Origin: Alphaproteobacteria bacterium
GTDB lineage: Bacteria > Pseudomonadota > Alphaproteobacteria > JAQWUY01
Assembly (NCBI GenBank): GCA_029250225.1
Contig: JAQWUY010000031.1
Span: 1-64,000 of the forward strand
DNA: 64,000 nucleotides
Reading direction: 5' to 3'
In this document: in pieces, positions 1 through 64,000 of the stretch
How the letters are laid out: the number at the start of each line of letters is the position of its first letter
Numbering within the stretch: the first letter of the stretch is position 1
Made by a program: the position numbers and the translations under genes
Notes under the pieces: model-generated
Seen by the model: only the letters and a program-made list of their open reading frames with translations
Databases searched by the model: none
What the model was told of the DNA's origin: nothing

Positions 1-1
1 A

Positions 2-652
2 CATGCTTTTTATATTAATATTTATGGTGTATTAGATAATTTAACTCATTTATATATATGCGAAAAAGGCGTGAAAGATATTAATAATATAAATATAGGC
101 TTGAATAAAGATAAGACTAAAAAACATTTTTCCGAAAATATAAATACAGCACTCGAAAATAAAAAAGATTGGTTGGAATACATTAAGTATTTTAGAAATG
201 CGTTAGCACACAGAATAGCACCTTATGTACCACCTTACCAAATAAATGAAGAAGATAAACAAAAATATGATAGTTTAATGAAACAATATGATAGTTTAAT
301 GAAACAAGAACACGAAATATTAAATAAACGCAATAAAATACAAAACGAAAAAAATAGTTTATATCAAGCAAGAGAAGATAAAAAAAAATTCGATAAATTT
401 ACAATTAGTATTAATAAAATTGATAATGAGATAGACGAGCTTAGTACATTTTGTCCTTATTTAACTCACTCTTTTAATGAGAATAATAAATATAATATTA
501 TATACTTTCAACCACAAGTATTAAATGATTGGGAAAGTTTAATTTGCATAATAAAAGTTTTTATGTCTGAATTAAATATTAAAATTAATGAAAATAATAA
601 TATTCCATTGCCTTTTTATTACTGGTGCTGGAAAAGTAGATTAAGAAATTAG
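2..652 (+). CDS. HEPN-like protein, 5' end outside the window
   Basis: The reading frame is open from the first bases of the window, so this is the C-terminal part (about 216 residues) of a gene that starts upstream; an internal GTG at 71 is not the real start. The visible N-terminal part reads NIYGVLDNLTHLYICE, followed about 45 residues on by RNALAHRIAPYVPPY. An R-N-x-x-A-H-R motif is the hallmark of HEPN domains, many of which are RNases in toxin-antitoxin or defence settings, but others are only binding modules. A lysine/glutamate-rich, probably coiled-coil stretch follows. No antitoxin partner is visible downstream, and upstream context is missing. Family assignment is by motif only; function unknown. 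Confidence 0.6.
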   Translation, partial: HAFYINIYGVLDNLTHLYICEKGVKDINNINIGLNKDKTKKHFSENINTALENKKDWLEYIKYFRNALAHRIAPYVPPYQINEEDKQKYDSLMKQYDSLMKQEHEILNKRNKIQNEKNSLYQAREDKKKFDKFTISINKIDNEIDELSTFCPYLTHSFNENNKYNIIYFQPQVLNDWESLICIIKVFMSELNIKINENNNIPLPFYYWCWKSRLRN

Positions 653-656
653 TTTT

Positions 657-1064
657 TTATTGCAATATTAAATCTAGTTTAGTGATGTTTTTAAATTCAG
701 TTACAGTATTAACATTGCCGGTAGGTAGGTTAGTTTTTTCTAGTTGTGATATTAATTTAAATTCGCTATCTATTTCTTTTTGTAATGTTTCTTTGTAAAT
801 TAAATCTTGTTTATTTAGAGATTGGCGATATTTACGGATTTCTAGAATATTTTGTTTTTCAAAATCATTACATAATTTAAGGCATTTTTTGATGTCAGTT
901 GTATTACTCAGAGAATTTATTTCCTGTTTCCAAGCGCACCACAAGGCAAATATAACATTAATATTATGATTATTTTGTAAATTTAGTAAATATTCTATAT
1001 TTTTTTTATTTTTCCAAATATTAGTACAATATTGTTTAAATGTTATTATGTTTTTTGTATGCAT
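657..1064 (-). CDS. DUF2390 / TIGR02444-like hypothetical protein
   Basis: A 135-residue cytoplasmic protein. The central stretch (NINVIFALWCAWKQ, about residues 34-47) resembles the conserved 'vdvnlllfclW' core of the DUF2390/TIGR02444 family of uncharacterised proteobacterial proteins; this is remembered similarity, not a search. The rest is lysine- and glutamate-rich helix. It converges with the truncated HEPN-like gene (4-nt gap) and diverges from the YdcH-like gene at 1128, with 63 nt between the start codons. No catalytic motif or membrane segment is visible. Function unknown. Confidence 0.6.
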   Translation of the reverse strand: MHTKNIITFKQYCTNIWKNKKNIEYLLNLQNNHNINVIFALWCAWKQEINSLSNTTDIKKCLKLCNDFEKQNILEIRKYRQSLNKQDLIYKETLQKEIDSEFKLISQLEKTNLPTGNVNTVTEFKNITKLDLILQ

Positions 1065-1127
1065 ATTTTATTTCTTTATATTTTATGTTATGGTAATAAT
1101 TATATATACTTAATATTGATTTGTGAA

Positions 1128-1337
1128 ATGAAAAAAGAACAACGAAAATTATTGTTACAAGCAAAATTGACTCTTTTAATTCAAGAGCACCGCGATTTAG
1201 ATGAGGCGATTGCTCGTATAATTGAAAGTGGTTCTGCTGATATGCTTTTATTACAACGAATGAAAAAAAGAAAATTAATATTAAAAGATGAAATAAGAGC
1301 TATTAGAAAAACACTAGTCCCAGATATACTAGCCTAA
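1128..1337 (+). CDS. YdcH-like DUF465 small protein
   Basis: A 69-residue protein made of two helices, with the family signature HRDLDEAIARI near residues 21-31 and a second basic helix RMKKRKLILKDEI. DUF465 (YdcH) proteins are short, abundant, uncharacterised helical hairpins found throughout Alphaproteobacteria. The ATG at 1128 is preferred over upstream in-frame starts because the protein then matches the family length and the upstream residues are hydrophobic and unlike the family. Its stop codon abuts the stop of rpoH on the other strand with no spacer and no obvious terminator, so the two transcripts may overlap at their 3' ends. Confidence 0.85.
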   Translation: MKKEQRKLLLQAKLTLLIQEHRDLDEAIARIIESGSADMLLLQRMKKRKLILKDEIRAIRKTLVPDILA

Positions 1338-2264
1338 TTATTCTAATAATAATGTCTCTGATTCTTGTAGAGTTGCTAATCTTTGCATTTCTTTTTGTAA
1401 TTTTGTAAATGCCTGTGCTTCAATCTGTCTTATTCTTTCAATAGAAACATTATGTATTTTTGATAATTCATCTAATGTTTGTGGTTTGTCTGTTAATCTA
1501 CGAGATTTTATTATTTCCAGCTCTCGTTCTTTTAAAACGCTAAGTGCTGATTCTAGTAACGATTTTCTATATTTTATTTCTTGGCTTTCAGCGGTAATTG
1601 TTTCAGCTGATGGCTTATCATCTGTTATCCAATCTTCCCATTGTGTTGTTTCTTGCCCGTCTTTGTTAACAGGCGTTTGTAAGCTCATATCTACACCGGC
1701 TAGTCTTCTGTTCATTGAAACTACTTCTTTTTCATTAACATTTAATTCATCAGCTATTTGCTTGATATGTTCTTGTGTTAAATCACCTTTTTCGAATGCT
1801 CCGATTTTTTCTTTTGTTGATTTTAATTTGAAGAATAATTTTTTCTGATCGTGGGTTGTGCCAATTTTAACCATAGACCAGTTATGTAAAATATATTCTT
1901 GAATCGTTGCTTTAATCCACCACGAAGCATAGGTTGAAAGCCTTGCGCCTTTATCAGGATCAAATTTTTTAACCGCCATCATCATACCAATATTACCCTC
2001 TGATATTAATTCTTCGTAAGGTAAGCCGTACCCACGATATCCCGCTGCAATTTTTGCAACAAGGCGTAGATGTGATGTAACCAATCTATTTGCTGAATTT
2101 AAATCATTATTATTTAACCAATTTTTAGCTAGTTGAATTTCTTCTTGTTCTTCTAGCATTGGAATTTGATTAATCTCAAACAGATATTTCTTTAAATTAC
2201 CTTCTGGACTAACAGATGGTGATTGGATAGCTATGTTAGTATTATTTGATATAATTTTATTCAT
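1338..2264 (-). CDS. rpoH: RNA polymerase sigma-32 factor RpoH
   Basis: A 308-residue heat-shock sigma factor that directs RNA polymerase to chaperone and protease promoters. Visible parts are region 1.2 (about 25-55), region 2 with SHLRLVAKIAAGYRGYGLPYEE-type core and the DNA-melting segment ARLSTYASWWIKATIQEYIL, the RpoH box (QKKLFFKLK, about residue 140), and a C-terminal region 4 helix-turn-helix (TLDELSKIHNVSIERIRQIE). The RpoH box separates it from RpoD. It lies 12 nt downstream of rluD in the same direction, the usual alphaproteobacterial pair, so it is probably cotranscribed with rluD. No separate promoter was identified. Confidence 0.97.
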   Translation of the reverse strand: MNKIISNNTNIAIQSPSVSPEGNLKKYLFEINQIPMLEEQEEIQLAKNWLNNNDLNSANRLVTSHLRLVAKIAAGYRGYGLPYEELISEGNIGMMMAVKKFDPDKGARLSTYASWWIKATIQEYILHNWSMVKIGTTHDQKKLFFKLKSTKEKIGAFEKGDLTQEHIKQIADELNVNEKEVVSMNRRLAGVDMSLQTPVNKDGQETTQWEDWITDDKPSAETITAESQEIKYRKSLLESALSVLKERELEIIKSRRLTDKPQTLDELSKIHNVSIERIRQIEAQAFTKLQKEMQRLATLQESETLLLE

Positions 2265-2276
2265 AATATATATAAC

Positions 2277-3248
2277 TTAATAATTTTTTAATATTTTTTC
2301 AAGATTTTGTAAATCTTTCGGTAATTCAGATTCAAAAAATAATTCTTTTTTTGTAATTGGGTGAATAAAGCCAAGAGTTTTAGCGTGCAATGCTTGGCGA
2401 TTAAATCCATTGTCAAGATAGCTTTTTAATTCCCCCCATTCTTTATTTATAATTTTTGGAGTTTTTCCGTATACAGGGTCACCAATTAATGGATTATTAA
2501 TATGATTCATATGAACACGAATTTGATGAGTACGACCAGTCTCTAACTTACAGCAAATTTTACTAGCATACAAACCGTAATTTTCAATTACTTCATAGTT
2601 TGTTGTTGCTTTTTTACTTGTTGAATCACTTTCATTTAATACAGCCATTTTTTTACGATCGGTTTTGTGACGACCAATAGGGGCGTCAATTTTACCATTC
2701 CTTGGATTTGGAATCCCCCAAACAAATGCATTATACATTCTATTGATATTGCGTGTTTTAAACAATTCTGATAAAGCGTTGTGGGAATCATCTGTTTTTG
2801 CAATTACTAATAATCCTGATGTGTCTTTGTCTATTCTATGGACAATCCCAGGGCGTTTTACTCCGCCAATCCCTAGCAATGAATCACCGCAATGATGCAA
2901 TACTGCATTTACAACCGTTCCTGTTAAGTTTCCAGAGGCAGGGTGTACAACCATTCCCGCTTCTTTGTTAATTACAAGAAGGTATTCATCTTCGTATATA
3001 ATATCAAGGGGAATATCTTGTGGCACTAATTCCAAGTTTTCAGGTTCAGGTACATTGACAATTATACTCATACCAGCGCGAACTTTTGACGATCCCCATT
3101 TACCAGATTGATTATTAACAAGGACATTATTTTGTTTTATTAATTCTTGGATTCGTGAACGAGATATTTCTCCTATTAAAAGGCTCAATGCCTTATCTAG
3201 GCGAACACCATCAAGGTTATCAGGTATAATAAAACTATATTTTTGCAA
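2277..3248 (-). CDS. rluD: 23S rRNA pseudouridine synthase RluD
   Basis: A 323-residue RluA-family pseudouridine synthase expected to modify helix 69 of 23S rRNA (positions 1911/1915/1917 in E. coli). It has an N-terminal S4 RNA-binding domain (about residues 14-75) and the catalytic motif HRIDKDTSG with Asp140. Other family blocks such as GRTHQIRVHM and HAKTLGF are present near the C-terminus. The gene starts with TTG, supported by an AAGGA ribosome-binding site about six bases upstream. It is the first gene of an rluD-rpoH unit and diverges from a small membrane-protein gene at 3318. RluC is a possible alternative name, but length and the rpoH context favour RluD. Confidence 0.92.
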   Translation of the reverse strand: MQKYSFIIPDNLDGVRLDKALSLLIGEISRSRIQELIKQNNVLVNNQSGKWGSSKVRAGMSIIVNVPEPENLELVPQDIPLDIIYEDEYLLVINKEAGMVVHPASGNLTGTVVNAVLHHCGDSLLGIGGVKRPGIVHRIDKDTSGLLVIAKTDDSHNALSELFKTRNINRMYNAFVWGIPNPRNGKIDAPIGRHKTDRKKMAVLNESDSTSKKATTNYEVIENYGLYASKICCKLETGRTHQIRVHMNHINNPLIGDPVYGKTPKIINKEWGELKSYLDNGFNRQALHAKTLGFIHPITKKELFFESELPKDLQNLEKILKNY

Positions 3249-3317
3249 AATAAATCCTTAACATTAACATTATATATGTTATATACAATAAAATTGAGTT
3301 TGTTAAAAGGAATTATT

Positions 3318-3434
3318 ATGGACAAGAAAAAACTTATGTTTTATGCAAAGATGGCAGTTTTGATACAGTCAGTATTAATAATAGTATTACTAACAGCAAT
3401 CATTTTTAAAGCAATATATACTTTATCAACATAA
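3318..3434 (+). CDS. 38-residue single-span membrane protein
   Basis: A short open frame with an ATG preceded by a good AAAAGGA site (3304-3310). The product has a basic N-terminus (MDKKKLMFYAK) followed by one hydrophobic stretch of about 22 residues (VLIQSVLIIVLLTAIIF), so it is predicted to be a single-pass inner-membrane protein with the N-terminus in the cytoplasm. The gene diverges from rluD and converges with the lytic transglycosylase gene 15 nt downstream. It matches no family I recognise. A chance frame is possible, but the ribosome-binding site and clean amphipathic layout argue for a real microprotein. Confidence 0.5.
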   Translation: MDKKKLMFYAKMAVLIQSVLIIVLLTAIIFKAIYTLST

Positions 3435-3449
3435 TTCCTTAGTTATTTT

Positions 3450-5147
3450 TTAATCTAATCTTTCGTAAACAGGCCATTTTTCATTCGCTAGCATAGCTAA
3501 TGATGGAGCTTTTCCATTAAACTTTAAACGATAAATCCAGAAATTAGAAACAACTTTTTCTAGAAATAATCTAGTTTCGCGAGATGGCATTGATTCTATA
3601 AATAATAGAGGATCTTTTTGATAATCGATTCTTTTCTTCCATCTAGAAATATTACCAGGTCCCGCATTATATGATGCAACAGAATACAAAAGATTATTGT
3701 TTTGCTCAGCTAATAACAATTCTATGTAATGTTGCCCAAGTGTTAGTGATAATTCAGGCCTGTAAAGATAATTTCGTCTTGTACCGTAAAAACTGTCTGG
3801 TTTTATATTATTTTTTCGTGCTACAAAACGGGCTGTATTAGGCATTAATTGCATTAAACCTCTTGCCCCCACACTAGATTTAGCATATGAACGAAACTGA
3901 GATTCTTGGCGAACAAAAGCTAGTATTAATGCCTTATCAATATTAAATCCTGTTTTGGGTTTGTATGGAATATCAGGGAATAAATATCCATAGCTTATAC
4001 TTTTACCGTTATTTATAAGATGGTAAGCACTACGATATTGTGAGTGTGGTAAATTTAAATTTCCAGCTATTCTCATTAATTGCTCTTGATATTCTAGTTT
4101 TATCTGTGGTTGAATATATTTTAATTCTCTGTCTGCGCGGTGATACATTCCTATTTCCGACAAAGCTATTGCTCTTCTTATTGCAGGTATTTTTTTAAAT
4201 TCATTTAATTCATAGTTGCTTGCTATATTTGTAGAAAAAGATATTGCTGGGTTATTACCCATTGATTTTGCTGATAGCAATCCATAAAAAGTTGTAATAT
4301 TTTGACTATTTTTTGCCCAGTAAGTATTTGCCGTAAGGGTATTTCCTAGTTTGTACTGAGAGCGTCCCGCCCAATAATATCCAGCTGATGATAGCCAAGC
4401 ATCTTTTTCTTGTGCTTTTGCCATACTTTCAAACATTTTAGTTGCAGTTTCATATTTTTTTTCACGGAATGCTTCTAGTCCACCCCACCAATTAGCTTCC
4501 CAAGATTTAGTAGGGTGCATTTTATATGCTTCTTTTGCAATAATAATAGTTTTTTCTGGTTTGTGGTATCTGTAATATCCTCTTGCAATATGACCTAGTG
4601 CTTGTGCATGTGCTGGGCGTGATAATTTTTTACGATTTTTATTAAGATAACTGTATGCAACTGTAACATTTCCATTTTGCACGCTTCTATATATTCTATT
4701 TAATATTTGCCTCTCGTAATATTTAAATTCTTTTTTTTGCTTATTAAATACTAAATTTTGATTTGTTTTAGCTAGAAATTTCGATGGAACAAGTACTGCT
4801 TTTGGTTTTGTTGGGTTTTTCCAACCCGCTTTTTTTCTTCTTTTAGCTAGTTTGTATAATTGTGCTGAACCGGGGTGGTCATTATATTTTTTCAACCAAT
4901 AATAAAGCTCTTTATAACTTGCACGGTATTTTGTAGGGTGCATATATTTTTGGAAATCAACTTGTCCCATTAATATTCTATTATTAATTTTTTTTGCTAT
5001 TTTATTTGCTTGTACAAATCTTCCCTCTTGTTGTAAGGCAAACACTTCACGATAATTTTTTTTATCTGAATCTGATAGTATATCTGCTTTAACAGGCATA
5101 ATAATAAAAAATATTGCTAAAATATTTATACTTACTCTTTTAATCAT
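3450..5147 (-). CDS. slt: soluble lytic murein transglycosylase (Slt family)
   Basis: A 565-residue periplasmic enzyme that cleaves the MurNAc-GlcNAc bond of peptidoglycan with formation of 1,6-anhydroMurNAc. Residues 1-21 form a signal peptide ending at VKA. The long middle part is rich in helical TPR/superhelical segments, as in Slt70. The catalytic domain (about 400-545) contains the Glu415 motif RQESQFRSYAKSSVGARGLM, then LMPNTA and SYNAGPGN, typical of GH23/SLT. It shares an 8-nt overlap with the uracil-DNA glycosylase gene upstream, the arrangement common in Alphaproteobacteria, so the two are probably cotranscribed. Confidence 0.93.
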   Translation of the reverse strand: MIKRVSINILAIFFIIMPVKADILSDSDKKNYREVFALQQEGRFVQANKIAKKINNRILMGQVDFQKYMHPTKYRASYKELYYWLKKYNDHPGSAQLYKLAKRRKKAGWKNPTKPKAVLVPSKFLAKTNQNLVFNKQKKEFKYYERQILNRIYRSVQNGNVTVAYSYLNKNRKKLSRPAHAQALGHIARGYYRYHKPEKTIIIAKEAYKMHPTKSWEANWWGGLEAFREKKYETATKMFESMAKAQEKDAWLSSAGYYWAGRSQYKLGNTLTANTYWAKNSQNITTFYGLLSAKSMGNNPAISFSTNIASNYELNEFKKIPAIRRAIALSEIGMYHRADRELKYIQPQIKLEYQEQLMRIAGNLNLPHSQYRSAYHLINNGKSISYGYLFPDIPYKPKTGFNIDKALILAFVRQESQFRSYAKSSVGARGLMQLMPNTARFVARKNNIKPDSFYGTRRNYLYRPELSLTLGQHYIELLLAEQNNNLLYSVASYNAGPGNISRWKKRIDYQKDPLLFIESMPSRETRLFLEKVVSNFWIYRLKFNGKAPSLAMLANEKWPVYERLD

Positions 5148-5922
5148 TACTCAAATATTCTTTTACTTTTTTTAAATCTTGCCAAACTTGTTTTTTATAT
5201 GCCGGAATATTAAACATTTGTCTTGCTGAATACAATACAAAAGCTCTAAAATCTTTATTTATTTTTAATTTTGTTATTTTACCCCTTAGTTTTAAAGCAT
5301 TTTCGTTAAATATATACTTTGATAATTCATTGCCAAAAACTATTATTAAATCAGGATTTGCAAGCTCAATAGTTCTAAATAAAAAAGGTTTGTTTACCTT
5401 GTATTCTTGTGTGGTTATAGTTCTTTCACCTGGTGGATACCAAAAAACACTATTAGTAAAAGCAATTGTCTCTATGTCAAAACCAGCAGATTTAAACATT
5501 CTATCAATTAATAAATTCATATCACCAGAAAAAGGTGAACCATTGTTATCATCTTGTTTGTTAGGCGATAAACCAACACATAATATTTTGGGAGTATTAG
5601 TTCCACGATAATATACAGTATTTTTAGCCGTGTTTTTTAATGAACAAAAATTAAAATTATTTATAGCCGTTTTTAATTCTTCAATACTATTACAATTTTC
5701 GGCATTTTCTTGTGCTTGTGATATAGCATGCTGATTGCCAGTAGGTTGACTATGATTCTTATTTAAAGCTTTGTCGCTTTTAAGGGGTATTTTGTCTATA
5801 TTATGGAATTGCTTAACTTCTTGCTTATCAGTACTTTCAAATCTGTTTATAGGTGAATCTGTGATAGCTTCATCAGCTCCACTTTCTATAAGCCATTGTA
5901 AGTTCTTATAATCCTGTTGCAT
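5140..5922 (-). CDS. uracil-DNA glycosylase, family 4-like
   Basis: A roughly 260-residue member of the uracil-DNA glycosylase superfamily, which removes uracil from DNA. The start at 5922 (MQQDYKNLQWLIESGADEAI) is chosen because alphaproteobacterial homologues begin with such an N-terminus; an earlier in-frame ATG lies at 5949. The core shows GSPFSGDMNLLIDRM (usual GRPFVGxAGxLLD), TNSVFWYPPGERT (usual xNxxxxRPPGNRxP) and IIVFGNELSKYIF. The first active-site motif, normally GEAPG, reads GLSPN, and the four Fe-S cysteines of classical family 4 are not all present. It precedes slt with an 8-nt overlap. Superfamily is secure; activity less so. Confidence 0.82.
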   Translation of the reverse strand: MQQDYKNLQWLIESGADEAITDSPINRFESTDKQEVKQFHNIDKIPLKSDKALNKNHSQPTGNQHAISQAQENAENCNSIEELKTAINNFNFCSLKNTAKNTVYYRGTNTPKILCVGLSPNKQDDNNGSPFSGDMNLLIDRMFKSAGFDIETIAFTNSVFWYPPGERTITTQEYKVNKPFLFRTIELANPDLIIVFGNELSKYIFNENALKLRGKITKLKINKDFRAFVLYSARQMFNIPAYKKQVWQDLKKVKEYLSND

Positions 5923-6054
5923 TTTATAATATATACCACGATAATGCATAAAAGTGTATATAATTTTTTTTTAAATTATGTTTGAAAATGTAAACTTTTT
6001 CGTATTACTATATTCTATATAATAACACAAAAAAATAACATGGATTTTTGAGAT

Positions 6055-8250
6055 ATGTCTGATAAAGATATTGATTTATTCGATAACGATGATAAAAATG
6101 ATTTTGATATTAAGAAAAATGAATATCAATATGCAACACATCCCGAATTAGTAACATATGAACAACAAGAAAACCTAGGTGGTTTGATTGAACCAATTGC
6201 TGAAAATCCTGACAAAGCAATAGAAAATAAGAATATCAACTATATTAAATTATTATATCCATATGCAACACACCCCGAATTAATGACATATGAAAAACAA
6301 GAAAATCTAGACGGTTTAGTTGAACCAATTGAAATGTCGCCTAAGGAAGAACAAGTTGAAATTCCAGATATTGAAAAAACACCAATACCAAAAGAATATG
6401 ATAAAAAAATTAAAGTTGGTGAAATCATAGTAGGAACAGGTGGCGATGCACCACTAGAAAATTCTGTATTATATAATGGTAGCGATGTATCTAGAAAATC
6501 TAATGGTTTAGATACAGTCGTTATAAACAAAGCAGAAAAAGATTTACCTGATAATAATAATATTCCTCCTTATGCAACCCAAAGCCCACCTCCTTATGCA
6601 AGTGTTACGCAGGAAGCCGATTCATCACAAACAGATGTAATGAATTATGATGTTCTTATTGTCGGTGCAGGACCTTCTGGATTAAGTACAGCGATACAAA
6701 TAAAAAAGCAGGCTATTCAAGAGCAACGAGATGTTCGTGTATGTGTGGTTGAAAAGGGGGCAGAAGTTGGTGCGCATATACTATCTGGTGCAGTTCTAGA
6801 ACCAAGAGCTTTGAATGAATTAATACCTGATTGGCAAGAAAAATCGGCTCCGTTGAATACACCGGCTAAAAATGATAAATTCTTCGTTCTTACAAAAAAT
6901 AAATCTTTTAGGTTACCAACGCCACCACAAATGCATAATAAAGGTAATTATATTATTTCGTTAGGAAAATTTGCAAAATGGTTGAGTAAAGTAGCCGAAG
7001 AAATGGGAGTTGAAATATATACTTCTACTTCTGCATCAGGAATTATAAAAGAAGACGGGCGAGTTGTTGGTATAAGAACGGGTGCATTTGGGGTTGATAA
7101 AGATGGCAATAACACATCTCAATATGTTGAAGGAATGGAGTTAAGAGCAAAATACACTGTTATGGGCGAAGGTGTAAGGGGGCATTTAACAAAAGAATTG
7201 TTTGAAGATTATGATTTGCGTAATAATTGTGACCCACAAACATTTGGCATAGGTATAAAAGAGTTATGGGAAATCCCAGCACAAAATTCAAAACCCGGAG
7301 AAATTATTCATACATCGGGATGGCCACTTGATAGTAAAACTTATGGCGGTTCGTTTTTATATCACCTGCAAGATAATTTAGTTTCTGTTGGTTTTGTAGT
7401 TGGACTAGATTATAAAAATCCACATTTATTCCCATATATGGAATTTCAGCGATTTAAGCATCACCCAAAAATATCTAAGCATTTAAAGGGTGGTCGTCGT
7501 ATATCTTATGGTGCAAGAGCTATTAACGAAGGTGGTTTTCAATCAATACCAAAATTAACATTTAAAGGCGGTTTAATTGTTGGTTGTTCAGCAGGTTTTG
7601 TGAATGTACCAAAGATTAAAGGAACACATACAGCTATGAAATCTGGAATGATTGCAGGGCAAGAACTTTACAAAGCGATTACTTCTGGTAATACACCTGA
7701 TGAACTTGTTTCTTATCCAGAAGAATTAAAAAAATCTTGGTTGTGGTCTGAATTAAAATCAGTTCGTAATATTCGTCCATCATTTCATAAATTTGGTTAT
7801 TATGGCGGGCTAGCATATTCTGGATTTACAACATTATTAGGTGGTCGCGAACCTTGGACATTTAAAAATAATTATGATCACTTGGGTATGATGCATAAAA
7901 ACAAAGCAAAAAAAATAGAATATCCACAGCCTGATGGGGTGTTAAGTTTTGACCGTCTGACAAATGTTGCATTTTCTGGGACTGTACACGAAGCAAATCA
8001 ACCAATTCATTTAAAATTGAAAGATAAAGAAATTCCAATTTCTGTTAGTCTTGAAAAATACGATATGCCGGAGACTAGATTTTGTCCAGCGGGCGTATAT
8101 GAATTGATAGAAAATAATGGCAAGTCAACATTGCAAATTAATGCTCAGAACTGTATTCATTGTAAGACTTGTGATATTAAAGATCCTTGCCAAAATATCA
8201 ATTGGGTAGCGCCGGAAGGTGGTAACGGCCCAAATTATCAAGGAATGTAG
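6055..8250 (+). CDS. electron transfer flavoprotein-ubiquinone oxidoreductase
   Basis: A 731-residue enzyme whose residues 196-731 are a complete ETF-QO, which passes electrons from reduced ETF to ubiquinone in the inner membrane. The FAD site (YDVLIVGAGPSGLST) starts just after Met196, and the C-terminal 4Fe-4S ligands lie in CIHCKTCDIKDPC. The first 195 residues are extra: acidic, low-complexity, with two 44-residue tandem repeats beginning YATHPEL at residues 26 and 70 and a shorter YAT echo near 175. An internal start at 6640 would give a normal-length protein, but no good ribosome-binding site precedes it. Likely electron sources are the EtfAB and DMGDH-like proteins at 23-27 kb. Convergent with trmL. 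Confidence 0.93.
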   Translation: MSDKDIDLFDNDDKNDFDIKKNEYQYATHPELVTYEQQENLGGLIEPIAENPDKAIENKNINYIKLLYPYATHPELMTYEKQENLDGLVEPIEMSPKEEQVEIPDIEKTPIPKEYDKKIKVGEIIVGTGGDAPLENSVLYNGSDVSRKSNGLDTVVINKAEKDLPDNNNIPPYATQSPPPYASVTQEADSSQTDVMNYDVLIVGAGPSGLSTAIQIKKQAIQEQRDVRVCVVEKGAEVGAHILSGAVLEPRALNELIPDWQEKSAPLNTPAKNDKFFVLTKNKSFRLPTPPQMHNKGNYIISLGKFAKWLSKVAEEMGVEIYTSTSASGIIKEDGRVVGIRTGAFGVDKDGNNTSQYVEGMELRAKYTVMGEGVRGHLTKELFEDYDLRNNCDPQTFGIGIKELWEIPAQNSKPGEIIHTSGWPLDSKTYGGSFLYHLQDNLVSVGFVVGLDYKNPHLFPYMEFQRFKHHPKISKHLKGGRRISYGARAINEGGFQSIPKLTFKGGLIVGCSAGFVNVPKIKGTHTAMKSGMIAGQELYKAITSGNTPDELVSYPEELKKSWLWSELKSVRNIRPSFHKFGYYGGLAYSGFTTLLGGREPWTFKNNYDHLGMMHKNKAKKIEYPQPDGVLSFDRLTNVAFSGTVHEANQPIHLKLKDKEIPISVSLEKYDMPETRFCPAGVYELIENNGKSTLQINAQNCIHCKTCDIKDPCQNINWVAPEGGNGPNYQGM

Positions 8251-8253
8251 TTT

Positions 8254-8706
8254 TTATATTTTCCCTATTTGTCGCAAAGCTTCACCCAAAACCATTGCCC
8301 CAGCAGTTGCTATATTTATAGAGCGAAAATCGCCATACATAGGAATTACAACACGGCCATCAACATTGTTATGTACTTCTTGCGGAACACCACAGCTTTC
8401 TTGACCTAATAATAATATATCATTTTCTTTAAAATCAAATTTTGTATATGAGTTTTCAGCTTTTGTTGTTAATAATATTAATCTATGATTATTATTAACA
8501 CTATAATCTTTGAATGCATTCCAACTTGTGTGTCGTTTATAATTTACTTTTTGTATATAATCCATTCCAGCGCGTTTTAGTTTATTATCATTCCATAAAA
8601 AGCCACAAGGTTCAATAATATCAATTCCAATCCCCATACAAGCCGATAATCGCATTAATGTTCCTGCATTTTGGGCAATATCTGGTTGAAACATAGCTAT
8701 TCGCAT
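8254..8706 (-). CDS. trmL: tRNA (cytidine/uridine-34-2'-O)-methyltransferase TrmL
   Basis: A 150-residue SPOUT-class methyltransferase that uses S-adenosylmethionine to methylate the wobble ribose of certain leucine tRNAs. Visible family blocks are the N-terminal FQPDIAQNAGTLMRL, the central ILLLGQESCGVPQEV and the C-terminal knot segment RVVIPMYGDFRSINIATAGAM. Its length is that of a minimal SPOUT protein, with no added RNA-binding domain, as in TrmL/YibK. Its stop lies 3 nt from the stop of ETF-QO on the other strand, and it diverges from the MFS gene. Confidence 0.93.
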   Translation of the reverse strand: MRIAMFQPDIAQNAGTLMRLSACMGIGIDIIEPCGFLWNDNKLKRAGMDYIQKVNYKRHTSWNAFKDYSVNNNHRLILLTTKAENSYTKFDFKENDILLLGQESCGVPQEVHNNVDGRVVIPMYGDFRSINIATAGAMVLGEALRQIGKI

Positions 8707-8822
8707 TATATTATTCCTTTCTTGTTAAAATAAATAATTAAAAATATTTGTTGCATAAAACTATAAATAAGTATATAGCGAAAATAGATATAATAAAAAA
8801 TATTTTTTATAGGAAAAATAAA

Positions 8823-10133
8823 TTGAAACAATTAATTTTACAAGTTTGGTTGTTAATATTATCGGTTTCCATATTAATGGTAAGTCGTGGATTAGGCAGT
8901 GCTTTTATTGGGGTAAGAGCGCAAATAGAAGATTTTTCAATATCTTGGATTACTTTTATTCAGGGTTGTTCGTATATTGGATTTATGATTTCCGGTATGT
9001 TTGTTCCTAAAATTCTAAGAAATATTGGCCATATTCGAGTTTTTGCGACTTGTGCTAGTTTGTCATCAGTTGTTCCATTATTTCAATCAATGTTCATTAG
9101 TCCTCATTATTGGGCATTTTTTCAGATATTTTTTGGTATAGGAATTGCAGGTTCTTATATCGTAATAGAAGGGTGGTTGAACGAAGCAAGTGACAATGCT
9201 AATCGTGGTAAATTATTTGGATTGTACAGTTTGATTTCAATGTTTATTGCATCTGCTTCTCCGTTATTGATTGGACCAATACCACCGGAAAGTATAGTTC
9301 TATTTTTGATTATTTCAATCACTTCTTCATTGGCATTTATTCCGGTTGCCGTTGGTGCTAAGTGGACGCCTACTTATGCAGAATCTGAAACAATGAGTTA
9401 TAAAACTTTATTTAAAAGATCTCCTTTTGGAATGATATCATTTAAATTCAGCTTAATTATTATTAATACATTATTTATGATTTTTATAGTTTATGCTATT
9501 AAAGCCGGTTTCAGTTTAAAAGTCGGCACTAAATCGTTTTTATTTATGGGGGTATTGTCAATATTTACAACATATACATTGGGTTATTTGTCTGACAAAA
9601 TGGATAGACGATATCTAATTATATTCAGTTCAGGTGTAAGTATTATATTCGCATATATGATGAAAATGTCTGTTGATAATGGTGATGAATATTGGTTTTT
9701 AATTTCATCAGTTGGTTTAGGTGGTTTTTTATTTACTTTATATCCATTGATTGTTAGTCACATAAGTGACCGTCTTAAAGTGACGGAAATACTTTCTGCT
9801 TCTTCTTGGATGGTATTATTATCATCTATTATGGGAGCCATTGGTACAATATCAATAGGACCTATAATGGAAACATTTGGTATTAGTGCATTTCCGTATT
9901 TAATAATGATATGTTTGTTGGTTAATTGCGTATACGGAATGTACAGAATTTATGTGCGTAAAGGTGTTAGTTCAGAAGAGCAGGTTGATTTTGTTAGTAT
10001 ATCATCATTAAGTAACACCGTTATTGAGCAAGATATATATAAAATGAAAAAGAAGAAGAAAAAGAAAAAAGTTAGAAAAACAAAAGCTAAAATTAATAAT
10101 AAGAAGAATAAAAAGAAAGCTAAAAGGCGTTAA
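8823..10133 (+). CDS. MFS transporter with lysine-rich C-terminal tail
   Basis: A twelve-helix major facilitator superfamily carrier of about 436 residues. Hydrophobic segments run from LILQVWLLILSVSILMVSRG to a last one near PYLIMICLLVNCVYGMY; a loop YLSDKMDRRYLI carries the MFS-type D-x-x-x-R-R signature. The TTG at 8823 is preferred because AGGA at 8811-8814 precedes it by eight bases; an upstream TTG at 8748 would add 25 residues. The last 30 residues contain long runs of lysine (e.g. KMKKKKKKKK) and are almost wholly Lys, Arg and Asn, which is unusual for this family. The overall look is of the YcaD-like branch. Substrate unknown. Confidence 0.8.
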   Translation: MKQLILQVWLLILSVSILMVSRGLGSAFIGVRAQIEDFSISWITFIQGCSYIGFMISGMFVPKILRNIGHIRVFATCASLSSVVPLFQSMFISPHYWAFFQIFFGIGIAGSYIVIEGWLNEASDNANRGKLFGLYSLISMFIASASPLLIGPIPPESIVLFLIISITSSLAFIPVAVGAKWTPTYAESETMSYKTLFKRSPFGMISFKFSLIIINTLFMIFIVYAIKAGFSLKVGTKSFLFMGVLSIFTTYTLGYLSDKMDRRYLIIFSSGVSIIFAYMMKMSVDNGDEYWFLISSVGLGGFLFTLYPLIVSHISDRLKVTEILSASSWMVLLSSIMGAIGTISIGPIMETFGISAFPYLIMICLLVNCVYGMYRIYVRKGVSSEEQVDFVSISSLSNTVIEQDIYKMKKKKKKKKVRKTKAKINNKKNKKKAKRR

Positions 10134-10166
10134 CCCTCAATTGCACATTTTTATTTTATTGTTTTT

Positions 10167-11213
10167 TTAATCCCATTCTAAAATTACTTTACCACTTTTA
10201 CCCGAATTCATTACTTTAAAGCCTTGTTCGTAATCTTGAATTTTAAATCTGTGGGTTATTACATCGCTTACATCTAGGCCACCTTGTATCATAGCAAGCA
10301 TTTTATACCAAGTATCATACATTTCTCGCCCATATATGCCTTTTATAGTTAAACCCTTAAAAATAAATTTACCCCAATCTAATTCAAAATCATTTTTTGA
10401 AGGTATTCCTAATAATGAAATTGGACTACCTGATCTTAAACAATCAATCATTGTTGTAAATGCTGACGGGGAACCAGACATTTCAAACCCAACATCGAAA
10501 CCTTCTGATAATCCTATTCTATTCACCATTACTTCGCTGAGTTTTTCTTTAGTAACATCAACTATAAAATCAGCCCCCATTTTTTTTGCTAGTTCTAACC
10601 TATATTTATTAATATCAGTTATTACAATTCTTCTTGCACCTACTTTTTTTGCAATTTTCACAGCCATACAACCAATTGGACCTGCGCCGGTTATTAAAAC
10701 ATCTTCGCCTTTTGTATCAAATGATAATGCTGTGTGAACTGCATTTCCTAATGGATCAAGTATTGATGCTATTTCATCACTAATACTATCAGGTATCAGG
10801 ATTACATTTGATTGTGGTAATACCATATATTCAGCAAATGCACCATCACGGTGAATTCCAACACCTTTTGTCTTGTCGCAAATATGTGCTTTTCCTGTGC
10901 GACAATTACGACATACATTACAAGTAATATGACCTTCACCACTTACTCGTTGTCCAATTTTATAATCAGTAACAGCAGAACCTACTTCCACTATTTCACC
11001 TACAAATTCGTGACCAGTTATCATTGGAACTTTTATAGTTTTTTGTGACCATTTATCCCAATTATATATATGCATATCAGTTCCACAAATAGCAGTTTTT
11101 TTGATTTTAATTAATACATCATTTGCACCATATTCGGGAATTGGTGCGTCAAACAATGATAATCCAGACGCTTTTTTCAGTTTGCCTAATGCTTTCATAG
11201 TTTGATTATTCAT
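10167..11213 (-). CDS. tdh: L-threonine 3-dehydrogenase
   Basis: A 348-residue zinc- and NAD-dependent medium-chain dehydrogenase that oxidises L-threonine to 2-amino-3-ketobutyrate. Visible are the catalytic zinc ligand in [13 protein letters not shown] (about residue 43), GHEFVGE with the second ligand, the four-cysteine structural zinc loop ([15 protein letters not shown], about 98-112) and the NAD-binding glycine motif [11 protein letters not shown]. It follows kbl with an 8-nt overlap in the same direction; together the two convert threonine to glycine and acetyl-CoA in two steps. The kbl-tdh pairing makes the assignment firm over other alcohol dehydrogenases. Confidence 0.96.
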
Positions 11214-12405
11214 TTATTACTCCTAATTCTTTACCAACTTGTTCAAATGCTTTTAATACGACATCTATTTGTTTTTTTGTTAATTTAGCATTCATTTGTG
11301 TGCGAATACGAGCCTTTTCCATTGGCACAACAGGGAAAGAAAAACCTATTACATAAACATTTTTTTCCATCAATTTATCTGCCATATCAGATGCTAGTTT
11401 TGCATCACCTAACATTACCGGCACAATAGGGTGGTTTCCATCGATTAATGAAAAACCAAGTTCTGACATTTTTTTACGGAAATAATCAGTGTTTTCTTGT
11501 AACTTTTGTCTTAAATCATCACCTTTTTCTATAATATCAATAGCAGTTAAACTAGCTGATACTATTGATGGAACAAGAGTATTGGAAAATAAATACGGAC
11601 GGCTTCTTTGCCTAAGTAATTCTATTACTTCTTTTTTGGCCGAAGTATAACCACCTGATGCCCCGCCCAATGCTTTTCCCAGCGTTCCGGTCATTATATC
11701 AACTCGCCCCATAACATCACAATATTCAATTGAACCCTTACCTTTTTTACCTAAAAATCCAACGGCGTGACAATCGTCAACCATCGTAAGTGCATCGTAT
11801 TTATCTGCTAAATCACATATTTCTTTTAAGTTTGCAATATGCCCGTCCATAGAAAATACACCATCAGTTGCAATTAAAATATTTCTAGCTCCATCTTTGC
11901 GTGCTTGAATTAATTGTTTTTCTAAATCTTCCATATTATTGTTTTTGTAACGGTATCTTTTTGCTTTGCATAACCTGATGCCATCAATTATTGAGGCGTG
12001 GTTTAATTCATCTGATATAACAGCATCTTCACTAGTTAATATTGTTTCAAATAAACCTGTGTTGGCATCAAAACAAGAAGAATATAAAATCGTATCTTCA
12101 AATCCAAGAAAATTAGAAATTTTTTCTTCTAACTCTTTATGTTTATTTGTTGTACCACAAATAAATCTAACCGATGCCATACCGTATTTATGTTCTTTTA
12201 ATGTATTTATAGCAGATTCAGATATTTTCTCATTGTTTGCAAGTCCTAGATAATTATTTGCACAAAGGCATATAACCTCTTTGTTGTCAGCATTTATTTT
12301 TTCTGATTGAGAAGATTTTATAATTCTTTCTTTTTTATACAACCCTTTATTTTTTATATTTTTTATTTCATTTTTCAATGAGTTGTAAAAATTATTTCTA
12401 CTCAT
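11206..12405 (-). CDS. kbl: 2-amino-3-ketobutyrate CoA ligase
   Basis: A 399-residue pyridoxal-phosphate enzyme of the alpha-oxoamine synthase family that cleaves 2-amino-3-ketobutyrate with CoA into glycine and acetyl-CoA. Characteristic stretches are [14 protein letters not shown] near the N-terminus, [26 protein letters not shown] with the PLP-contacting Asp and His, and [15 protein letters not shown] carrying the Schiff-base lysine (about residue 243). It is the first gene of the kbl-tdh unit; its start is followed on the other side by 205 nt of intergenic sequence shared with the divergent symporter gene. Confidence 0.96.
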
Positions 12406-12544
12406 AGTTTAACCCTTTCAAATACTGTAATTGAATTGTAATTCACCAGAATAATATAAATATACTAAATATTAAAATAAAATTATATACAAATTTATAA
12501 AATGTGTTATATTTCAAAATATTTTATCATTCTTAGGTTAATTC

Positions 12545-12573
12545 TTGACTCTAATTATTATGGTATTTATTTA
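12545..12573 (+). promoter_or_regulatory. candidate sigma70 promoter for the symporter gene
   Basis: TTGACT (12545-12550), 17-nt spacer, TATTTA (12568-12573). It lies in the 205-nt gap between kbl and the symporter, about 30 nt before the AAAGGAGAG ribosome-binding site. Pattern match only. Confidence 0.5.
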
Positions 12574-12610
12574 AATTTAAAGACTTGAACACTTACAAAG
12601 GAGAGTTATT

Positions 12611-13984
12611 ATGTCTCGTGAATTATGGAGCTCACGCACAGGATTTATACTAGCAGCAGCTGGTTCTGCTGTTGGCTTGGGAAATATTTGGAAATTCCCC
12701 TATTTAGCTGGAAAATTTGGTGGTGGTGCTTTTCTACTTGCTTATCTTATTTTAGTATTTACAATTGTAAAAGTTGTAATGTTATCAGAAATTGCTATTG
12801 GCCGTGCTGCTAATAAAAACGCAGTTGGTGCATTTGCTTCACTACATAATAGACGTTGGAAAATAGTTGGCTATATGGGTGTTGTTGCATGTTTTATGGT
12901 TTTATCTTTTTACTCCGTTGTAGCGGGTTGGACTATATATTACACGGTTGAAATGGTATCGGGCTCTCTGTCTGGTTTACAACCTGATGCCTTAACTGGA
13001 AAATTTGAAGAATTTATAGCTGATCCATCTCTGCCTGTTATATATCACGGAATATTTATGCTAATGGTTATTGCCATTGTTATTCGTGGTATCAAAGGCG
13101 GTATTGAAAAAGTATCAACACTATTAATGCCTGCATTATTTATTATTATTATTGCTCTTATTCTGCGTGGCTTTATGCTAGATGGTGCTATGAAAGGCTT
13201 AGAGTTTTATTTAGTTCCTGATTGGTCTCAGCTAGGAGATTTTGATTTATGGTCTGCTGCATTAGGTCAAGCATTCTTCTCTCTATCATTGGGTATGGGT
13301 ACTATGCTTACTTATGGATCTTACCTTGACAAGAAAGAGAATTTACCAAATACATCTTTCCAAGTTGCTTTTATTGACACAGCCGTAGCTTTCCTTGCTG
13401 GTTTATTAGTATTCCCAGCGGTGTTTTCTTTCGGTTTTGATAATACAGCTGGTCCAGGATTAACATTTATTATATTACCTGCGGTATTTAATCAAATGTT
13501 CGGTGGACAATTATTTGGTATATTATTCTTTATACTATTATTCTTTGCTGCTTTAACTTCTGCTATCTCTATTTTAGAGGTAATGACTTCTTATTGGAGT
13601 GAAGAAAAAGGTGTTTGCCGTAAAAAATCAGCAGTAATATTTGGTTTATTAACATTCTTTATGGGTGTGGCTTGTTCTTACTCATTAGGTATTTGGGCAG
13701 ATGTTACACTATCTTCTATTTTAGGTATTAACATTGACCTAGAAGTATTTAATTTAGGTGTATTTGACTTCTTAGATTATGTTTCTTCTAATATATTGTT
13801 ACCATTAGGTGGATTGTTAATTTTAATTTTTGCTGGTTGGATAAAGCCAAAGAGAATTATGGATGAAATTACAAATAATGGTAAAGTAGATTTTTATTGG
13901 AAAAATGCATTTATCATAATGACTAAGTATATATCGCCAATTGCGATAGGTTATTTATTACTAAATTCAATTGGTATTATTTAA
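12611..13984 (+). CDS. sodium-dependent symporter, NSS/SNF family
   Basis: A 457-residue inner-membrane carrier of the neurotransmitter:sodium symporter (LeuT-like) family, which couples Na+ entry to uptake of amino acids or related small amines. The signature N-terminal block GFILAAAGSAVGLGNIWKFPY in helix 1 holds the Na+/substrate site; eleven to twelve hydrophobic helices follow. An excellent ribosome-binding site (AAAGGAGAG) precedes the ATG. The gene diverges from kbl-tdh and is followed by a strong terminator. Nearby threonine/glycine genes make an amino-acid substrate plausible, but this is inference. Confidence 0.92.
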   Translation: MSRELWSSRTGFILAAAGSAVGLGNIWKFPYLAGKFGGGAFLLAYLILVFTIVKVVMLSEIAIGRAANKNAVGAFASLHNRRWKIVGYMGVVACFMVLSFYSVVAGWTIYYTVEMVSGSLSGLQPDALTGKFEEFIADPSLPVIYHGIFMLMVIAIVIRGIKGGIEKVSTLLMPALFIIIIALILRGFMLDGAMKGLEFYLVPDWSQLGDFDLWSAALGQAFFSLSLGMGTMLTYGSYLDKKENLPNTSFQVAFIDTAVAFLAGLLVFPAVFSFGFDNTAGPGLTFIILPAVFNQMFGGQLFGILFFILLFFAALTSAISILEVMTSYWSEEKGVCRKKSAVIFGLLTFFMGVACSYSLGIWADVTLSSILGINIDLEVFNLGVFDFLDYVSSNILLPLGGLLILIFAGWIKPKRIMDEITNNGKVDFYWKNAFIIMTKYISPIAIGYLLLNSIGII

Positions 13985-14003
13985 TTTATTTAACTTTACA
14001 CAT

Positions 14004-14040
14004 AAAAAACCACACTTTAATTTTAGGTGTGGTTTTTTTT
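14004..14040 (+). terminator. intrinsic terminator after the symporter gene
   Basis: Stem CCACAC (14010-14015) with GTGTGG (14027-14032), extended by flanking A/T pairs, followed by a run of eight T. It separates the symporter from the DUF721 gene. Confidence 0.85.
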
Positions 14041-14067
14041 TATTTAAAGATATACAATATTTTTATT

Positions 14068-14592
14068 ATGAATAAATTTAACAGATATTATAATAAATTT
14101 AATAAGAAGATAGATGATAATAAACGAGCAAACGCAACTGTTTCTTTATTGAATAAATCTCAACCGATTTTTAAAAAACTATTATCTAAAAACGGTATTA
14201 ATGATTTTAGAATTATAACAATGTGGAATCAAATAGTTGGTGAAGAATTATCATTAGTATCAAGACCCAAGAAAATAACATATAAAAGGGGGAGCAGAAG
14301 TAATGCTATATTACATATTAGTGTTGTAGGGGCTTATGCTACCGAAATTTCTTATATGGATGGTTTGATAATTGAAAGAATAAATAGTTTTATGGGGTAT
14401 TGTGCTATATCATTAATAAGAATACACCAAGATTTTAATGTAAGTGTTGATGAAATTAAGTTGAAAAAAAATGATCCTAAAATACAAGGAAGTTGTGAAA
14501 AGCTTGATAATATGTTATCAAATATACAAGATAAAGAACTTAAAAAAACACTTAAAAACTTAGGCCGTCATATCATTAAGGAGGAAAAATGA
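14068..14592 (+). CDS. DUF721 (DciA-like) protein
   Basis: A 174-residue protein with a DUF721 domain in the middle (about residues 25-120), recognisable from the ITMWNQIVGEELSLVSRPKKI block, where Trp-x-x-x-V-G is the family core, and a following ILHISVVGAYATEISY. DUF721 includes DciA, the loader of the replicative helicase in many bacteria, but alphaproteobacterial versions are uncharacterised in detail. The start at 14068 is used because the longer frame begins inside the preceding terminator. It overlaps the DsbA-like gene by 4 nt (ATGA), a pairing common in Alphaproteobacteria. Confidence 0.8.
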   Translation: MNKFNRYYNKFNKKIDDNKRANATVSLLNKSQPIFKKLLSKNGINDFRIITMWNQIVGEELSLVSRPKKITYKRGSRSNAILHISVVGAYATEISYMDGLIIERINSFMGYCAISLIRIHQDFNVSVDEIKLKKNDPKIQGSCEKLDNMLSNIQDKELKKTLKNLGRHIIKEEK

Positions 14593-15167
14593 AATTTTTT
14601 AAAAAGCTATTTATGCTCGCAGGATTTTTGGGCGCGCTATCATCTAGTGCAAATGCAATCGATATAATACGCGAAAAAGGTAATTCAAATGCACCGGTTG
14701 TAATTCAAGAATTTTCCTCTCTTACTTGTGGATTTTGTAGTAGATTCCACCGTGAATTTTATCCAGAATTACTAGAAAAATATGTCGATACAGGAAAAGT
14801 AAAAATAGTTTATCGCAATTACCCACTAGATAATGTAGCTCTTGCAACTTCTATGTTAGGGCTTAGTTTGCCAAAAGAAAAATACTTTGATTACTTACAA
14901 TTTGCTTATTTAAATCAAAACAAGTTAGTAAAGGATCCTTTAAACACATTGTATAAATGGGGAAAAATTGCTGGTCTTGATAAACAAAAAGTTGACTCAA
15001 TATTATCAGATGAAAATTTAATGAATGAAATTAAATTTGATAAAGAGAAAATTCAAAAGAACAAGAATCTTAAAGGAACGCCACTTATTTTTGTCGGTAA
15101 TAAAAGATTCAATGGATTGCCTGATAAAAAAGAATTTTTTGCAGAAATTGAAAAACAATTGAATTAG
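14589..15167 (+). CDS. DsbA-family periplasmic thiol-disulfide oxidoreductase
   Basis: A 192-residue secreted thioredoxin-fold protein. Residues 1-23 form a signal peptide ending at ANA. The redox motif is C47-G-F-C50 (SSLTCGFCSRFH), and the cis-proline loop is GTPLIFVGNKRFNG near residue 163. Such proteins oxidise or isomerise disulfides in exported proteins; the alphaproteobacterial group that follows DUF721 genes is usually annotated only as DsbA family. The start overlaps the DUF721 stop by 4 nt, indicating translational coupling. No dedicated terminator is seen before atpI, 72 nt downstream. Confidence 0.92.
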   Translation: MKFFKKLFMLAGFLGALSSSANAIDIIREKGNSNAPVVIQEFSSLTCGFCSRFHREFYPELLEKYVDTGKVKIVYRNYPLDNVALATSMLGLSLPKEKYFDYLQFAYLNQNKLVKDPLNTLYKWGKIAGLDKQKVDSILSDENLMNEIKFDKEKIQKNKNLKGTPLIFVGNKRFNGLPDKKEFFAEIEKQLN

Positions 15168-15239
15168 TAAAAATAATAGTTATTTATATTGACTATAAAA
15201 TTAAAAAGCAATATATTGTCACAAAATAAGAGTGTGGTT

Positions 15240-15554
15240 ATGACGAAGAAACCTATCAGACAAGATATAAAAAATTTATCTGATTTAGAAAAACAAATAA
15301 AAAATTTGAAGTCAGGTAAAAAAGCTAAAAAAAATGTGTCAACATCTGGTGTCGGGTTGGGTATGAAAGTTGCTACTGACTTACTAGCTGGTGTTTTAGT
15401 AGGGGTTTTCATAGGTTATAACTTAGATTCTTATTTTGAAACCAAGCCACTCTGGCTGATTGTATTTTTAATGTTTGGTTTAGGCGCTGGTATTAGTAAT
15501 GTAATAAAAACAGCCAATAGACTTGAACAAGAAAATAAAAAAAATAAATTATAA
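15240..15554 (+). CDS. atpI: ATP synthase accessory protein AtpI
   Basis: A 104-residue protein with a charged N-terminus (about 40 residues) and two hydrophobic segments, MKVATDLLAGVLVGVFIGYNL and LWLIVFLMFGLGAGISNVI, the layout of the AtpI/Atp1 family that helps assemble the c-ring. The start at 15240 (MTKKPIRQ) is preferred over an upstream TTG at 15189 because AAGAG lies just ahead of it and the family begins with this type of charged segment. It is the first gene of the F0 operon, 12 nt before atpB. Confidence 0.9.
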   Translation: MTKKPIRQDIKNLSDLEKQIKNLKSGKKAKKNVSTSGVGLGMKVATDLLAGVLVGVFIGYNLDSYFETKPLWLIVFLMFGLGAGISNVIKTANRLEQENKKNKL

Positions 15555-15566
15555 GAAGGAAATAAT

Positions 15567-16301
15567 ATGTCTAGCCCTTTAGAACAGTTTACTATTAAGA
15601 CACTTGTGCCAATTAATGTAGCTGGAGTCGATATTTCCTTTACTAATTCATCGTTGTGGATGTTTATTTCAGTTATAAGTGCAGTATCATTCTTTATGAT
15701 TGCAACTAGCGGAAGGAAAATCGTTCCTGGGCCGTTTCAAGCATTTGCTGAAAACCTATTTGATACAGCGGGTAATATTGTCTCTGATAACATAGGAAGT
15801 GGTGGTAAAGCATTCTTTCCGGCTGTGTTTTCATTATTTATATTCGTATTATTTGGTAATTTAATTGGCCTTGTACCAGGTGCTTTTACATTTACTAGTC
15901 ACATAGCTGTAACAGGTGCAATGGCTATGATTATATTTTCATTTGTAACATTGTTTGGTATTTTTAAACACGGGTTCAAATTTTTCGGATTGTTTTTCCC
16001 AAGTGGTGCTCCGATAGTTTCAGCTCCTGTATTAATACCTATTGAGATTGTTTCGTATTTCTCTCGTCCTGTCTCTCTTGCTGTAAGGTTGTTTGCTAAT
16101 ATGGTTGCCGGCCATGTATTATTAAAAGTTATTGCTGGTTTTGTTGTTTCGCTAGGGGCAACATATATTTTACCAGGTATCGTTCCGTTTGTAGCAGTCG
16201 TTGCAATAACTGTGCTAGAAATAATGGTTGCTGTAATCCAAGCGTATGTTTTTGCTATTTTAACCTGTGTTTATTTACACGATGCGATTCATTTACATTA
16301 A
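15567..16301 (+). CDS. atpB: F0F1 ATP synthase subunit a
   Basis: A 244-residue polytopic membrane protein, the stator half of the proton channel. The essential arginine lies in helix 4 in SRPVSLAVRLFANMVAGHVLL (about residue 180), and the C-terminal helix ends VIQAYVFAILTCVYLHDAIHLH as in other alphaproteobacterial a subunits. It acts with the c-ring to convert proton flow into rotation. An AAGAAGGAAA ribosome-binding site precedes the ATG. A 97-nt gap separates it from atpE, longer than other gaps of the operon. Confidence 0.97.
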   Translation: MSSPLEQFTIKTLVPINVAGVDISFTNSSLWMFISVISAVSFFMIATSGRKIVPGPFQAFAENLFDTAGNIVSDNIGSGGKAFFPAVFSLFIFVLFGNLIGLVPGAFTFTSHIAVTGAMAMIIFSFVTLFGIFKHGFKFFGLFFPSGAPIVSAPVLIPIEIVSYFSRPVSLAVRLFANMVAGHVLLKVIAGFVVSLGATYILPGIVPFVAVVAITVLEIMVAVIQAYVFAILTCVYLHDAIHLH

Positions 16302-16398
16302 AATGATATTTTTTATTGCCAGTTTTTAAAAAGATTGGTATGTTTGGCTTACTTAGTTTTTAATAGCAATAGAAATAAAAAAGAAAAGGAAAAGTCCT

Positions 16399-16623
16399 AT
16401 GGAATTAGAATCTGCTAAATTAATCGCTGCTGGTCTTGCGGCTTGTGGTTTAATCGGTGCCGGTATTGGTGTTGGTAATGTATGGGCTGCATATATTACA
16501 GCAATATCTCGCAACCCTGCTTCTAAAGAAGAAATTGGCGCATTTATTTGGATCGGTTTCGCCGTAACTGAGGCAGTTGGTCTATTCGCACTTATTATTG
16601 CGTTTATGGCTATGTTTGGTTAA
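16399..16623 (+). CDS. atpE: F0F1 ATP synthase subunit c
   Basis: A 74-residue hairpin of two transmembrane helices that forms the rotor ring. The polar loop is AISRNP (R-N-P motif), and helix 2 contains the ion-carrying glutamate in FAVTEAVGLFALI. Helix 1 lacks the glutamine, and the residue after the glutamate is Ala rather than Ser/Thr, so the ring is predicted to carry H+ rather than Na+. AAAGGAAAAG precedes the start. A stable hairpin follows directly (16630-16652), which may set subunit stoichiometry. Confidence 0.97.
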   Translation: MELESAKLIAAGLAACGLIGAGIGVGNVWAAYITAISRNPASKEEIGAFIWIGFAVTEAVGLFALIIAFMAMFG

Positions 16624-16629
16624 TAATTC

Positions 16630-16652
16630 TCCCCTAGTTTGCGACTAGGGGA
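16630..16652 (+). terminator. intercistronic hairpin after atpE
   Basis: Perfect 9-bp stem TCCCCTAGT / ACTAGGGGA with a 5-nt loop, 6 nt after the atpE stop and unusually G/C-rich for this genome. It is followed by ATTTATTTTA, not a full T-run, so it is more likely an attenuator or mRNA 3'-end stabiliser than a full stop. Confidence 0.7.
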
Positions 16653-16677
16653 ATTTATTTTATAGGAATTTTTTAGA

Positions 16678-17157
16678 ATGCCACAATTAGAATTCAGTAC
16701 TTGGATAAGCCAAATATTTTGGTTAATCGTTGTTTTTGTTATGATGTATACTCTTATGACTATATTTGTAGTTCCAAGAATGCAATCAATTTTTGCTCGT
16801 CGTAAACAAAAAATAGCGGGTGACTTGAAAAGAGCCGAAGAATTAAAAATAGAAGCAGAAAGCATCTTGAATGATTATAATGAACAATTACAAGTTACCA
16901 AGCAAGAAACAGAAGAAATTATTTTAAATGCTAAAAACAATGCTTTGAAAATACACAATGAAAAAATTGCTGAGTTCAACGAAGAAAATATTGCTTTAAC
17001 AGAAATAGCTATAGAAAATATCAAAAAATCTAAGCAAGAAGCTATGGATAATATTGATAAAATTGTATCTGATATAGCAACTGACTCTCTTGATAAAATT
17101 ATCGGTGTAAAAGTTAGTAAAAAAGAAATTGAAAAAACAATTAAATTGGTAAAATAG
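16678..17157 (+). CDS. F0F1 ATP synthase subunit b'
   Basis: A 159-residue stator subunit. One N-terminal transmembrane helix (FSTWISQIFWLIVVFVMMYTLM, about 7-28) is followed by a long charged coiled coil that reaches the F1 head. It lies just before the second b-type gene, and in Alphaproteobacteria the first of the two is b' (atpG/atpF2) and the second is b; the two are expected to form a heterodimer. The motif FVVPRMQSIFARRKQKIAGDL is typical of b'. GGAATTTTTTAG lies ahead of the ATG; only 9 nt separate it from atpF. Confidence 0.93.
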   Translation: MPQLEFSTWISQIFWLIVVFVMMYTLMTIFVVPRMQSIFARRKQKIAGDLKRAEELKIEAESILNDYNEQLQVTKQETEEIILNAKNNALKIHNEKIAEFNEENIALTEIAIENIKKSKQEAMDNIDKIVSDIATDSLDKIIGVKVSKKEIEKTIKLVK

Positions 17158-17166
17158 GAATATATT

Positions 17167-17649
17167 ATGGAAATGTTATTTGTAAATCCTAGTTTTTGGG
17201 TGGCTTGCGGTTTTTTCACAGTAATTGCTATTATTGTATTCAAAGGAAGTAATGCTGTACTGGGTTCTTCGTACGAAAGAATAAGAAAAATTACAGATAA
17301 TATTGTTTCTGCTGAACAAGTTCGCGAACAAGCACAAAAATTATTAGTAGAGCAAGAGAAAAAATATCGAGAAATTGTAGAAGAAAGTAAAGTATTCATA
17401 GAACAAGCTCGTCAAGAAGCTCTTGTTATTACCGAAGAAATACAAGAAAAAACACAAAATAGTATCAAACGAGCGAGAGTTCGTTCACGAGAAAATATTA
17501 ATCGTGCTGAATCCGAAGCAATTGACGAAATAAGAAAAGTTGTACTAGAAAAAGCGACTGAGGTTGTTAAAATTATCACTGCTGATAAAAAATTAGGTGA
17601 GCAGGTTATCGATAATGTAATTCCCAATATATCTGATTTAAAAAAATAA
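17167..17649 (+). CDS. atpF: F0F1 ATP synthase subunit b
   Basis: A 160-residue peripheral-stalk subunit with an N-terminal membrane helix (PSFWVACGFFTVIAIIVFKG) and a long Glu/Lys/Arg-rich coiled coil ending near residue 160. It pairs with b' to hold the F1 alpha3beta3 head. It is the last F0 gene; the F1 genes are not nearby, as is usual in Alphaproteobacteria, where the atpHAGDC cluster is separate. A 16-bp-stem terminator follows, shared with the convergent ileS. Confidence 0.95.
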   Translation: MEMLFVNPSFWVACGFFTVIAIIVFKGSNAVLGSSYERIRKITDNIVSAEQVREQAQKLLVEQEKKYREIVEESKVFIEQARQEALVITEEIQEKTQNSIKRARVRSRENINRAESEAIDEIRKVVLEKATEVVKIITADKKLGEQVIDNVIPNISDLKK

Positions 17650-17691
17650 CAGTATCAAGTCTAGTATTTACTAGCACAATAAAAACATAAT

Positions 17692-17729
17692 AAAAAAAGT
17701 TTATTTATATAATTAAATAAACTTTTTTT
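17692..17729 (+). terminator. bidirectional terminator between atpF and ileS
   Basis: Perfect 16-bp inverted repeat, A7-GTTTATTTA (17692-17707) and its complement ending in T7 (17714-17729), loop TATAAT. It lies between convergent genes and has a T-run in either direction. Confidence 0.85.
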
Positions 17730-17756
17730 ATTGATCATTGTTTTAAATAACAATAT

Positions 17757-20700
17757 TTATATTTTTGATATTCCTAAATCTATGCTGTAAGAACCAATTT
17801 TAATATCTTCATATGTGTAATCAGATTGCACATCATCTTCTGATAAAACAATTACTAATTCACTTGCTAGAACTTCTGATTTAATAAAATCATTAAATTG
17901 ATTTACTACTTCAACTAATTCTTGTTGTAATTTGATTTTTAATGATATTCTATTACTTACATCTAGCTTCGCATCTTTACGAGCATTTTGTATTGCTCTT
18001 ACTAAATCTCGTGCTAATCCTTCTTGTTCTAGTTCTTTACTTATTTCTGTGTCTAGGATAACAACACCCATACCATTTTGCATTGTTTGGGCGGCCATTC
18101 CATCAGTTGTTTTCAATCTCATTGTGTAATCATCGCCTTGTAATTCAATCCCAGCAACTTCTACATTACCATTATCTAGATTTTTATAATTACCTGATTT
18201 AGATTCAATCATTACTTCTTTCATTTTTGAACCTAATCTTTTACCGATTTTTGGATTAACAACTAATTGCATATCACCGTATCTACTTAAATCAGAATCT
18301 ATTTTAATATCTTTAACATTTACTTCTTCTTTTAAGATATCACTAAATTCCTCTAAGCCGGCGTGATTTTCCACTACAACAGTCATTTTTTGTAATGGTT
18401 GACGAACTCTTAGCTTGTTTGCTTCACGAATCCCTAGTGCTGTTGAGCAAGTTTCACGGATAATATCCATTGTATTTATTAGATTCGTGTCATTTGGTAG
18501 CTCGTCGACATTTTCCCAATCGCTAAGGTGAACCGATTCTTGTCCTGTTAATTCAGTATAAATTTTTTCACTTAACATAGGTAAGAACGGAGCCGAAACT
18601 TTACATAATATCTCTATGACTGTGTATAGAGTATTAAATGCTTGTTGTTTACCATTCCAAAATCTTTCACGATTTCTGCGGATATACCAATTATTCATTG
18701 TTTCTAGAAATGCTTGTATCTCGGCCGTTGCACTTGCAAGTTGCAGATTGTCCATATGTTCTTCAACAGATTTCACTAGATTATGTGATTTTGATAAAAT
18801 ATATCTATCTAAAACATTGTCAGATGAATGAATTTTATGTGCTTTAATATTTTCAGCATTGGCATAAAGGGTAAAGAAATAATAAGCATTCCACATAGGA
18901 ATATTTATTTGCCTTACAGTTTGTCCTATTCCTGCACCTTTTAAGTCAATTGCTAAATCACCACCACTCATAAGTGGGCTTGATACCATATACCAACGCA
19001 TTGCATCGGAACCGTGTTTGTTAAACATATCGACTGGATCAGGATAGTTTTTTAATCTTTTTGATAATTTTTCATGTTTTTCATCTAAGACAACCCCGTG
19101 ACAAATGCAGTTTTTAAATGGTGCGCGCTCAAATAGGGCTGTTGACATTACCATTAATGTATAAAACCAACCGCGAGTTTGTGCAACATACTCAACAATA
19201 AAATCACCTGGGAAATTACTTTCAAACCAATCTTTGTTTTCAAAAGGATAGTGTACTTGTGCAAATGGCATTGAACCAGATTCAAACCAACAATCAAGAA
19301 CTGCTTCAACACGACGCATTGCAGACTTTCCTGTTGGGTCATCTGGATTTGGACGAGTTAATTCATCGATATGTGGACGGTGCAAGCTTTCAGGTCTTGT
19401 TCCAAAATCTTGTTCTAGTTCATCTATTGAGCCGTAAACATCAATTCTTGGGTATTTTGGATCGTCACTAATCCACACAGGAATCGGAGCACCCCAAAAT
19501 CTATCTCTTGAAATATTCCAATCTTTTGCATTTTCAAGCCATTTACCAAACTGTCCATCTTTGATATGTTCCGGTATCCAATTTATAGATTTGTTTAATT
19601 CAACCATTTTATCTTTGAATTCACTAACTTTTACATACCAACCATTAATTGCTTTATAAATTATTGGTTCATCTGTACGCCAACAATGTGGATAATTATG
19701 CAAGTATGTTTCAAATCGAATTAATTGCCCGCTCTCTCTTAATCTTCTAGCAATGTCTTTGTTAGTTTCAAATACATGTTTGCCTTCATAATCAGGGATT
19801 TCACTGGTAAACAAGCCTTTTGAATCAACAGGGACAACTAATTTAATTCCCGCTTCACGGCAGGCTTCCATATCAATTTCACCAAAACCAGGAGCCATAT
19901 GTACACAACCTGTACCTTCACCATCTTCTACCCAATCAACAGCTAAAATACGGAATGCATTTTCGTGATTTTCAAAATAATTAAATAATGGTGTGTATGT
20001 TTTACCACCTAATTCAGAACCTTTGATTGTTTTTATTTGCTTTAATCCTAGTTCTTCAATTTCTTTGCTGTATTTTGATATTGAACCAACAGAAAATATA
20101 TAACAGGCTTGTTCGTTTTCTAGGATTGCATATTCCATATTTTTACCTACCGCAAGAGCTAGGTTAGATGGTAATGTCCAAGGTGTTGTTGTCCAAGCAC
20201 ATATATATGTTGTTTTGTCCATACCATTTAATTTAAATCCAGCCGTGACAGTAGGGTCTTGGCGTTGACGAGTAGCATTATCCATTCTTATTTCAAAATT
20301 TGAAAGAGGACTTTCCACCGCCCAAGAATAAGGCACAACACGATAATCTTCGTAAATTAACCCTTTTTCCCATAATTCTTTAAATGCCCAAATAACTGAT
20401 TCCATATAACCGGAATCCATAGTTTTATATGAGTTTTTAAAATCAACCCAACGAGCAGAACGCGAAACATATTTTTCCCATTCATCAGTAAACCTAAGTA
20501 CAGATTTTTCACAATGTTTGTTAAATTTATCTATTCCGTAATCAAGTATTTCCAAGCGACCTGAAACTTTTAATTCTTTTTCAGATTGTAATTCAGCAGG
20601 TAATCCGTGTGTATCCCAACCAAAACGACGGTTTACTTTTTTCCCTTTCATTGTTTTATATCTTGGGATTATATCTTTCACATAACCTGTTACAAGGTGT

Positions 20701-20897
20701 CCATAATGTGGTAATCCATTTGCAAAAGGAGGGCCATCATAAAATACAAAATCGTTTCGTATCCCATCTATCTTTGATGGACGATTATCAATAGACTTCT
20801 GAAAAGTGTTGTTTTTTTCCCAGTAAGATAATATTTCTTCTTCTAGTTTAGGAAAACTTATTGATGAAGGAACTTGTTTATAATGTTTTTTTGTCAT
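17757..20897 (-). CDS. ileS: isoleucyl-tRNA synthetase, long (type 2) form
   Basis: A 1046-residue class I synthetase that charges tRNA-Ile. The HIGH-type motif is HYGH (residues 64-67, in ANGLPHYGHLVTGY), and the second signature is KLSKR at about residue 610 rather than KMSKS. Length, KLSKR and the long C-terminal domain ending in LGISKI are features of the eukaryote-like type 2 IleRS, which lacks the C-terminal zinc finger and is generally insensitive to mupirocin. It has the CP1 editing domain. It converges with atpF and lies 179 nt from the divergent tRNA-Ile(GAU) gene, its own substrate. Confidence 0.96.
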   Translation of the reverse strand: MTKKHYKQVPSSISFPKLEEEILSYWEKNNTFQKSIDNRPSKIDGIRNDFVFYDGPPFANGLPHYGHLVTGYVKDIIPRYKTMKGKKVNRRFGWDTHGLPAELQSEKELKVSGRLEILDYGIDKFNKHCEKSVLRFTDEWEKYVSRSARWVDFKNSYKTMDSGYMESVIWAFKELWEKGLIYEDYRVVPYSWAVESPLSNFEIRMDNATRQRQDPTVTAGFKLNGMDKTTYICAWTTTPWTLPSNLALAVGKNMEYAILENEQACYIFSVGSISKYSKEIEELGLKQIKTIKGSELGGKTYTPLFNYFENHENAFRILAVDWVEDGEGTGCVHMAPGFGEIDMEACREAGIKLVVPVDSKGLFTSEIPDYEGKHVFETNKDIARRLRESGQLIRFETYLHNYPHCWRTDEPIIYKAINGWYVKVSEFKDKMVELNKSINWIPEHIKDGQFGKWLENAKDWNISRDRFWGAPIPVWISDDPKYPRIDVYGSIDELEQDFGTRPESLHRPHIDELTRPNPDDPTGKSAMRRVEAVLDCWFESGSMPFAQVHYPFENKDWFESNFPGDFIVEYVAQTRGWFYTLMVMSTALFERAPFKNCICHGVVLDEKHEKLSKRLKNYPDPVDMFNKHGSDAMRWYMVSSPLMSGGDLAIDLKGAGIGQTVRQINIPMWNAYYFFTLYANAENIKAHKIHSSDNVLDRYILSKSHNLVKSVEEHMDNLQLASATAEIQAFLETMNNWYIRRNRERFWNGKQQAFNTLYTVIEILCKVSAPFLPMLSEKIYTELTGQESVHLSDWENVDELPNDTNLINTMDIIRETCSTALGIREANKLRVRQPLQKMTVVVENHAGLEEFSDILKEEVNVKDIKIDSDLSRYGDMQLVVNPKIGKRLGSKMKEVMIESKSGNYKNLDNGNVEVAGIELQGDDYTMRLKTTDGMAAQTMQNGMGVVILDTEISKELEQEGLARDLVRAIQNARKDAKLDVSNRISLKIKLQQELVEVVNQFNDFIKSEVLASELVIVLSEDDVQSDYTYEDIKIGSYSIDLGISKI

Positions 20898-21030
20898 TTA
20901 TGTTGTTTACCATTATTTTTTATTTTATAATTTGTTTTGAAATAATAAGACATAGTACAGTATTTATGTCATTAATTCTAGTATTTTTGTAAAAAATATA
21001 AAAACTTTTCAATAAAAATTATTTTTAGTA

Positions 21031-21059
21031 TTGACTAGTTGCTAAAATCTATATATAAA
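21031..21059 (+). promoter_or_regulatory. promoter of tRNA-Ile
   Basis: TTGACT (21031-21036), 17-nt spacer, TATAAA (21054-21059), about 18 nt before the tRNA 5' end. Close to the sigma70 consensus and repeated at other tRNA genes of the window. Confidence 0.75.
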
Positions 21060-21076
21060 ACGCAAATATAGATTAT

Positions 21077-21153
<77 letters not shown>

Positions 21154-21157
21154 CTTT

Positions 21158-21187
21158 AAACCCTAGGAAATACCTAGGGTTTTTTTA
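21158..21187 (+). terminator. terminator after tRNA-Ile
   Basis: 10-bp perfect stem AAACCCTAGG/CCTAGGGTTT with loop AAATA, followed by a T-run. Confidence 0.85.
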
Positions 21188-21215
21188 TTGCTGTATAGTT
21201 TTATAAAATATTATT

Positions 21216-22751
21216 TTAATAATTTGTATCAGGCATAGAGTCTTTTTTGTTTTTTATAAACTCTTGCAACTTATTATCGATTTCAGTGTCTAGCTCTGGT
21301 GCTTGATATGATGCTAGTAATTCTTTTTTGCGTTCATTTGCACGCATTTCAAGAGTTTTTTCGCCTTCTGATTCCCATTGCTCAAAACTATTTGAATCTG
21401 ATGATGTATAGTTGTAAAAAGCAGTACGGAAATTATTTTGAGTATGAGTACAGCCCAAGAAATGTTTTCCAACTCCTACTTCTTGCCACGAACCAATACC
21501 ACATCCATTATCAGACATATCAGGCCCATTCAAGAATTTCATATATCCTTGTGTTTGTTCGGCATCCATAATAAATTTTTCAAAACTCATTACCAATCCA
21601 CCTTCTAGCCAACCGTGCGAATGCAACATAAAGTTAACACCGGCATTTGTTGCACTTGTTAAAGTATTTGTTGCTTCGTATGCTGATTGTGCATCAGGTA
21701 ATTTAGATGCATTTAAACCACCGCCAGAACGAAACGGAATTTTTAATGTTCTTGCTACTTGTGCCGCACCATACAATATCAATGAACTTTCAGGGCCACC
21801 AAAGGAAGGCGCACCTGTTTGTAGATTAGTTGTCGATGCAAAAGTTCCAAACACAACAGGCGCACCTTTGCGAACAAGTTGTGTTAATGCCATTCCGGCC
21901 ATCGCTTCGGCCACGATTTGTGTTAATGTCGCAACAACAGTAACAGGAGACATCGCCCCAGCTAATATAAAGGGTGAAATAATACAGGCTTGATTATTTT
22001 TTGCATATACTTTTAGCGCACCTAGCATAGTATCGTCATACACCATCGGTGAATTTGCATTAATTAAGTTAATTACTACACAATTTTGATCAACAAAATC
22101 TTCGCCAAATAATATTTTACACATATCAACAGTATCTTGTGCCCTTTGCGGAGCAGTTACCGAACCCATAAAAGGCTTGTCTGAATATTTCATATGCGAA
22201 TAAACCATATCTAAGTGTCGTTTATTAACTACTATGTCAGTTGGTTCACAGACTGTACCACCGCTGTGATTACAACCTGGTAACATATAGGCTAATTTAA
22301 CAAGATTTTGGAAATCTGCAATAGTTGCATATCTGCGACCGTTTTCTAAATCTCTAACAAAAGGGGAACCGTATGCCGGAACATAAACAGTATTTTTACC
22401 ACCAATTTTTACATTTCGTTTCGGATTTCTAGCGTGTTGAATAAATTCCGACGGAGCTGTCTTTAATATTTCTCTTAGCATTCCTTTTTTAAATCTTACT
22501 CGATTATTTTCAATGCTAGCACCAGCTTTTTCCCATATTTCAAGTACTTCACTATCATCGCGAAAATCTATGCCGACTTCTTCTAGTAAAACTTCTGCAT
22601 CATTAATAATTTTATTAATTTGTTCATTTGAATAAGGTTCAAAGAAGTTAATCTTTCTTTCAGCATAAGCTGGGTATTCGTTTAAGTTTTTTGTTTTTTC
22701 ACGACCGCTTCTTCCACCACCACGACGAGATCTTCTTTCTCTTTCAATCAT
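21216..22751 (-). CDS. MttB-like trimethylamine/betaine methyltransferase family protein
   Basis: A 511-residue member of the MttB superfamily, TIM-barrel enzymes that demethylate quaternary or tertiary amines and transfer the methyl to a corrinoid protein. Recognisable blocks include VLLEEVGIDFRDDSEVLEIW, YVPAYGSPFVRDLENGRRYAT, GAPVVFGTFASTTNLQTGAPSFGGPE and GLNASKLPDAQSAYEA, split here for brevity. There is no in-frame amber codon, so it is the non-pyrrolysine type, whose characterised members include glycine betaine methyltransferase MtgB. The first 25 residues are Arg/Gly-rich. It diverges from the DMGDH-like gene, suggesting a shared role in methylamine use. No corrinoid protein is visible here, so the methyl acceptor is uncertain. 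Confidence 0.88.
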   Translation of the reverse strand: MIERERRSRRGGGRSGREKTKNLNEYPAYAERKINFFEPYSNEQINKIINDAEVLLEEVGIDFRDDSEVLEIWEKAGASIENNRVRFKKGMLREILKTAPSEFIQHARNPKRNVKIGGKNTVYVPAYGSPFVRDLENGRRYATIADFQNLVKLAYMLPGCNHSGGTVCEPTDIVVNKRHLDMVYSHMKYSDKPFMGSVTAPQRAQDTVDMCKILFGEDFVDQNCVVINLINANSPMVYDDTMLGALKVYAKNNQACIISPFILAGAMSPVTVVATLTQIVAEAMAGMALTQLVRKGAPVVFGTFASTTNLQTGAPSFGGPESSLILYGAAQVARTLKIPFRSGGGLNASKLPDAQSAYEATNTLTSATNAGVNFMLHSHGWLEGGLVMSFEKFIMDAEQTQGYMKFLNGPDMSDNGCGIGSWQEVGVGKHFLGCTHTQNNFRTAFYNYTSSDSNSFEQWESEGEKTLEMRANERKKELLASYQAPELDTEIDNKLQEFIKNKKDSMPDTNY

Positions 22752-22940
22752 TTTGCCCCCTTATCAAAATTTTTTTAAATTACATAACTAATTATTTTTT
22801 AGTTAAAATTTATTCTTTATGCAATATCTTATATAACAATAATAATTTTTGTTCCTTTTTTGAGATATAAAATGTCGTTTTTTATTATTCTAAAAAACAA
22901 AATAGTTTTAAAAAATATTTTTTTTTGATAGTTTATATTC

Positions 22941-22952
22941 GTAAAATTTTAC
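22941..22952. promoter_or_regulatory. candidate operator palindrome in the mttB/DMGDH divergent region
   Basis: Perfect 12-bp palindrome GTAAAATTTTAC in the 249-nt gap between the two divergent genes, about 50 nt before the DMGDH start, with a nearby imperfect repeat (ATAGTTTATA / TACAAACTAT at 22928 and 22950). AT-rich palindromes arise easily by chance in this genome. Confidence 0.3.
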
Positions 22953-23000
22953 AAACTATTCATTTTAAATTTACAATCATAATTTTTTTACAGGGGTACT

Positions 23001-25463
23001 ATGATGACTATTAAAAATCAAGCAAGAGCAGTTGTAATTGGTGGTGGAGTTGTTGGAGCTTCAATATTATATCATTTAACAAAATATAAAGGGTTCGAGG
23101 ATTCTGTGTTATTAGAAAGAACAGAATTAACAGCCGGCTCAACTTGGCATGCGGCGGGTTTATTGCCATTATTTAATATGTCGTATACCGTTGGTAAAAT
23201 ACATAAAAATACCATTGATTTATATAAATCACTAGAAAAAGAAACCGGACAAGAAGTTTCATTCCGTCAAACCGGTAATTTAAGATTAGCGACAAATCAA
23301 GATCGTATGGATGAATACAAAAAATATGTCGGCACGGCAAATACACTAGGGGTGCCTTTTGAATTAATTACACCTAGTGAAGTTAAAAAATTATGGCCTT
23401 TGGCAGAAGTTGATGATTTAGTTGGTGCTTTGTATCACCCAACTGATGGACACGTAGCACCAGTTGATGTAACACAAGCATTGGCAAAAGGCGCTAGAAG
23501 TCGTGGCGGGACTATACATTTATATACAGAAGTTGTTGATATTAAACAAAAAGCAAATGATGAATGGGAAGTTTTTTATAAAACTCGCGATGGTGAGCAA
23601 GGCTCTATTACTTGTGAGCATGTTATTTCAGCAACTGGTAATTATGCAAGACAAACGGCAAGTATGGTCGGGCAAAGAATACCTGTGATACCAGTTGAAC
23701 ATCAATATATCGTTACAGATGAAGTTCCAGAACTTGCACAATATCGTGAACAGGGTAATAAAGAATTACCTGTGTTAAGAGAATCTGATGCTCAGTATTA
23801 TTTACGCGAAGAGCGTCGAGGTTATATATTGGGTCCATATGAAAAAGGCGCTCCGGCAAGGTTTGAAGATGGTGTTCCTGAAACATTTGGAAAAGAATTG
23901 TTTCCAGGTGATTTGGAAAGACTTATGCCACATGTAGAAGCAGCGATGAAGCGAGTTCCATCTTTTAGTTCTGCTGGTGTAAAAGATATCATTAACGGGC
24001 CTATTGCATATACACCAGATGGAAATCCGGTTGTTGGTGAAGCTTATGGGCTTAAAAATTTCTGGTTTGCCGAAGGTTTTAGTTTTGGTGTGACAGCCGC
24101 AGGTGGGGTTGGGCATTATTTATCTGAATTAATTACCCAAGGTGACACAGATTTAGATTTTAATCCAATTTCTCCTTTAAGATTTGGTGACTTTGCAGGC
24201 AGAAATTATTCTATTGTTAAAAATGAAGAATGTTATGATCATGTATTTATAACACATTTCGAAGATGAAGAGCGTCCGGCAGGCCGTCCATTAAAAACAA
24301 CACCTGTTTATGATAAGTTAAAAATGATGGGTGCTTGTTTTGGTGCTAGATATGGTTGGGAAAGACCTAATTGGTTTGCACCTAAGGGGGTAGAGCCGAA
24401 AGATATTAATTCATTCAGACGAACAAATTATCGTCCATATGTTGCCCAAGAATGCTTAGCAATGCGCGATTCCGCGGGTTTAATGGATTTATCCGGATTT
24501 ACAAAATTTGAAATTACGGGTGATAAGTCTCACGAATGGCTAGATAGTGTTGTTGCAAGTAGGGTTCCAACCAAGAACGGTCGTTCATCGCTTGCTTATA
24601 TTCTTGATAAAACAGGTGGTGTAAAGCACGAATGGACTATTACTAAAATATCAGACAATCATTATTATATTGTTTCTGGTGCTGGAATGGAAAGAATTGA
24701 TGAGGATTTTATCAAAAGGAATATTCCAACTGATGGTTCTGCAACATATAGAAATGTCACAACACAATACGGGGTATTTGTCTTGGCGGGGCCGAATTCA
24801 AGGAAAATACTTGAAAAAGTAACTAATACTGATGTTTCTAATGATGCGTTTAAATGGCTTACTCAACAAACTATTGAAGTTGGATATGCTCCTGATGTAA
24901 GGGCAATGCGTGTAAACTTTATTGGTGAATTAGGTTGGGAATTGCATCACCCGATAGAATATCAAAATCATATTTTTGACAAGATTTGGGAAGCTGGACA
25001 AGAATTTGATTTGAGATTAGTTGGGATTCGTGCTATGGAGTCTATGCGTATTGAAAAATCATATAGAATGCCAGGACACGAATTAACTCGTGAATATTCT
25101 GCATTGGAAGCAGGCTTGGATCGTTTTATTGATATGAATAAAGATTTTGTTGGTAAAAAAGCATTGCAAAAACAACAGACAGAAGGTTTAAAAAAGAAAT
25201 TAGTTCAAATGGAAGTGTTTGGATTACAAGATCGAGATACAGGCCCTAATGAACCTATATTTGATGGTGAAAAATTAGTAGGGCGTGCCGCATCAGGTGC
25301 TTATGGACACAGAACTGATAGAGCATTTTCAATGTGTTATTTAGAATCTAAATATGTTAGTATAGGCACAGAATTAGAAATCGAAATACTGGGAGATAAA
25401 TTTAAAGCAATAGTTGTTGAAGAAAGTCCGTATGACACTAAAAACGAAAGGCTGAGAGGATAA
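23001..25463 (+). CDS. dimethylglycine dehydrogenase-like FAD/GcvT protein
   Basis: An 820-residue two-part enzyme: an N-terminal FAD-dependent amine oxidase (about 1-390; dinucleotide motif VVIGGGVVGASILYHL) and a C-terminal GcvT-like, tetrahydrofolate-binding domain (about 430-815). The motif GSTWHAAGLLP near residue 46 corresponds to the histidine that covalently binds FAD in mammalian dimethylglycine and sarcosine dehydrogenases. It is expected to oxidise an N-methylated glycine derivative, give the one-carbon unit to tetrahydrofolate and pass electrons to ETF. etfB follows after 7 nt, which supports this. Substrate could be dimethylglycine, sarcosine or a relative. Ribosome-binding site AGGGG precedes two adjacent ATG codons. 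Confidence 0.93.
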   Translation: MMTIKNQARAVVIGGGVVGASILYHLTKYKGFEDSVLLERTELTAGSTWHAAGLLPLFNMSYTVGKIHKNTIDLYKSLEKETGQEVSFRQTGNLRLATNQDRMDEYKKYVGTANTLGVPFELITPSEVKKLWPLAEVDDLVGALYHPTDGHVAPVDVTQALAKGARSRGGTIHLYTEVVDIKQKANDEWEVFYKTRDGEQGSITCEHVISATGNYARQTASMVGQRIPVIPVEHQYIVTDEVPELAQYREQGNKELPVLRESDAQYYLREERRGYILGPYEKGAPARFEDGVPETFGKELFPGDLERLMPHVEAAMKRVPSFSSAGVKDIINGPIAYTPDGNPVVGEAYGLKNFWFAEGFSFGVTAAGGVGHYLSELITQGDTDLDFNPISPLRFGDFAGRNYSIVKNEECYDHVFITHFEDEERPAGRPLKTTPVYDKLKMMGACFGARYGWERPNWFAPKGVEPKDINSFRRTNYRPYVAQECLAMRDSAGLMDLSGFTKFEITGDKSHEWLDSVVASRVPTKNGRSSLAYILDKTGGVKHEWTITKISDNHYYIVSGAGMERIDEDFIKRNIPTDGSATYRNVTTQYGVFVLAGPNSRKILEKVTNTDVSNDAFKWLTQQTIEVGYAPDVRAMRVNFIGELGWELHHPIEYQNHIFDKIWEAGQEFDLRLVGIRAMESMRIEKSYRMPGHELTREYSALEAGLDRFIDMNKDFVGKKALQKQQTEGLKKKLVQMEVFGLQDRDTGPNEPIFDGEKLVGRAASGAYGHRTDRAFSMCYLESKYVSIGTELEIEILGDKFKAIVVEESPYDTKNERLRG

Positions 25464-25470
25464 GAGTATT

Positions 25471-26220
25471 ATGAGAGTAATTGTGCCGATTAAAAAAGTT
25501 ATTGATTCGAATATGCAAATTCGTATTAAGGCTGATAAAACAGGCATAGAAGATTCAGGTGTAAAAATGGCTATGAATCCATTTTGTGAAATTGCACTAG
25601 AAGAAGCTATTAGATTAAAAGAAGCAGGTAAAGCAACAGAAGTTGTCGCTGTTTGTGTTGGCAATCAAAAAAGTGAAGATGTTTTGAGGTCGGCCTTTGC
25701 GATGGGTGCTGATCGTTGTATTTTAATTGTTACAGAAAATAAAATTGAACCTATTGATGTAGCAAAAACTATTGCAACAGTTGCAAGGCACGAAACACCA
25801 GGTTTGATAATAACAGGAAAACAAACCATTGATGATGATAATAATCAAACTGGACAAATGATTTCAGCATTGCTTGGGTGGCCACAAATTACTTTTGCTT
25901 CGGAAATTTCATTAGAAAATGATAAAATAATATCTAGGCGAGAAATTGATGGCGGTGCGCAGAAAGTCGAATCTAAGTTACCCGCTGTAATTACTGCTGA
26001 TTTAAGGCTTAATGAGCCGAGGTATGCATCATTGCCTAATATAATGAAAGCTAAGAAAAGAACTATTGAATCTGCTACCATAGAACAAATGGGCATAGAA
26101 ACTAAATCTCGTATCAAGATTATAAATATAGAAGAGCCTCCACAACGCAAAGCTGGTGTCAAGGTTAGCGATGTAAAAGAATTGATTGAGAAATTAAAAA
26201 ATGAAGCGAAGGTGATATAA
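25471..26220 (+). CDS. etfB: electron transfer flavoprotein beta subunit
   Basis: A 249-residue ETF beta subunit, which holds AMP and contacts partner dehydrogenases. Typical stretches are MRVIVPIKKVIDSN at the start, MAMNPFCEIALEEAIRLKE, and the family signature VESKLPAVITADLRLNEPRYASLPNIMKAK (quoted here as VITADLRLNEPRYASL). It lies 7 nt after the DMGDH-like gene and overlaps etfA by one base (TAATG), so the three genes are almost surely one transcript. ETF receives electrons from acyl-CoA and amine dehydrogenases and hands them to ETF-QO, which is encoded at 6055. Confidence 0.97.
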   Translation: MRVIVPIKKVIDSNMQIRIKADKTGIEDSGVKMAMNPFCEIALEEAIRLKEAGKATEVVAVCVGNQKSEDVLRSAFAMGADRCILIVTENKIEPIDVAKTIATVARHETPGLIITGKQTIDDDNNQTGQMISALLGWPQITFASEISLENDKIISRREIDGGAQKVESKLPAVITADLRLNEPRYASLPNIMKAKKRTIESATIEQMGIETKSRIKIINIEEPPQRKAGVKVSDVKELIEKLKNEAKVI

Positions 26221-27143
26221 TGAGTGTATTAGTAATTGCTGAATATTGTTCAGAAGGATTAAAATCTGCTACATTAAATGCTATTAGTGCTGGTTTACAG
26301 TTAGGTAAAGTTGACGTTCTAGTTGTCGGTTATGATGTTAAATCAGTTGCACAAGAAGTATCAAAAGCACAAGGTATAGAAAAAGTTATATTAGTTGATG
26401 ATAAAATTTATGAAGGCGGTGTAGCAGAAAATATTTCGTTGTTGGTTGCTGATATGGCTGATGATTATACTCATATTTTAGCACCTGCGACAACTATTGG
26501 TAAGAGTGTTATACCAAGAATAGCAGTATTAAAAGATTGTCAGGCTATTTCTGAGATTACTGAAATAATATCTGAAAAATCGTTTAAAAGGCCTATTTAT
26601 GCCGGTAATGCTATTATAACTATTGAAACAAGTGATGAAAAAGTGTTTGCTACAATCCGTAGCACTGCTTTTGAAGCTGTTGAATTATCTTCATCTAGTA
26701 GTATAGAGGAAAAGCCGGCGGGCACTGATACTGCTTTAACAAAATTCATTTCTTCTGAATTGGTTAAATCAGATCGTCCGGAATTAACATCTGCTAAAAC
26801 AATTATATCTGGTGGGCGTGCAATTAGTAGTGCTGAAAGTTTCGCTTTAATTGGTAAAATTGCTGATAAGTTAGGTGGGGCTGTTGGTGCATCTAGGGCT
26901 GCTGTTGATTCAGGTTTTGCATCTAATGATTGCCAAGTTGGACAAACGGGTAAAGTAGTTGCTCCTGATTTATACATAGCTGTTGGTATATCTGGTGCTA
27001 TTCAACATTTAGCTGGTATGAAAGATTCAAAAATAATTGTTGCTATTAATAATGATAAAGATGCTCCGATCTTTCAAGTTGCTGATTACGCTTTAGAGCA
27101 AGATTTGTTTGAAGTATTACCTGAATTAGAACAATCTTTATAG
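26220..27143 (+). CDS. etfA: electron transfer flavoprotein alpha subunit
   Basis: A 307-residue ETF alpha subunit carrying the FAD. The C-terminal FAD-binding domain shows VDSGFASNDCQVGQTGKVV and PDLYIAVGISGAIQHLAGM with the conserved Gln-x-Gly and SGAIQH segments, ending with the usual INNDKDAPIFQVADY. It starts on the last base of the etfB stop. Together they form the soluble heterodimer that links the DMGDH-like enzyme to the membrane quinone pool. Confidence 0.97.
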   Translation: MSVLVIAEYCSEGLKSATLNAISAGLQLGKVDVLVVGYDVKSVAQEVSKAQGIEKVILVDDKIYEGGVAENISLLVADMADDYTHILAPATTIGKSVIPRIAVLKDCQAISEITEIISEKSFKRPIYAGNAIITIETSDEKVFATIRSTAFEAVELSSSSSIEEKPAGTDTALTKFISSELVKSDRPELTSAKTIISGGRAISSAESFALIGKIADKLGGAVGASRAAVDSGFASNDCQVGQTGKVVAPDLYIAVGISGAIQHLAGMKDSKIIVAINNDKDAPIFQVADYALEQDLFEVLPELEQSL

Positions 27144-27150
27144 TATTTGT

Positions 27151-27801
27151 ATGAAACTTTTTGTATATGAACATTGTCCTTATTGTATTCGTCCCAGAGT
27201 TGTTTTGGGATACAAGAATATAGGCTGTGATATTGAATATTTATTAGATAATGATATAGACGGCCATATGGAAAAAATAGGGGCTAAACAAGTTCCAATC
27301 TTGCAAAAAGAAGATAAATCTTATATGACAGAAAGCCTTGATATCGTAGATTATCTTGATAATTTAAATGCTAACCCTATATTTACAAAAACAAATGGAC
27401 GAAATGATATTGAGAAAATATTTTCTGAAATGAGTAGTGAGTACAGAACATTAATTTTTTCGTATGTACAATGTGCTAGTTTAGGTGAATTTGCAACTGA
27501 TGAGGCAAGGCAATACTTTATTAAGCGTTATTTAAAGCATATTAACCTTGATAATGTGAATGAGGCGATTGAGTTACGAGAAAAACACAAAGAAAAAGTC
27601 GAAAATACATTAAAAAAATTAGAAAAGTGTATTTATTCTAAAAAACATATTTCTGATTGTGGTTTATCTATGGATGATGTTATTTATTTTGCAAATTTAC
27701 AAAGAATGTTAATTGTTCCAGATTTGAATATACCTTTAAAGATATCTGAATATATGGAGTATCAATTATCGAAAAATAATTGTAATATAAAATATATATA
27801 A
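27151..27801 (+). CDS. grxB: glutaredoxin 2
   Basis: A 216-residue GST-fold glutaredoxin. The N-terminal thioredoxin domain begins MKLFVYEHCPYCIRPRVV with the CPYC redox pair (Cys9, Cys12) and has the TxSxxI-type glutathione site MTESLDIVDYLD. The C-terminal helical domain (about 90-216) follows the Grx2 layout, unlike the short one-domain glutaredoxins. It reduces glutathione mixed disulfides. It is 7 nt downstream of etfA and probably cotranscribed, although no functional link to ETF is known to me; the ribosome-binding site is weak. Confidence 0.88.
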   Translation: MKLFVYEHCPYCIRPRVVLGYKNIGCDIEYLLDNDIDGHMEKIGAKQVPILQKEDKSYMTESLDIVDYLDNLNANPIFTKTNGRNDIEKIFSEMSSEYRTLIFSYVQCASLGEFATDEARQYFIKRYLKHINLDNVNEAIELREKHKEKVENTLKKLEKCIYSKKHISDCGLSMDDVIYFANLQRMLIVPDLNIPLKISEYMEYQLSKNNCNIKYI

Positions 27802-27824
27802 TTTTTGGAAATTGCGAGGCAGTT

Positions 27825-28793
27825 GTGTTTAACATAAAACCGATCGTTAAAGAATTTGAATTAAATGGTGATTTTAATATATCCAGATATTCTAGATCTA
27901 GGATAAATGTAATACATATTGAAATCAGCAAAGATAACATTACAGGCAAAGGCGAGACAGTTCCTTATAAATACATAGGTGAAGAGATATGTGATTTAAT
28001 ATCACAAATTAATTTTAACAATATTGATTTAGATTTTGATGTTATTGACAACCTAGAAATATCTCAGTCATTAAAAAATGGATTTGTTTCTGCTTATTTA
28101 GATTGGCTAGCAAAGTCTCAGAATAAAAATGTTTGGGATATATTAAATATTGATAAACCAGATAATATACTAACAGCATACACTTTATCATTAGATAGTG
28201 TTGATAATATGGTTAAACAAGCTTGTAAAAACAAAGACAAACCATTGTTAAAGTTGAAATTGGGTGATGATAATGACATTCAAAGGATAAATGCAATAAG
28301 ACAAAATTGCACAGATAATCGCATTATTGTTGATGCTAATGAGGGATGGAATAATAATAATATTATTAAATTGTTAGATTGCTGTGATTACAATAATGTT
28401 GAAATGGTGGAACAACCTCTACCAAAAGGAAAAGACAATATTTTAAAAGATATAAACTCTTCTATATGTATTTGTGCTGATGAAAGTTTTTACGATATTA
28501 ATGATATTCAAGACTTGATAGGTAAATATGATGCTGTAAATATAAAGCTTGATAAAACAGGCGGTTTAATTAATGCTTTAAAAGCTTTTGATATTGCAAA
28601 GCAGAATAATTTAAAGGTTGTAGTGGGTTGTATGATGGGTTCATCACTTGCTATGGCTCCTGCAACTCTTGTTGCTCAAAATGCCGACTGGGTTGATTTA
28701 GACGGTTCTTTATGGGTAAAAGAAACTTCGGAAAAACTAGTTATTAAAAACGGTTCATATATTCAAACACCAGAATCTAGGTTATGGGGTTAA
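27825..28793 (+). CDS. dipeptide epimerase (L-Ala-D/L-Glu epimerase type)
   Basis: A 322-residue enolase-superfamily enzyme that interconverts L-Ala-D-Glu and L-Ala-L-Glu released from murein peptides, feeding recycling or catabolism. The catalytic lysine is in LLKLKLGDD (KxK, about residue 145), the three Mg2+ ligands are in IIVDANEGW, MVEQPLP and CADESF, the second lysine is in NIKLDKTGG, and the C-terminal substrate motif is DLDGSLW. It starts with GTG behind a GAGG site. The 4-nt overlap with DUF3108 on the opposite strand is tail to tail. Exact dipeptide specificity cannot be read from sequence. Confidence 0.88.
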   Translation: MFNIKPIVKEFELNGDFNISRYSRSRINVIHIEISKDNITGKGETVPYKYIGEEICDLISQINFNNIDLDFDVIDNLEISQSLKNGFVSAYLDWLAKSQNKNVWDILNIDKPDNILTAYTLSLDSVDNMVKQACKNKDKPLLKLKLGDDNDIQRINAIRQNCTDNRIIVDANEGWNNNNIIKLLDCCDYNNVEMVEQPLPKGKDNILKDINSSICICADESFYDINDIQDLIGKYDAVNIKLDKTGGLINALKAFDIAKQNNLKVVVGCMMGSSLAMAPATLVAQNADWVDLDGSLWVKETSEKLVIKNGSYIQTPESRLWG

Positions 28794-29683
28794 TTATTTT
28801 TTAATAATTTACTAGGAACAAGTTTTAATTTATCTATAGTTTCTTGTGGAAAACTTGCTTGGTCATTCCATTGATTGACACGATAAACTTTATCTTTATA
28901 TTTTACAAATTGTAAATTTAGTCGGAATGCCCCAAATCTTTTTTCAGTTGCTTCAATACTTACAGGTATATAAAATGGAATGCCTGATAACTTCATAAAA
29001 TGAAAAATAGGGTTTGTTGATTTATGTTCTTCGCCTTTGTTTAAATCGTTGTATGCTGATATATTGTCCTGTTTATCAAGTCGTTTGAATTTTACCATAC
29101 AAGATATTGCTTTTCCTGATGCTAAGTTATAACTATCTGCTTCTAAAACTTTACTGGTAGTAGAGCTAGAATTTACTTCGTACATATAGTGATTTGTAAC
29201 CACTACAACATTTATATTACATTTTTTGTAAAACTTTATTTGTTGCATTAAAGTTAGAATACTTGAAATTGGGTCATTTGCTTTTAAGAATGGGTTTCCA
29301 GGTAAACTTGCAATTTTCACTTCTTCTGGGTTAGGATATTTTATTATTGTATTTTTATCTTTGTGGTGTTTTAGTATTGTATGAGTATCACCAAAATTAG
29401 AAATACTAGAACTTATTTGTTCGCTAAATTGTACTTTATCTTTAATTATTTTTCCTTTTGATTCTGTTATAAAACTAAAATCAGTGAAAAATTTTGTAAA
29501 TCCTTGTGAAAATATCAATGCTTTGAATGAGTATTCATTTTGTTCATTAATGTTTAATTCAGCTTTCGCATCAGCCACATTCATTCCACCAACATACATA
29601 CCATATCCAAAAGATATTTCATCATCAGCAAACGATTTTGTGCATAATAATATATATATAATAAATACAAGAATTTTTTTCAT
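28790..29683 (-). CDS. DUF3108 exported protein
   Basis: A 297-residue secreted protein. The start at 29683 (MKKILVFIIYILLCTKSFADD) gives a clean signal peptide with cleavage near Ala19; a longer frame reaching 29740 overlaps rlmB and spoils it. After the signal comes a beta-rich DUF3108 domain with the typical GYGMYVGGMNVADAKAEL opening and the late block IPVSIEATEKRFGAF. Such proteins are probably periplasmic or outer-membrane linked; function unknown. It lies 4 nt after rlmB, in the same direction, as often seen in Alphaproteobacteria. Confidence 0.8.
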   Translation of the reverse strand: MKKILVFIIYILLCTKSFADDEISFGYGMYVGGMNVADAKAELNINEQNEYSFKALIFSQGFTKFFTDFSFITESKGKIIKDKVQFSEQISSSISNFGDTHTILKHHKDKNTIIKYPNPEEVKIASLPGNPFLKANDPISSILTLMQQIKFYKKCNINVVVVTNHYMYEVNSSSTTSKVLEADSYNLASGKAISCMVKFKRLDKQDNISAYNDLNKGEEHKSTNPIFHFMKLSGIPFYIPVSIEATEKRFGAFRLNLQFVKYKDKVYRVNQWNDQASFPQETIDKLKLVPSKLLKNN

Positions 29684-29687
29684 AACA

Positions 29688-30452
29688 TCAAATCTTTCTA
29701 GAAATTTCAAATAATGCGATTGCTGCTGCGTTTGAAACATTTAAACTATCAACAATGTCATCACTATTCGGTGTTTCTATATAAACTATTTCATCACATG
29801 ATTCTTTTGTCAAGCGACGCATTCCTTTTCCTTCTGCACCCATAATAATTACCGTCTTAGGGGATACTTTGTAATCACAAATATTTGTTTTGCTATCACC
29901 ATCAAGTCCTACTGTCCAATAATTATTTTCCTTTAATATATCAATATTTCTTTTAAGGTTGGTTACCTTTATATAAGCTATTTTATCCAACGCACCTGAT
30001 GCTGATTTGGCAAGTATACCAGTTTCATCAGGGCTATTTTTATCTGTTGCTATTACCGCTTTTGCTCCGAATAGATGAGCGGAACGCATTATAGCTCCTA
30101 TATTGTGTGGATCGGTTATTTGGTCAAGAATCACAATAATGGATTTGTCTTGCTTAACTATATCTTGTATTTGGGGTTGCTCTATTGGTTTTACTTTTGC
30201 AAGTATACCTTGGTGTATAGCTCCTTTTTGACAATATTCTTCTGCAATTTTAATTAACTTTTTCTTGTCAATTATCTTTAAATCAATATCTTTTTGCGAA
30301 ATAATTTTTTTTACTTTGTAATCAAGGTTGTTAAACGATTCATCACAACATATTATTTCAAATATTTTTCTATTTTCATTTGTTATCGCTGATGTTACTG
30401 GGTGAAAACCATATAACCAGAAGCTATTTTGTTTTTGTTTTTTATCTTTCAT
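29688..30452 (-). CDS. rlmB: 23S rRNA (guanosine-2251-2'-O)-methyltransferase RlmB
   Basis: A 254-residue SpoU-family methyltransferase. The N-terminal L30e-like domain (WLYGFHPVTSAI) binds RNA; the C-terminal SPOUT domain has the three motifs ILDQITDPHNIGAIMRSA, VIIMGAEGKGMRRLT and SLNVSNAAAIALFE, which build the SAM-binding knot. It methylates G2251 of 23S rRNA in the P-loop. It is followed by DUF3108 and transcribed away from tRNA-Tyr. TrmH-type relatives are an alternative, but the N-terminal domain and the DPHNIGA block favour RlmB. Confidence 0.93.
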   Translation of the reverse strand: MKDKKQKQNSFWLYGFHPVTSAITNENRKIFEIICCDESFNNLDYKVKKIISQKDIDLKIIDKKKLIKIAEEYCQKGAIHQGILAKVKPIEQPQIQDIVKQDKSIIVILDQITDPHNIGAIMRSAHLFGAKAVIATDKNSPDETGILAKSASGALDKIAYIKVTNLKRNIDILKENNYWTVGLDGDSKTNICDYKVSPKTVIIMGAEGKGMRRLTKESCDEIVYIETPNSDDIVDSLNVSNAAAIALFEISRKI

Positions 30453-30517
30453 AAGTAAATATATATACCGATTATTAAAATTTTAAAATATTTTTTTTTA
30501 AAAATGTAAAATATATA

Positions 30518-30546
30518 TTGACTATTTAAAAAATAAAAATTATAAC
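30518..30546 (+). promoter_or_regulatory. promoter of tRNA-Tyr
   Basis: TTGACT (30518-30523), 17-nt spacer, TATAAC (30541-30546), 11 nt before the tRNA 5' end. Confidence 0.75.
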
Positions 30547-30557
30547 TAACCCACTAA

Positions 30558-30642
30558 GGAGAGATGCCTGAGTGGTTAAAAGGGGCGGACTGTAAATCCG
30601 TTGGCTAAGCCTACGTTGGTTCAAATCCAACTCTCTCCACCA
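30558..30642 (+). tRNA. tRNA-Tyr (GUA)
   Basis: 85-nt class II tRNA with long variable arm. Acceptor GGAGAGA/TCTCTCC, anticodon GTA in CTGTAAA, TTCAAATC T-loop, encoded ACCA end. Confidence 0.97.
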
Positions 30643-30646
30643 TATC

Positions 30647-30679
30647 AAACACCTAATCGTAAAGATTAGGTGTTTTTTT
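30647..30679 (+). terminator. terminator after tRNA-Tyr
   Basis: 12-bp stem AAACACCTAATC/GATTAGGTGTTT, loop GTAAA, then a T-run. It lies between tRNA-Tyr and the convergent PAP2 gene and may serve both. Confidence 0.85.
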
Positions 30680-30685
30680 ATGGAA

Positions 30686-31303
30686 TTAGAATTTATCTTT
30701 ATATTTTTTTATTATAAGAATTGGTATTGTTATTCCAAATACAGCACCTATAATAATATCGCTCAACCAGTGCGCCGATAAAACAACTCGTGATAAACTG
30801 CTTGATATAGCAATTATTATAAATAAATACTTATATTTCGGGAAAAATGTACATAATATGACTGCAACAGTAAATGATGTTTGTGTGTGTCCAGAAGGCA
30901 TTGATGCATAATCATAAGAATTATTAAAATTAAACGGAATAAACTCATATTTTTCTTGGCTTAAATACATATGTGGACGACTTCTTCCAATAACAAATTT
31001 TGATATATATGTTATAATATTTGTACTTAACATTAATAAAAGAGAAAAATTAACTTTTCTTAATAAGTTTTTGTTTTTATTGATTAAATAAAAATATAAT
31101 ATTAATAATATTAATATTGTGTAGTAATATTTTCCGTTACCTATATCTGTTATTATTTCTGCAATATATTTTACATTGTCAGTTATGTTGTTTTCTATGA
31201 CAGTATTTAATTGTATATCAATATAAAAATAACTGATTATTGCAAACAGTATTGATACTAAAATATAAGATATTAAAAAATTATTTGTTTTTTTTGTTTT
31301 CAC
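30686..31303 (-). CDS. PAP2-family membrane phosphatase
   Basis: A roughly 205-residue six-helix membrane phosphatase. The three PAP2 motifs are KFVIGRSRPHMY (K-x6-RP), YASMPSGHTQTS (PSGH) and SRVVLSAHWLSDIIIGA (SR-x5-H-x3-D), complete with the catalytic histidines. The family acts on phosphatidate, undecaprenyl pyrophosphate or related lipid phosphates; which one is unclear. The GTG at 31303 is preferred since it leaves exactly six membrane helices; the frame continues to a TTG at 31399, which would add an ill-fitting 32-residue segment. Convergent with tRNA-Tyr, divergent from tRNA-Gly. Confidence 0.85.
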   Translation of the reverse strand: MKTKKTNNFLISYILVSILFAIISYFYIDIQLNTVIENNITDNVKYIAEIITDIGNGKYYYTILILLILYFYLINKNKNLLRKVNFSLLLMLSTNIITYISKFVIGRSRPHMYLSQEKYEFIPFNFNNSYDYASMPSGHTQTSFTVAVILCTFFPKYKYLFIIIAISSSLSRVVLSAHWLSDIIIGAVFGITIPILIIKKYKDKF

Positions 31304-31393
31304 GACATTACAGCTCTTTTTTACTTTTAGAATTAATATAGCACAATATATTAATTTTATAACAAAACAATTAATAAAAATAAACTTTTTTAC

Positions 31394-31421
31394 TTGCAAG
31401 ATATTTAAGTTGTGATATAAA
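31394..31421 (+). promoter_or_regulatory. promoter of tRNA-Gly
   Basis: TTGCAA (31394-31399), 16-nt spacer, TATAAA (31416-31421), giving a leader of about 50 nt before the tRNA. Confidence 0.6.
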
Positions 31422-31476
31422 AACGGACATACATTTATTAATTATTGATTAATAAAGATATGCACAAAAATAATTA

Positions 31477-31550
31477 GCGGGTGTAGCTCAAAGGTAGAGC
31501 CCCAGCCTTCCAAGCTGGTTGTGTGGGTTCGATTCCCATCACCCGCTCCA
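31477..31550 (+). tRNA. tRNA-Gly (UCC)
   Basis: 74-nt cloverleaf, acceptor GCGGGTG/CACCCGC-type pairing, anticodon TCC in CTTCCAA, T-loop TTCGATTC, encoded CCA. Confidence 0.96.
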
Positions 31551-31595
31551 TTTTAAAGCATATTTTAATGACTTGTAATTAAATACACGAATTAT

Positions 31596-31624
31596 TTGAG
31601 TGTGATACAAAAAATGTTTAATAA
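31596..31624 (+). promoter_or_regulatory. candidate promoter of tRNA-Trp
   Basis: TTGAGT (31596-31601), 17-nt spacer, TAATAA (31619-31624), 34 nt before the tRNA. Weaker match than those of the other tRNA genes; read-through from tRNA-Gly is also possible. Confidence 0.5.
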
Positions 31625-31658
31625 ATAACAGGGGGCTTAGTTGCTCCTTGCCAATTAA

Positions 31659-31734
31659 AGGGGTATAGCTCAGTTGGTAGAGCGACGGTCTCCAAAACCG
31701 TAGGCCCAGGGTTCGAATCCTTGTGCCCCTGCCA
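31659..31734 (+). tRNA. tRNA-Trp (CCA)
   Basis: 76-nt cloverleaf, acceptor AGGGGTA/TGCCCCT, anticodon CCA in CTCCAAA, T-loop TTCGAATC, G discriminator and encoded CCA. Placed upstream of secE-nusG as in many proteobacteria; no tuf gene lies beside it. Confidence 0.97.
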
Positions 31735-31985
31735 TTTTAAAGGGATTTTTTGGGATTATTATCTGTGGTTTATAAAAAACCTTGATTTTAAAACTTTCAA
31801 ATCCTTTTATTTTTTTATTAGTTAAATTTTTAATAAAAATAGTAGCTACTTATGTTGGTAAATGCTATTAATTTTTTATATCAACACAATAAAAAGTGTA
31901 TTATTTTTTACTTGCAATATATCAAAAACATTGCTAAACCTTATATATTCTAATAAATTTCAATAAATTGATGGTGGTATTAAAA

Positions 31986-32174
31986 ATGGCAAGAACAACG
32001 CCGGCACAGTTTGTGCGTCAAGTAAGAAATGAATGTAAAAAAATATCGTGGGCTAATCGTAAAGAGGTGGTTATGTCAACTGTTATGGTTTTTGTAATGG
32101 TTGCAATAATGGGCGTTTTCTTTTTACTAGTTGACCAAGTTATTTCGTGGTTAATTAAATTAATAGTAAGATAG
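31986..32174 (+). CDS. secE: preprotein translocase subunit SecE
   Basis: A 62-residue single-span subunit of the SecYEG channel. The conserved cytoplasmic amphipathic helix reads FVRQVRNECKKISWANRKEVVMST, where K-I-S-W-x-x-R-K-E is the family signature, followed by one membrane helix (VFVMVAIMGVFFLLVDQVISWL). The start MARTTPAQF at 31986 is chosen over TTG/ATG codons slightly upstream, with GGTGG before it. Its 10-nt gap to nusG and position after tRNA-Trp are the usual arrangement. Confidence 0.95.
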   Translation: MARTTPAQFVRQVRNECKKISWANRKEVVMSTVMVFVMVAIMGVFFLLVDQVISWLIKLIVR

Positions 32175-32184
32175 AGGTATTATA

Positions 32185-32718
32185 ATGACTAAAAGATGGT
32201 ATGTATTACATGTGTATTCGACTTTTGAACAAAAAGTTGCTAACCATATCGAAGAGCAAGCTAGATTAAAAGGTTTATCTGATAATATTGGTGAAATATT
32301 GGTTCCAACAGTTCCAGTAATTCATGTTAAAAATGGTAAAAAAGTAGAAAAAGAATCTAAGTTATTCCCAGGTTATATATTAATTTCTATGGAAATGAAC
32401 GATGAATGTTGGCATTTGGTTTCATCTGCACCTAAGGTAACAGGTTTCCTAGGTTCAGGCAGAATGCCTTCACCGATATCTGATGCAGAAGCAGAAAAGA
32501 TAATTAAACAGTTAGAAGAAGGCGTATCAGCACCAGCATCATCTATTTCTTATGAAATTGGCGAGCAAGTTCGTGTAATTGATGGTCCTTTCACAGGCTT
32601 CAACGGTATAGTAGAAGCTGTTGATATTGAAAGAACAAGATTAAAAGTTACAGTAAAAGTATTTGAACGCGATACTCCTTGTGATGTGGAATACAAACAA
32701 GTAGAAAAAATAAATTAA
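32185..32718 (+). CDS. nusG: transcription termination/antitermination factor NusG
   Basis: A 177-residue NusG. The N-terminal NGN domain starts KRWYVLHVYSTFEQKVA, contains LFPGYILISMEM and SAPKVTGFLG, and binds the RNA polymerase clamp helices. The C-terminal KOW domain (IGEQVRVIDGPFTGFNGIVE, about 125-145) binds Rho or S10. Clear ribosome-binding site (AGAGG). It is the last gene before a strong terminator; the ribosomal protein genes rplK/rplA that usually follow are not here. Confidence 0.97.
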   Translation: MTKRWYVLHVYSTFEQKVANHIEEQARLKGLSDNIGEILVPTVPVIHVKNGKKVEKESKLFPGYILISMEMNDECWHLVSSAPKVTGFLGSGRMPSPISDAEAEKIIKQLEEGVSAPASSISYEIGEQVRVIDGPFTGFNGIVEAVDIERTRLKVTVKVFERDTPCDVEYKQVEKIN

Positions 32719-32736
32719 TAATATATATTACAATAT

Positions 32737-32773
32737 AAAAAACCGATTGTTATTTAAAACAATCGGTTTTTTT
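32737..32773 (+). terminator. terminator after nusG
   Basis: 9-bp stem CCGATTGTT/AACAATCGG extended by A6/T7 pairs, loop ATTTAA. It ends the secE-nusG unit, so the operon does not continue into L11/L1 genes. Confidence 0.85.
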
Positions 32774-32854
32774 GTTCGTGCTATTTATTTTTATTATTGC
32801 ACAAATAAATTTCTTTAATAATTATTTTAAAATTATGAGATATTTATATAAAGG

Positions 32855-33421
32855 TTATTCCGGCTTTTCATCTTTTTTGATTACTTTACCTTCGATGATA
32901 TCGCCTTTACCTTTATTTTTGTTCTTGTTTTGATTTTGTTTTTTTAGCGTGTCTTCAAAAAAAGGATTTCCTGCAAACGGGTTTTCTCCTTGATTAGATT
33001 GATTTTCAAACGGGTTTGATTTTTTAAAAGGGTTATCTTTACCCATACCACCCATTCCAGACATCGTAGAATTAAAGAATGTGTTTACATTTGGTTTATT
33101 TCCAAAGCCTAAAATAAGTAATATTATGCTAAATGGCACACTAAGCAAGGTTAGAACACCAAGGAAGTCGGTTAAAAACCCAGGAATTATAAGTAATGTT
33201 CCTCCAAGAATATTGGGGATTACACTTGTTGCTCCTCTGGTAATTGTGCCTAGACCCATTGACATCATCGATTTTAAGCTACGCTTGATTAGCCACATAC
33301 CAATTATTATGGTTGCTATAATTTCTACTATTGTTTCGCCTATGCCTAACATTCCACCTAAATAGATAAAAATTATTATCTCGGCGATAAACCATATAAA
33401 CATTAAAAACAGTATTGGCAT
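32855..33421 (-). CDS. FxsA-family membrane protein
   Basis: A 188-residue FxsA (cytoplasmic membrane) protein; E. coli FxsA lessens F-plasmid exclusion of phage T7, but its normal role is unknown. Membrane helices span MPILFLMFIWFIAEIIIFIYLG, IVEIIATIIIGMWLI and GGTLLIIPGFLTDFLGVLTLL, the last carrying the family's PGFLTD motif. The C-terminal 75 residues are low-complexity, with four NPF triplets (NPFKKSNPFEN, ENPFAGNPFF) and a Lys/Asn tail. It diverges from the Tim44-like gene. Confidence 0.88.
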   Translation of the reverse strand: MPILFLMFIWFIAEIIIFIYLGGMLGIGETIVEIIATIIIGMWLIKRSLKSMMSMGLGTITRGATSVIPNILGGTLLIIPGFLTDFLGVLTLLSVPFSIILLILGFGNKPNVNTFFNSTMSGMGGMGKDNPFKKSNPFENQSNQGENPFAGNPFFEDTLKKQNQNKNKNKGKGDIIEGKVIKKDEKPE

Positions 33422-33501
33422 TTTTATTCCTTTAAAAAAAATATTAATAGTGTATATTAGCTATATAGTGTTTATTTTGCAAATTACAAGGTTTTTTAAT
33501 C

Positions 33502-34140
33502 ATGGACTTAATTATTTTAGTTATAATAGCTGTTTTTTTAATATTTCGTTTATTTTCAATGATAGGGCAAGATTTGGGTGGAAATACCGATGCATTTAGT
33601 GAAATGAGCTCTAAATCCAAGCAACTTAACAAAAAAGATGAAAAAAATAAAAAACAAGACGAAGAAGTTGATGCAAATCCAATGGAGAAGCAACAAGTTG
33701 AATCGCCAGTAATAAGTAAAATCATCAAGGTATACCCTGATTTTAATGCAGAAAATTTTGCTAATGGTGCAACACAGTGTTTTAAAAACACCATAGAAAA
33801 TTTTGCTTCTGGTAATAAACAAGCCCTAAAAGAGTTGTTAACTCCTTCTACTTACAAGGTTTTTGCAAAAGTTGTTGATGATAGGATTAAAAACAATCAA
33901 AGTGCTACTGATAAAGTAGTTGGTTTTATTAGTGTTAAAATAGTTGGTGCTAATCTTACGGCAAGGAACATAGAGATAGAAGTTGAATTTGTTACTGATC
34001 AAATAAATGTAGTATATGATTCGCAAAATCGTGTTATAAATGGTCACCCGCAAGATGTCGTAAGAATAACGGATAATTGGGTATTTAGCAGAGCTAAAAA
34101 CTCAGAAGAATTACAGTGGTATGTGAAAGAAACATCATAA
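33502..34140 (+). CDS. Tim44-like domain protein
   Basis: A 212-residue membrane-anchored protein: one N-terminal transmembrane helix (LIILVIIAVFLIFRLF), a charged linker (about 35-70), then a Tim44-like domain (about 85-212) starting PDFNAENFANGATQCFKNTIENFASGN, cut here to its key part. The fold is shared with mitochondrial Tim44, but bacterial members are thought to act in envelope functions and not import. mltA begins on the next base after its stop, so the two are cotranscribed and perhaps functionally linked at the envelope. Confidence 0.85.
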   Translation: MDLIILVIIAVFLIFRLFSMIGQDLGGNTDAFSEMSSKSKQLNKKDEKNKKQDEEVDANPMEKQQVESPVISKIIKVYPDFNAENFANGATQCFKNTIENFASGNKQALKELLTPSTYKVFAKVVDDRIKNNQSATDKVVGFISVKIVGANLTARNIEIEVEFVTDQINVVYDSQNRVINGHPQDVVRITDNWVFSRAKNSEELQWYVKETS

Positions 34141-35358
34141 ATGAAGCTTATAACAAAAAAAATATTGTTAGTATCTTTTATTTTCGCTACAACTTCGTTT
34201 GTGTTATATAATTATTTTTCTAAGACAGAACAAACTAAAACTAATGAAATAACTCATCATAATAAGCACCACAAAAATTTAATACCTAGTAGTTTTGATA
34301 ACTTAAATAGTTTTGAAAATGATGATATGGTTGGTGCTATAAAAGTAAATAAAAATTCTTGTTCTGTATTTTTAAGTTTGCCTAAGGATAAGCAAGTTGG
34401 CACACCGGATATACCTATGTTAGCCGGTGATATGCACAGACCTTGTATTGATTTAAATAGTGTTAATAACAAGCAACAATTTATAAAATGGCTTAAAAAT
34501 AATTTTGATGTTTATTTAATTCAAAATGATGATGGTAATAAGTACGGTAAAATTACAGGTTATTTTGAAGCAGAAATCACAGGTTCATTAATCAAAACAG
34601 ATGAATACAAATATCCTATTTACGGTTTACCAAAAGATATAATTTTCTTAAATAAAGAAGATTGGCCAAATAAAAATATAGATTTTAATTTAGTTGGAAT
34701 GCTTAAAAATAATAAATTTATTCCTTATTATAAAAGAGATGAAATTGATGCGCAAAAAATAAGCGCTCCTGTACTTGCATATGGCGCTGATAAAATAGAT
34801 GTTTTTTTATTACATATTCAAGGAAGTGGTCGAATATTACTACCTGATAATGATGTAGTTCGTCTTGGTTATGCTGGTAATAATGGACATAAATATAAAT
34901 CTTTGGGCAGGGAATTAATATCAAAAGGGCATTTGGAATTATCACAAGCTAGCTGGTCAGGCATTCGTAACTGGATTAAAAATAATCCTGATAAGGCTGA
35001 TGAAGTATTAGGTGTTAATGCTAGATACATATTTTTTAAGAAAATTCAAAATAATACTAACGGGCCAATTGGAAAAATGGGGGTTGGTTTAATTCCTAGT
35101 CGCTCTATTGCAGTTGATTATCGTAAAATACCTATGGGTTTAAATGTTTGGCTTGATGCACAAGGCATTGATAAAGAACGAATTCAAAGGATTATGAATA
35201 CACAAGATACCGGTTCGGCAATTCGCGGATGGACAAGAGGTGATTTTTTCTGGGGATATGGTAATGAGGCATTAAAATATGCTGGAAAAATGAATTCTGA
35301 GGGTTTTTATCATATATTCTTGCCAAAGGTGGTAAGAAATAATATAATGCCCAACTAA
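34141..35358 (+). CDS. mltA: membrane-bound lytic transglycosylase MltA-type
   Basis: A 405-residue MltA-family enzyme cutting peptidoglycan glycan strands. It has an N-terminal membrane anchor or signal (about 5-25) without a lipobox cysteine, the MltA domain with GKITGYFEAEITGS and VFLLHIQGSGRI, and the 3D domain with the catalytic aspartate in MNTQDTGSAIRGWTRGDFFWGYG near the end. Lack of the lipoprotein cysteine means it is probably anchored by its N-terminal helix or released to the periplasm. Starts immediately at the stop of the Tim44-like gene. Confidence 0.92.
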   Translation: MKLITKKILLVSFIFATTSFVLYNYFSKTEQTKTNEITHHNKHHKNLIPSSFDNLNSFENDDMVGAIKVNKNSCSVFLSLPKDKQVGTPDIPMLAGDMHRPCIDLNSVNNKQQFIKWLKNNFDVYLIQNDDGNKYGKITGYFEAEITGSLIKTDEYKYPIYGLPKDIIFLNKEDWPNKNIDFNLVGMLKNNKFIPYYKRDEIDAQKISAPVLAYGADKIDVFLLHIQGSGRILLPDNDVVRLGYAGNNGHKYKSLGRELISKGHLELSQASWSGIRNWIKNNPDKADEVLGVNARYIFFKKIQNNTNGPIGKMGVGLIPSRSIAVDYRKIPMGLNVWLDAQGIDKERIQRIMNTQDTGSAIRGWTRGDFFWGYGNEALKYAGKMNSEGFYHIFLPKVVRNNIMPN

Positions 35359-35432
35359 CGATAAGATTATAAAAAATATTTAATTAAATCTAGTAAATGT
35401 CTAACTTATACTAGTATTAAGGAACAATAATT

Positions 35433-36644
35433 ATGAATAAAAAAATAGCAATCGCAGGATTGGGTACAGTAGGGCTTAGTCTTGTTAAAAAGCTAGTCGA
35501 AAAAAAAGAAATAATACAACAGCGAAGTAATAATAGTTTTGATATTATTGCTGTTTCAGCTCGTTCTAAAAAAAGTAGGGGTGTTGATTTATCAAATTAT
35601 GAATTTTTTGATAATCCTGTTGAAATGGTAAAAAATACGGATGCAGATATTTACCTCGAACTAATGGGCGGTACCAATGGATTAACACTAGATTATGTCA
35701 AGAATGTTTTGAAAAAAGGCAAGGTATTAATTACAGCTAACAAAGCTATGCTAGCCTCATACGGTGAACAGTTATCTGAACTAGCGGATGAAAATAATGC
35801 AAAAATATTATTTGAATCATCAATAGGTGGTGGTATCCCTTGTCTTAAAACATTGCGCGAGGGAATGGTAGGTAATAATATTAATGCAATTTACGGCATC
35901 TTGAATGGTACTTGTAATTATATTTTAACTACTGTGCAAGAAACGGGTAAATCTTTCGCTGATGTTTTAAGTGAGGCTCAGAAATTAGGATATGCCGAAG
36001 CCGACCCAACATTTGATGTAGAGGGTTATGATGCCGGACAAAAATTATCTTTAATGGCTTCAATCGGATTTGGAATAAAAATACCTTATGATGAAATGTA
36101 TTTTGAAGGTATTTTAGATTTTATGACTAATGAGCAAATAAAATCAGCTGAAAAGATAGGTTATAGCCCAAGACTTATTGGTGTGGCAAAACCACAATCT
36201 GATGGATATTTAATATATACGGTTCCTGCACTTGTTCCTGTTGATAAAACAATGGGTAACATAAAAGGAGTTGTTAATGGATGTATTATAAACGGTGATA
36301 TGGTTGGTGATATTATTAGTATCGGTGCAGGGGCTGGCGGTGATGCGACTGCTAGTGCGATTATTTCTGATATAGTTGATTCTTTGAAAAATAATTATAC
36401 TATGACATTTAATACTAGTACAAAAAATTTAAAATCTGCTAAGATATTACCAATTACAGAAAGAATTGGTAAATATTGTATTTTTGGTGACGAGAATATT
36501 TTAAAGCCTAAATTTGGTGATAATGACATTAAATATTTAAATTCTGTTAAAGATGTGTTTGTTATTGAAAATATTAAAGAAGAAAAAATTAACTCTGTAT
36601 TAAACGGTATTAATTGTAATTTAGTAAGGATTGAGGACTGCTAA
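35433..36644 (+). CDS. hom: homoserine dehydrogenase
   Basis: A 403-residue NAD(P)-dependent enzyme reducing aspartate semialdehyde to homoserine, for threonine and methionine synthesis. The Rossmann motif is IAGLGTVGLSLVKKL; the catalytic region includes LITANKAMLASYG, GGGIPCLKTLREG, GILNGTCNYILT and EAQKLGYAEADPTFDVEG. The usual C-terminal ACT domain is shortened: after GKYCIFGDEN the normal D-x-P-G helix-strand part is missing and only a last strand-helix (DVFVIENIKEEKINSVLNGI) remains. Feedback control by threonine may thus be lost. glpX begins on its last base (TAATG). Confidence 0.95.
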   Translation: MNKKIAIAGLGTVGLSLVKKLVEKKEIIQQRSNNSFDIIAVSARSKKSRGVDLSNYEFFDNPVEMVKNTDADIYLELMGGTNGLTLDYVKNVLKKGKVLITANKAMLASYGEQLSELADENNAKILFESSIGGGIPCLKTLREGMVGNNINAIYGILNGTCNYILTTVQETGKSFADVLSEAQKLGYAEADPTFDVEGYDAGQKLSLMASIGFGIKIPYDEMYFEGILDFMTNEQIKSAEKIGYSPRLIGVAKPQSDGYLIYTVPALVPVDKTMGNIKGVVNGCIINGDMVGDIISIGAGAGGDATASAIISDIVDSLKNNYTMTFNTSTKNLKSAKILPITERIGKYCIFGDENILKPKFGDNDIKYLNSVKDVFVIENIKEEKINSVLNGINCNLVRIEDC

Positions 36645-37591
36645 TGTTTAACGAAGATTATATTACATCAGAAATTTTAAAATCTAGTGAAAAAACGGCT
36701 ATTGCTAGTTTTCCATTTGTCGGCAAAAATGACAAGATAGGTGCTGATGGTGCTGCTACTGATATGCTAAGGGAAAGCCTAAATTCAATAGAAATGAAAG
36801 GCCGTGTTGTAATAGGTGAAGGGGAAATGGATGAAGCACCAATGTTATATATTGGTGAAGAATTAGGGACTGGAAGCGGAACCGAGATAGATATTGCTGT
36901 TGACCCAATCGATGGGACAACGCCTTGTGCAAAAGGACTTGATAATAGTTGTGTTGTAATAGCTGTTGCTGAAAAAGGTAATTTATTGAATGCTCCTGAT
37001 ATTTACATGGAAAAAATAGCAGTAGGTGGCGGATTACCGAGTGGAATAATTGATATTAAAAAAACACCAGAACAAAATATAAGAGCCATTGCTAAGGCAA
37101 AGGGTAAAGATTTTTCAGAAATTACAGTATGTACACTTGATCGAGATCGACACCAATATATTATTGATGATGCTAAAAAGCTTGGTTGTAAATTAAAATT
37201 ATTAAGTGATGGTGATGTAGCCGGTATTATTTCAACAACTATGCAAGGCGAAGAGCAATCCGATATATTTATTGGTAAAGGTGGCGCACCAGAAGGAATT
37301 ATATCTGCGGCTGCGTTATTGTGTGTTGGTGGGCAAATGCAAGGTATATTATGTCCTGAAAGTGACGAAGAAATTGCCCGTATGAATAAATGGGGAATTA
37401 CTGATGAAAAAATTATATATAACTTAGAAGATATGGCAAAAGGGAATGTAGTATTTTGTGGGACAAGTATAACAAACGGTATGTTTGGTAAAGGTATACG
37501 ACAAGAAGGCGGTAAATTTATAGTTGAAAGCTTTATTTTGCGTTCTTCGGTTGCTAAGCCGGAAATGTTTTCAAATACATATGATAAATAA
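36644..37591 (+). CDS. glpX: fructose-1,6-bisphosphatase class II (GlpX)
   Basis: A 315-residue Li+-sensitive phosphatase of gluconeogenesis that hydrolyses fructose 1,6-bisphosphate. The metal-binding motifs are VVIGEGEMDEAPMLYIGE and VDPIDGTTPCAKG (D-P-I-D-G-T), with GEEQSDIFIGKGGAPEGIISAA in the second half. Overlaps hom and recJ by one base each (TAATG), an alphaproteobacterial operon of unrelated functions. Some Calvin-cycle organisms use the same family for sedoheptulose bisphosphate; no such genes are seen here. Confidence 0.96.
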   Translation: MFNEDYITSEILKSSEKTAIASFPFVGKNDKIGADGAATDMLRESLNSIEMKGRVVIGEGEMDEAPMLYIGEELGTGSGTEIDIAVDPIDGTTPCAKGLDNSCVVIAVAEKGNLLNAPDIYMEKIAVGGGLPSGIIDIKKTPEQNIRAIAKAKGKDFSEITVCTLDRDRHQYIIDDAKKLGCKLKLLSDGDVAGIISTTMQGEEQSDIFIGKGGAPEGIISAAALLCVGGQMQGILCPESDEEIARMNKWGITDEKIIYNLEDMAKGNVVFCGTSITNGMFGKGIRQEGGKFIVESFILRSSVAKPEMFSNTYDK

Positions 37592-39345
37592 TGAATGATA
37601 AAGTTAAATTAGAATTAGGTAAATCACCGCAAAATTCAGTTTGGTATAGTCCTAGAATAAATAACGAACTTGAACAACAAATAGCGTTAAAATATTCTTT
37701 GCCTTTAGAAGTCGCTAGTTATTTAGCAAATAAAAATATAAGTGTTGAAGAAATAGATTTCTTTTTAAATCCTGCTATTAAAAATCAGATGCCAGATCCA
37801 TTATCATTTCAAGATATGGATAAAATGTTATGCGTTATTTATGATATCGTTAAAAATAATAAAACTATCGCTATATTTGGTGATTATGATGTTGACGGAG
37901 CAACCTCAACAGCATTGTTAGTAAAATATTTTAATCAACTTAATATTAAAACTATTTATTACATACCAGATAGAAAAAGCGAAGGCTATGGCCCTAATAT
38001 CCAAGCATTTAGACAGTTAAAGCAAAAAGGAGCAGATTTAATAATTTGTGTTGATTGTGGGACAATGTCTTTTGATGTTATGGAACAATCTTTACAAGAA
38101 AAAATAGATGTATGTATAATTGATCATCATATAGCAGAGCCAAGATTACCAGAATCAAAAGCTTTTGTTAATCCAAATAGATTAGATGATAAATCTGGTA
38201 TGGGGTATTTATCTGCGGTCGGAGTAGTATTTTTCGTCCTTGTCGGATTAAACAGACATCTGAGAAAAAATAACTATTTTGATAATGTTAAAGAGCCAAA
38301 TTTACTACAATACCTAGACTTGGTAGCATTAGGAACGGTTTGCGATGTAATGACTCTAACCGATTTAAACCGAGCATTTGTTGCCAAAGGAATAAAGGTT
38401 ATGCAACAGCAACAAAATAAAGGTTTAAAACATTTAGCTAACATTAGTGGAATATCAGAAAAAATTAAAACATTTCATCTAGGTTTTATCTTAGGGCCTC
38501 GCCTTAATGCTGGTGGTAGAATGGATAATCCAACACTAGCAACGGAAATATTATTGTGTGATGATGATTCTAAGGCAAATGAACTAGCTACATTGGCTAA
38601 TTTATTAAATCAATCTAGACAAAATGAAGAATCTGAAATTTTAAATGAAATAAATATTAAAATTGATGAGTATAAACACGATAATTTTATATGTGTTTAT
38701 GGCAATGAATGGAATGAGGGTGTAATTGGTATATGTGCTTCTAGATTAAAAGAAGAATATAATGTTCCAAGTTTTGTTATAAGCTTTAAAAATAAAATTG
38801 GTAAAGGTTCAGTTCGTTCATCTGGCGGAGTTGATGTTGGAACGATATTATTAAAAGCTAGGCAAAAAGAAATATTAGAATCAGGTGGCGGGCATAAAAT
38901 GGCAGGCGGATTCACTTTGCACCAAGAAAAATTAGCTGAATTTTTAGAATATTTAAAAAAAGAAATATTTATTGAAAATAATCAAAAAGAATTTTTAGCT
39001 CATAAAATAACAAGTATGAATTCTTTAAATATCGATATGTATAATAAACTTAAATTATTAGAACCATACGGAGTTGGCAATACTGAGCCAAGATTTGTAA
39101 TACAAGATATTATGGTTTCATCATATAAAATTGTCGGAAAAAAGCATATTTCTTGCTATTTAAAGGACTCTTCGGGTACAAAAAGTATGAAGTCAATATG
39201 CTTTAATTGTGTTGATTCTGATTTAGGTAACGAGATTATAAATGTAGTAAATAATAAGTCTATTTCTCTGTTAGGAAAGATAAATTTAAACTCTTGGAAT
39301 AACAAAGAAAGCATAAATTTTGTTATAGAAGATATTATGTATTAA
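37591..39345 (+). CDS. recJ: single-stranded-DNA exonuclease RecJ
   Basis: A 584-residue 5'-3' exonuclease on single-stranded DNA used in recombination and mismatch repair. DHH-domain motifs are IFGDYDVDGATSTALLV, CVDCGTMS and IIDHHIAEP; the DHHA1 domain has SSGGVDVGTIL and ESGGGHKMAGGF; an OB-like domain closes the protein. Length is typical. Last gene of hom-glpX-recJ. No hairpin terminator is visible after it; a tRNA promoter starts 29 nt downstream. Confidence 0.96.
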   Translation: MNDKVKLELGKSPQNSVWYSPRINNELEQQIALKYSLPLEVASYLANKNISVEEIDFFLNPAIKNQMPDPLSFQDMDKMLCVIYDIVKNNKTIAIFGDYDVDGATSTALLVKYFNQLNIKTIYYIPDRKSEGYGPNIQAFRQLKQKGADLIICVDCGTMSFDVMEQSLQEKIDVCIIDHHIAEPRLPESKAFVNPNRLDDKSGMGYLSAVGVVFFVLVGLNRHLRKNNYFDNVKEPNLLQYLDLVALGTVCDVMTLTDLNRAFVAKGIKVMQQQQNKGLKHLANISGISEKIKTFHLGFILGPRLNAGGRMDNPTLATEILLCDDDSKANELATLANLLNQSRQNEESEILNEINIKIDEYKHDNFICVYGNEWNEGVIGICASRLKEEYNVPSFVISFKNKIGKGSVRSSGGVDVGTILLKARQKEILESGGGHKMAGGFTLHQEKLAEFLEYLKKEIFIENNQKEFLAHKITSMNSLNIDMYNKLKLLEPYGVGNTEPRFVIQDIMVSSYKIVGKKHISCYLKDSSGTKSMKSICFNCVDSDLGNEIINVVNNKSISLLGKINLNSWNNKESINFVIEDIMY

Positions 39346-39373
39346 TTTTTTTTATAAAAATTCATTTTTAGGG

Positions 39374-39402
39374 TTGCACTTTTTCAAATATATATGTATA
39401 AA
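39374..39402 (+). promoter_or_regulatory. promoter of the tRNA-Lys/tRNA-Asn pair
   Basis: TTGCAC (39374-39379), 17-nt spacer, TATAAA (39397-39402), 18 nt before tRNA-Lys. The two tRNA genes share it. Confidence 0.7.
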
Positions 39403-39419
39403 CCTTTTTATTGGAACAC

Positions 39420-39495
39420 GGTCGCGTAGCTCAGTTGGTAGAGCAACTGACTTTTAATCAGTAGGTCATAGGTTCGAATCCTATCGCGATCACCA
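39420..39495 (+). tRNA. tRNA-Lys (UUU)
   Basis: 76-nt cloverleaf, acceptor GGTCGCG/CGCGATC, anticodon TTT in CTTTTAA, T-loop TTCGAATC, encoded ACCA. Confidence 0.97.
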
Positions 39496-39496
39496 T

Positions 39497-39572
39497 TCCT
39501 CAGTAGCTCAGTTGGTAGAGCAACGGACTGTTAATCCGTTTGTCGCAGGTTCGAGCCCTGCCTGAGGAGCCA
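39497..39572 (+). tRNA. tRNA-Asn (GUU)
   Basis: 76-nt cloverleaf, acceptor TCCTCAG/CTGAGGA, anticodon GTT in CTGTTAA, G discriminator and encoded CCA. Begins just one base after the tRNA-Lys CCA, so both come from one precursor. Confidence 0.97.
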
Positions 39573-39576
39573 TTTT

Positions 39577-39613
39577 AAAAAATCCATTTTACTTAGTTAA
39601 AATGGATTTTTTT
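39577..39613 (+). terminator. terminator after tRNA-Asn
   Basis: Stem TCCATTTTA/TAAAATGGA (9 bp) plus A/T flanks, loop CTTAGT, then T7. Confidence 0.85.
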
Positions 39614-39651
39614 ATTCCTAGTATTTAGATATATATATAATTCTTAAACTG

Positions 39652-39685
39652 AAATAAATCTTGTTAGAAACAACAAGATTTATTT
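39652..39685 (-). terminator. hairpin after tRNA-Cys (minus strand)
   Basis: Perfect 14-bp inverted repeat AAATAAATCTTGTT / AACAAGATTTATTT with a 6-nt loop, 31 nt beyond the tRNA-Cys 3' end; placed to end its minus-strand transcript, with a short T-rich tail. Confidence 0.7.
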
Positions 39686-39716
39686 AGGTAGTGGTTATAT
39701 TTTTTATGAAAATTTT

Positions 39717-39790
39717 TGGAGGCGCGAACTGGAATCGAACCAGTGTTCAAGGATTTGCAGTCCTCTGCGTAACCACTCCGCCACCGCGCC
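39717..39790 (-). tRNA. tRNA-Cys (GCA)
   Basis: 74-nt cloverleaf on the minus strand, acceptor GGCGCGG with TCGCGCC, anticodon GCA in CTGCAAA, T-loop TTCGATTC, T discriminator and encoded CCA. Confidence 0.97.
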
Positions 39791-39801
39791 AATGATTAAA
39801 C

Positions 39802-39830
39802 TTAATACATTATTGTTTTGATATAGTCAA
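39802..39830 (-). promoter_or_regulatory. promoter of tRNA-Cys
   Basis: On the minus strand: TTGACT (39830-39825), 17-nt spacer, TATTAA (39807-39802), 11 nt before the tRNA 5' end. Confidence 0.7.
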
Positions 39831-39910
39831 CATAAAATAATTTTGATTATTTATTATAAATGTTGTATTGTTTGACTTATAATGACTATTAAATATCAAT
39901 AACTTAAAAA

Positions 39911-41158
39911 ATGAAAAAAATAATACTTATCAGTGCTTTTCTATTATTTTCAAATTCTTCATTCTCGCAAGAAATTGACTTTAAAGATATCATTTCATTA
40001 ATAGTTAAAAATGCCACAAATATTCAAATAACTAAAAAAAACATAGAGGAATCTTTTATTGATATAAAGGAACAAGAATCTAAAATGTTACCTAAGTTAG
40101 AATTGAGAGGTGGGGCTTCAACAATTAAACAAAGTAATGCCAGAACAAACAATCAAAATATTTCTTTAAACTTAAGTTATAATATTTTTAACGGTGGTAA
40201 GACGTTAAATATTATAAATATATCTAATAATAATCAAAAGAAATCTTTAATCGAGCACGAGAAAAATATTGCTGAAACAATTTTATTAACAACAAAAGTT
40301 TATTATGGTGTTAAAAAAACAAGAATTTTGAAAGAAGCTTATGAAATTGCCTTTAAAAATAATCAAAATATTATGGAAAAGGAAAAAATAAAATTTGAAA
40401 ATGGTGTTGCAACAAAAGAATCTTATCTTAATTCTCAATCAAGTTATTACAATATTAAAGCTAAATTAGAAACATTAAATAACAATATTTATTCGCTGGA
40501 AAGTCAATATTATAGCTATACCGGAGCTACAATCTCTAAAATATTACCAGAGATTGATTTATCCGATATTACTATTCCATCGACTATGCAAGAAGCTATT
40601 GAAAGAGCAAAAGTTAATAGCTTTAATGTGCAAATTGCAAAAATTGACTTAGAGAATGCAAATTATAATTATCAGATAGCTGTTGCATCACACTCACCTG
40701 AGGTAAATGTATATAGTTCTGTGGAAAAGCAAAGTGGAGCTGATAACTCAGTTTCATTTGGCCTTAATTATACAATGCCTTTATACAGTGGTGGCGGGGA
40801 TATTGCAAAACAACAAAAGGGTGTTGTTGCTAAAAAAATTAGTAAATTAAAATATAATAAAATAATATCAGATTCTGAATTACTAGCAATTAATGCTTGG
40901 AAAAATTATACATCTAGTAAAATAGAATTTGATTCTTATAAAAAATCCTTAGAGGCGATTAAATTATCTTTGGAAGCTGAACAAATTAAATATGATAGCG
41001 GTTATAGTGATAGTGACTCATTATTAGAATTACAAGATAAAAAACTAAAAATACAACAGCAATACACATTTGCTATTGAAAAGAAAATTACATCCGTAAT
41101 GGATATGCTAATTGCAACAGGTGATTTCACAGCACAGAATCTAGAAAAAATAAAGTAA
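39911..41158 (+). CDS. tolC: TolC-family outer-membrane efflux protein
   Basis: A 415-residue outer-membrane channel protein. Residues 1-19 are a signal peptide (MKKIILISAFLLFSNSSFS). The mature part has two internally similar halves of long helices and beta strands; LSYNIFNGGKTLN and LNYTMPLYSGGGDIAKQ are the paired strand-turn motifs typical of TolC. It would form a trimeric exit duct for type I secretion and tripartite pumps, whose inner-membrane partners are not in this window. Alphaproteobacteria commonly place tolC next to popZ and valS, as here. Confidence 0.88.
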   Translation: MKKIILISAFLLFSNSSFSQEIDFKDIISLIVKNATNIQITKKNIEESFIDIKEQESKMLPKLELRGGASTIKQSNARTNNQNISLNLSYNIFNGGKTLNIINISNNNQKKSLIEHEKNIAETILLTTKVYYGVKKTRILKEAYEIAFKNNQNIMEKEKIKFENGVATKESYLNSQSSYYNIKAKLETLNNNIYSLESQYYSYTGATISKILPEIDLSDITIPSTMQEAIERAKVNSFNVQIAKIDLENANYNYQIAVASHSPEVNVYSSVEKQSGADNSVSFGLNYTMPLYSGGGDIAKQQKGVVAKKISKLKYNKIISDSELLAINAWKNYTSSKIEFDSYKKSLEAIKLSLEAEQIKYDSGYSDSDSLLELQDKKLKIQQQYTFAIEKKITSVMDMLIATGDFTAQNLEKIK

Positions 41159-41259
41159 CGATATCTTCTTTTATCGGGTTTAAACAATAAATTACTTGTA
41201 AATGTAAAATAAAAATAGTAAAAATATTCTATTAGTGTTTTAGTTTTGGAGGTTTAAAA

Positions 41260-41634
41260 TTGACAGATAAAAGTAAAGATAACATGTCATTAGACGATAT
41301 TCTATCTTCCATCCGCTCCTCTGTTGAAGATATCGAAGTAAAAGATAAATTAAATAGTGAAGAACCAAAAGTACTATCTGAAATTACTGATATGGGTGAT
41401 GAAAATGCTACTCCTCCTATGGTTAATGGTCGTTCCGCCTTTAATGTCGAGGAATCCATACAAAGTATTCTAGAAATTCTAGAAAATAATAAAGAACAAT
41501 TACCGCGCGAATTCTTTAATCGACAAGATGAATTTATTCAATCTTGGTTAAATAGTCATTTACCGGAAATCGTTGAAAAAACTGTTCAAAAAGAAATCAA
41601 TCGTATGTTTCAGTACGTTTATAACCAAAAATAA
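41260..41634 (+). CDS. popZ: PopZ-like DUF2497 polar organising protein
   Basis: A 124-residue protein with the DUF2497 layout: an N-terminal helix (MSLDDILSSIRSSVED, about 9-24), an acidic linker, and a C-terminal helical oligomerisation region (SIQSILEILENNKEQ ... LNSHLPEIVEKTVQKEINRMFQ). PopZ forms condensates at the cell pole that anchor the chromosome and signalling proteins. The linker is shorter than in Caulobacter PopZ. The start is TTG, fixed by a near-perfect GGAGGT at 41248-41253. The tolC-popZ-valS order is conserved in Alphaproteobacteria. Confidence 0.85.
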   Translation: MTDKSKDNMSLDDILSSIRSSVEDIEVKDKLNSEEPKVLSEITDMGDENATPPMVNGRSAFNVEESIQSILEILENNKEQLPREFFNRQDEFIQSWLNSHLPEIVEKTVQKEINRMFQYVYNQK

Positions 41635-41657
41635 TTAGAAAAAGTTAGAGAAGTTCA

Positions 41658-44297
41658 ATGTTAGATAAAACTTTTGATTCATCAGTTTGTGAAAAAGAAA
41701 TATACAATAAGTGGGAAAAAAATGGCCTATTTAAACCATCAAAAAAAGGTGATAGTTTTTCTGTTGTAATTCCACCTCCTAATGTTACAGGCAACTTACA
41801 TATGGGACACGCATTAAATAATACAATGCAAGATATTATTGTTCGATACAAAAGAATGAATAATTTTAACACTCTATGGCTTCCTGGTACTGACCACGCC
41901 GGTATTGCTACACAAATGGTTGTGGAAAGATTGCTTGATAAAGAAGGTATTAAACGCCACGATTTAGGGCGTGAAAAATTCTTGGAAAAAGTCTGGGAAT
42001 GGAAAGAAAAATCAGGTGGACAAATTGTACACCAACAGCGCAGGCTTGGAAATTCGACAGATTGGGACAAAGAACGCTTTACAATGGACGAAGGTTTGTC
42101 AAAAGCCGTATTAAAGGTATTTGTTCAATTATACGAAGAAGGTTTAATATATCGTGATAAACGATTGGTAAATTGGGATCCTAAGCTAGAAACAGCCATA
42201 TCAGACCTAGAAGTAATACAAACCGAAGTAGACGGTAATATGTGGTATTGTAAGTATCCGGTTGTAGGTATGGATAATACATTTATAACAATTGGTACAA
42301 CGCGTCCGGAAACAATGCTAGGTGATACAGGTGTTGCTGTTCATCCAGATGATAAAAGATATACAGATTTGGTTGGAAAAAAATGTATACAACCCCTTAC
42401 AGGAAAAGAAATACCAATTGTCGCTGATGAATATCCAGATCCAGAACAAGGAACCGGTGCTGTTAAAATGACTCCAGCTCACGATTTTAATGATTTTGAA
42501 GTTGGAAAACGCCGTAACCTTGAAATAATAAATATTATGACAAAAGACGGCAAGATGAATGAAAACTGTCCTAAAAAATATCAAGGTATGGATAGATTTG
42601 ATTGTCGCGAAGAAGTCATAAAAGATATGCAAGAACAAGGATACCTTGTTAAGATAGAAGATTATACTCATACAATTCCTTATGGTGATAGGGGTGGGGT
42701 GCCAATTGAACCTTATTTAACGGACCAATGGTATGTTGATGCTAAAACACTTGCAAAGCCGGCTATTGAAGCCGTTGATTCTGGGCGTACTAAAATTGTG
42801 CCTGAAAATTGGACAAAAACATATTACGAATGGATGAATAATATTCAGCCTTGGTGTATATCAAGACAATTGTGGTGGGGACACCAAATACCAGCTTGGT
42901 TTCACGATGATGGAACTATCTTTGTTGCAGAAACTGAAAAAGAAGCATATGAACAAGCAAAGAAAAAATACGGCAAAGAAGTTAAACTAACTCGTGATCC
43001 TGATGTTCTTGACACTTGGTTTTCATCTGCCTTATGGCCTTTTTCTACACTTGGTTGGCCGGATAAAACCCCTGACCTAGAACAATTTTATCAAAATGAT
43101 ATCTTAGTTACAGGTTTTGATATTTTATTCTTTTGGGTAGCAAGAATGATGATGATGGGGATTCACTTTATGGGGCGTGAACCTTTCCATACCGTTATTG
43201 TCCACGCTCTTGTTCTTGATGGAAAAGGGGCTAAGATGTCAAAATCCAAGGGTAATGTTATCGATCCATTAACAATGGTTGATAAATACGGCTCTGATAC
43301 ATTAAGATTTACACTTGCTTCACTTGCAACCCCAGGCAAGGATATAAAGTTTTCAACTTCGCGAGTTGAAGGAACAAAAGGATTAATGACAAAAATATGG
43401 AATGCAGGCAAATTCTGTGAAATGAATAATGCTTATGCACCTGATAATTTTGACATAGAAAAATTGAAAAACCCAACTAACCTTTGGATTATAGGTGAAC
43501 TTAATAAAGCTGTTACTAGTTTTGATAATGCGATTTCATCGTACAGATTCTCTGAATGTGCAAATGTTATATATCACTTCGTAAGAGGTATATTTTGTGA
43601 TTGGTATGTTGAATTTTCTAAGCCTCTTTATTCATCTAAAAATGATGAATTAATTCAAGAAACACAACAGACTATGGGATTTGTCTTTCAGCAAACTTTA
43701 AGGCTGTTACACCCAATTACACCGTTCATATCTGAAAAAATGTGGGAAGAATTTGGCGATAAAAATAAAATGCTTATATCTTCTGATTGGATTAGTATTG
43801 ACAATGACAAAATCAATCAAAATGCTGTAAATGAGATGGATTGGGTTCGTAGGTTTATTAGTTTGCTTCGCTCCACAAGATCTGAAATGAATGTGCCTGC
43901 TGGTAATGAGATAAAAGTAAAATTAAAATCACTATCTGATAAAAAATGGGGTTATTTAAATAATAATATTACTTTGATTAAAAGGCTTGCTAAAATTGAC
44001 GAGTTAATAAAGACAGATGATGATGTTTCTGGTGCTGGACAATTTTTAATTGACGAGGCAACGGTATATATTCCATTTGACGGTGCTGTTGATGTACAAT
44101 CTGAAATAACTAGGTTGGAAAAGATACTTAAAAAAGGCGAAGGCGAAGTTAAGAAGTTTTCCGGCAAGTTATCATCAAAAGGTTATCTAGATCAAGCTCC
44201 TGAACATATTATTGAAAAAGATAAGGCAAGTTTACAAGAAGCTGAAAATATTGTTAGTAAAACTAAGCAAGCAATACAAGTTTTGAAGCAAAAATAA
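41658..44297 (+). CDS. valS: valyl-tRNA synthetase
   Basis: An 879-residue class I synthetase. HMGH (residues 48-51) in PPNVTGNLHMGHALN and KMSKS (residues 526-530) in KGAKMSKSKGNVIDP are the two active-site signatures; the inserted CP1 editing domain lies at about 190-340. The last 65 residues form the coiled-coil arm (ITRLEKILKKGEGEVKKFSGKLSS) that contacts the tRNA. Follows popZ by 23 nt. Length is normal. Confidence 0.97.
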   Translation: MLDKTFDSSVCEKEIYNKWEKNGLFKPSKKGDSFSVVIPPPNVTGNLHMGHALNNTMQDIIVRYKRMNNFNTLWLPGTDHAGIATQMVVERLLDKEGIKRHDLGREKFLEKVWEWKEKSGGQIVHQQRRLGNSTDWDKERFTMDEGLSKAVLKVFVQLYEEGLIYRDKRLVNWDPKLETAISDLEVIQTEVDGNMWYCKYPVVGMDNTFITIGTTRPETMLGDTGVAVHPDDKRYTDLVGKKCIQPLTGKEIPIVADEYPDPEQGTGAVKMTPAHDFNDFEVGKRRNLEIINIMTKDGKMNENCPKKYQGMDRFDCREEVIKDMQEQGYLVKIEDYTHTIPYGDRGGVPIEPYLTDQWYVDAKTLAKPAIEAVDSGRTKIVPENWTKTYYEWMNNIQPWCISRQLWWGHQIPAWFHDDGTIFVAETEKEAYEQAKKKYGKEVKLTRDPDVLDTWFSSALWPFSTLGWPDKTPDLEQFYQNDILVTGFDILFFWVARMMMMGIHFMGREPFHTVIVHALVLDGKGAKMSKSKGNVIDPLTMVDKYGSDTLRFTLASLATPGKDIKFSTSRVEGTKGLMTKIWNAGKFCEMNNAYAPDNFDIEKLKNPTNLWIIGELNKAVTSFDNAISSYRFSECANVIYHFVRGIFCDWYVEFSKPLYSSKNDELIQETQQTMGFVFQQTLRLLHPITPFISEKMWEEFGDKNKMLISSDWISIDNDKINQNAVNEMDWVRRFISLLRSTRSEMNVPAGNEIKVKLKSLSDKKWGYLNNNITLIKRLAKIDELIKTDDDVSGAGQFLIDEATVYIPFDGAVDVQSEITRLEKILKKGEGEVKKFSGKLSSKGYLDQAPEHIIEKDKASLQEAENIVSKTKQAIQVLKQK

Positions 44298-44298
44298 A

Positions 44299-44335
44299 CA
44301 CTTACATACAGCCTTTTGCTGATTGTATGTAAGTG
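44299..44335 (+). terminator. hairpin after valS
   Basis: Perfect 12-bp inverted repeat CACTTACATACA / TGTATGTAAGTG directly after the valS stop. No T-run follows, so it is a weak or Rho-assisted terminator or an mRNA 3'-end stabiliser. Confidence 0.6.
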
Positions 44336-44393
44336 ATATTAATTGATACTTAACATATTATTAAAAAAAATTAAAAAAAAGTAAAAAAAGTAC

Positions 44394-44422
44394 TAGACAA
44401 AACAACTTTTTTTTATTAAATA
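44394..44422 (+). promoter_or_regulatory. candidate promoter of tRNA-Ser
   Basis: TAGACA (44394-44399), 17-nt spacer, TAAATA (44417-44422), 14 nt before the tRNA. Confidence 0.55.
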
Positions 44423-44436
44423 GTATCTATCGTTTA

Positions 44437-44524
44437 GGAGAGATGTCTGAGCGGTTTAAGGTACCGGTCTTGAAAACCGGCGTGGGTCAAACCACCGTGA
44501 GTTCGAATCTCACTCTCTCCGCCA
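44437..44524 (+). tRNA. tRNA-Ser (UGA)
   Basis: 88-nt class II tRNA with long variable arm. Acceptor GGAGAGA/TCTCTCC, anticodon TGA in CTTGAAA, T-loop TTCGAATC, G discriminator and encoded CCA. A DUF262 insertion lies directly behind it. Confidence 0.97.
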
Positions 44525-44564
44525 TATTTGACGAAAGTTCATATGTCACAAATGACATAATATT

Positions 44565-44591
44565 AAAAGCCCGACACTCTCGGGCTTTTTT
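44565..44591 (+). terminator. terminator of tRNA-Ser
   Basis: Stem AAAAGCCCG (44565-44573) with CGGGCTTTT (44581-44589), loop ACACTCT, then T-run. The 41-bp direct repeat starts at the first base of this loop. Confidence 0.85.
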
Positions 44592-44614
44592 GCTATCTTG
44601 CAGTCTATTTAATC
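44574..44614 (+). repeat. 41-bp direct repeat, left copy
   Basis: Begins in the loop of the tRNA-Ser terminator (ACACTCTCGGGC...) and ends ...CTATTTAATC. Identical over 41 bases to 46379-46419. The two copies bracket the DUF262 gene; the distance between equivalent positions is 1,805 bp. Confidence 0.95.
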
Positions 44615-44627
44615 ATATCGGTAAATG

Positions 44628-44656
44628 TTGACAGGAAATATTCATTATGCTAGCTT
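44628..44656 (+). promoter_or_regulatory. candidate promoter of the DUF262 gene
   Basis: TTGACA (44628-44633), 17-nt spacer, TAGCTT (44651-44656). Transcription would start near the ATG at 44664, implying a leaderless mRNA, in line with the lack of a ribosome-binding site there. Inference from spacing only. Confidence 0.4.
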
Positions 44657-44663
44657 CCGTGCC

Positions 44664-46373
44664 ATGACATATAAAACAGAAACTATCAAAAATGTTGTTA
44701 TGAGTATTGGTGATAACAAATACTTGTTACCTGCTATTCAGCGCGAGTTAGTTTGGGATTATGAACAAATAGAAAAGCTATTTGATTCTGTTTTGTCTGG
44801 TTATCCTTTTGGATCCATGTTGTTTTGGCGTTACAAAAAAGATGAAAATAACAAAGATTATAAATTTTATGAATTTTTGAAGATATACGATGAGTATAAT
44901 CGTCAAAACAATCACAATACAGAGCACGAGATTACAGGAAAAGATGAAATCACCGGTATTTTAGATGGACAACAAAGATTGACTGCACTTTTTCTTGGCT
45001 TAAAAGGATTTTTGAATTTACATAAGCCACGCACGAGATGGGATAATTCAGATAATTTTGAAAAGAAATATCTTTTTATTAATCTTTTATATAGTAAGGA
45101 TAATGAAACTGAATATGAGGATATCAGGCCGGAGTTTCAAATAAGGTTTAAATCTGATAATCAGGTTATAAAAGAAAATTCTAGTCAAGATGTTTATTGG
45201 TTTAAAATAGGCAGTGCTTTGGATTGGAAAGAAAAGAAAAGTTGGAAAGAAGTCTTAAATGGAAAAAATATTTCAGAGGAGCAAAGAGATATAATCGAAG
45301 ATGTCTGTTCTGCTATCTATGAAAATTTAATTAATCCTAATAATCCTAGAATTAGTTACTACGAAGAAAACACAGATTCTTTGGATAAAGTTCTCAATAT
45401 TTTTGTTCGAATTAATGCTGGTGGAACACCTCTTGATTATACCGACTTTCTTATGTCGATGATTATTAACCAGTGGGGAGAGGGAAGAGAAAATATTAAT
45501 ACGGCAATTGATAATATTTCCAAAGATTTTGAATTTGATATTCCAAAAGATGTTTTTCTACGAGCTTGCTTATTTTTAACCGGAGAAAACCTGAACTTTA
45601 AAGCAGATAATTTTAAGCAGAAAACAATCAAAAATATTAAAAATGAGTTTGAAGCAATTTCAGAGAGTTTAAGAAAATCATGTCGTGTTTTTAGAGAGTT
45701 GGGTTATTCAAAAAACAATCTAAGATCAAACTTAATTCTCCTGCCGTTGGCTTACTTCATAAAAACTAATGACTTTAATAAGGTTAGTGATGATGATTTT
45801 GTGAAAATTAAGAAATGGATTCAGCTGTCTATTCTAGGAAGGGTTTTTGGATCTCAAACAACTTCATACTTGACCAAACTGAGAAAAGATATTGTTTGGG
45901 AAAGAGATTTCCCTCTGAATGAAATTATTAAGGTGTCAAATGAGGCAAATAAAAATATGGACATTAACGAAGACAGGCTTGATGATATTATTAAAAAAGC
46001 AAAGAAAGGTTCACAGGATAGTTGGGCGCTTCTGACTTTATTGTATCCTTCACATAATTATCGTGATGTAAATTTTCATGAAGATCATATATATCCTTAT
46101 TCTAAACTTAACAATGAACACAAAAGGAATAATGGTGATTTTATATCTAATATTCAATTGTTAGAAGGTGGAGATAATTGTAGTAAAAATGATAGAGAGC
46201 CTAAATTTTGGATGGAAGAATATTGTTCAAAACGCAGTCTTGATCTTAATGACTATAAAAATAAAAATTTTATACCATTAAGTGTTGATTTAACTTTTTA
46301 TAATTTCAGCCACTTTATAAGTGCGCGTAAAGAATTGATTAAAAATAAATTACTAGAAAATCTTAAAAATTAA
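44664..46373 (+). CDS. DUF262 / HNH-type protein, putative restriction or defence nuclease
   Basis: A 569-residue protein. The N-terminal DUF262 (ParB/GmrS-like) domain shows LLPAIQRELVWDYEQIEKL, the ILDGQQRLTALFLGL motif (DGQQR, used for nucleotide hydrolysis in GmrSD relatives) and VLNIFVRINAGGTPLDYTDF. The C-terminal third contains FHEDHIYPYSKLN and, about 20 residues on, SNIQLLEGGDNCSKND, an H/N/N-K pattern of a beta-beta-alpha-metal (DUF1524/HNH-like) nuclease. Relatives include the type IV modified-DNA restriction enzyme GmrSD and BrxU, so phage defence is likely but unproven. Start 44664 (MTYKTETIKNV) fits the family; ATG 44625 is an alternative. It is bracketed by a 41-bp direct repeat and looks inserted behind tRNA-Ser. 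Confidence 0.85.
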   Translation: MTYKTETIKNVVMSIGDNKYLLPAIQRELVWDYEQIEKLFDSVLSGYPFGSMLFWRYKKDENNKDYKFYEFLKIYDEYNRQNNHNTEHEITGKDEITGILDGQQRLTALFLGLKGFLNLHKPRTRWDNSDNFEKKYLFINLLYSKDNETEYEDIRPEFQIRFKSDNQVIKENSSQDVYWFKIGSALDWKEKKSWKEVLNGKNISEEQRDIIEDVCSAIYENLINPNNPRISYYEENTDSLDKVLNIFVRINAGGTPLDYTDFLMSMIINQWGEGRENINTAIDNISKDFEFDIPKDVFLRACLFLTGENLNFKADNFKQKTIKNIKNEFEAISESLRKSCRVFRELGYSKNNLRSNLILLPLAYFIKTNDFNKVSDDDFVKIKKWIQLSILGRVFGSQTTSYLTKLRKDIVWERDFPLNEIIKVSNEANKNMDINEDRLDDIIKKAKKGSQDSWALLTLLYPSHNYRDVNFHEDHIYPYSKLNNEHKRNNGDFISNIQLLEGGDNCSKNDREPKFWMEEYCSKRSLDLNDYKNKNFIPLSVDLTFYNFSHFISARKELIKNKLLENLKN

Positions 46374-46378
46374 TACTT

Positions 46379-46419
46379 ACACTCTCGGGCTTTTTTGCTA
46401 TCTTGCAGTCTATTTAATC
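46379..46419 (+). repeat. 41-bp direct repeat, right copy
   Basis: Perfect copy of 44574-44614, starting 6 nt after the DUF262 stop codon. The left half of the terminator stem (AAAAGCCCG) is missing here, so this copy cannot fold into the hairpin and is the derived junction. Confidence 0.95.
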
Positions 46420-46454
46420 TCAGAGTAAAATAAGCCATTATAAAAATTATCTCG

Positions 46455-46466
46455 ACAAAATTTTGT
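46455..46466. promoter_or_regulatory. candidate operator palindrome before the photolyase cassette
   Basis: Perfect 12-bp palindrome ACAAAATTTTGT about 100 nt before the DUF3429 start, in the only long gap ahead of the six-gene cassette. May be chance in AT-rich DNA. Confidence 0.3.
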
Positions 46467-46565
46467 AATTCGATTATTGTTATTGTAAGTGTATTTTAAA
46501 ATTTTATTTGTATAAAATCACTAATTTAAAATTGTCTTTTATCATTTAGATATGAAAGAACAAAA

Positions 46566-47003
46566 ATGAAAAAAATCTTTCCTTACTTAACTTATGCTGG
46601 TTCAATACCTTTCGTATTATGCAGTGTGTTTTTAATTAACAATATACAAAAACTTCCCTTATTGGGCTCAGTTGAAAAAATATTGAGTGTATACGGGCTA
46701 GTTATTTCATCATTTTTAGCAGGAGCCCATTGGGGACAACATCTTTATATTAACAAGGGTGTATGGAATCAATTTTTACCAATTTTGAGTACTGCCTTAG
46801 CAGTCTTGCTTTGGTTAAGCTTTTTAGTGCTAGATTTCAAAATGTTAATGGTGATGTTTGCATTAGTGTTTATTATTTTATTTATTGTCGATTATCGCCT
46901 TTTTAAAATAGATTTTATCACTCATAATTATTTGCAGACACGGTTTTTTGTAACAACCATAGTTGTTACTTCACTTATAATTTCAGGAGTTTTATCATTA
47001 TGA
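46566..47003 (+). CDS. DUF3429 membrane protein
   Basis: A 145-residue integral membrane protein with four to five hydrophobic helices (e.g. FPYLTYAGSIPFVLCSVFLI, VISSFLAGAHWGQHLY, MLMVMFALVFIILFIVDY). The G-A-H-W-G-Q motif in helix 2 and the general layout match DUF3429, an uncharacterised family often found with photolyase and DUF393 genes in marine bacteria. It overlaps the SDR gene by 4 nt (ATGA) and is the first gene of a six-gene cassette, preceded by about 145 nt of intergenic sequence. Confidence 0.8.
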   Translation: MKKIFPYLTYAGSIPFVLCSVFLINNIQKLPLLGSVEKILSVYGLVISSFLAGAHWGQHLYINKGVWNQFLPILSTALAVLLWLSFLVLDFKMLMVMFALVFIILFIVDYRLFKIDFITHNYLQTRFFVTTIVVTSLIISGVLSL

Positions 47004-47701
47004 GTTTTAATCCACAAAATATTGCGGTTCTTGGGGCATCTGGTGCCATTGGCGGTGCTTTTAAAGAACTTTTGTCCAAGAAATATCCAGATGCTAGCCT
47101 ATTTGCTTTTTCGCGTGATGGTGAAAATAAAATTGATTATCAGGACGAGAAATCAATTGCAGAGGCGGTTGAAACAGCAACTAAGGAAAAGCCTCTTGAT
47201 TTAGTTATCGTGGCTAATGGTATTTTACACGATGGGAAATTGATACCGGAGAAATCTTTAAAAGATTTATCAGCAGAAAATTTTAATCGTGTTTTTGAAG
47301 TTAATACAATTACACCGGCGCTTATAGCTAAATATTTTTTACCAAAATTAAATAAACAACAAGAATCAATATTTGCAGTTCTCTCTGCGCGTGTGGGAAG
47401 TATATCTGATAATCAGCTTGGTGGTTGGTATGCTTACCGTGCTTCAAAATCGGCATTAAATATGATTATAAAAAATGCTTCGATTGAAGTTGCTAGAAGT
47501 AATAAAAACGCGATTTTGGTTGGGCTTCATCCTGGCACGGTTGATAGTAATTTATCAAAGCCATTTCAACATAATGTTCCAGATGGAAAGTTATTTAAGC
47601 CTGAATACTCTGCTGAAAAATTATTGGAAGTTTTATGTAAATTAACTCCAAAGCATACAGGGAAATGTTTCGCATGGGATTTTGAGGAGATAGCACCATA
47701 A
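47000..47701 (+). CDS. short-chain dehydrogenase/reductase (CsgA-like)
   Basis: A 233-residue NAD(P)-dependent SDR. The nucleotide site is VLGASGAIGGAFKELL near the N-terminus; the second motif is VANGILH (NAG-like), and the catalytic residues appear as Ser in VLSARVGSI, then YAYRASKSAL (Y-x-x-x-K). The branch resembles C-factor/CsgA-like SDRs that sit next to cryptochrome/photolyase genes. Substrate unknown. Its 4-nt overlap with DUF3429 and stop overlapping the presumed AUA start of the photolyase gene indicate translational coupling; a GAGGAG site in its 3' end serves the next gene. Confidence 0.85.
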   Translation: MSFNPQNIAVLGASGAIGGAFKELLSKKYPDASLFAFSRDGENKIDYQDEKSIAEAVETATKEKPLDLVIVANGILHDGKLIPEKSLKDLSAENFNRVFEVNTITPALIAKYFLPKLNKQQESIFAVLSARVGSISDNQLGGWYAYRASKSALNMIIKNASIEVARSNKNAILVGLHPGTVDSNLSKPFQHNVPDGKLFKPEYSAEKLLEVLCKLTPKHTGKCFAWDFEEIAP

Positions 47702-49239
47702 AAAAACGAGATGATATAGGTAGTATACGACTTATTTTGGGAGATCAACTTTCAGATTCAATGTCAAGTCTTAAAGATTGCGATAAAGATAAAGATGTTA
47801 TATTGATGTGCGAAGTTTGGGACGAGGCTACTTATGTAAAACATCACAAAAAGAAAATTGCTTTTATTTTTTCAGCTATGCGTCATTTTGCAAAGATGCT
47901 TAAACAAAAAGGTTATAAGGTTGAATATGTAAAATTAGACGCACCTAGTAATTCAGGTTCACTTAAAGGTGAAGTAAAGCGTATGTTGAAAAAACACTCT
48001 CTTAAAAATCTAATTGTGACACATCCAAATGAATATCGCGTTCTTAAAGATATAAGTAGTTTGAAAAATAAATCCTCTGTCTCTGTTGAGATTAGAGAAG
48101 ATGATCGTTTTTTATGCACACCCAAAGAGTTTGCTGATTGGGCTGGTAATCGCAAGCAATTGCGTATGGAGTATTTCTATCGTGAAATGCGTAAAAAACA
48201 CGATATTTTGATGACAGGTAATAAGCCAATTGGCGGGAAATGGAATTATGATTCAGAAAATCGCAAAATACCTAAAAAAGGTCTTTCCGTTCCTTCGCCT
48301 TATACTGGTAAGATAGATAGTATAACAAAAGAAGTTATTAGCTTAGTTTCAAAGCGTTTTGGTAAACATTTTGGTGATTTAAAGCCATTTTATTTTGCGG
48401 TTACGCGTGATGGTGCATTAAAAGTTTTAGATAAATTTATTAAGCAAAGATTAAAGAAGTTCGGAGATTATCAAGATGCGATGCTTCAAGATGAACCTTG
48501 GATGTACCATTCACACATTAGTTTTTATTTGAATTGCGGGCTGTTACTTCCCCTTGAATGTGTCAAAGCAGTAGAAAAGGCTTATCGTGCAAAGAAAGCT
48601 CCGTTGAACGCTGTGGAAGGTTTTATTCGTCAAATCATTGGTTGGCGAGAATATGTAAGAGGTATTTATTGGTTAAAGATGCCTAGTTATTCAAAAGAGA
48701 ACTTTTTTAAGGCCAAGCGTCAATTGCCAGATTTTTATTGGACTGCTGATACAAAAATGAATTGCTTACATCAATGTATTAGCGAAACAAAGCAAAATGC
48801 ATATGCTCATCATATTCAGCGTTTAATGGTACTTGGTAATTTTGCATTGTTAGCCGGTGTTAATCCAAAATATGTAAATGAGTGGTTTTTAGTTGTTTAT
48901 GCTGATGCTTATGAATGGGTAGAGCTTCCAAATGTATCAGGTATGATTTTATTTGCTGATGGTGGCTATTTGGCTAGTAAGCCTTATGCTGCCGGAGGTA
49001 GTTATATTAATAAAATGTCTGATTATTGTAAGAATTGCGATTATAAAGTGACTGAAAAAAGCGGGGATGAGGCGTGTCCGTTTAATTATCTTTATTGGTA
49101 TTTTTTGTATAGTAATCGTAAAAAGCTAGCTGGAAATAATCGTATTGGTATGATGTACAAAACATTTGATCGTATGGGTAAGGATAAGCAAAAAATTATT
49201 CGTAAGGATAGTAAAAGATTTTTGAGTAGTATTACATGA
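47698..49239 (+). CDS. iron-sulfur cryptochrome/photolyase (FeS-BCP type), AUA start suspected
   Basis: A protein of about 513 residues of the bacterial cryptochrome/(6-4) photolyase group with a 4Fe-4S cluster. The cysteines appear in MSDYCKNCDYKV and GDEACPFNYLYWYF; other family blocks are WNYDSENRK, GWREYVRGIYW and GGYLASKPYAAGGSYI. It would repair UV lesions or sense blue light with FAD plus an antenna. The family N-terminus (here SIRLILGDQLSDSM) lies upstream of the first ordinary start codon, TTG 47737. The fitting start is ATA at 47698, eight bases after GAGGAG, where ATG would give a normal ATGA overlap with the SDR gene. Either AUA is used or the start was mutated. Confidence 0.85.
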   Translation: MKKRDDIGSIRLILGDQLSDSMSSLKDCDKDKDVILMCEVWDEATYVKHHKKKIAFIFSAMRHFAKMLKQKGYKVEYVKLDAPSNSGSLKGEVKRMLKKHSLKNLIVTHPNEYRVLKDISSLKNKSSVSVEIREDDRFLCTPKEFADWAGNRKQLRMEYFYREMRKKHDILMTGNKPIGGKWNYDSENRKIPKKGLSVPSPYTGKIDSITKEVISLVSKRFGKHFGDLKPFYFAVTRDGALKVLDKFIKQRLKKFGDYQDAMLQDEPWMYHSHISFYLNCGLLLPLECVKAVEKAYRAKKAPLNAVEGFIRQIIGWREYVRGIYWLKMPSYSKENFFKAKRQLPDFYWTADTKMNCLHQCISETKQNAYAHHIQRLMVLGNFALLAGVNPKYVNEWFLVVYADAYEWVELPNVSGMILFADGGYLASKPYAAGGSYINKMSDYCKNCDYKVTEKSGDEACPFNYLYWYFLYSNRKKLAGNNRIGMMYKTFDRMGKDKQKIIRKDSKRFLSSIT

Positions 49240-49376
49240 AAAAAAAGTCTGATTTACCTGTAAAAACATGTCCTGTTTGTTGTCGTGAGTTTAGATGGCG
49301 TAAAAAATGGGAAAAAATTTGGGATGAAGTTAAATATTGTTCTAAAAAATGTAGAGATAATAAAGATAGGAAATAA
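49236..49376 (+). CDS. DUF2256 small zinc-binding protein
   Basis: A 46-residue protein with two cysteine pairs, TCPVCCREF and KYCSKKCRD, expected to bind zinc, and the family core FRWRKKWEKIWDEVKYCS. DUF2256 genes very often accompany cryptochrome/photolyase genes; the role is unknown. It overlaps the photolyase stop by 4 nt (ATGA), and the DUF393 gene starts 2 nt after its stop. Confidence 0.9.
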   Translation: MKKKSDLPVKTCPVCCREFRWRKKWEKIWDEVKYCSKKCRDNKDRK

Positions 49377-49377
49377 T

Positions 49378-49755
49378 ATGATTACAATATTTTATGATGG
49401 GAAATGTGGTTTGTGTGCAAAGGAAATTAATTATTATCGTAGGATCGCTCCCGTAGGTATTTTTAATTGGCAAGATATCACAGAATCTGATGATGAACTT
49501 AAAAAAGAAGGAATTTCTTTGTCTGAGGGTTTAAGATTACTGCACGCCAAAGATAACCAAGGCCGTATTCATATAGGTGTTGATGCTTTCATTCTTATAT
49601 GGAAGCAATTAAAGTGGTGGCGTAATTTAGCATTTTTTGTTGGATTACCTATCATATATCAAGTCGCAGATTTTTTATATCGCTATTTTGCTAATTGGCG
49701 ATTTAAAAGATTAAAACATTGTCAATTAGCAAAGAAAGAAGATGGTAAGAAATGA
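49378..49755 (+). CDS. DUF393 / DCC-family thiol-disulfide oxidoreductase-like protein
   Basis: A 125-residue protein with the DUF393 opening MITIFYDGKCGLCAKEINYYRR; the D-G-x-C-x-L-C motif gives it the name DCC and a thioredoxin-like CxxC pair (Cys11, Cys14). GVDAFILIWKQLKWW and FLYRYFANWRFKRLKHC are further family blocks. Some members are thought to be redox-active; function unknown. The start is set by the end of DUF2256 two bases earlier and an AGGAAA site. Overlaps SOUL by 4 nt. Confidence 0.88.
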   Translation: MITIFYDGKCGLCAKEINYYRRIAPVGIFNWQDITESDDELKKEGISLSEGLRLLHAKDNQGRIHIGVDAFILIWKQLKWWRNLAFFVGLPIIYQVADFLYRYFANWRFKRLKHCQLAKKEDGKK

Positions 49756-50342
49756 AAAGGAGATGGAAAATGATTGCTTTAATTATCGGAATCGTTCTTA
49801 TAGGAACAGTTGCTATGGGTCCTATGATGAGTAATGTGGAAACACCTAAATACAATTTGGTTCAATCTGATAGTAATATTGATATTAGGAAATATGAATC
49901 TATCATAGTTGCAGAAGTAAATATTGATGTAAAAAACGAAGATGCTCTTGCGGAAGGGTTTCGTTTGTTAGCTGATTATATATTCGGAAATAATGCAACT
50001 AAAAAAGATATTGCTATGACGGCTCCAGTACTCAAACAATTAAATGGTGACACTTGGAATATTAGCTTTGTTATGCCTTCGGAATATAAAATGGATTCAT
50101 TACCTAAGCCGTTAAATGACCGTGTAAAACTTAAAAGGATTAGAGCCAAAAAATTTGTAGTAATTGCATTCTCTGGTAGGAATTCTGATTATAATTTAGA
50201 GCAACACGAAGAAAAGTTAATGAAATATATCAAATCTAATAATTTATCGGTAACTGGTTCTCCAAAATATGCTTTTTATAACCCGCCTTGGACATTACCA
50301 TTTATGCGTCGTAATGAAATTATGTTTGAAATTCGATATTAA
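49752..50342 (+). CDS. SOUL-family heme-binding protein
   Basis: A 196-residue protein with an N-terminal membrane anchor or signal (MIALIIGIVLIGTVAMG) and a SOUL domain (about 30-196): YNLVQSDSNIDIRKYESIIVAE, DIAMTAPVLKQ, WNISFVMPSEY and AFYNPPWTLPFMRRNEIMFEI (quoted by parts). SOUL proteins bind heme or tetrapyrroles. In photolyase-linked cassettes they may handle photosensitising tetrapyrroles, but that is inference. Last gene of the six-gene cassette; no hairpin terminator follows. Confidence 0.9.
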   Translation: MKRRWKMIALIIGIVLIGTVAMGPMMSNVETPKYNLVQSDSNIDIRKYESIIVAEVNIDVKNEDALAEGFRLLADYIFGNNATKKDIAMTAPVLKQLNGDTWNISFVMPSEYKMDSLPKPLNDRVKLKRIRAKKFVVIAFSGRNSDYNLEQHEEKLMKYIKSNNLSVTGSPKYAFYNPPWTLPFMRRNEIMFEIRY

Positions 50343-50356
50343 TAAACAAGGAATAA

Positions 50357-50520
50357 ACCGAATATATTACATCTTTTGATGTTGCCGATGGTTGCGGGGT
50401 TACCGCTACGGAAAAAGATTATACTTTTCTAATTAGTGTTGTAAATAGGCGATCTTTACTTATGATGTTAAAGATAAAACAATCAAAGAAATAGATAGCC
50501 TATTCACAATAATGCAACAA
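50357..50520 (+). pseudogene. frameshifted gene remnant
   Basis: The 179-nt gap after SOUL contains two adjoining open stretches that read like one degraded protein: frame 50357-50491 gives SFDVADGCGVTATEKDYTFL..., then a frame change near 50450, after which FTYDVKDKTIKEIDSLFTIM continues into the 3' end of the helicase gene. Local G+C is clearly higher than in the surroundings (about 50380-50412). No start codon or ribosome-binding site is present. Interpreted as the C-terminal relic of an unknown gene; a chance pattern is possible. Confidence 0.35.
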
Positions 50521-50521
50521 T

Positions 50522-51727
50522 TTATTGGGCTTTTGATACACTTGTTTTAAAATTTGGTTTTCTACGATTTTGACTAGAATATTTTTTCTTTTTAAATTTG
50601 AAATTTCTACTAGTTTTAATGTCGTTGTCATTTTTACTTCTTTTAGTCGGATCTATTAATCTTTCTATCGCATTCCACTTGCCTCTATCACTTGGGGCAA
50701 CTAAGTTTAATGCTTTACCTTCTTTTCCAGCGCGGGCTGTTCTTCCGATTCTGTGAATATAATCTTCTGGACACTGTGGTAAATCGTAATTTATAACAAG
50801 TTTAATATGAGGTATATCTAGTCCTCTTGCGGCAACATCAGTAGCAACAAGTACATTATATTTTTTATTTCTAAAATCTTTTATAACTCTTTCTCGTTTA
50901 CTTTGTTTTAAATCACCGTGGATTGATTGTGAGCTTTGTCCTTGCTGACTTAATTTCTTAGCAAGTCTATCAGCACCAAATTTAGTTTTAACAAAAATTA
51001 TAACTGTTTCTTTCTTGTCTACTAAGGTGTTTAATAGTGTGTCATATTTTTCAGAATCATTTACTTTAACCATTCTTTGTTCAATATTTTCAGCTATTGC
51101 ACAGTTTGAGGCAACAGATATACGAGCAGGATTATTCAAATACTGTTCTGCTATTTTTGTTATCTTGTGTGGTAAAGTAGCTGAAAATAGCAATGTTTGC
51201 CTTGTTTTAGGCATATATTCTATTATTTCTTTTATTTGAATACTGAAACCCATATCTAACATACGGTCTGTTTCATCAAGTACTAAGAAATTTGTTTTAC
51301 TTAATTTCAAGCTTTTACGGTTTAAATGGTCGTTAATTCGACCTGGTGTTCCAATAACCAATCTCGGGTTGTTTCTCAACTGTTGAAATTGTCTAGGCAT
51401 TGCTTCACCACCAATTAATAGTGCTGTTTTGATTTTTGAATTTTTACCTAACATAGCTTGCATTTGATCCATTACTTGTTTCGCAAGTTCTCTTGTAGGG
51501 GTCATAACCAATGCATTAGAGTCTTTATTTGATAATAATTCTGCTATCATTGGTATTCCAAAGGCTGCTGTTTTACCAGTTCCTGTTTGTGCAGAACCTA
51601 ATACATCTTGACCTTTTAAGGCAACAGGTATTGTTTGCGTTTGTATTGGTGTTGGTTCGTTAAATCCTATATGCTTTAATGTGTGGGTTAAAGATTCAGG
51701 CAGGTTCATTTCTAGAAATGTTTTCAT
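50522..51727 (-). CDS. DEAD-box RNA helicase (RhlE-like)
   Basis: A 401-residue ATP-dependent RNA helicase, likely in ribosome assembly or RNA decay in the cold. In order: Q motif (GFNEPTPIQTQTIP), motif I AQTGTGKT, Ia PTRELAKQ, Ib GTPGR, motif II as DETD instead of DEAD (VLDETDRMLDMGF), III SAT, V VATDVAARGLD and VI HRIGRTARAGKEG. A basic C-terminal tail (about 365-401, KFKKKKYSSQNRRK) is expected to bind RNA. It converges with the accessory region and its gene is preceded by a 186-nt gap shared with mltB. Confidence 0.93.
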   Translation of the reverse strand: MKTFLEMNLPESLTHTLKHIGFNEPTPIQTQTIPVALKGQDVLGSAQTGTGKTAAFGIPMIAELLSNKDSNALVMTPTRELAKQVMDQMQAMLGKNSKIKTALLIGGEAMPRQFQQLRNNPRLVIGTPGRINDHLNRKSLKLSKTNFLVLDETDRMLDMGFSIQIKEIIEYMPKTRQTLLFSATLPHKITKIAEQYLNNPARISVASNCAIAENIEQRMVKVNDSEKYDTLLNTLVDKKETVIIFVKTKFGADRLAKKLSQQGQSSQSIHGDLKQSKRERVIKDFRNKKYNVLVATDVAARGLDIPHIKLVINYDLPQCPEDYIHRIGRTARAGKEGKALNLVAPSDRGKWNAIERLIDPTKRSKNDNDIKTSRNFKFKKKKYSSQNRRKPNFKTSVSKAQ

Positions 51728-51912
51728 TTTGTATTTCCTATTTGTTTTATAAGTTAGATCTTACTAAAACAAAGAAAAATACTGATTTTCATTTTCGCAA
51801 GAAAGATAATAATTGAAAGGTATTAATACATGATTTTTTTATAAAAAGCAAGTTAATAAAATAATATAAGCTTTTATATTGTTTTTTACGCTACATAGTA
51901 TATAGTATTTAT

Positions 51913-53142
51913 ATGCTTAAATATAAATTTATTTGCAACATAACATTATGTTTAATATTTTCTTGCTTTGGTTTTGCTAATGCACAATACAAAGATAATT
52001 TTTCCAATCCAATATCATTTGAACAATGGAAAAATGATTTCGGTAAAATAGCAGAGTCAAAAGGTGTAAAAAAAACAATATTAAACAAATATTTCTATGA
52101 GATAGAAAGATTACCTAAAGTAATAGTTTATGATCGTAGGCAACCAGAATTTTCAAGAACTTTTGGACAATATATAAAATCTGCATTATCCGAGACAAGA
52201 CGCTCGCGAGCAAAACAGATGTATAAAAAACATAAGTTTGAACTTGATAAAATTGCTAGTAAATATGGTGTACAGCCTAGATTTATTGTAGCTTTTTGGG
52301 GCTTGGAAACAAATTTTGGCAGACATACCGGTAAAATGGATATAATTCGTTCTCTTGCCACTCTATCGCACGATTTACGCCGTAGCGAATTTTTCTCTAA
52401 CGAATTAATATTAGCATTGAAAATAATTCAATATGGACATGTTGACGGGAATCAGTTTTATGGTTCTTGGGCTGGTGCTTTTGGGCAAACACAGTTTATG
52501 CCATCTACATTTACTGCTTATGCTGTTGATGGCGATGATGACGGTGTAAAAGATTTATGGGGTTCATTTGATGACATATTTTCTAGTTCTGCAAATTTTT
52601 TAAATAAAGTTGGTTGGAAAAAAGGCGAGACTTGGGGAAGACAAGTTAAAATAATTAATGATGATTTTGATTGGTCTGTGACAGGGCATAAAACATTAAA
52701 AACTTTAAAACAATGGTCTAAGCTAGGTGTTGTTAAATACGACGGTTCAAAGCTTGATACTTCGTTTAATGGAAAAGCTTCACTTATTATTCCTGCTGGG
52801 GCGAAAGGGCCTAAGTTTTTAGTCTATAATAATTTCCGTCGTATATTAAATTGGAATAATTCTGATTTTTATGCATTGGCTGTTGGTTTGTTGTCTGATG
52901 ATATTATAGGAATCAACGGTATGAATTGGGTTCCACCTAAAAATGAAAAATCGATTTCAAGGAATGATTATAAATTTGTACAAAAAGTTTTAAAATCTTA
53001 TGGATATTATAATAGCAAAATTGATGGTGTATTTGCTAGTGGTTCTAAGCATTCATTAAAATTATATCAAAAAAAGCACAATTTACCGGCTGATGGTCAT
53101 TTGTCGAACGAAGTTCTTAAATATATTAAGGACAATAAATAA
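51913..53142 (+). CDS. mltB: lytic murein transglycosylase MltB-like with peptidoglycan-binding domain
   Basis: A 409-residue exported enzyme. Signal peptide to about residue 24 (ANA, no lipobox). The GH103 domain carries the catalytic Glu132 in FWGLETNFGRHTG, followed by LATLSHDLRRSEFF, GSWAGAFGQTQFMPSTF and the acidic DGDDDGVKDLW. A C-terminal PG_binding_1 domain (about 350-405) ends the protein. It starts a long run of genes without gaps: rlpA begins on the next base. Confidence 0.93.
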   Translation: MLKYKFICNITLCLIFSCFGFANAQYKDNFSNPISFEQWKNDFGKIAESKGVKKTILNKYFYEIERLPKVIVYDRRQPEFSRTFGQYIKSALSETRRSRAKQMYKKHKFELDKIASKYGVQPRFIVAFWGLETNFGRHTGKMDIIRSLATLSHDLRRSEFFSNELILALKIIQYGHVDGNQFYGSWAGAFGQTQFMPSTFTAYAVDGDDDGVKDLWGSFDDIFSSSANFLNKVGWKKGETWGRQVKIINDDFDWSVTGHKTLKTLKQWSKLGVVKYDGSKLDTSFNGKASLIIPAGAKGPKFLVYNNFRRILNWNNSDFYALAVGLLSDDIIGINGMNWVPPKNEKSISRNDYKFVQKVLKSYGYYNSKIDGVFASGSKHSLKLYQKKHNLPADGHLSNEVLKYIKDNK

Positions 53143-53988
53143 ATGCGTTTTATATCTTTAATTTTTGTCCTACTTGTTATGACTGGTTGTGGAGGTAATG
53201 CTATTGTAGGCTCTATTGTGCAATCCCCATCTATTGCAGGAATTGGAAAAACACAATTTGAAATGGATAATGGAACACATTATAAAATAGGTAATAAATA
53301 TTTTATTGATGGTAAGGCATACTACCCACGAGAAGATTATAATTATGTAGAAGAGGGCATCGCATCTTGGTATGGCCCTAATTTTCATGCAAAACCAACC
53401 GCAAACGGTGGGGTTTTTGATATGAATAAGTTTACCGCAGCACATAGAATTCTGCCTTTGCCTAGTGTTGTAAGGGTTACAAATTTAAAAAATGGACGCT
53501 CAATGATTGTAAAGGTAAATGATCGTGGCCCATATGCAAAAGATAGAATAATTGATTTATCTAGAGCAACTGCAAACAGGTTAGGTATAATCAAAGAAGG
53601 AACCGCTTTTGTAAGAGTTGAAGTATTAAAAGATGAATCAATTAATTTCAAGCAGGCAATGTTAACAAAAAATTCAGAACCAAAACTTGACCACAGTCTT
53701 AGATATGTTGATGTAGCGGAAATGAAAAAAACTAAGGGCAATAATTTTGCATCTGGAATATATATACAGGCTGGGGTTTTTGGCAATTATAACAATGCTT
53801 TAAATCTTGCAAATAGAGTAAAAAGTTTCGGCGATAAAGGTAAAACAAAACTTCATAAAATCAACAAAATCGACGGAACTACAATTTATGCTGTGAGGAT
53901 CGGTCCGTTACAAAATTCAAATAAAGCAAGACAAACATTAAATAATTTGTTAGAAAATAATATAGAAGCATTAATAAAATTATTATAG
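53143..53988 (+). CDS. rlpA: septal ring lytic transglycosylase RlpA
   Basis: A 281-residue lipoprotein; the lipobox VMTGC places Cys16 as the lipidated residue. The double-psi beta-barrel domain has GIASWYGPNFHAKPTANGG and VKVNDRGPYAKDRIIDLSRA, with the catalytic Asp in the second block. A C-terminal SPOR domain (about 205-281, YIQAGVFGNYNNALNLANR) targets denuded glycan at the septum. It shares the operon with two other wall enzymes, mltB and dacC. Confidence 0.95.
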   Translation: MRFISLIFVLLVMTGCGGNAIVGSIVQSPSIAGIGKTQFEMDNGTHYKIGNKYFIDGKAYYPREDYNYVEEGIASWYGPNFHAKPTANGGVFDMNKFTAAHRILPLPSVVRVTNLKNGRSMIVKVNDRGPYAKDRIIDLSRATANRLGIIKEGTAFVRVEVLKDESINFKQAMLTKNSEPKLDHSLRYVDVAEMKKTKGNNFASGIYIQAGVFGNYNNALNLANRVKSFGDKGKTKLHKINKIDGTTIYAVRIGPLQNSNKARQTLNNLLENNIEALIKLL

Positions 53989-53995
53989 GAATATT

Positions 53996-55111
53996 ATGAA
54001 AAAATTAAAATTTATCTGGTTATTTTTAATACTGTCATTTAGTAATGCATTTGCATTAACAAGCGCTCCTCAGGCTATTGTTTATGATATGCAAAGTAAA
54101 CAAGTACTGTTTGAGAAAGATTCTTCACGCAGAATGTATCCAGCATCGATGACAAAAATTATGACGGCATATATTGTTTTAGATTCTATTAAAACCGGCA
54201 ATATTACAATGAATACTAAATTCAGAATTTCTAGTAAATCCTCGAAAAAAGGGGGGTCAAGAATGTTTATACGACAAGGCTCTTCGGTATCTGTAAAAAA
54301 TTTAATGTACGGTTTGATAATTCAATCTGGAAATGATGCTGCAATTGCACTTGCCGAAGGAATATCAGGCACAGAAGAAAGTTTTGCTAGATTAATGAAT
54401 TCATATGCTAAAAGATTAGGAATGAATAATACAAATTTTGTTAATGCAACGGGTTGGCCGGACAAAAAACATTATACAACTAGTAAAGATTTAGTTAAAT
54501 TATCAGTAAGATTAATTCATGATTTTCCGGAATATTATCATATATGGGCAATAAAAAGCTTTACATATAACAATATAAAACAATTTAATCGCAATCCATT
54601 ATTATATAAAAATATTGGTGCAGATGGTTTGAAAACTGGTCACACAGAAATATCGGGTTACGGATTAGTTGGTTCAGTTAAAAGAAATGATCGTCGTTTG
54701 ATAATAGTTCTTAATGGAATGAGATCAAAGCATGAAAGGTCAAGAGAATCACTTAACATAGCTCAGGAATTTTTATTTAATTATGAAAATAAAAAAGTTC
54801 TAAAAGCCGGACAAGTTCTAGGCAAAATTCCAGTTCATCTTGGAAATGTCCAAGAAGTACCGATTGTAAGTAAAGATGATTTAATTGTCTCTACCAAAGT
54901 AAATTCACCTGATTTTGTTCAAACAAAGTTAGTTTATCAATCTCCTTTAATTGCTCCTGTTAAAAAAGGTCAACAAATTGGTATAATAAAAGTAATGCAA
55001 AATGGTCAAAAAGATAAAGTTATACCTGTTTATGCTGGTACTGATGCGGGTAAAATGGGATTGTTCAAGCGTATGATATATAATGTCAAAAATTTTATAA
55101 TGGGTAGCTAA
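53996..55111 (+). CDS. dacC: D-alanyl-D-alanine carboxypeptidase (PBP5/6 type)
   Basis: A 371-residue low-molecular-mass penicillin-binding protein that trims the terminal D-Ala of peptidoglycan stems. Signal peptide to about residue 20 (NAFA). Active-site motifs are S-M-T-K in YPASMTKIMTAY, SGN in IIQSGNDAAIALAEG and KTG in GADGLKTGHTE. A C-terminal beta-rich PBP5 domain follows, ending in an amphipathic helix (GLFKRMIYNVKNFIMG) that anchors it to the membrane. rlpA lies 7 nt upstream, tmk 3 nt downstream. dacA is an equally usable name. Confidence 0.93.
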   Translation: MKKLKFIWLFLILSFSNAFALTSAPQAIVYDMQSKQVLFEKDSSRRMYPASMTKIMTAYIVLDSIKTGNITMNTKFRISSKSSKKGGSRMFIRQGSSVSVKNLMYGLIIQSGNDAAIALAEGISGTEESFARLMNSYAKRLGMNNTNFVNATGWPDKKHYTTSKDLVKLSVRLIHDFPEYYHIWAIKSFTYNNIKQFNRNPLLYKNIGADGLKTGHTEISGYGLVGSVKRNDRRLIIVLNGMRSKHERSRESLNIAQEFLFNYENKKVLKAGQVLGKIPVHLGNVQEVPIVSKDDLIVSTKVNSPDFVQTKLVYQSPLIAPVKKGQQIGIIKVMQNGQKDKVIPVYAGTDAGKMGLFKRMIYNVKNFIMGS

Positions 55112-55114
55112 TTA

Positions 55115-55750
55115 ATGGATCCAATTAAACATAAAAATTTTATAACTTTCGAAGGTGGCGAAGGGGCTGGTAAAACTACACAAATAAAGAATTTAGCTGA
55201 TTTTTTTATAAGTTTAGGCAAAGAGGTTATTATTACCAGAGAACCTGGTGGAACGCCGGTTGCAGAAATGCTTAGAGATATAATAGTGAAAAATCACAAG
55301 CAAAATATATCTCCAAAGACGGAGTTAGCTATTATTATATCAGCTAGATTAAATCATCTGGAAAACTTAATTATACCGGCACTTGAACAGGGGAAGATAG
55401 TTTTGTCTGATCGTTATATTGATTCAACATATGTTTATCAGGGGATATGTCAAGGATTGGGAATTGATTACATTAATGAATTACATTCTAAAATATTAGA
55501 AGATAAATTTATATTACCTAATAAAACATTTTATATTGATATCGATGTTGAAACTGGATTATCCCGTTCTTCTGGGGGTGATAAAGGCGAAGATAGATTC
55601 GAAAGCAAAGGAATTCAATTCCATCAAAAGATAAGAGATGGATTTTTAAAAATAAGCAAAAATGATGATAGAATTATAACTGTTAATAGCTCCCAAGAGA
55701 TAGAAAAAGTTAAACAAAATATCTTAGAACACGCTAAGGATTTAGTATAA
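55115..55750 (+). CDS. tmk: thymidylate kinase
   Basis: A 211-residue kinase converting dTMP to dTDP. P-loop FEGGEGAGKTTQI (about residues 11-23), DR-containing block LSDRYIDSTYVYQG, EPGGTPVAEMLRD, and a lid with Arg residues near GEDRFESKG. Overlaps holB by one base (TAATG), a tmk-holB coupling common across bacteria. Confidence 0.96.
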   Translation: MDPIKHKNFITFEGGEGAGKTTQIKNLADFFISLGKEVIITREPGGTPVAEMLRDIIVKNHKQNISPKTELAIIISARLNHLENLIIPALEQGKIVLSDRYIDSTYVYQGICQGLGIDYINELHSKILEDKFILPNKTFYIDIDVETGLSRSSGGDKGEDRFESKGIQFHQKIRDGFLKISKNDDRIITVNSSQEIEKVKQNILEHAKDLV

Positions 55751-56799
55751 TGGAAGATATTTCTATATCAATAATTCCAAAGTTGTTAGGACACGAAGAA
55801 CAAGAAAAGAATTTTTTACATTCGTTTAGAAATAATCGTTTGCCTCACGCTTTTCTTGTTACTGGGCAAAAAGGAATTGGTAAATGTGGCCTTGCTGTTA
55901 GAATAGCTGTATTTTTATTAAGTGATGCAAATGCTTACAATAATTCTGAAAATCTATATTTTGAACAACAAAGTTCGTTGGTAAAGCAAATAAAAAACAA
56001 TTCACACCCAGATTTTTCTTATCTTTATTTTGGTATGAATTCTTTAACAAAACCTTACAAGCCAATGAATGTTATATCAGTTGAGCATATTCGCCAAGCA
56101 ATGAATTTAAATAATCACACGACTATATCAAATACATCTAGGGTAATTATTATTGATGATGCTGAAACTATGAATAGGCAGGCTCAAAATGCACTTTTAA
56201 AAACACTAGAAGAGCCAAATCCAAATACATACATAATACTTTGCACTAGCAAGCCAAATTCTTTATTACCCACAATCCGTTCTAGGTGTTGTTCATATAA
56301 CTTAAAGCCTATAAATGATGAAAAAATACAAGAGTATTTAGAGCAAAAATATGCAGATTTAAGTAGTGATGAGTTAAAAGCTTATATTAAGCTAGCTAAT
56401 GGTTCAATAGGTGTTGTTGATAACCTGATAAAAAATAAAGCATTAAACATATATAATATAATTGTTGATGCTATAAAAAATGGTAATGAACAAATATACA
56501 CATTAATAAATGCAATTTCAGGCATTAAAAATAAAAACAATTTTCAATTATTTTTGTTGTTATTTGATAATTTTACATATCGTTGCTTTAAGGCAAATTC
56601 AAATAATTTAGGTTTTGAATGTATTATTAAAGGCGAAGAACAAGCATACGAAAAAATTAAACAAAAATATAACGGTTTAAAAATGATTGATTGGATTAAT
56701 CAAGCAAAACAAAATATAAATGATGTGCAGGCTCCTGTTTACTTAGATTTAAAATCTGTTATACTCACCTTGTTTTTATCACTACAAGAAAATAACTAA
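55750..56799 (+). CDS. holB: DNA polymerase III subunit delta'
   Basis: A 349-residue AAA+-type clamp-loader subunit. PHAFLVTGQKGIGKCGLA is the P-loop region, where the usual Ser/Thr is Cys, so ATP hydrolysis is not expected, as in other delta' proteins. VIIIDDAETMNRQAQNALLKTLEEP and TIRSRCCSYNLKPI are the Walker-B/sensor-like blocks. The zinc-finger cysteines of E. coli delta' are not obvious. Lies between tmk and metG (9-nt gap). Confidence 0.93.
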   Translation: MEDISISIIPKLLGHEEQEKNFLHSFRNNRLPHAFLVTGQKGIGKCGLAVRIAVFLLSDANAYNNSENLYFEQQSSLVKQIKNNSHPDFSYLYFGMNSLTKPYKPMNVISVEHIRQAMNLNNHTTISNTSRVIIIDDAETMNRQAQNALLKTLEEPNPNTYIILCTSKPNSLLPTIRSRCCSYNLKPINDEKIQEYLEQKYADLSSDELKAYIKLANGSIGVVDNLIKNKALNIYNIIVDAIKNGNEQIYTLINAISGIKNKNNFQLFLLLFDNFTYRCFKANSNNLGFECIIKGEEQAYEKIKQKYNGLKMIDWINQAKQNINDVQAPVYLDLKSVILTLFLSLQENN

Positions 56800-56808
56800 G
56801 GATTAATT

Positions 56809-58341
56809 ATGAATAATTATTATATCACTACGCCTATTTATTATGTTAATGACAAGCCACATATTGGACATGCATATACTTCACTTGCGTGTGATATCTT
56901 AGCTAGATTCAAAAGGTTAGACGGATTTGATGTACATTTTTTAACTGGGACAGATGAACACGGTCAAAAAGTTGAAAAATCTGCACAAGCAAAAAACATT
57001 AATCCACAAGAATTCACAGACAATGTTTCGCAAAATTTCCGTGATTTAGCTGATTTAATGAATTTTAGTAATGACGATTTTATTCGTACTACGGAAAATC
57101 GCCATAAACAAGCTTGTCAAAAATTATGGCAAGAGTTAGAAAAAAACGGACATATTTACTTAGATAAATATTCAGGTTGGTATTCAGTAAGAGATGAAGC
57201 TTATTATACCGAAAGCGAATTAATCGATAAAGACGGTAAAAAACTTGCCCCAACAGGAGCGGAAGTTGAATGGGTAGAAGAAGAAAGCTACTTTTTTGAT
57301 TTATCAAAATGGCAAGATAAGTTATTAAAACTATATGATGAAAACCCTGATTTTATAGCGCCTAAATCTCGCCGTAACGAAGTAATTAGCTTTGTAAAAG
57401 ATGGTTTAAAAGATTTATCTGTATCTCGCACTGCTTTTTCTTGGGGGGTAAAAGTTCCAAATAATGACAAGCATATTATGTATGTTTGGGTTGATGCCTT
57501 GACTAATTACCTTACAACACTTGGTTATCCTGATGAAAAAAACAAAAAGTTTGAAAAATATTGGGGTGCCGATTTACATATGGTCGGCAAAGATATTATT
57601 CGTTTCCACGCAGTTTATTGGCCGGCATTATTAATGGCATCTGGATTGGATTTGCCAAAACGAATATTTGCGCACGGTTGGTGGACAAACGAAGGTGAAA
57701 AAATATCGAAATCACTTGGAAATGTAATTGATCCGGTTGATTTAGTTGAAAAATATGGTCTTGATCAAACAAGGTATTTCTTGATGCGAGAGATATCTTT
57801 TGGTAACGATGGTGATTTTTCAAGACAAGCAATGATAAGTCGTACTAATTCAGATTTAGCAAATGATATTGGTAATTTTTGTCAAAGGTCATTATCAATG
57901 GTTTTTAAAAATTGTGAAAGTATTATACCTAATCCAAATCTAAATGATGGCGATAATGAAATTATTAATAATGCAAAACAATGTCTTGAAACAGTTAGGT
58001 TGAACTTGGATAAACAAGAATTTAACAAAGCACTAGAATCTATATGGAAAATAGTAGGGCAGGCAAATAAATATGTTGATGATAATGCTCCTTGGGCATT
58101 AAAAAATACCGATTTAGATAGAATGGGAACTGTTTTATATACTTGCGGTGAATTAATACGAATATTCGGTATACTTTTACAGCCATTTATTCCAAACAGT
58201 GCAAGTAAAATGCTTGATTTAATTGCTATACCCGAAGAGCAAAGAACATTTAAAAATATAAATAATTCGTTACAAAGTGGTGTTAAAATTGACAAGCCAC
58301 AAGTTATTTTCCCAAGATATGTGGAGCAAGATGATGGATAA
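56809..58341 (+). CDS. metG: methionyl-tRNA synthetase
   Basis: A 510-residue class I synthetase. HIGH at residues 18-21 (NDKPHIGHAYTS), KISKS at 298-302. The connective region (GWYSVRDEAYYTESE) has no cysteine knuckle, so it is the zinc-free MetG form. There is no C-terminal tRNA-binding (EMAP-like) domain. A good AAGGATT site precedes the ATG. Its end overlaps tatD. Confidence 0.97.
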   Translation: MNNYYITTPIYYVNDKPHIGHAYTSLACDILARFKRLDGFDVHFLTGTDEHGQKVEKSAQAKNINPQEFTDNVSQNFRDLADLMNFSNDDFIRTTENRHKQACQKLWQELEKNGHIYLDKYSGWYSVRDEAYYTESELIDKDGKKLAPTGAEVEWVEEESYFFDLSKWQDKLLKLYDENPDFIAPKSRRNEVISFVKDGLKDLSVSRTAFSWGVKVPNNDKHIMYVWVDALTNYLTTLGYPDEKNKKFEKYWGADLHMVGKDIIRFHAVYWPALLMASGLDLPKRIFAHGWWTNEGEKISKSLGNVIDPVDLVEKYGLDQTRYFLMREISFGNDGDFSRQAMISRTNSDLANDIGNFCQRSLSMVFKNCESIIPNPNLNDGDNEIINNAKQCLETVRLNLDKQEFNKALESIWKIVGQANKYVDDNAPWALKNTDLDRMGTVLYTCGELIRIFGILLQPFIPNSASKMLDLIAIPEEQRTFKNINNSLQSGVKIDKPQVIFPRYVEQDDG

Positions 58342-59122
58342 GCCTGTTTTAGTTGATTCGCATTGTCATTTAGATTACCTACAAGAAAAGGGGGTGCTAG
58401 AACAAGCAATGACTAATGCTCCGGATTATGATGTTTATTATATGAACACGATATCAACAAATATGGCTGAATTTCCAAAAGTTCTAAAAATAGCAAATTC
58501 ATACGATAATGTATTTTCTTGTGTTGGTGTTCACCCTTGTCATATAAAAGATCACCCATTAGTGACATATGATGAATTATATGAACAAACAAAACATTCA
58601 AAAGTAATTGGTATAGGTGAAAGTGGTATTGACTTATTTCACGATAAAACCACCCTTGATTTACAAGAAAAATCTTTCCGAACACATATATCTGTGGCCA
58701 GAGATACAGGCTTGCCATTAGTTGTACATACTAGGGGAGCAGATTACGATACAATCCGTATATTAAAAGATGAATATGAAAAAGGAGCTTTTCCGGCAGT
58801 TATACATTGTTTTTCAGCTAGCCGTGAATTGGCAGAAGAATCTATAAAGATGGGCTTTTATATATCTTTATCAGGAATCATTACTTTTCCAAAAGGTGAT
58901 GTTGTTTGCGATATAGTAAAAGATTTACCCATTGAAAAATTATTGGTTGAAACAGATAGCCCATATTTAGCTCCTGTACCAAATAGGGGGAAGAGCAATC
59001 AACCAGCCTATACAAAATATACGGCAGAAAAGCTTGCATTAGTAAAAAATGTGGATTATTTGACTATTTCAAGTCAAACCACACAAAATTTCTTTACCTT
59101 ATTTAAAAAAGCTGTAAAATAA
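58334..59122 (+). CDS. tatD: TatD-family metal-dependent DNase
   Basis: A 262-residue TIM-barrel hydrolase. The first metal motif is DSHCHLDYL at the N-terminus; others are GIGESGIDLFHD, PLVVHTRGADYDT, VIHCFSA and LVETDSPYLAPVPNRGKSN. TatD proteins are 3'-5' exonucleases or D-aminoacyl-tRNA/AP-type hydrolases; the alphaproteobacterial metG-tatD-phnP order is standard. Start 58334 is chosen for GGAG seven bases upstream; a second ATG is directly before it. Overlaps metG by 8 nt and the next gene by one base. Confidence 0.93.
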   Translation: MDKPVLVDSHCHLDYLQEKGVLEQAMTNAPDYDVYYMNTISTNMAEFPKVLKIANSYDNVFSCVGVHPCHIKDHPLVTYDELYEQTKHSKVIGIGESGIDLFHDKTTLDLQEKSFRTHISVARDTGLPLVVHTRGADYDTIRILKDEYEKGAFPAVIHCFSASRELAEESIKMGFYISLSGIITFPKGDVVCDIVKDLPIEKLLVETDSPYLAPVPNRGKSNQPAYTKYTAEKLALVKNVDYLTISSQTTQNFFTLFKKAVK

Positions 59123-59916
59123 TGATTATGAATAATAAAATAATAGTTAATATATTAGGTTGCGGTACATCCGCCGGTGTCCCTAGCATAATAAGTGGTT
59201 GGGGTAGTGTTGATAAAAATAACCCTAAAAACCACCGTCTAAGGTGTGTGATTACTATGAAAACTCACGATAGCCATATATTGGTTGATTGTGGCCCTGA
59301 TTTAAAACAACAACTATTTGAATATTCGCAAAATAATAACTTAGATTTTGACGCTATCTTTTTAACACATCAACACGCTGATCATATACACGGAATTGAT
59401 GAGCTAAGGTGGGTTTGTACTCGTAATAATAGGGATTTGAAAGTATATGCATCAAAATCAATATTCGATAGTATTATTAAAAGGTTTGAATATGCATTTA
59501 CTCCTTTGCCTAAGGGGGTTGATTTTTACTTTAAGCCTGTATTGCAACCTATTGAAATAAAAGATAAAATAAAAATAAATAACTCAGAATTTATAGTAAT
59601 AGAACAACACCACGGTAAAATAAAAAGCTATGGATATAGGTATAAAGATTTTGCTTATTGTACAGATGTTGTTGATTTTGATGATACCGAATTTGAGAAA
59701 TTAAAAGGTGTAAAAACATTAATTATTGATTGTCTTAGAATACAAGAGCATAAAACACATGCGCATCTTGAAAAAGTTAAATATTGGGTAAGTAAATTAA
59801 ATCCAGATATGGCATACTTAACGCATATGGATAATACTATGGATTATGAAGATTTATTAAATCAATTACCTGATAATATTCGTCCTGCTTATGACGGCCT
59901 TGAAATTACAGTTTAG
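59122..59916 (+). CDS. PhnP-like metallo-beta-lactamase-fold hydrolase
   Basis: A 264-residue MBL-fold phosphodiesterase-like protein. GCGTSAGVPSI near the start, LVDCGPDLKQQL, the H-x-H-x-D-H motif in LTHQHADHIHGIDELRW, and late LIIDCLR and THMDNTMDYE metal ligands. It resembles PhnP (cyclic phosphodiesterase) and RNase-Z-like proteins; in Alphaproteobacteria it follows tatD, so a nucleic-acid or nucleotide phosphodiester is a reasonable guess. Last gene of the operon that begins at mltB. Confidence 0.85.
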   Translation: MIMNNKIIVNILGCGTSAGVPSIISGWGSVDKNNPKNHRLRCVITMKTHDSHILVDCGPDLKQQLFEYSQNNNLDFDAIFLTHQHADHIHGIDELRWVCTRNNRDLKVYASKSIFDSIIKRFEYAFTPLPKGVDFYFKPVLQPIEIKDKIKINNSEFIVIEQHHGKIKSYGYRYKDFAYCTDVVDFDDTEFEKLKGVKTLIIDCLRIQEHKTHAHLEKVKYWVSKLNPDMAYLTHMDNTMDYEDLLNQLPDNIRPAYDGLEITV

Positions 59917-59965
59917 TTGATATTTTTTTATATTTATCAGTAAGTTAGCAAGATAATCTAATTTT

Positions 59966-60742
59966 TTATTTTATTATTATTTGCCTATCAGGTTTGTATC
60001 TTAGAATTCTTTTAATGTCTTTGTTTTCTTTGTTTTTTATATTTTCTATAACATTTTTTAATAAGTCTTGTTTTACCATCATATCACTTGCGTTTGCGTG
60101 AATTATGTTAATGTTATCAAGCATTATTCCAACATGTCCGTCCCAAAATATTAAATCCGAGGTTTTTAAATCAGTAAGTTTTATTTCTTGCCAATTTAGT
60201 TTGCATTGATCCGTTGTGTCTCTTGGCATAATGATTCCGCAAGCTAGAAATAACATTTGCACAAAAGCAGAGCAATCTATACCGTATGATGTTCTACCAG
60301 CCCAAACATAAGGAGTGCTTGAAAAATCTGTTGCTAATTCCATCATATTTGTGAAATCATAATATTCGTTAATTTCAGATATATGTTTATTGTAAATCCA
60401 GCCAATCCCAATATTTGAAAACACTTCGCCTTTTTCTTTGATATAAAGAAATGAGTTTAATGATAAATTACAAATATGTTTTGATTTTAAATCAGAGTTT
60501 TCAAAAATAGGGGAATTTATAACCTTAACTTTATGAGTTTGTTGTTTTGCTTCAATTAAATAATTATCGTCACAAAACCCAGTGTATCCATCTAGTTTAG
60601 ATTTAATCCCAACCCCGAATTCGTTCTCATCACCTGTTAATTTTACTAATTCGCCGTATATTAATTGTGTTGTTAATTTACCCTGTGCGTTAAAAACATC
60701 TAAAAACGGTTTGATTACAATTTTTTCTTGCATATTTTTCAT
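59966..60742 (-). CDS. NlpC/P60 cysteine peptidase with SH3-like domains
   Basis: A 258-residue hydrolase of peptidoglycan peptides. The N-terminal half holds SH3b-like strands (GFCDDNYLIEA; FLYIKEKGEVFSNIG). The catalytic domain starts near residue 135: TPYVWAGRTSYGIDCSAFVQ with the nucleophile Cys, LIFWDGHVGIML with the His, and IIHANAS. No signal peptide is seen, so it may act in the cytoplasm on imported murein peptides, possibly with the dipeptide epimerase at 27.8 kb (inference). Convergent with the phnP-like gene. Confidence 0.88.
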   Translation of the reverse strand: MKNMQEKIVIKPFLDVFNAQGKLTTQLIYGELVKLTGDENEFGVGIKSKLDGYTGFCDDNYLIEAKQQTHKVKVINSPIFENSDLKSKHICNLSLNSFLYIKEKGEVFSNIGIGWIYNKHISEINEYYDFTNMMELATDFSSTPYVWAGRTSYGIDCSAFVQMLFLACGIIMPRDTTDQCKLNWQEIKLTDLKTSDLIFWDGHVGIMLDNINIIHANASDMMVKQDLLKNVIENIKNKENKDIKRILRYKPDRQIIIK

Positions 60743-60809
60743 CTTTTATTATTATATTAATTATTTTACAAGTAAAAAAAATATTAATCTATAAAAAAAT
60801 GATGAAAAT

Positions 60810-61520
60810 ATGACAACATTAGTTTTTATTCCCGGTGTCTTAAACACAGACGAGATATTTTTAAATATAAAAAATTCTATACAAGGTAAAATTAATTTTA
60901 TTACTGCCGATACATTTAACTTTGATAACTTTACAGATATGGCAAACAATATATTAAGTGAAGTTGAAGGTGATATAATTCCTGTGGGGCTATCTATGGG
61001 GGGTTATTGTGCATTAGAGTTGCTAAGGCTATCACCAGAAAGAATTAAAGGCATAGTGTTGCTTAATACAGGTGCAAAACCACCCACACAAGAACAAAAG
61101 ATCCAAAGACAAAAAATTATTAGTGCATCAAAGGTAGGAAAATTTATAGGTGTTAGTAATTTAGTAATTAATAGAATACTAGGTAAAAAAGCATTAGAAA
61201 ACAAAAATATACATGAATTATTAAGAAAAATGGCTGATAGTTGTGGGCGAGATGTGTTTATAAGACAACAGCAATGCATTATTGATAGAATTGACCCAAG
61301 ACAAGCAATTAAAGAAACCGATATTCCAATATTATGTATAGCAGGGCAGTATGACCAAATAACCCCATCTACATTGCTACAAGAAGTTAATGAAATTGGA
61401 AATAACACAACTTATTTTGAAATCGCAGATTGTGGGCATATGTCAATTCTTGAATATCCACAAGAAACATTAAAAATGTTTAAAGATTGGATAAAAATTT
61501 ATTTTTATATTGACCTTTAA
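60810..61520 (+). CDS. alpha/beta hydrolase
   Basis: A 236-residue alpha/beta-fold hydrolase. Nucleophile elbow GLSMGGY (Ser about 70), acid in CIAGQYDQITP, and histidine in IADCGHMSILEYP. FIPGVLNTDEIF forms the oxyanion side. Family members include esterases and BioH-like proteins; substrate unknown. No signal peptide, so cytoplasmic. The tRNA-His promoter overlaps its 3' end. Confidence 0.85.
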   Translation: MTTLVFIPGVLNTDEIFLNIKNSIQGKINFITADTFNFDNFTDMANNILSEVEGDIIPVGLSMGGYCALELLRLSPERIKGIVLLNTGAKPPTQEQKIQRQKIISASKVGKFIGVSNLVINRILGKKALENKNIHELLRKMADSCGRDVFIRQQQCIIDRIDPRQAIKETDIPILCIAGQYDQITPSTLLQEVNEIGNNTTYFEIADCGHMSILEYPQETLKMFKDWIKIYFYIDL

Positions 61521-61538
61521 TAAATAAAAGTTTATTAA
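61510..61538 (+). promoter_or_regulatory. promoter of tRNA-His
   Basis: TTGACC (61510-61515), 17-nt spacer, TATTAA (61533-61538), 17 nt before the tRNA; overlaps the last codons of the preceding hydrolase gene. Confidence 0.65.
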
Positions 61539-61555
61539 GTAACAAATATATCTTT

Positions 61556-61633
61556 GGTGGCTGTAGCTCAGTTGGTTAGAGCGCCGGTTTGTGGTACCGG
61601 AGGTCGGGGGTTCAAGACCCCTCAGCCACCCCA
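61556..61633 (+). tRNA. tRNA-His (GUG)
   Basis: 78-nt cloverleaf including the extra 5' G (61556) that pairs with C73, acceptor GTGGCTG/CAGCCAC, anticodon GTG in TTGTGGT, T-loop TTCAAGAC, encoded CCA. Confidence 0.95.
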
Positions 61634-61800
61634 ATTTAACTTTAAATTTATCAATATTATTCCATTCATAAAAATCACTTAATAGATTAAGGCGAAATAA
61701 TTTGAGTGTTTTTTAATCAAGATATTTTTTTAATGCCTTTTTTTTAATCAATTTATTTTTGTTTTTTTAAAAAATCTTTAAAAAACAGTTACTTAATAAT

Positions 61801-61816
61801 TGGCACATTTTTTGCA
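61801..61816 (+). promoter_or_regulatory. sigma54 promoter of glnB-glnA
   Basis: TGGCAC-N5-TTGCA, an exact fit to the -24/-12 consensus (GG at 61802-61803, GC at 61814-61815), 47 nt before the glnB ATG. Sigma54 with NtrC commonly drives glnB-glnA under nitrogen limitation. No clear NtrC site was found by eye. Confidence 0.85.
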
Positions 61817-61844
61817 TATATGTTATAGTATATATGTTAATTAA

Positions 61845-62201
<357 letters not shown>

Positions 62202-62226
62202 AATTAAGCTAATTAAGGAGCATAAA

Positions 62227-63639
62227 ATGGCTAAAAATATAAAAAATATTATGGAAATGTATGATGAATTCGCGGTTGAATTTGTCGATTTCAGATTCAC
62301 AGATACAAAAGGGCGCTGGCATCATATGACGCAACATGTTTCTACTGTTGATGAAGATTTGCTGACTAATGGTATTATGTTCGATGGCTCATCTATATCA
62401 GGGTGGAAAACTATTGATGATTCAGATATGTTATTAATACCTGACTTAGATTCTGCGATTATGGATCCTTTTTCTTACAAACCACAACTTGTTTTAATTT
62501 GTAATATTGTTGAGCCATCTACTGGTCAAGGTTACGAAAGAGATCCTCGCTCTATTGCAAAACGAGCATTAGCTTATATGGGAAAACAAGGAGTAGGTGA
62601 CACAGCATACTTCGGCCCAGAAGCTGAATTCTTTATGTTTGATGATGTTCGTTGGTCAACAGAACCGCATTCAACAGGTTTTGTGGTAGATGACGAAGAA
62701 TTGCATGTAAATTCAGCAACTGAATATTCTGATGGCAATGATGGTTATCATGTTAAGAAAAAGGGCGGTTATATACCGACATTACCACTAGATAAGGCTG
62801 TTGAAATTCGCGCTGAAATGGTTACAACTGGCTTAGAGTTTGGTATTCCAATGGAAAAACACCATCACGAGGTTGCTTCTGCTCAGCACGAGTTAGGAGT
62901 TAAGTTTTTAACATTAGTTGAATGTGCTGATAATATGCAAAAGTACAAGCATGTAGTACAAAATGTTGCTCAACAATTTGGTAAAACAGCTACATTTATG
63001 CCAAAACCTGTATACGGTGATAATGGTAGTGGTATGCATGTACATCAATCTATTTGGAAAGATGGCGAAAATATCTTTGCAGGTAATGGTTATGCTGATT
63101 TATCTGATACTTGTCTTTACTATATTGGTGGTATAATTAAACATGCCAAAGCAATTAATGCATTTACAAATCCTTCAACTAACTCTTACAAAAGATTAGT
63201 TCCTGGTTTTGAAGCACCGGTATTGCTAGCATATTCTGCTTCTAATCGTTCAGCTTCTTGTCGTATTCCACATGCATCAAGTCCAAAAGCAAAGCGTGTA
63301 GAAGTTAGATTCCCAGATCCAATGGCAAATCCTTATCTTGCATATACTGCATTATTAATGGCTGGTCTTGATGGTATCAAAAATAAAATTCACCCAGGTG
63401 AAGCAATGGACAAAGATTTATATGAATTACCAGCTGATAAATTAAAATCTATTCCAACAGTTTGTGGTTCATTGCGTGAAGCTCTTGAAAGTCTTGATGC
63501 AAATCGTGGCTTCTTAACAGAAGGCGGTGTGTTTACAGATAACTTCATTGATAGCTATCTAGCACTTAAATGGGAAGAAGTTTATACATTAGAACAAACT
63601 CCACATCCAGTAGAGTTTGAAATGTATTATGATTGCTAA
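62227..63639 (+). CDS. glnA: glutamine synthetase type I
   Basis: A 470-residue GSI that makes glutamine from glutamate, ammonia and ATP. N-terminal beta-grasp with FDGSSISGW, metal and substrate blocks EAEFFMFD, NGSGMHVHQSIW, NPSTNSYKRLVPGFEAP and RSASCRIP. The adenylylation site Tyr399 lies in KDLYELPADKLKSIP, indicating GlnE control (GSI-beta). AAGGAG precedes the ATG. A hairpin follows. Confidence 0.98.
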   Translation: MAKNIKNIMEMYDEFAVEFVDFRFTDTKGRWHHMTQHVSTVDEDLLTNGIMFDGSSISGWKTIDDSDMLLIPDLDSAIMDPFSYKPQLVLICNIVEPSTGQGYERDPRSIAKRALAYMGKQGVGDTAYFGPEAEFFMFDDVRWSTEPHSTGFVVDDEELHVNSATEYSDGNDGYHVKKKGGYIPTLPLDKAVEIRAEMVTTGLEFGIPMEKHHHEVASAQHELGVKFLTLVECADNMQKYKHVVQNVAQQFGKTATFMPKPVYGDNGSGMHVHQSIWKDGENIFAGNGYADLSDTCLYYIGGIIKHAKAINAFTNPSTNSYKRLVPGFEAPVLLAYSASNRSASCRIPHASSPKAKRVEVRFPDPMANPYLAYTALLMAGLDGIKNKIHPGEAMDKDLYELPADKLKSIPTVCGSLREALESLDANRGFLTEGGVFTDNFIDSYLALKWEEVYTLEQTPHPVEFEMYYDC

Positions 63640-63661
63640 GCAATATTAACTCGTTATATAT

Positions 63662-63688
63662 GAAAGCCGATTAAAATCGGCTTTCTTG
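63662..63688 (+). terminator. terminator after glnA
   Basis: 10-bp stem GAAAGCCGAT/ATCGGCTTTC, loop TAAA, weak T-tract. The rest of the gap to 63928 is AT-rich and shows no further gene. Confidence 0.75.
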
Positions 63689-63928
63689 TAGATATACAAA
63701 CAGATATGCAAAACTTTAAATAACTTAGTTCGGCTGTATAATGTATATTATGTTAAATCATTTATTTATACATAAACACTATAATGTGATAAATATGTAT
63801 ATATGTGATAAAATAAACATAAATAAGCATATAAGCTAATTAAATTTATAATCTGGTATTGTATAAAGTCTAGTATTCTAATATATTGTATTAAAAAAAA
63901 TATTTAATTAATAAGGTAAAACACTATA

Positions 63929-64000
63929 ATGTCAAAAATCACAGATAAAGATGCTTTAAATTTTCATTCAAAAGGTAAACCTGGAAAATTTGAAATAAAC
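63929..64000 (+). CDS. maeB: NADP-dependent malic enzyme, N-terminal end only
   Basis: Twenty-four codons up to the window edge: an ATG with AAGGT about 12 bases before, then KITDKDALNFHSKGKPGKFE. The A-L-x-F/Y-H-x-x-G-x-P-G-K-x-E opening is characteristic of the MaeB-type malic enzymes with a C-terminal phosphotransacetylase-like domain, which turn malate to pyruvate. The rest is outside the window, so domain content is not seen. Confidence 0.75.
   Translation, partial: MSKITDKDALNFHSKGKPGKFEIN

Follow-up and report, generated by a model that had tools for sequence, protein, structure and literature searches.

Behind the tRNA-Ser(UGA) gene of this alphaproteobacterium, a single gene predicted to code for a full-length homologue of the single-chain type IV restriction enzyme BrxU (HEC-05) is enclosed between the two copies of a perfect 41-bp direct repeat, spaced 1805 bp apart (Table 1). 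The insert has the look of a mobile cassette stripped to the minimum; its general kind is known, but its geometry is unusually clear. It is probably either a CIME-like remnant or a trans-mobilised cassette, which a tyrosine recombinase put in at the terminator hairpin; we infer from the sequence the site-specific integration, the restriction activity, and that the enzyme was lost or supplied in trans.

The 41-bp repeat is longer than any other exact direct repeat in the window (the whole stretch of 64,000 nucleotides that was analysed), and it is also the longest one at a spacing of 60-6000 bp in the 304 kb of the contig that were read. The search of the whole 1.197-Mb genome found the 41-mer in two copies, both at the tRNA-Ser(UGA) locus, and because there are only these two it can be ruled out that it is a dispersed terminator element, the alternative that the initial annotation had named against its own reading. 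The terminator of the tRNA gene has two perfect arms of 9 bp each (AAAAGCCCG and CGGGCTTTT) enclosing a 7-nt spacer, ACACTCT (44574-44580). The repeat extends from the first base of this spacer through the right arm and 25 bp further, while the right copy lacks the left stem arm and gave no terminator fold. Between both copies there is one ORF, preceded by 49 bp and trailed by 5 bp. The in silico deletion of the gene together with one repeat leaves an intact terminator joined to the right flank, which defines both ends of the insert. The repeat and the 1,805-bp insert described in the initial annotation were found exactly where it had placed them, and the folding and the comparison of the arms agree with its claim that the left copy begins in the terminator loop.

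Table 1 Features of the insert at tRNA-Ser(UGA), with positions in the window
Feature	Position	Strand	Evidence or remark
tRNA-Ser(UGA), intact, insertion-site gene	44437..44524	+	ARAGORN; Rfam tRNA 51.4 bits
tRNA-Ser terminator hairpin, proposed attachment core	44565..44589	+	Fold -14.1 kcal/mol, z -5.2
Left 41-bp copy, attL-like	44574..44614	+	Opens at the first base of the spacer; terminator restored
Promoter-like pair TTGACA-17 nt-TAGCTT, within the insert	44628..44656	+	Read directly; ~8 nt 5' of the ATG
brxU-like gene, single-chain GmrSD-family type IV restriction enzyme, 569 aa	44664..46373	+	Pfam, PADLOC and PDB matches
Right 41-bp copy, attR-like, without the left stem arm	46379..46419	+	5 bp 3' of the stop codon

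The core site of a tyrosine recombinase consists of inverted arms around an overlap of 6-8 bp, and the element carries the downstream part of the target, which repairs it upon integration. As far as can be read from the DNA, the layout of hairpin and repeat matches this general kind of site. We propose that a unit of 1,805 bp, made up of one repeat and brxU with its short upstream region, would have entered the tRNA-Ser(UGA) terminator by site-specific recombination of the tyrosine-recombinase type, with the terminator hairpin as core site and the 7-bp spacer as overlap. The element would have supplied its own right arm with the 25-bp extension, giving a left junction with a restored terminator and a right junction with the displaced host copy. 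The recombinase would now be gone, the unit being what is left of a larger island or, like a CIME, having been moved in trans by the enzyme of a helper. At the right junction the arm on the side of the element (TTAATACTT) is unlike the host arm, which makes the attR core weak.

The chief rival, unlikely in our judgement but deserving consideration, is a single crossover by RecA (or natural transformation) with a circular or concatenated donor carrying brxU beside a stretch of 41 bp or more from the terminator region of tRNA-Ser in a related strain. Homologous recombination through the 41 bp would yield an identical scar, the length is above the usual minimum for RecA, and the alleles found at tRNA-Ser(GGA) (see below) join their flanks exactly at conserved sequence without any repeat. 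However, homologous recombination leaves unexplained why the repeat starts precisely at the first base of the spacer, and likewise the start of a second repeat, found on contig C25 behind tRNA-Leu(UAA). This repeat of 78 bp (91% identity between copies) opens at the first base of the 7-nt T-loop and takes in the 3' end of the tRNA and its terminator. The cargo here (3.5 kb) consists of a TonB receptor gene and one ORF that matches no Pfam family, with no integrase, and the insert is older because the copies of its repeat have diverged. That two inserts independently start at a 7-nt hairpin loop speaks for site-specific recombination rather than chance homology, although two cases are few. Past the tRNA-Leu(UAA) insert, in the same region (L087, about 8615-14425), a Sel1-DUF2971 gene and a HerA ATPase gene face each other and may form a defence pair.

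A repeat that begins at the hairpin loop might also have arisen if the hairpin had been cleaved at the loop and foreign DNA captured during the repair with duplication of 41 bp. We regard this as highly improbable, since it requires a precise 41-bp fill-in together with a complete gene with clean ends, and the ends of the insert have no inverted repeats; we know of no enzyme that gives a target duplication of such length in a situation like this one. A DDE transposon was rejected on similar features, the lack of terminal inverted arms and the 41-bp size of the duplication.

Repeats were surveyed at 24 tRNAs in 729 kb read (72 kb being N), ~20 of them with sufficient flank. Four of these tRNAs had an exact repeat of 26 bp or more that starts no farther than 70 nt from the tRNA 3' end: Ser-UGA, Leu-UAA, Glu and Gln. 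Behind tRNA-Glu, 53-bp repeats (94% identity) lie 445 bp apart around an ORF of 104 aa (L057 13649-14984; contig C14 97649-98984), with a third, partial copy within the start of a T5orf172 (GIY-YIG-type) gene. Behind tRNA-Gln, a 44-bp repeat (98%, 119 bp apart; L047 8092-8254, contig C32) forms a duplicated terminator without a gene, in the space that separates the tRNA from a convergent gene for a CcrM-like methyltransferase. Neither the Glu nor the Gln repeats begin at a hairpin loop, and they may have another origin than the inserts that start at one. Few other non-tandem, non-coding repeats of such kind appear in the repeat list for the 729 kb, and judged from this list alone the tRNA 3' flanks are clearly favoured. 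In addition, on contig C10 (L041 15-5228) several large ORFs lie in a row upstream of tRNA-Arg(ACG), and two of them contain glycine-rich repeats.

At tRNA-Ser(GGA) two alleles were found between the tRNA and tsaB within the same assembly. One (contig C17; L045, 1-4927) is a type III restriction-modification pair, with mod of 628 aa and res of 908 aa, and the other (C13, L042 end; C19, L076) contains an unrelated ORF with no Pfam match. The alleles share 86 bp at the tRNA end and 78 bp at the start of tsaB, with no repeat; the tsaB match was made with the first 24 residues read from contig C17 and re-checked on the DNA. This exchange looks homologous, and the population seems to be mixed at this site. 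Such unresolved alleles (C13, C17 and C19) in a draft genome raise the question of whether the second copy at tRNA-Ser(UGA) was made at the joining of contigs, and the repeat behind tRNA-Gln likewise contains an exact stretch of precisely 41 bp. Nevertheless, an assembly artefact is extremely improbable: exact repeats of 34, 45 and 78 bp also occur, both junctions are unique sequence inside a 306-kb contig, and the overlaps at contig ends measure 78-86 bp rather than 41.

The insert, with its single ORF, codes for no integrase or transposase, in agreement with the initial annotation. Furthermore, the PF00589 (Phage_integrase) profile had no match in the genome even at E 10, with 72 kb of contig C32 reading N, so that a recombinase located there could escape detection; the control was positive in 14 of 14 genomes. 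Serine recombinases above the cut-off were also absent from the genome. It is because no tyrosine-recombinase match appeared in the genome that we describe the insert as either a CIME-like remnant or a trans-mobilised cassette. Although the genome is rated as 100% complete, it has no PF00589 match, and XerC and XerD seem to be absent or to lie in the N stretch of C32. An integron gene cassette was rejected, there being no PF00589 match that could correspond to IntI and the repeat belonging to the host terminator. Searches for an attP containing the 41-mer, with two parts of the repeat and with the tRNA against viral contigs and by blastn against phages, returned nothing relevant, and no element sharing the att sites of the insert was found in either collection. 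Genome contigs scanned with the insert protein and with a 48-nt tRNA-Ser pattern gave no matches. Neither an empty site nor a donor element nor an excision product was found, this genome being the sole member of its order among those compared.

A 1.8-kb unit that is alive as a one-gene cassette, which the recombinase of visiting phages, plasmids or satellites still mobilises in trans at tRNA terminators, would agree with the 100% identity of the repeat copies (recent or maintained), with the compactness of the unit and the promoter-like pair inside it, and with the inserts that follow several tRNAs of the genome. But the unit is single-copy in the genome, no other gene was found between the same 41-bp repeats and no helper was seen, and we hold this reading to be rather improbable. 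Also rather improbable is the idea of a defence cassette reduced to one gene that travels in trans from one tRNA terminator to another in streamlined bacteria without any tyrosine recombinase of their own, using the terminator hairpin as attachment core.

The identity of the cargo is supported by matches to Pfam GmrSD_N (E 1.1e-28), to PADLOC, where all four HEC-05 models were among the matches listed (best 1.8e-154), and to PDB 7p9k, the BrxU of Escherichia fergusonii plasmid pEFER (4.2e-81, residues 6-516). These matches bear out the earlier assignment to DUF262 proteins of the GmrSD kind with an HNH-like C-terminus. HEC-05 corresponds to BrxU (PMC11411939). Identity to the solved BrxU is 32% and homology is full-length across both domains. 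In BrxU the substitutions S42A, Q101A, R102A, D474A and H475A each abolish phage resistance (PMC8565348), and the counterparts of all these residues are conserved in the alignment of the insert protein, which has the motifs KLFDS, LDGQQR and EDHIYP. The RLFDS and DGQQR motifs of DUF262 in GmrSD_N are present as KLFDS and LDGQQR, and in the HNH (DUF1524-type) part DHIYP, N495 and N504 are conserved. The pEFER enzyme (PDB 7p9k and 7p9m; PMC8565348) has the same motifs, essential residues and single-chain build as the insert protein, but its gene is part of a BREX operon, with brxC on one side and pglX on the other, whereas the one described here stands alone, and the stretch from DHIYP to the distal N is ~20 aa shorter in the insert protein. 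The ORF is intact, and its product would be expected to sense modified cytosines of phage DNA, with NTPase gating by DUF262 and cutting by HNH.

The ATG at 44664 (569 aa) was preferred as start codon over the one upstream at 44625 because homology begins there and the promoter-like pair ends 8 nt 5' of it. With this correction from 44625 to 44664, the initial reading of a precise insertion of a DUF262/HNH gene without integrase stands. The pair TTGACA-17 nt-TAGCTT falls below the threshold of the promoter scan, its second hexamer having only 3/6, but it suggests that the gene is self-contained and near-leaderless. GC content (0.294) and GC3 (0.237) are both inside the range of the neighbouring genes, so composition shows no sign of recent import. 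The patchy presence of BrxU homologues, in 6 of 385 genomes of the class, does suggest their horizontal spread.

The genome of a distant relative (G090) carries a brxU homologue ~6 kb behind tRNA-Ser(UGA). The island that holds it follows directly on this tRNA and, by names read from translations, also encodes a tyrosine integrase, a primase/helicase and an AlpA-like protein. In this relative a self-integrating element at tRNA-Ser(UGA) thus carries a member of the same gene family; the far attachment site (attR) of this island was not found within the 80 kb read. In another genome (G129) 26 bp separate the homologue from the tRNA-Met in front of it, with no repeat found at the locus. The brxU genes of five class relatives had no flanking repeats of at least 14 nt with copies 1.4-8 kb apart. 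Among viral contigs, the single insert protein as query retrieved no close relatives and the alignment retrieved 42 distant BrxU relatives; the 23 BrxU-bearing contigs inspected had no tRNA and no similar integrase nearby.

Inserts bracketed by repeats and devoid of integrase at tRNA or other RNA genes are already known, as is the biochemistry of BrxU. CIMEs are cis-mobilizable elements derived from ICEs that keep attL and attR and have lost the genes for integration and transfer (PMC5704250), and in Dehalococcoides integrase-less islands bracketed by repeats are found at ssrA (PMC3146451). Like both, the insert described here carries its cargo at an RNA gene, an established type of insertion site, between direct repeats that resemble attL and attR, and has no genes for integration or transfer; it differs from them in having one gene, a repeat that starts in the terminator and not in the RNA gene, and no active element found adjacent. 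In Ca. Methylopumilus, a streamlined aquatic bacterium, the additive flexible islands at tRNA-Lys range from 330 bp to 42 kb and from 1 to 63 genes (PMC10872708). They resemble the insert as small tRNA-linked DNA associated with repeats, but there the repeats correspond to the final 20 nt of the tRNA, while at tRNA-Ser(UGA) the tRNA itself is not duplicated. Tycheposons, also tRNA-anchored cargo elements of small genomes, carry a tyrosine recombinase; the insert unit has none beside the tRNA, nor is one detectable in the genome, and it was not classified as such. What is less usual here is the single-gene size, the terminator as putative core site and a host without a detectable tyrosine recombinase.

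The locus illustrates, to the base, how one anti-phage gene can be placed behind a tRNA without harm to the tRNA or its terminator. Together with the type III restriction-modification genes at tRNA-Ser(GGA), brxU at tRNA-Ser(UGA) suggests that the tRNA 3' flanks of this small genome are sites of exchange of defence genes. Should the unit still be mobile, it would count among the smallest defence cassettes, and the helper from which it obtains the recombinase would become the question.
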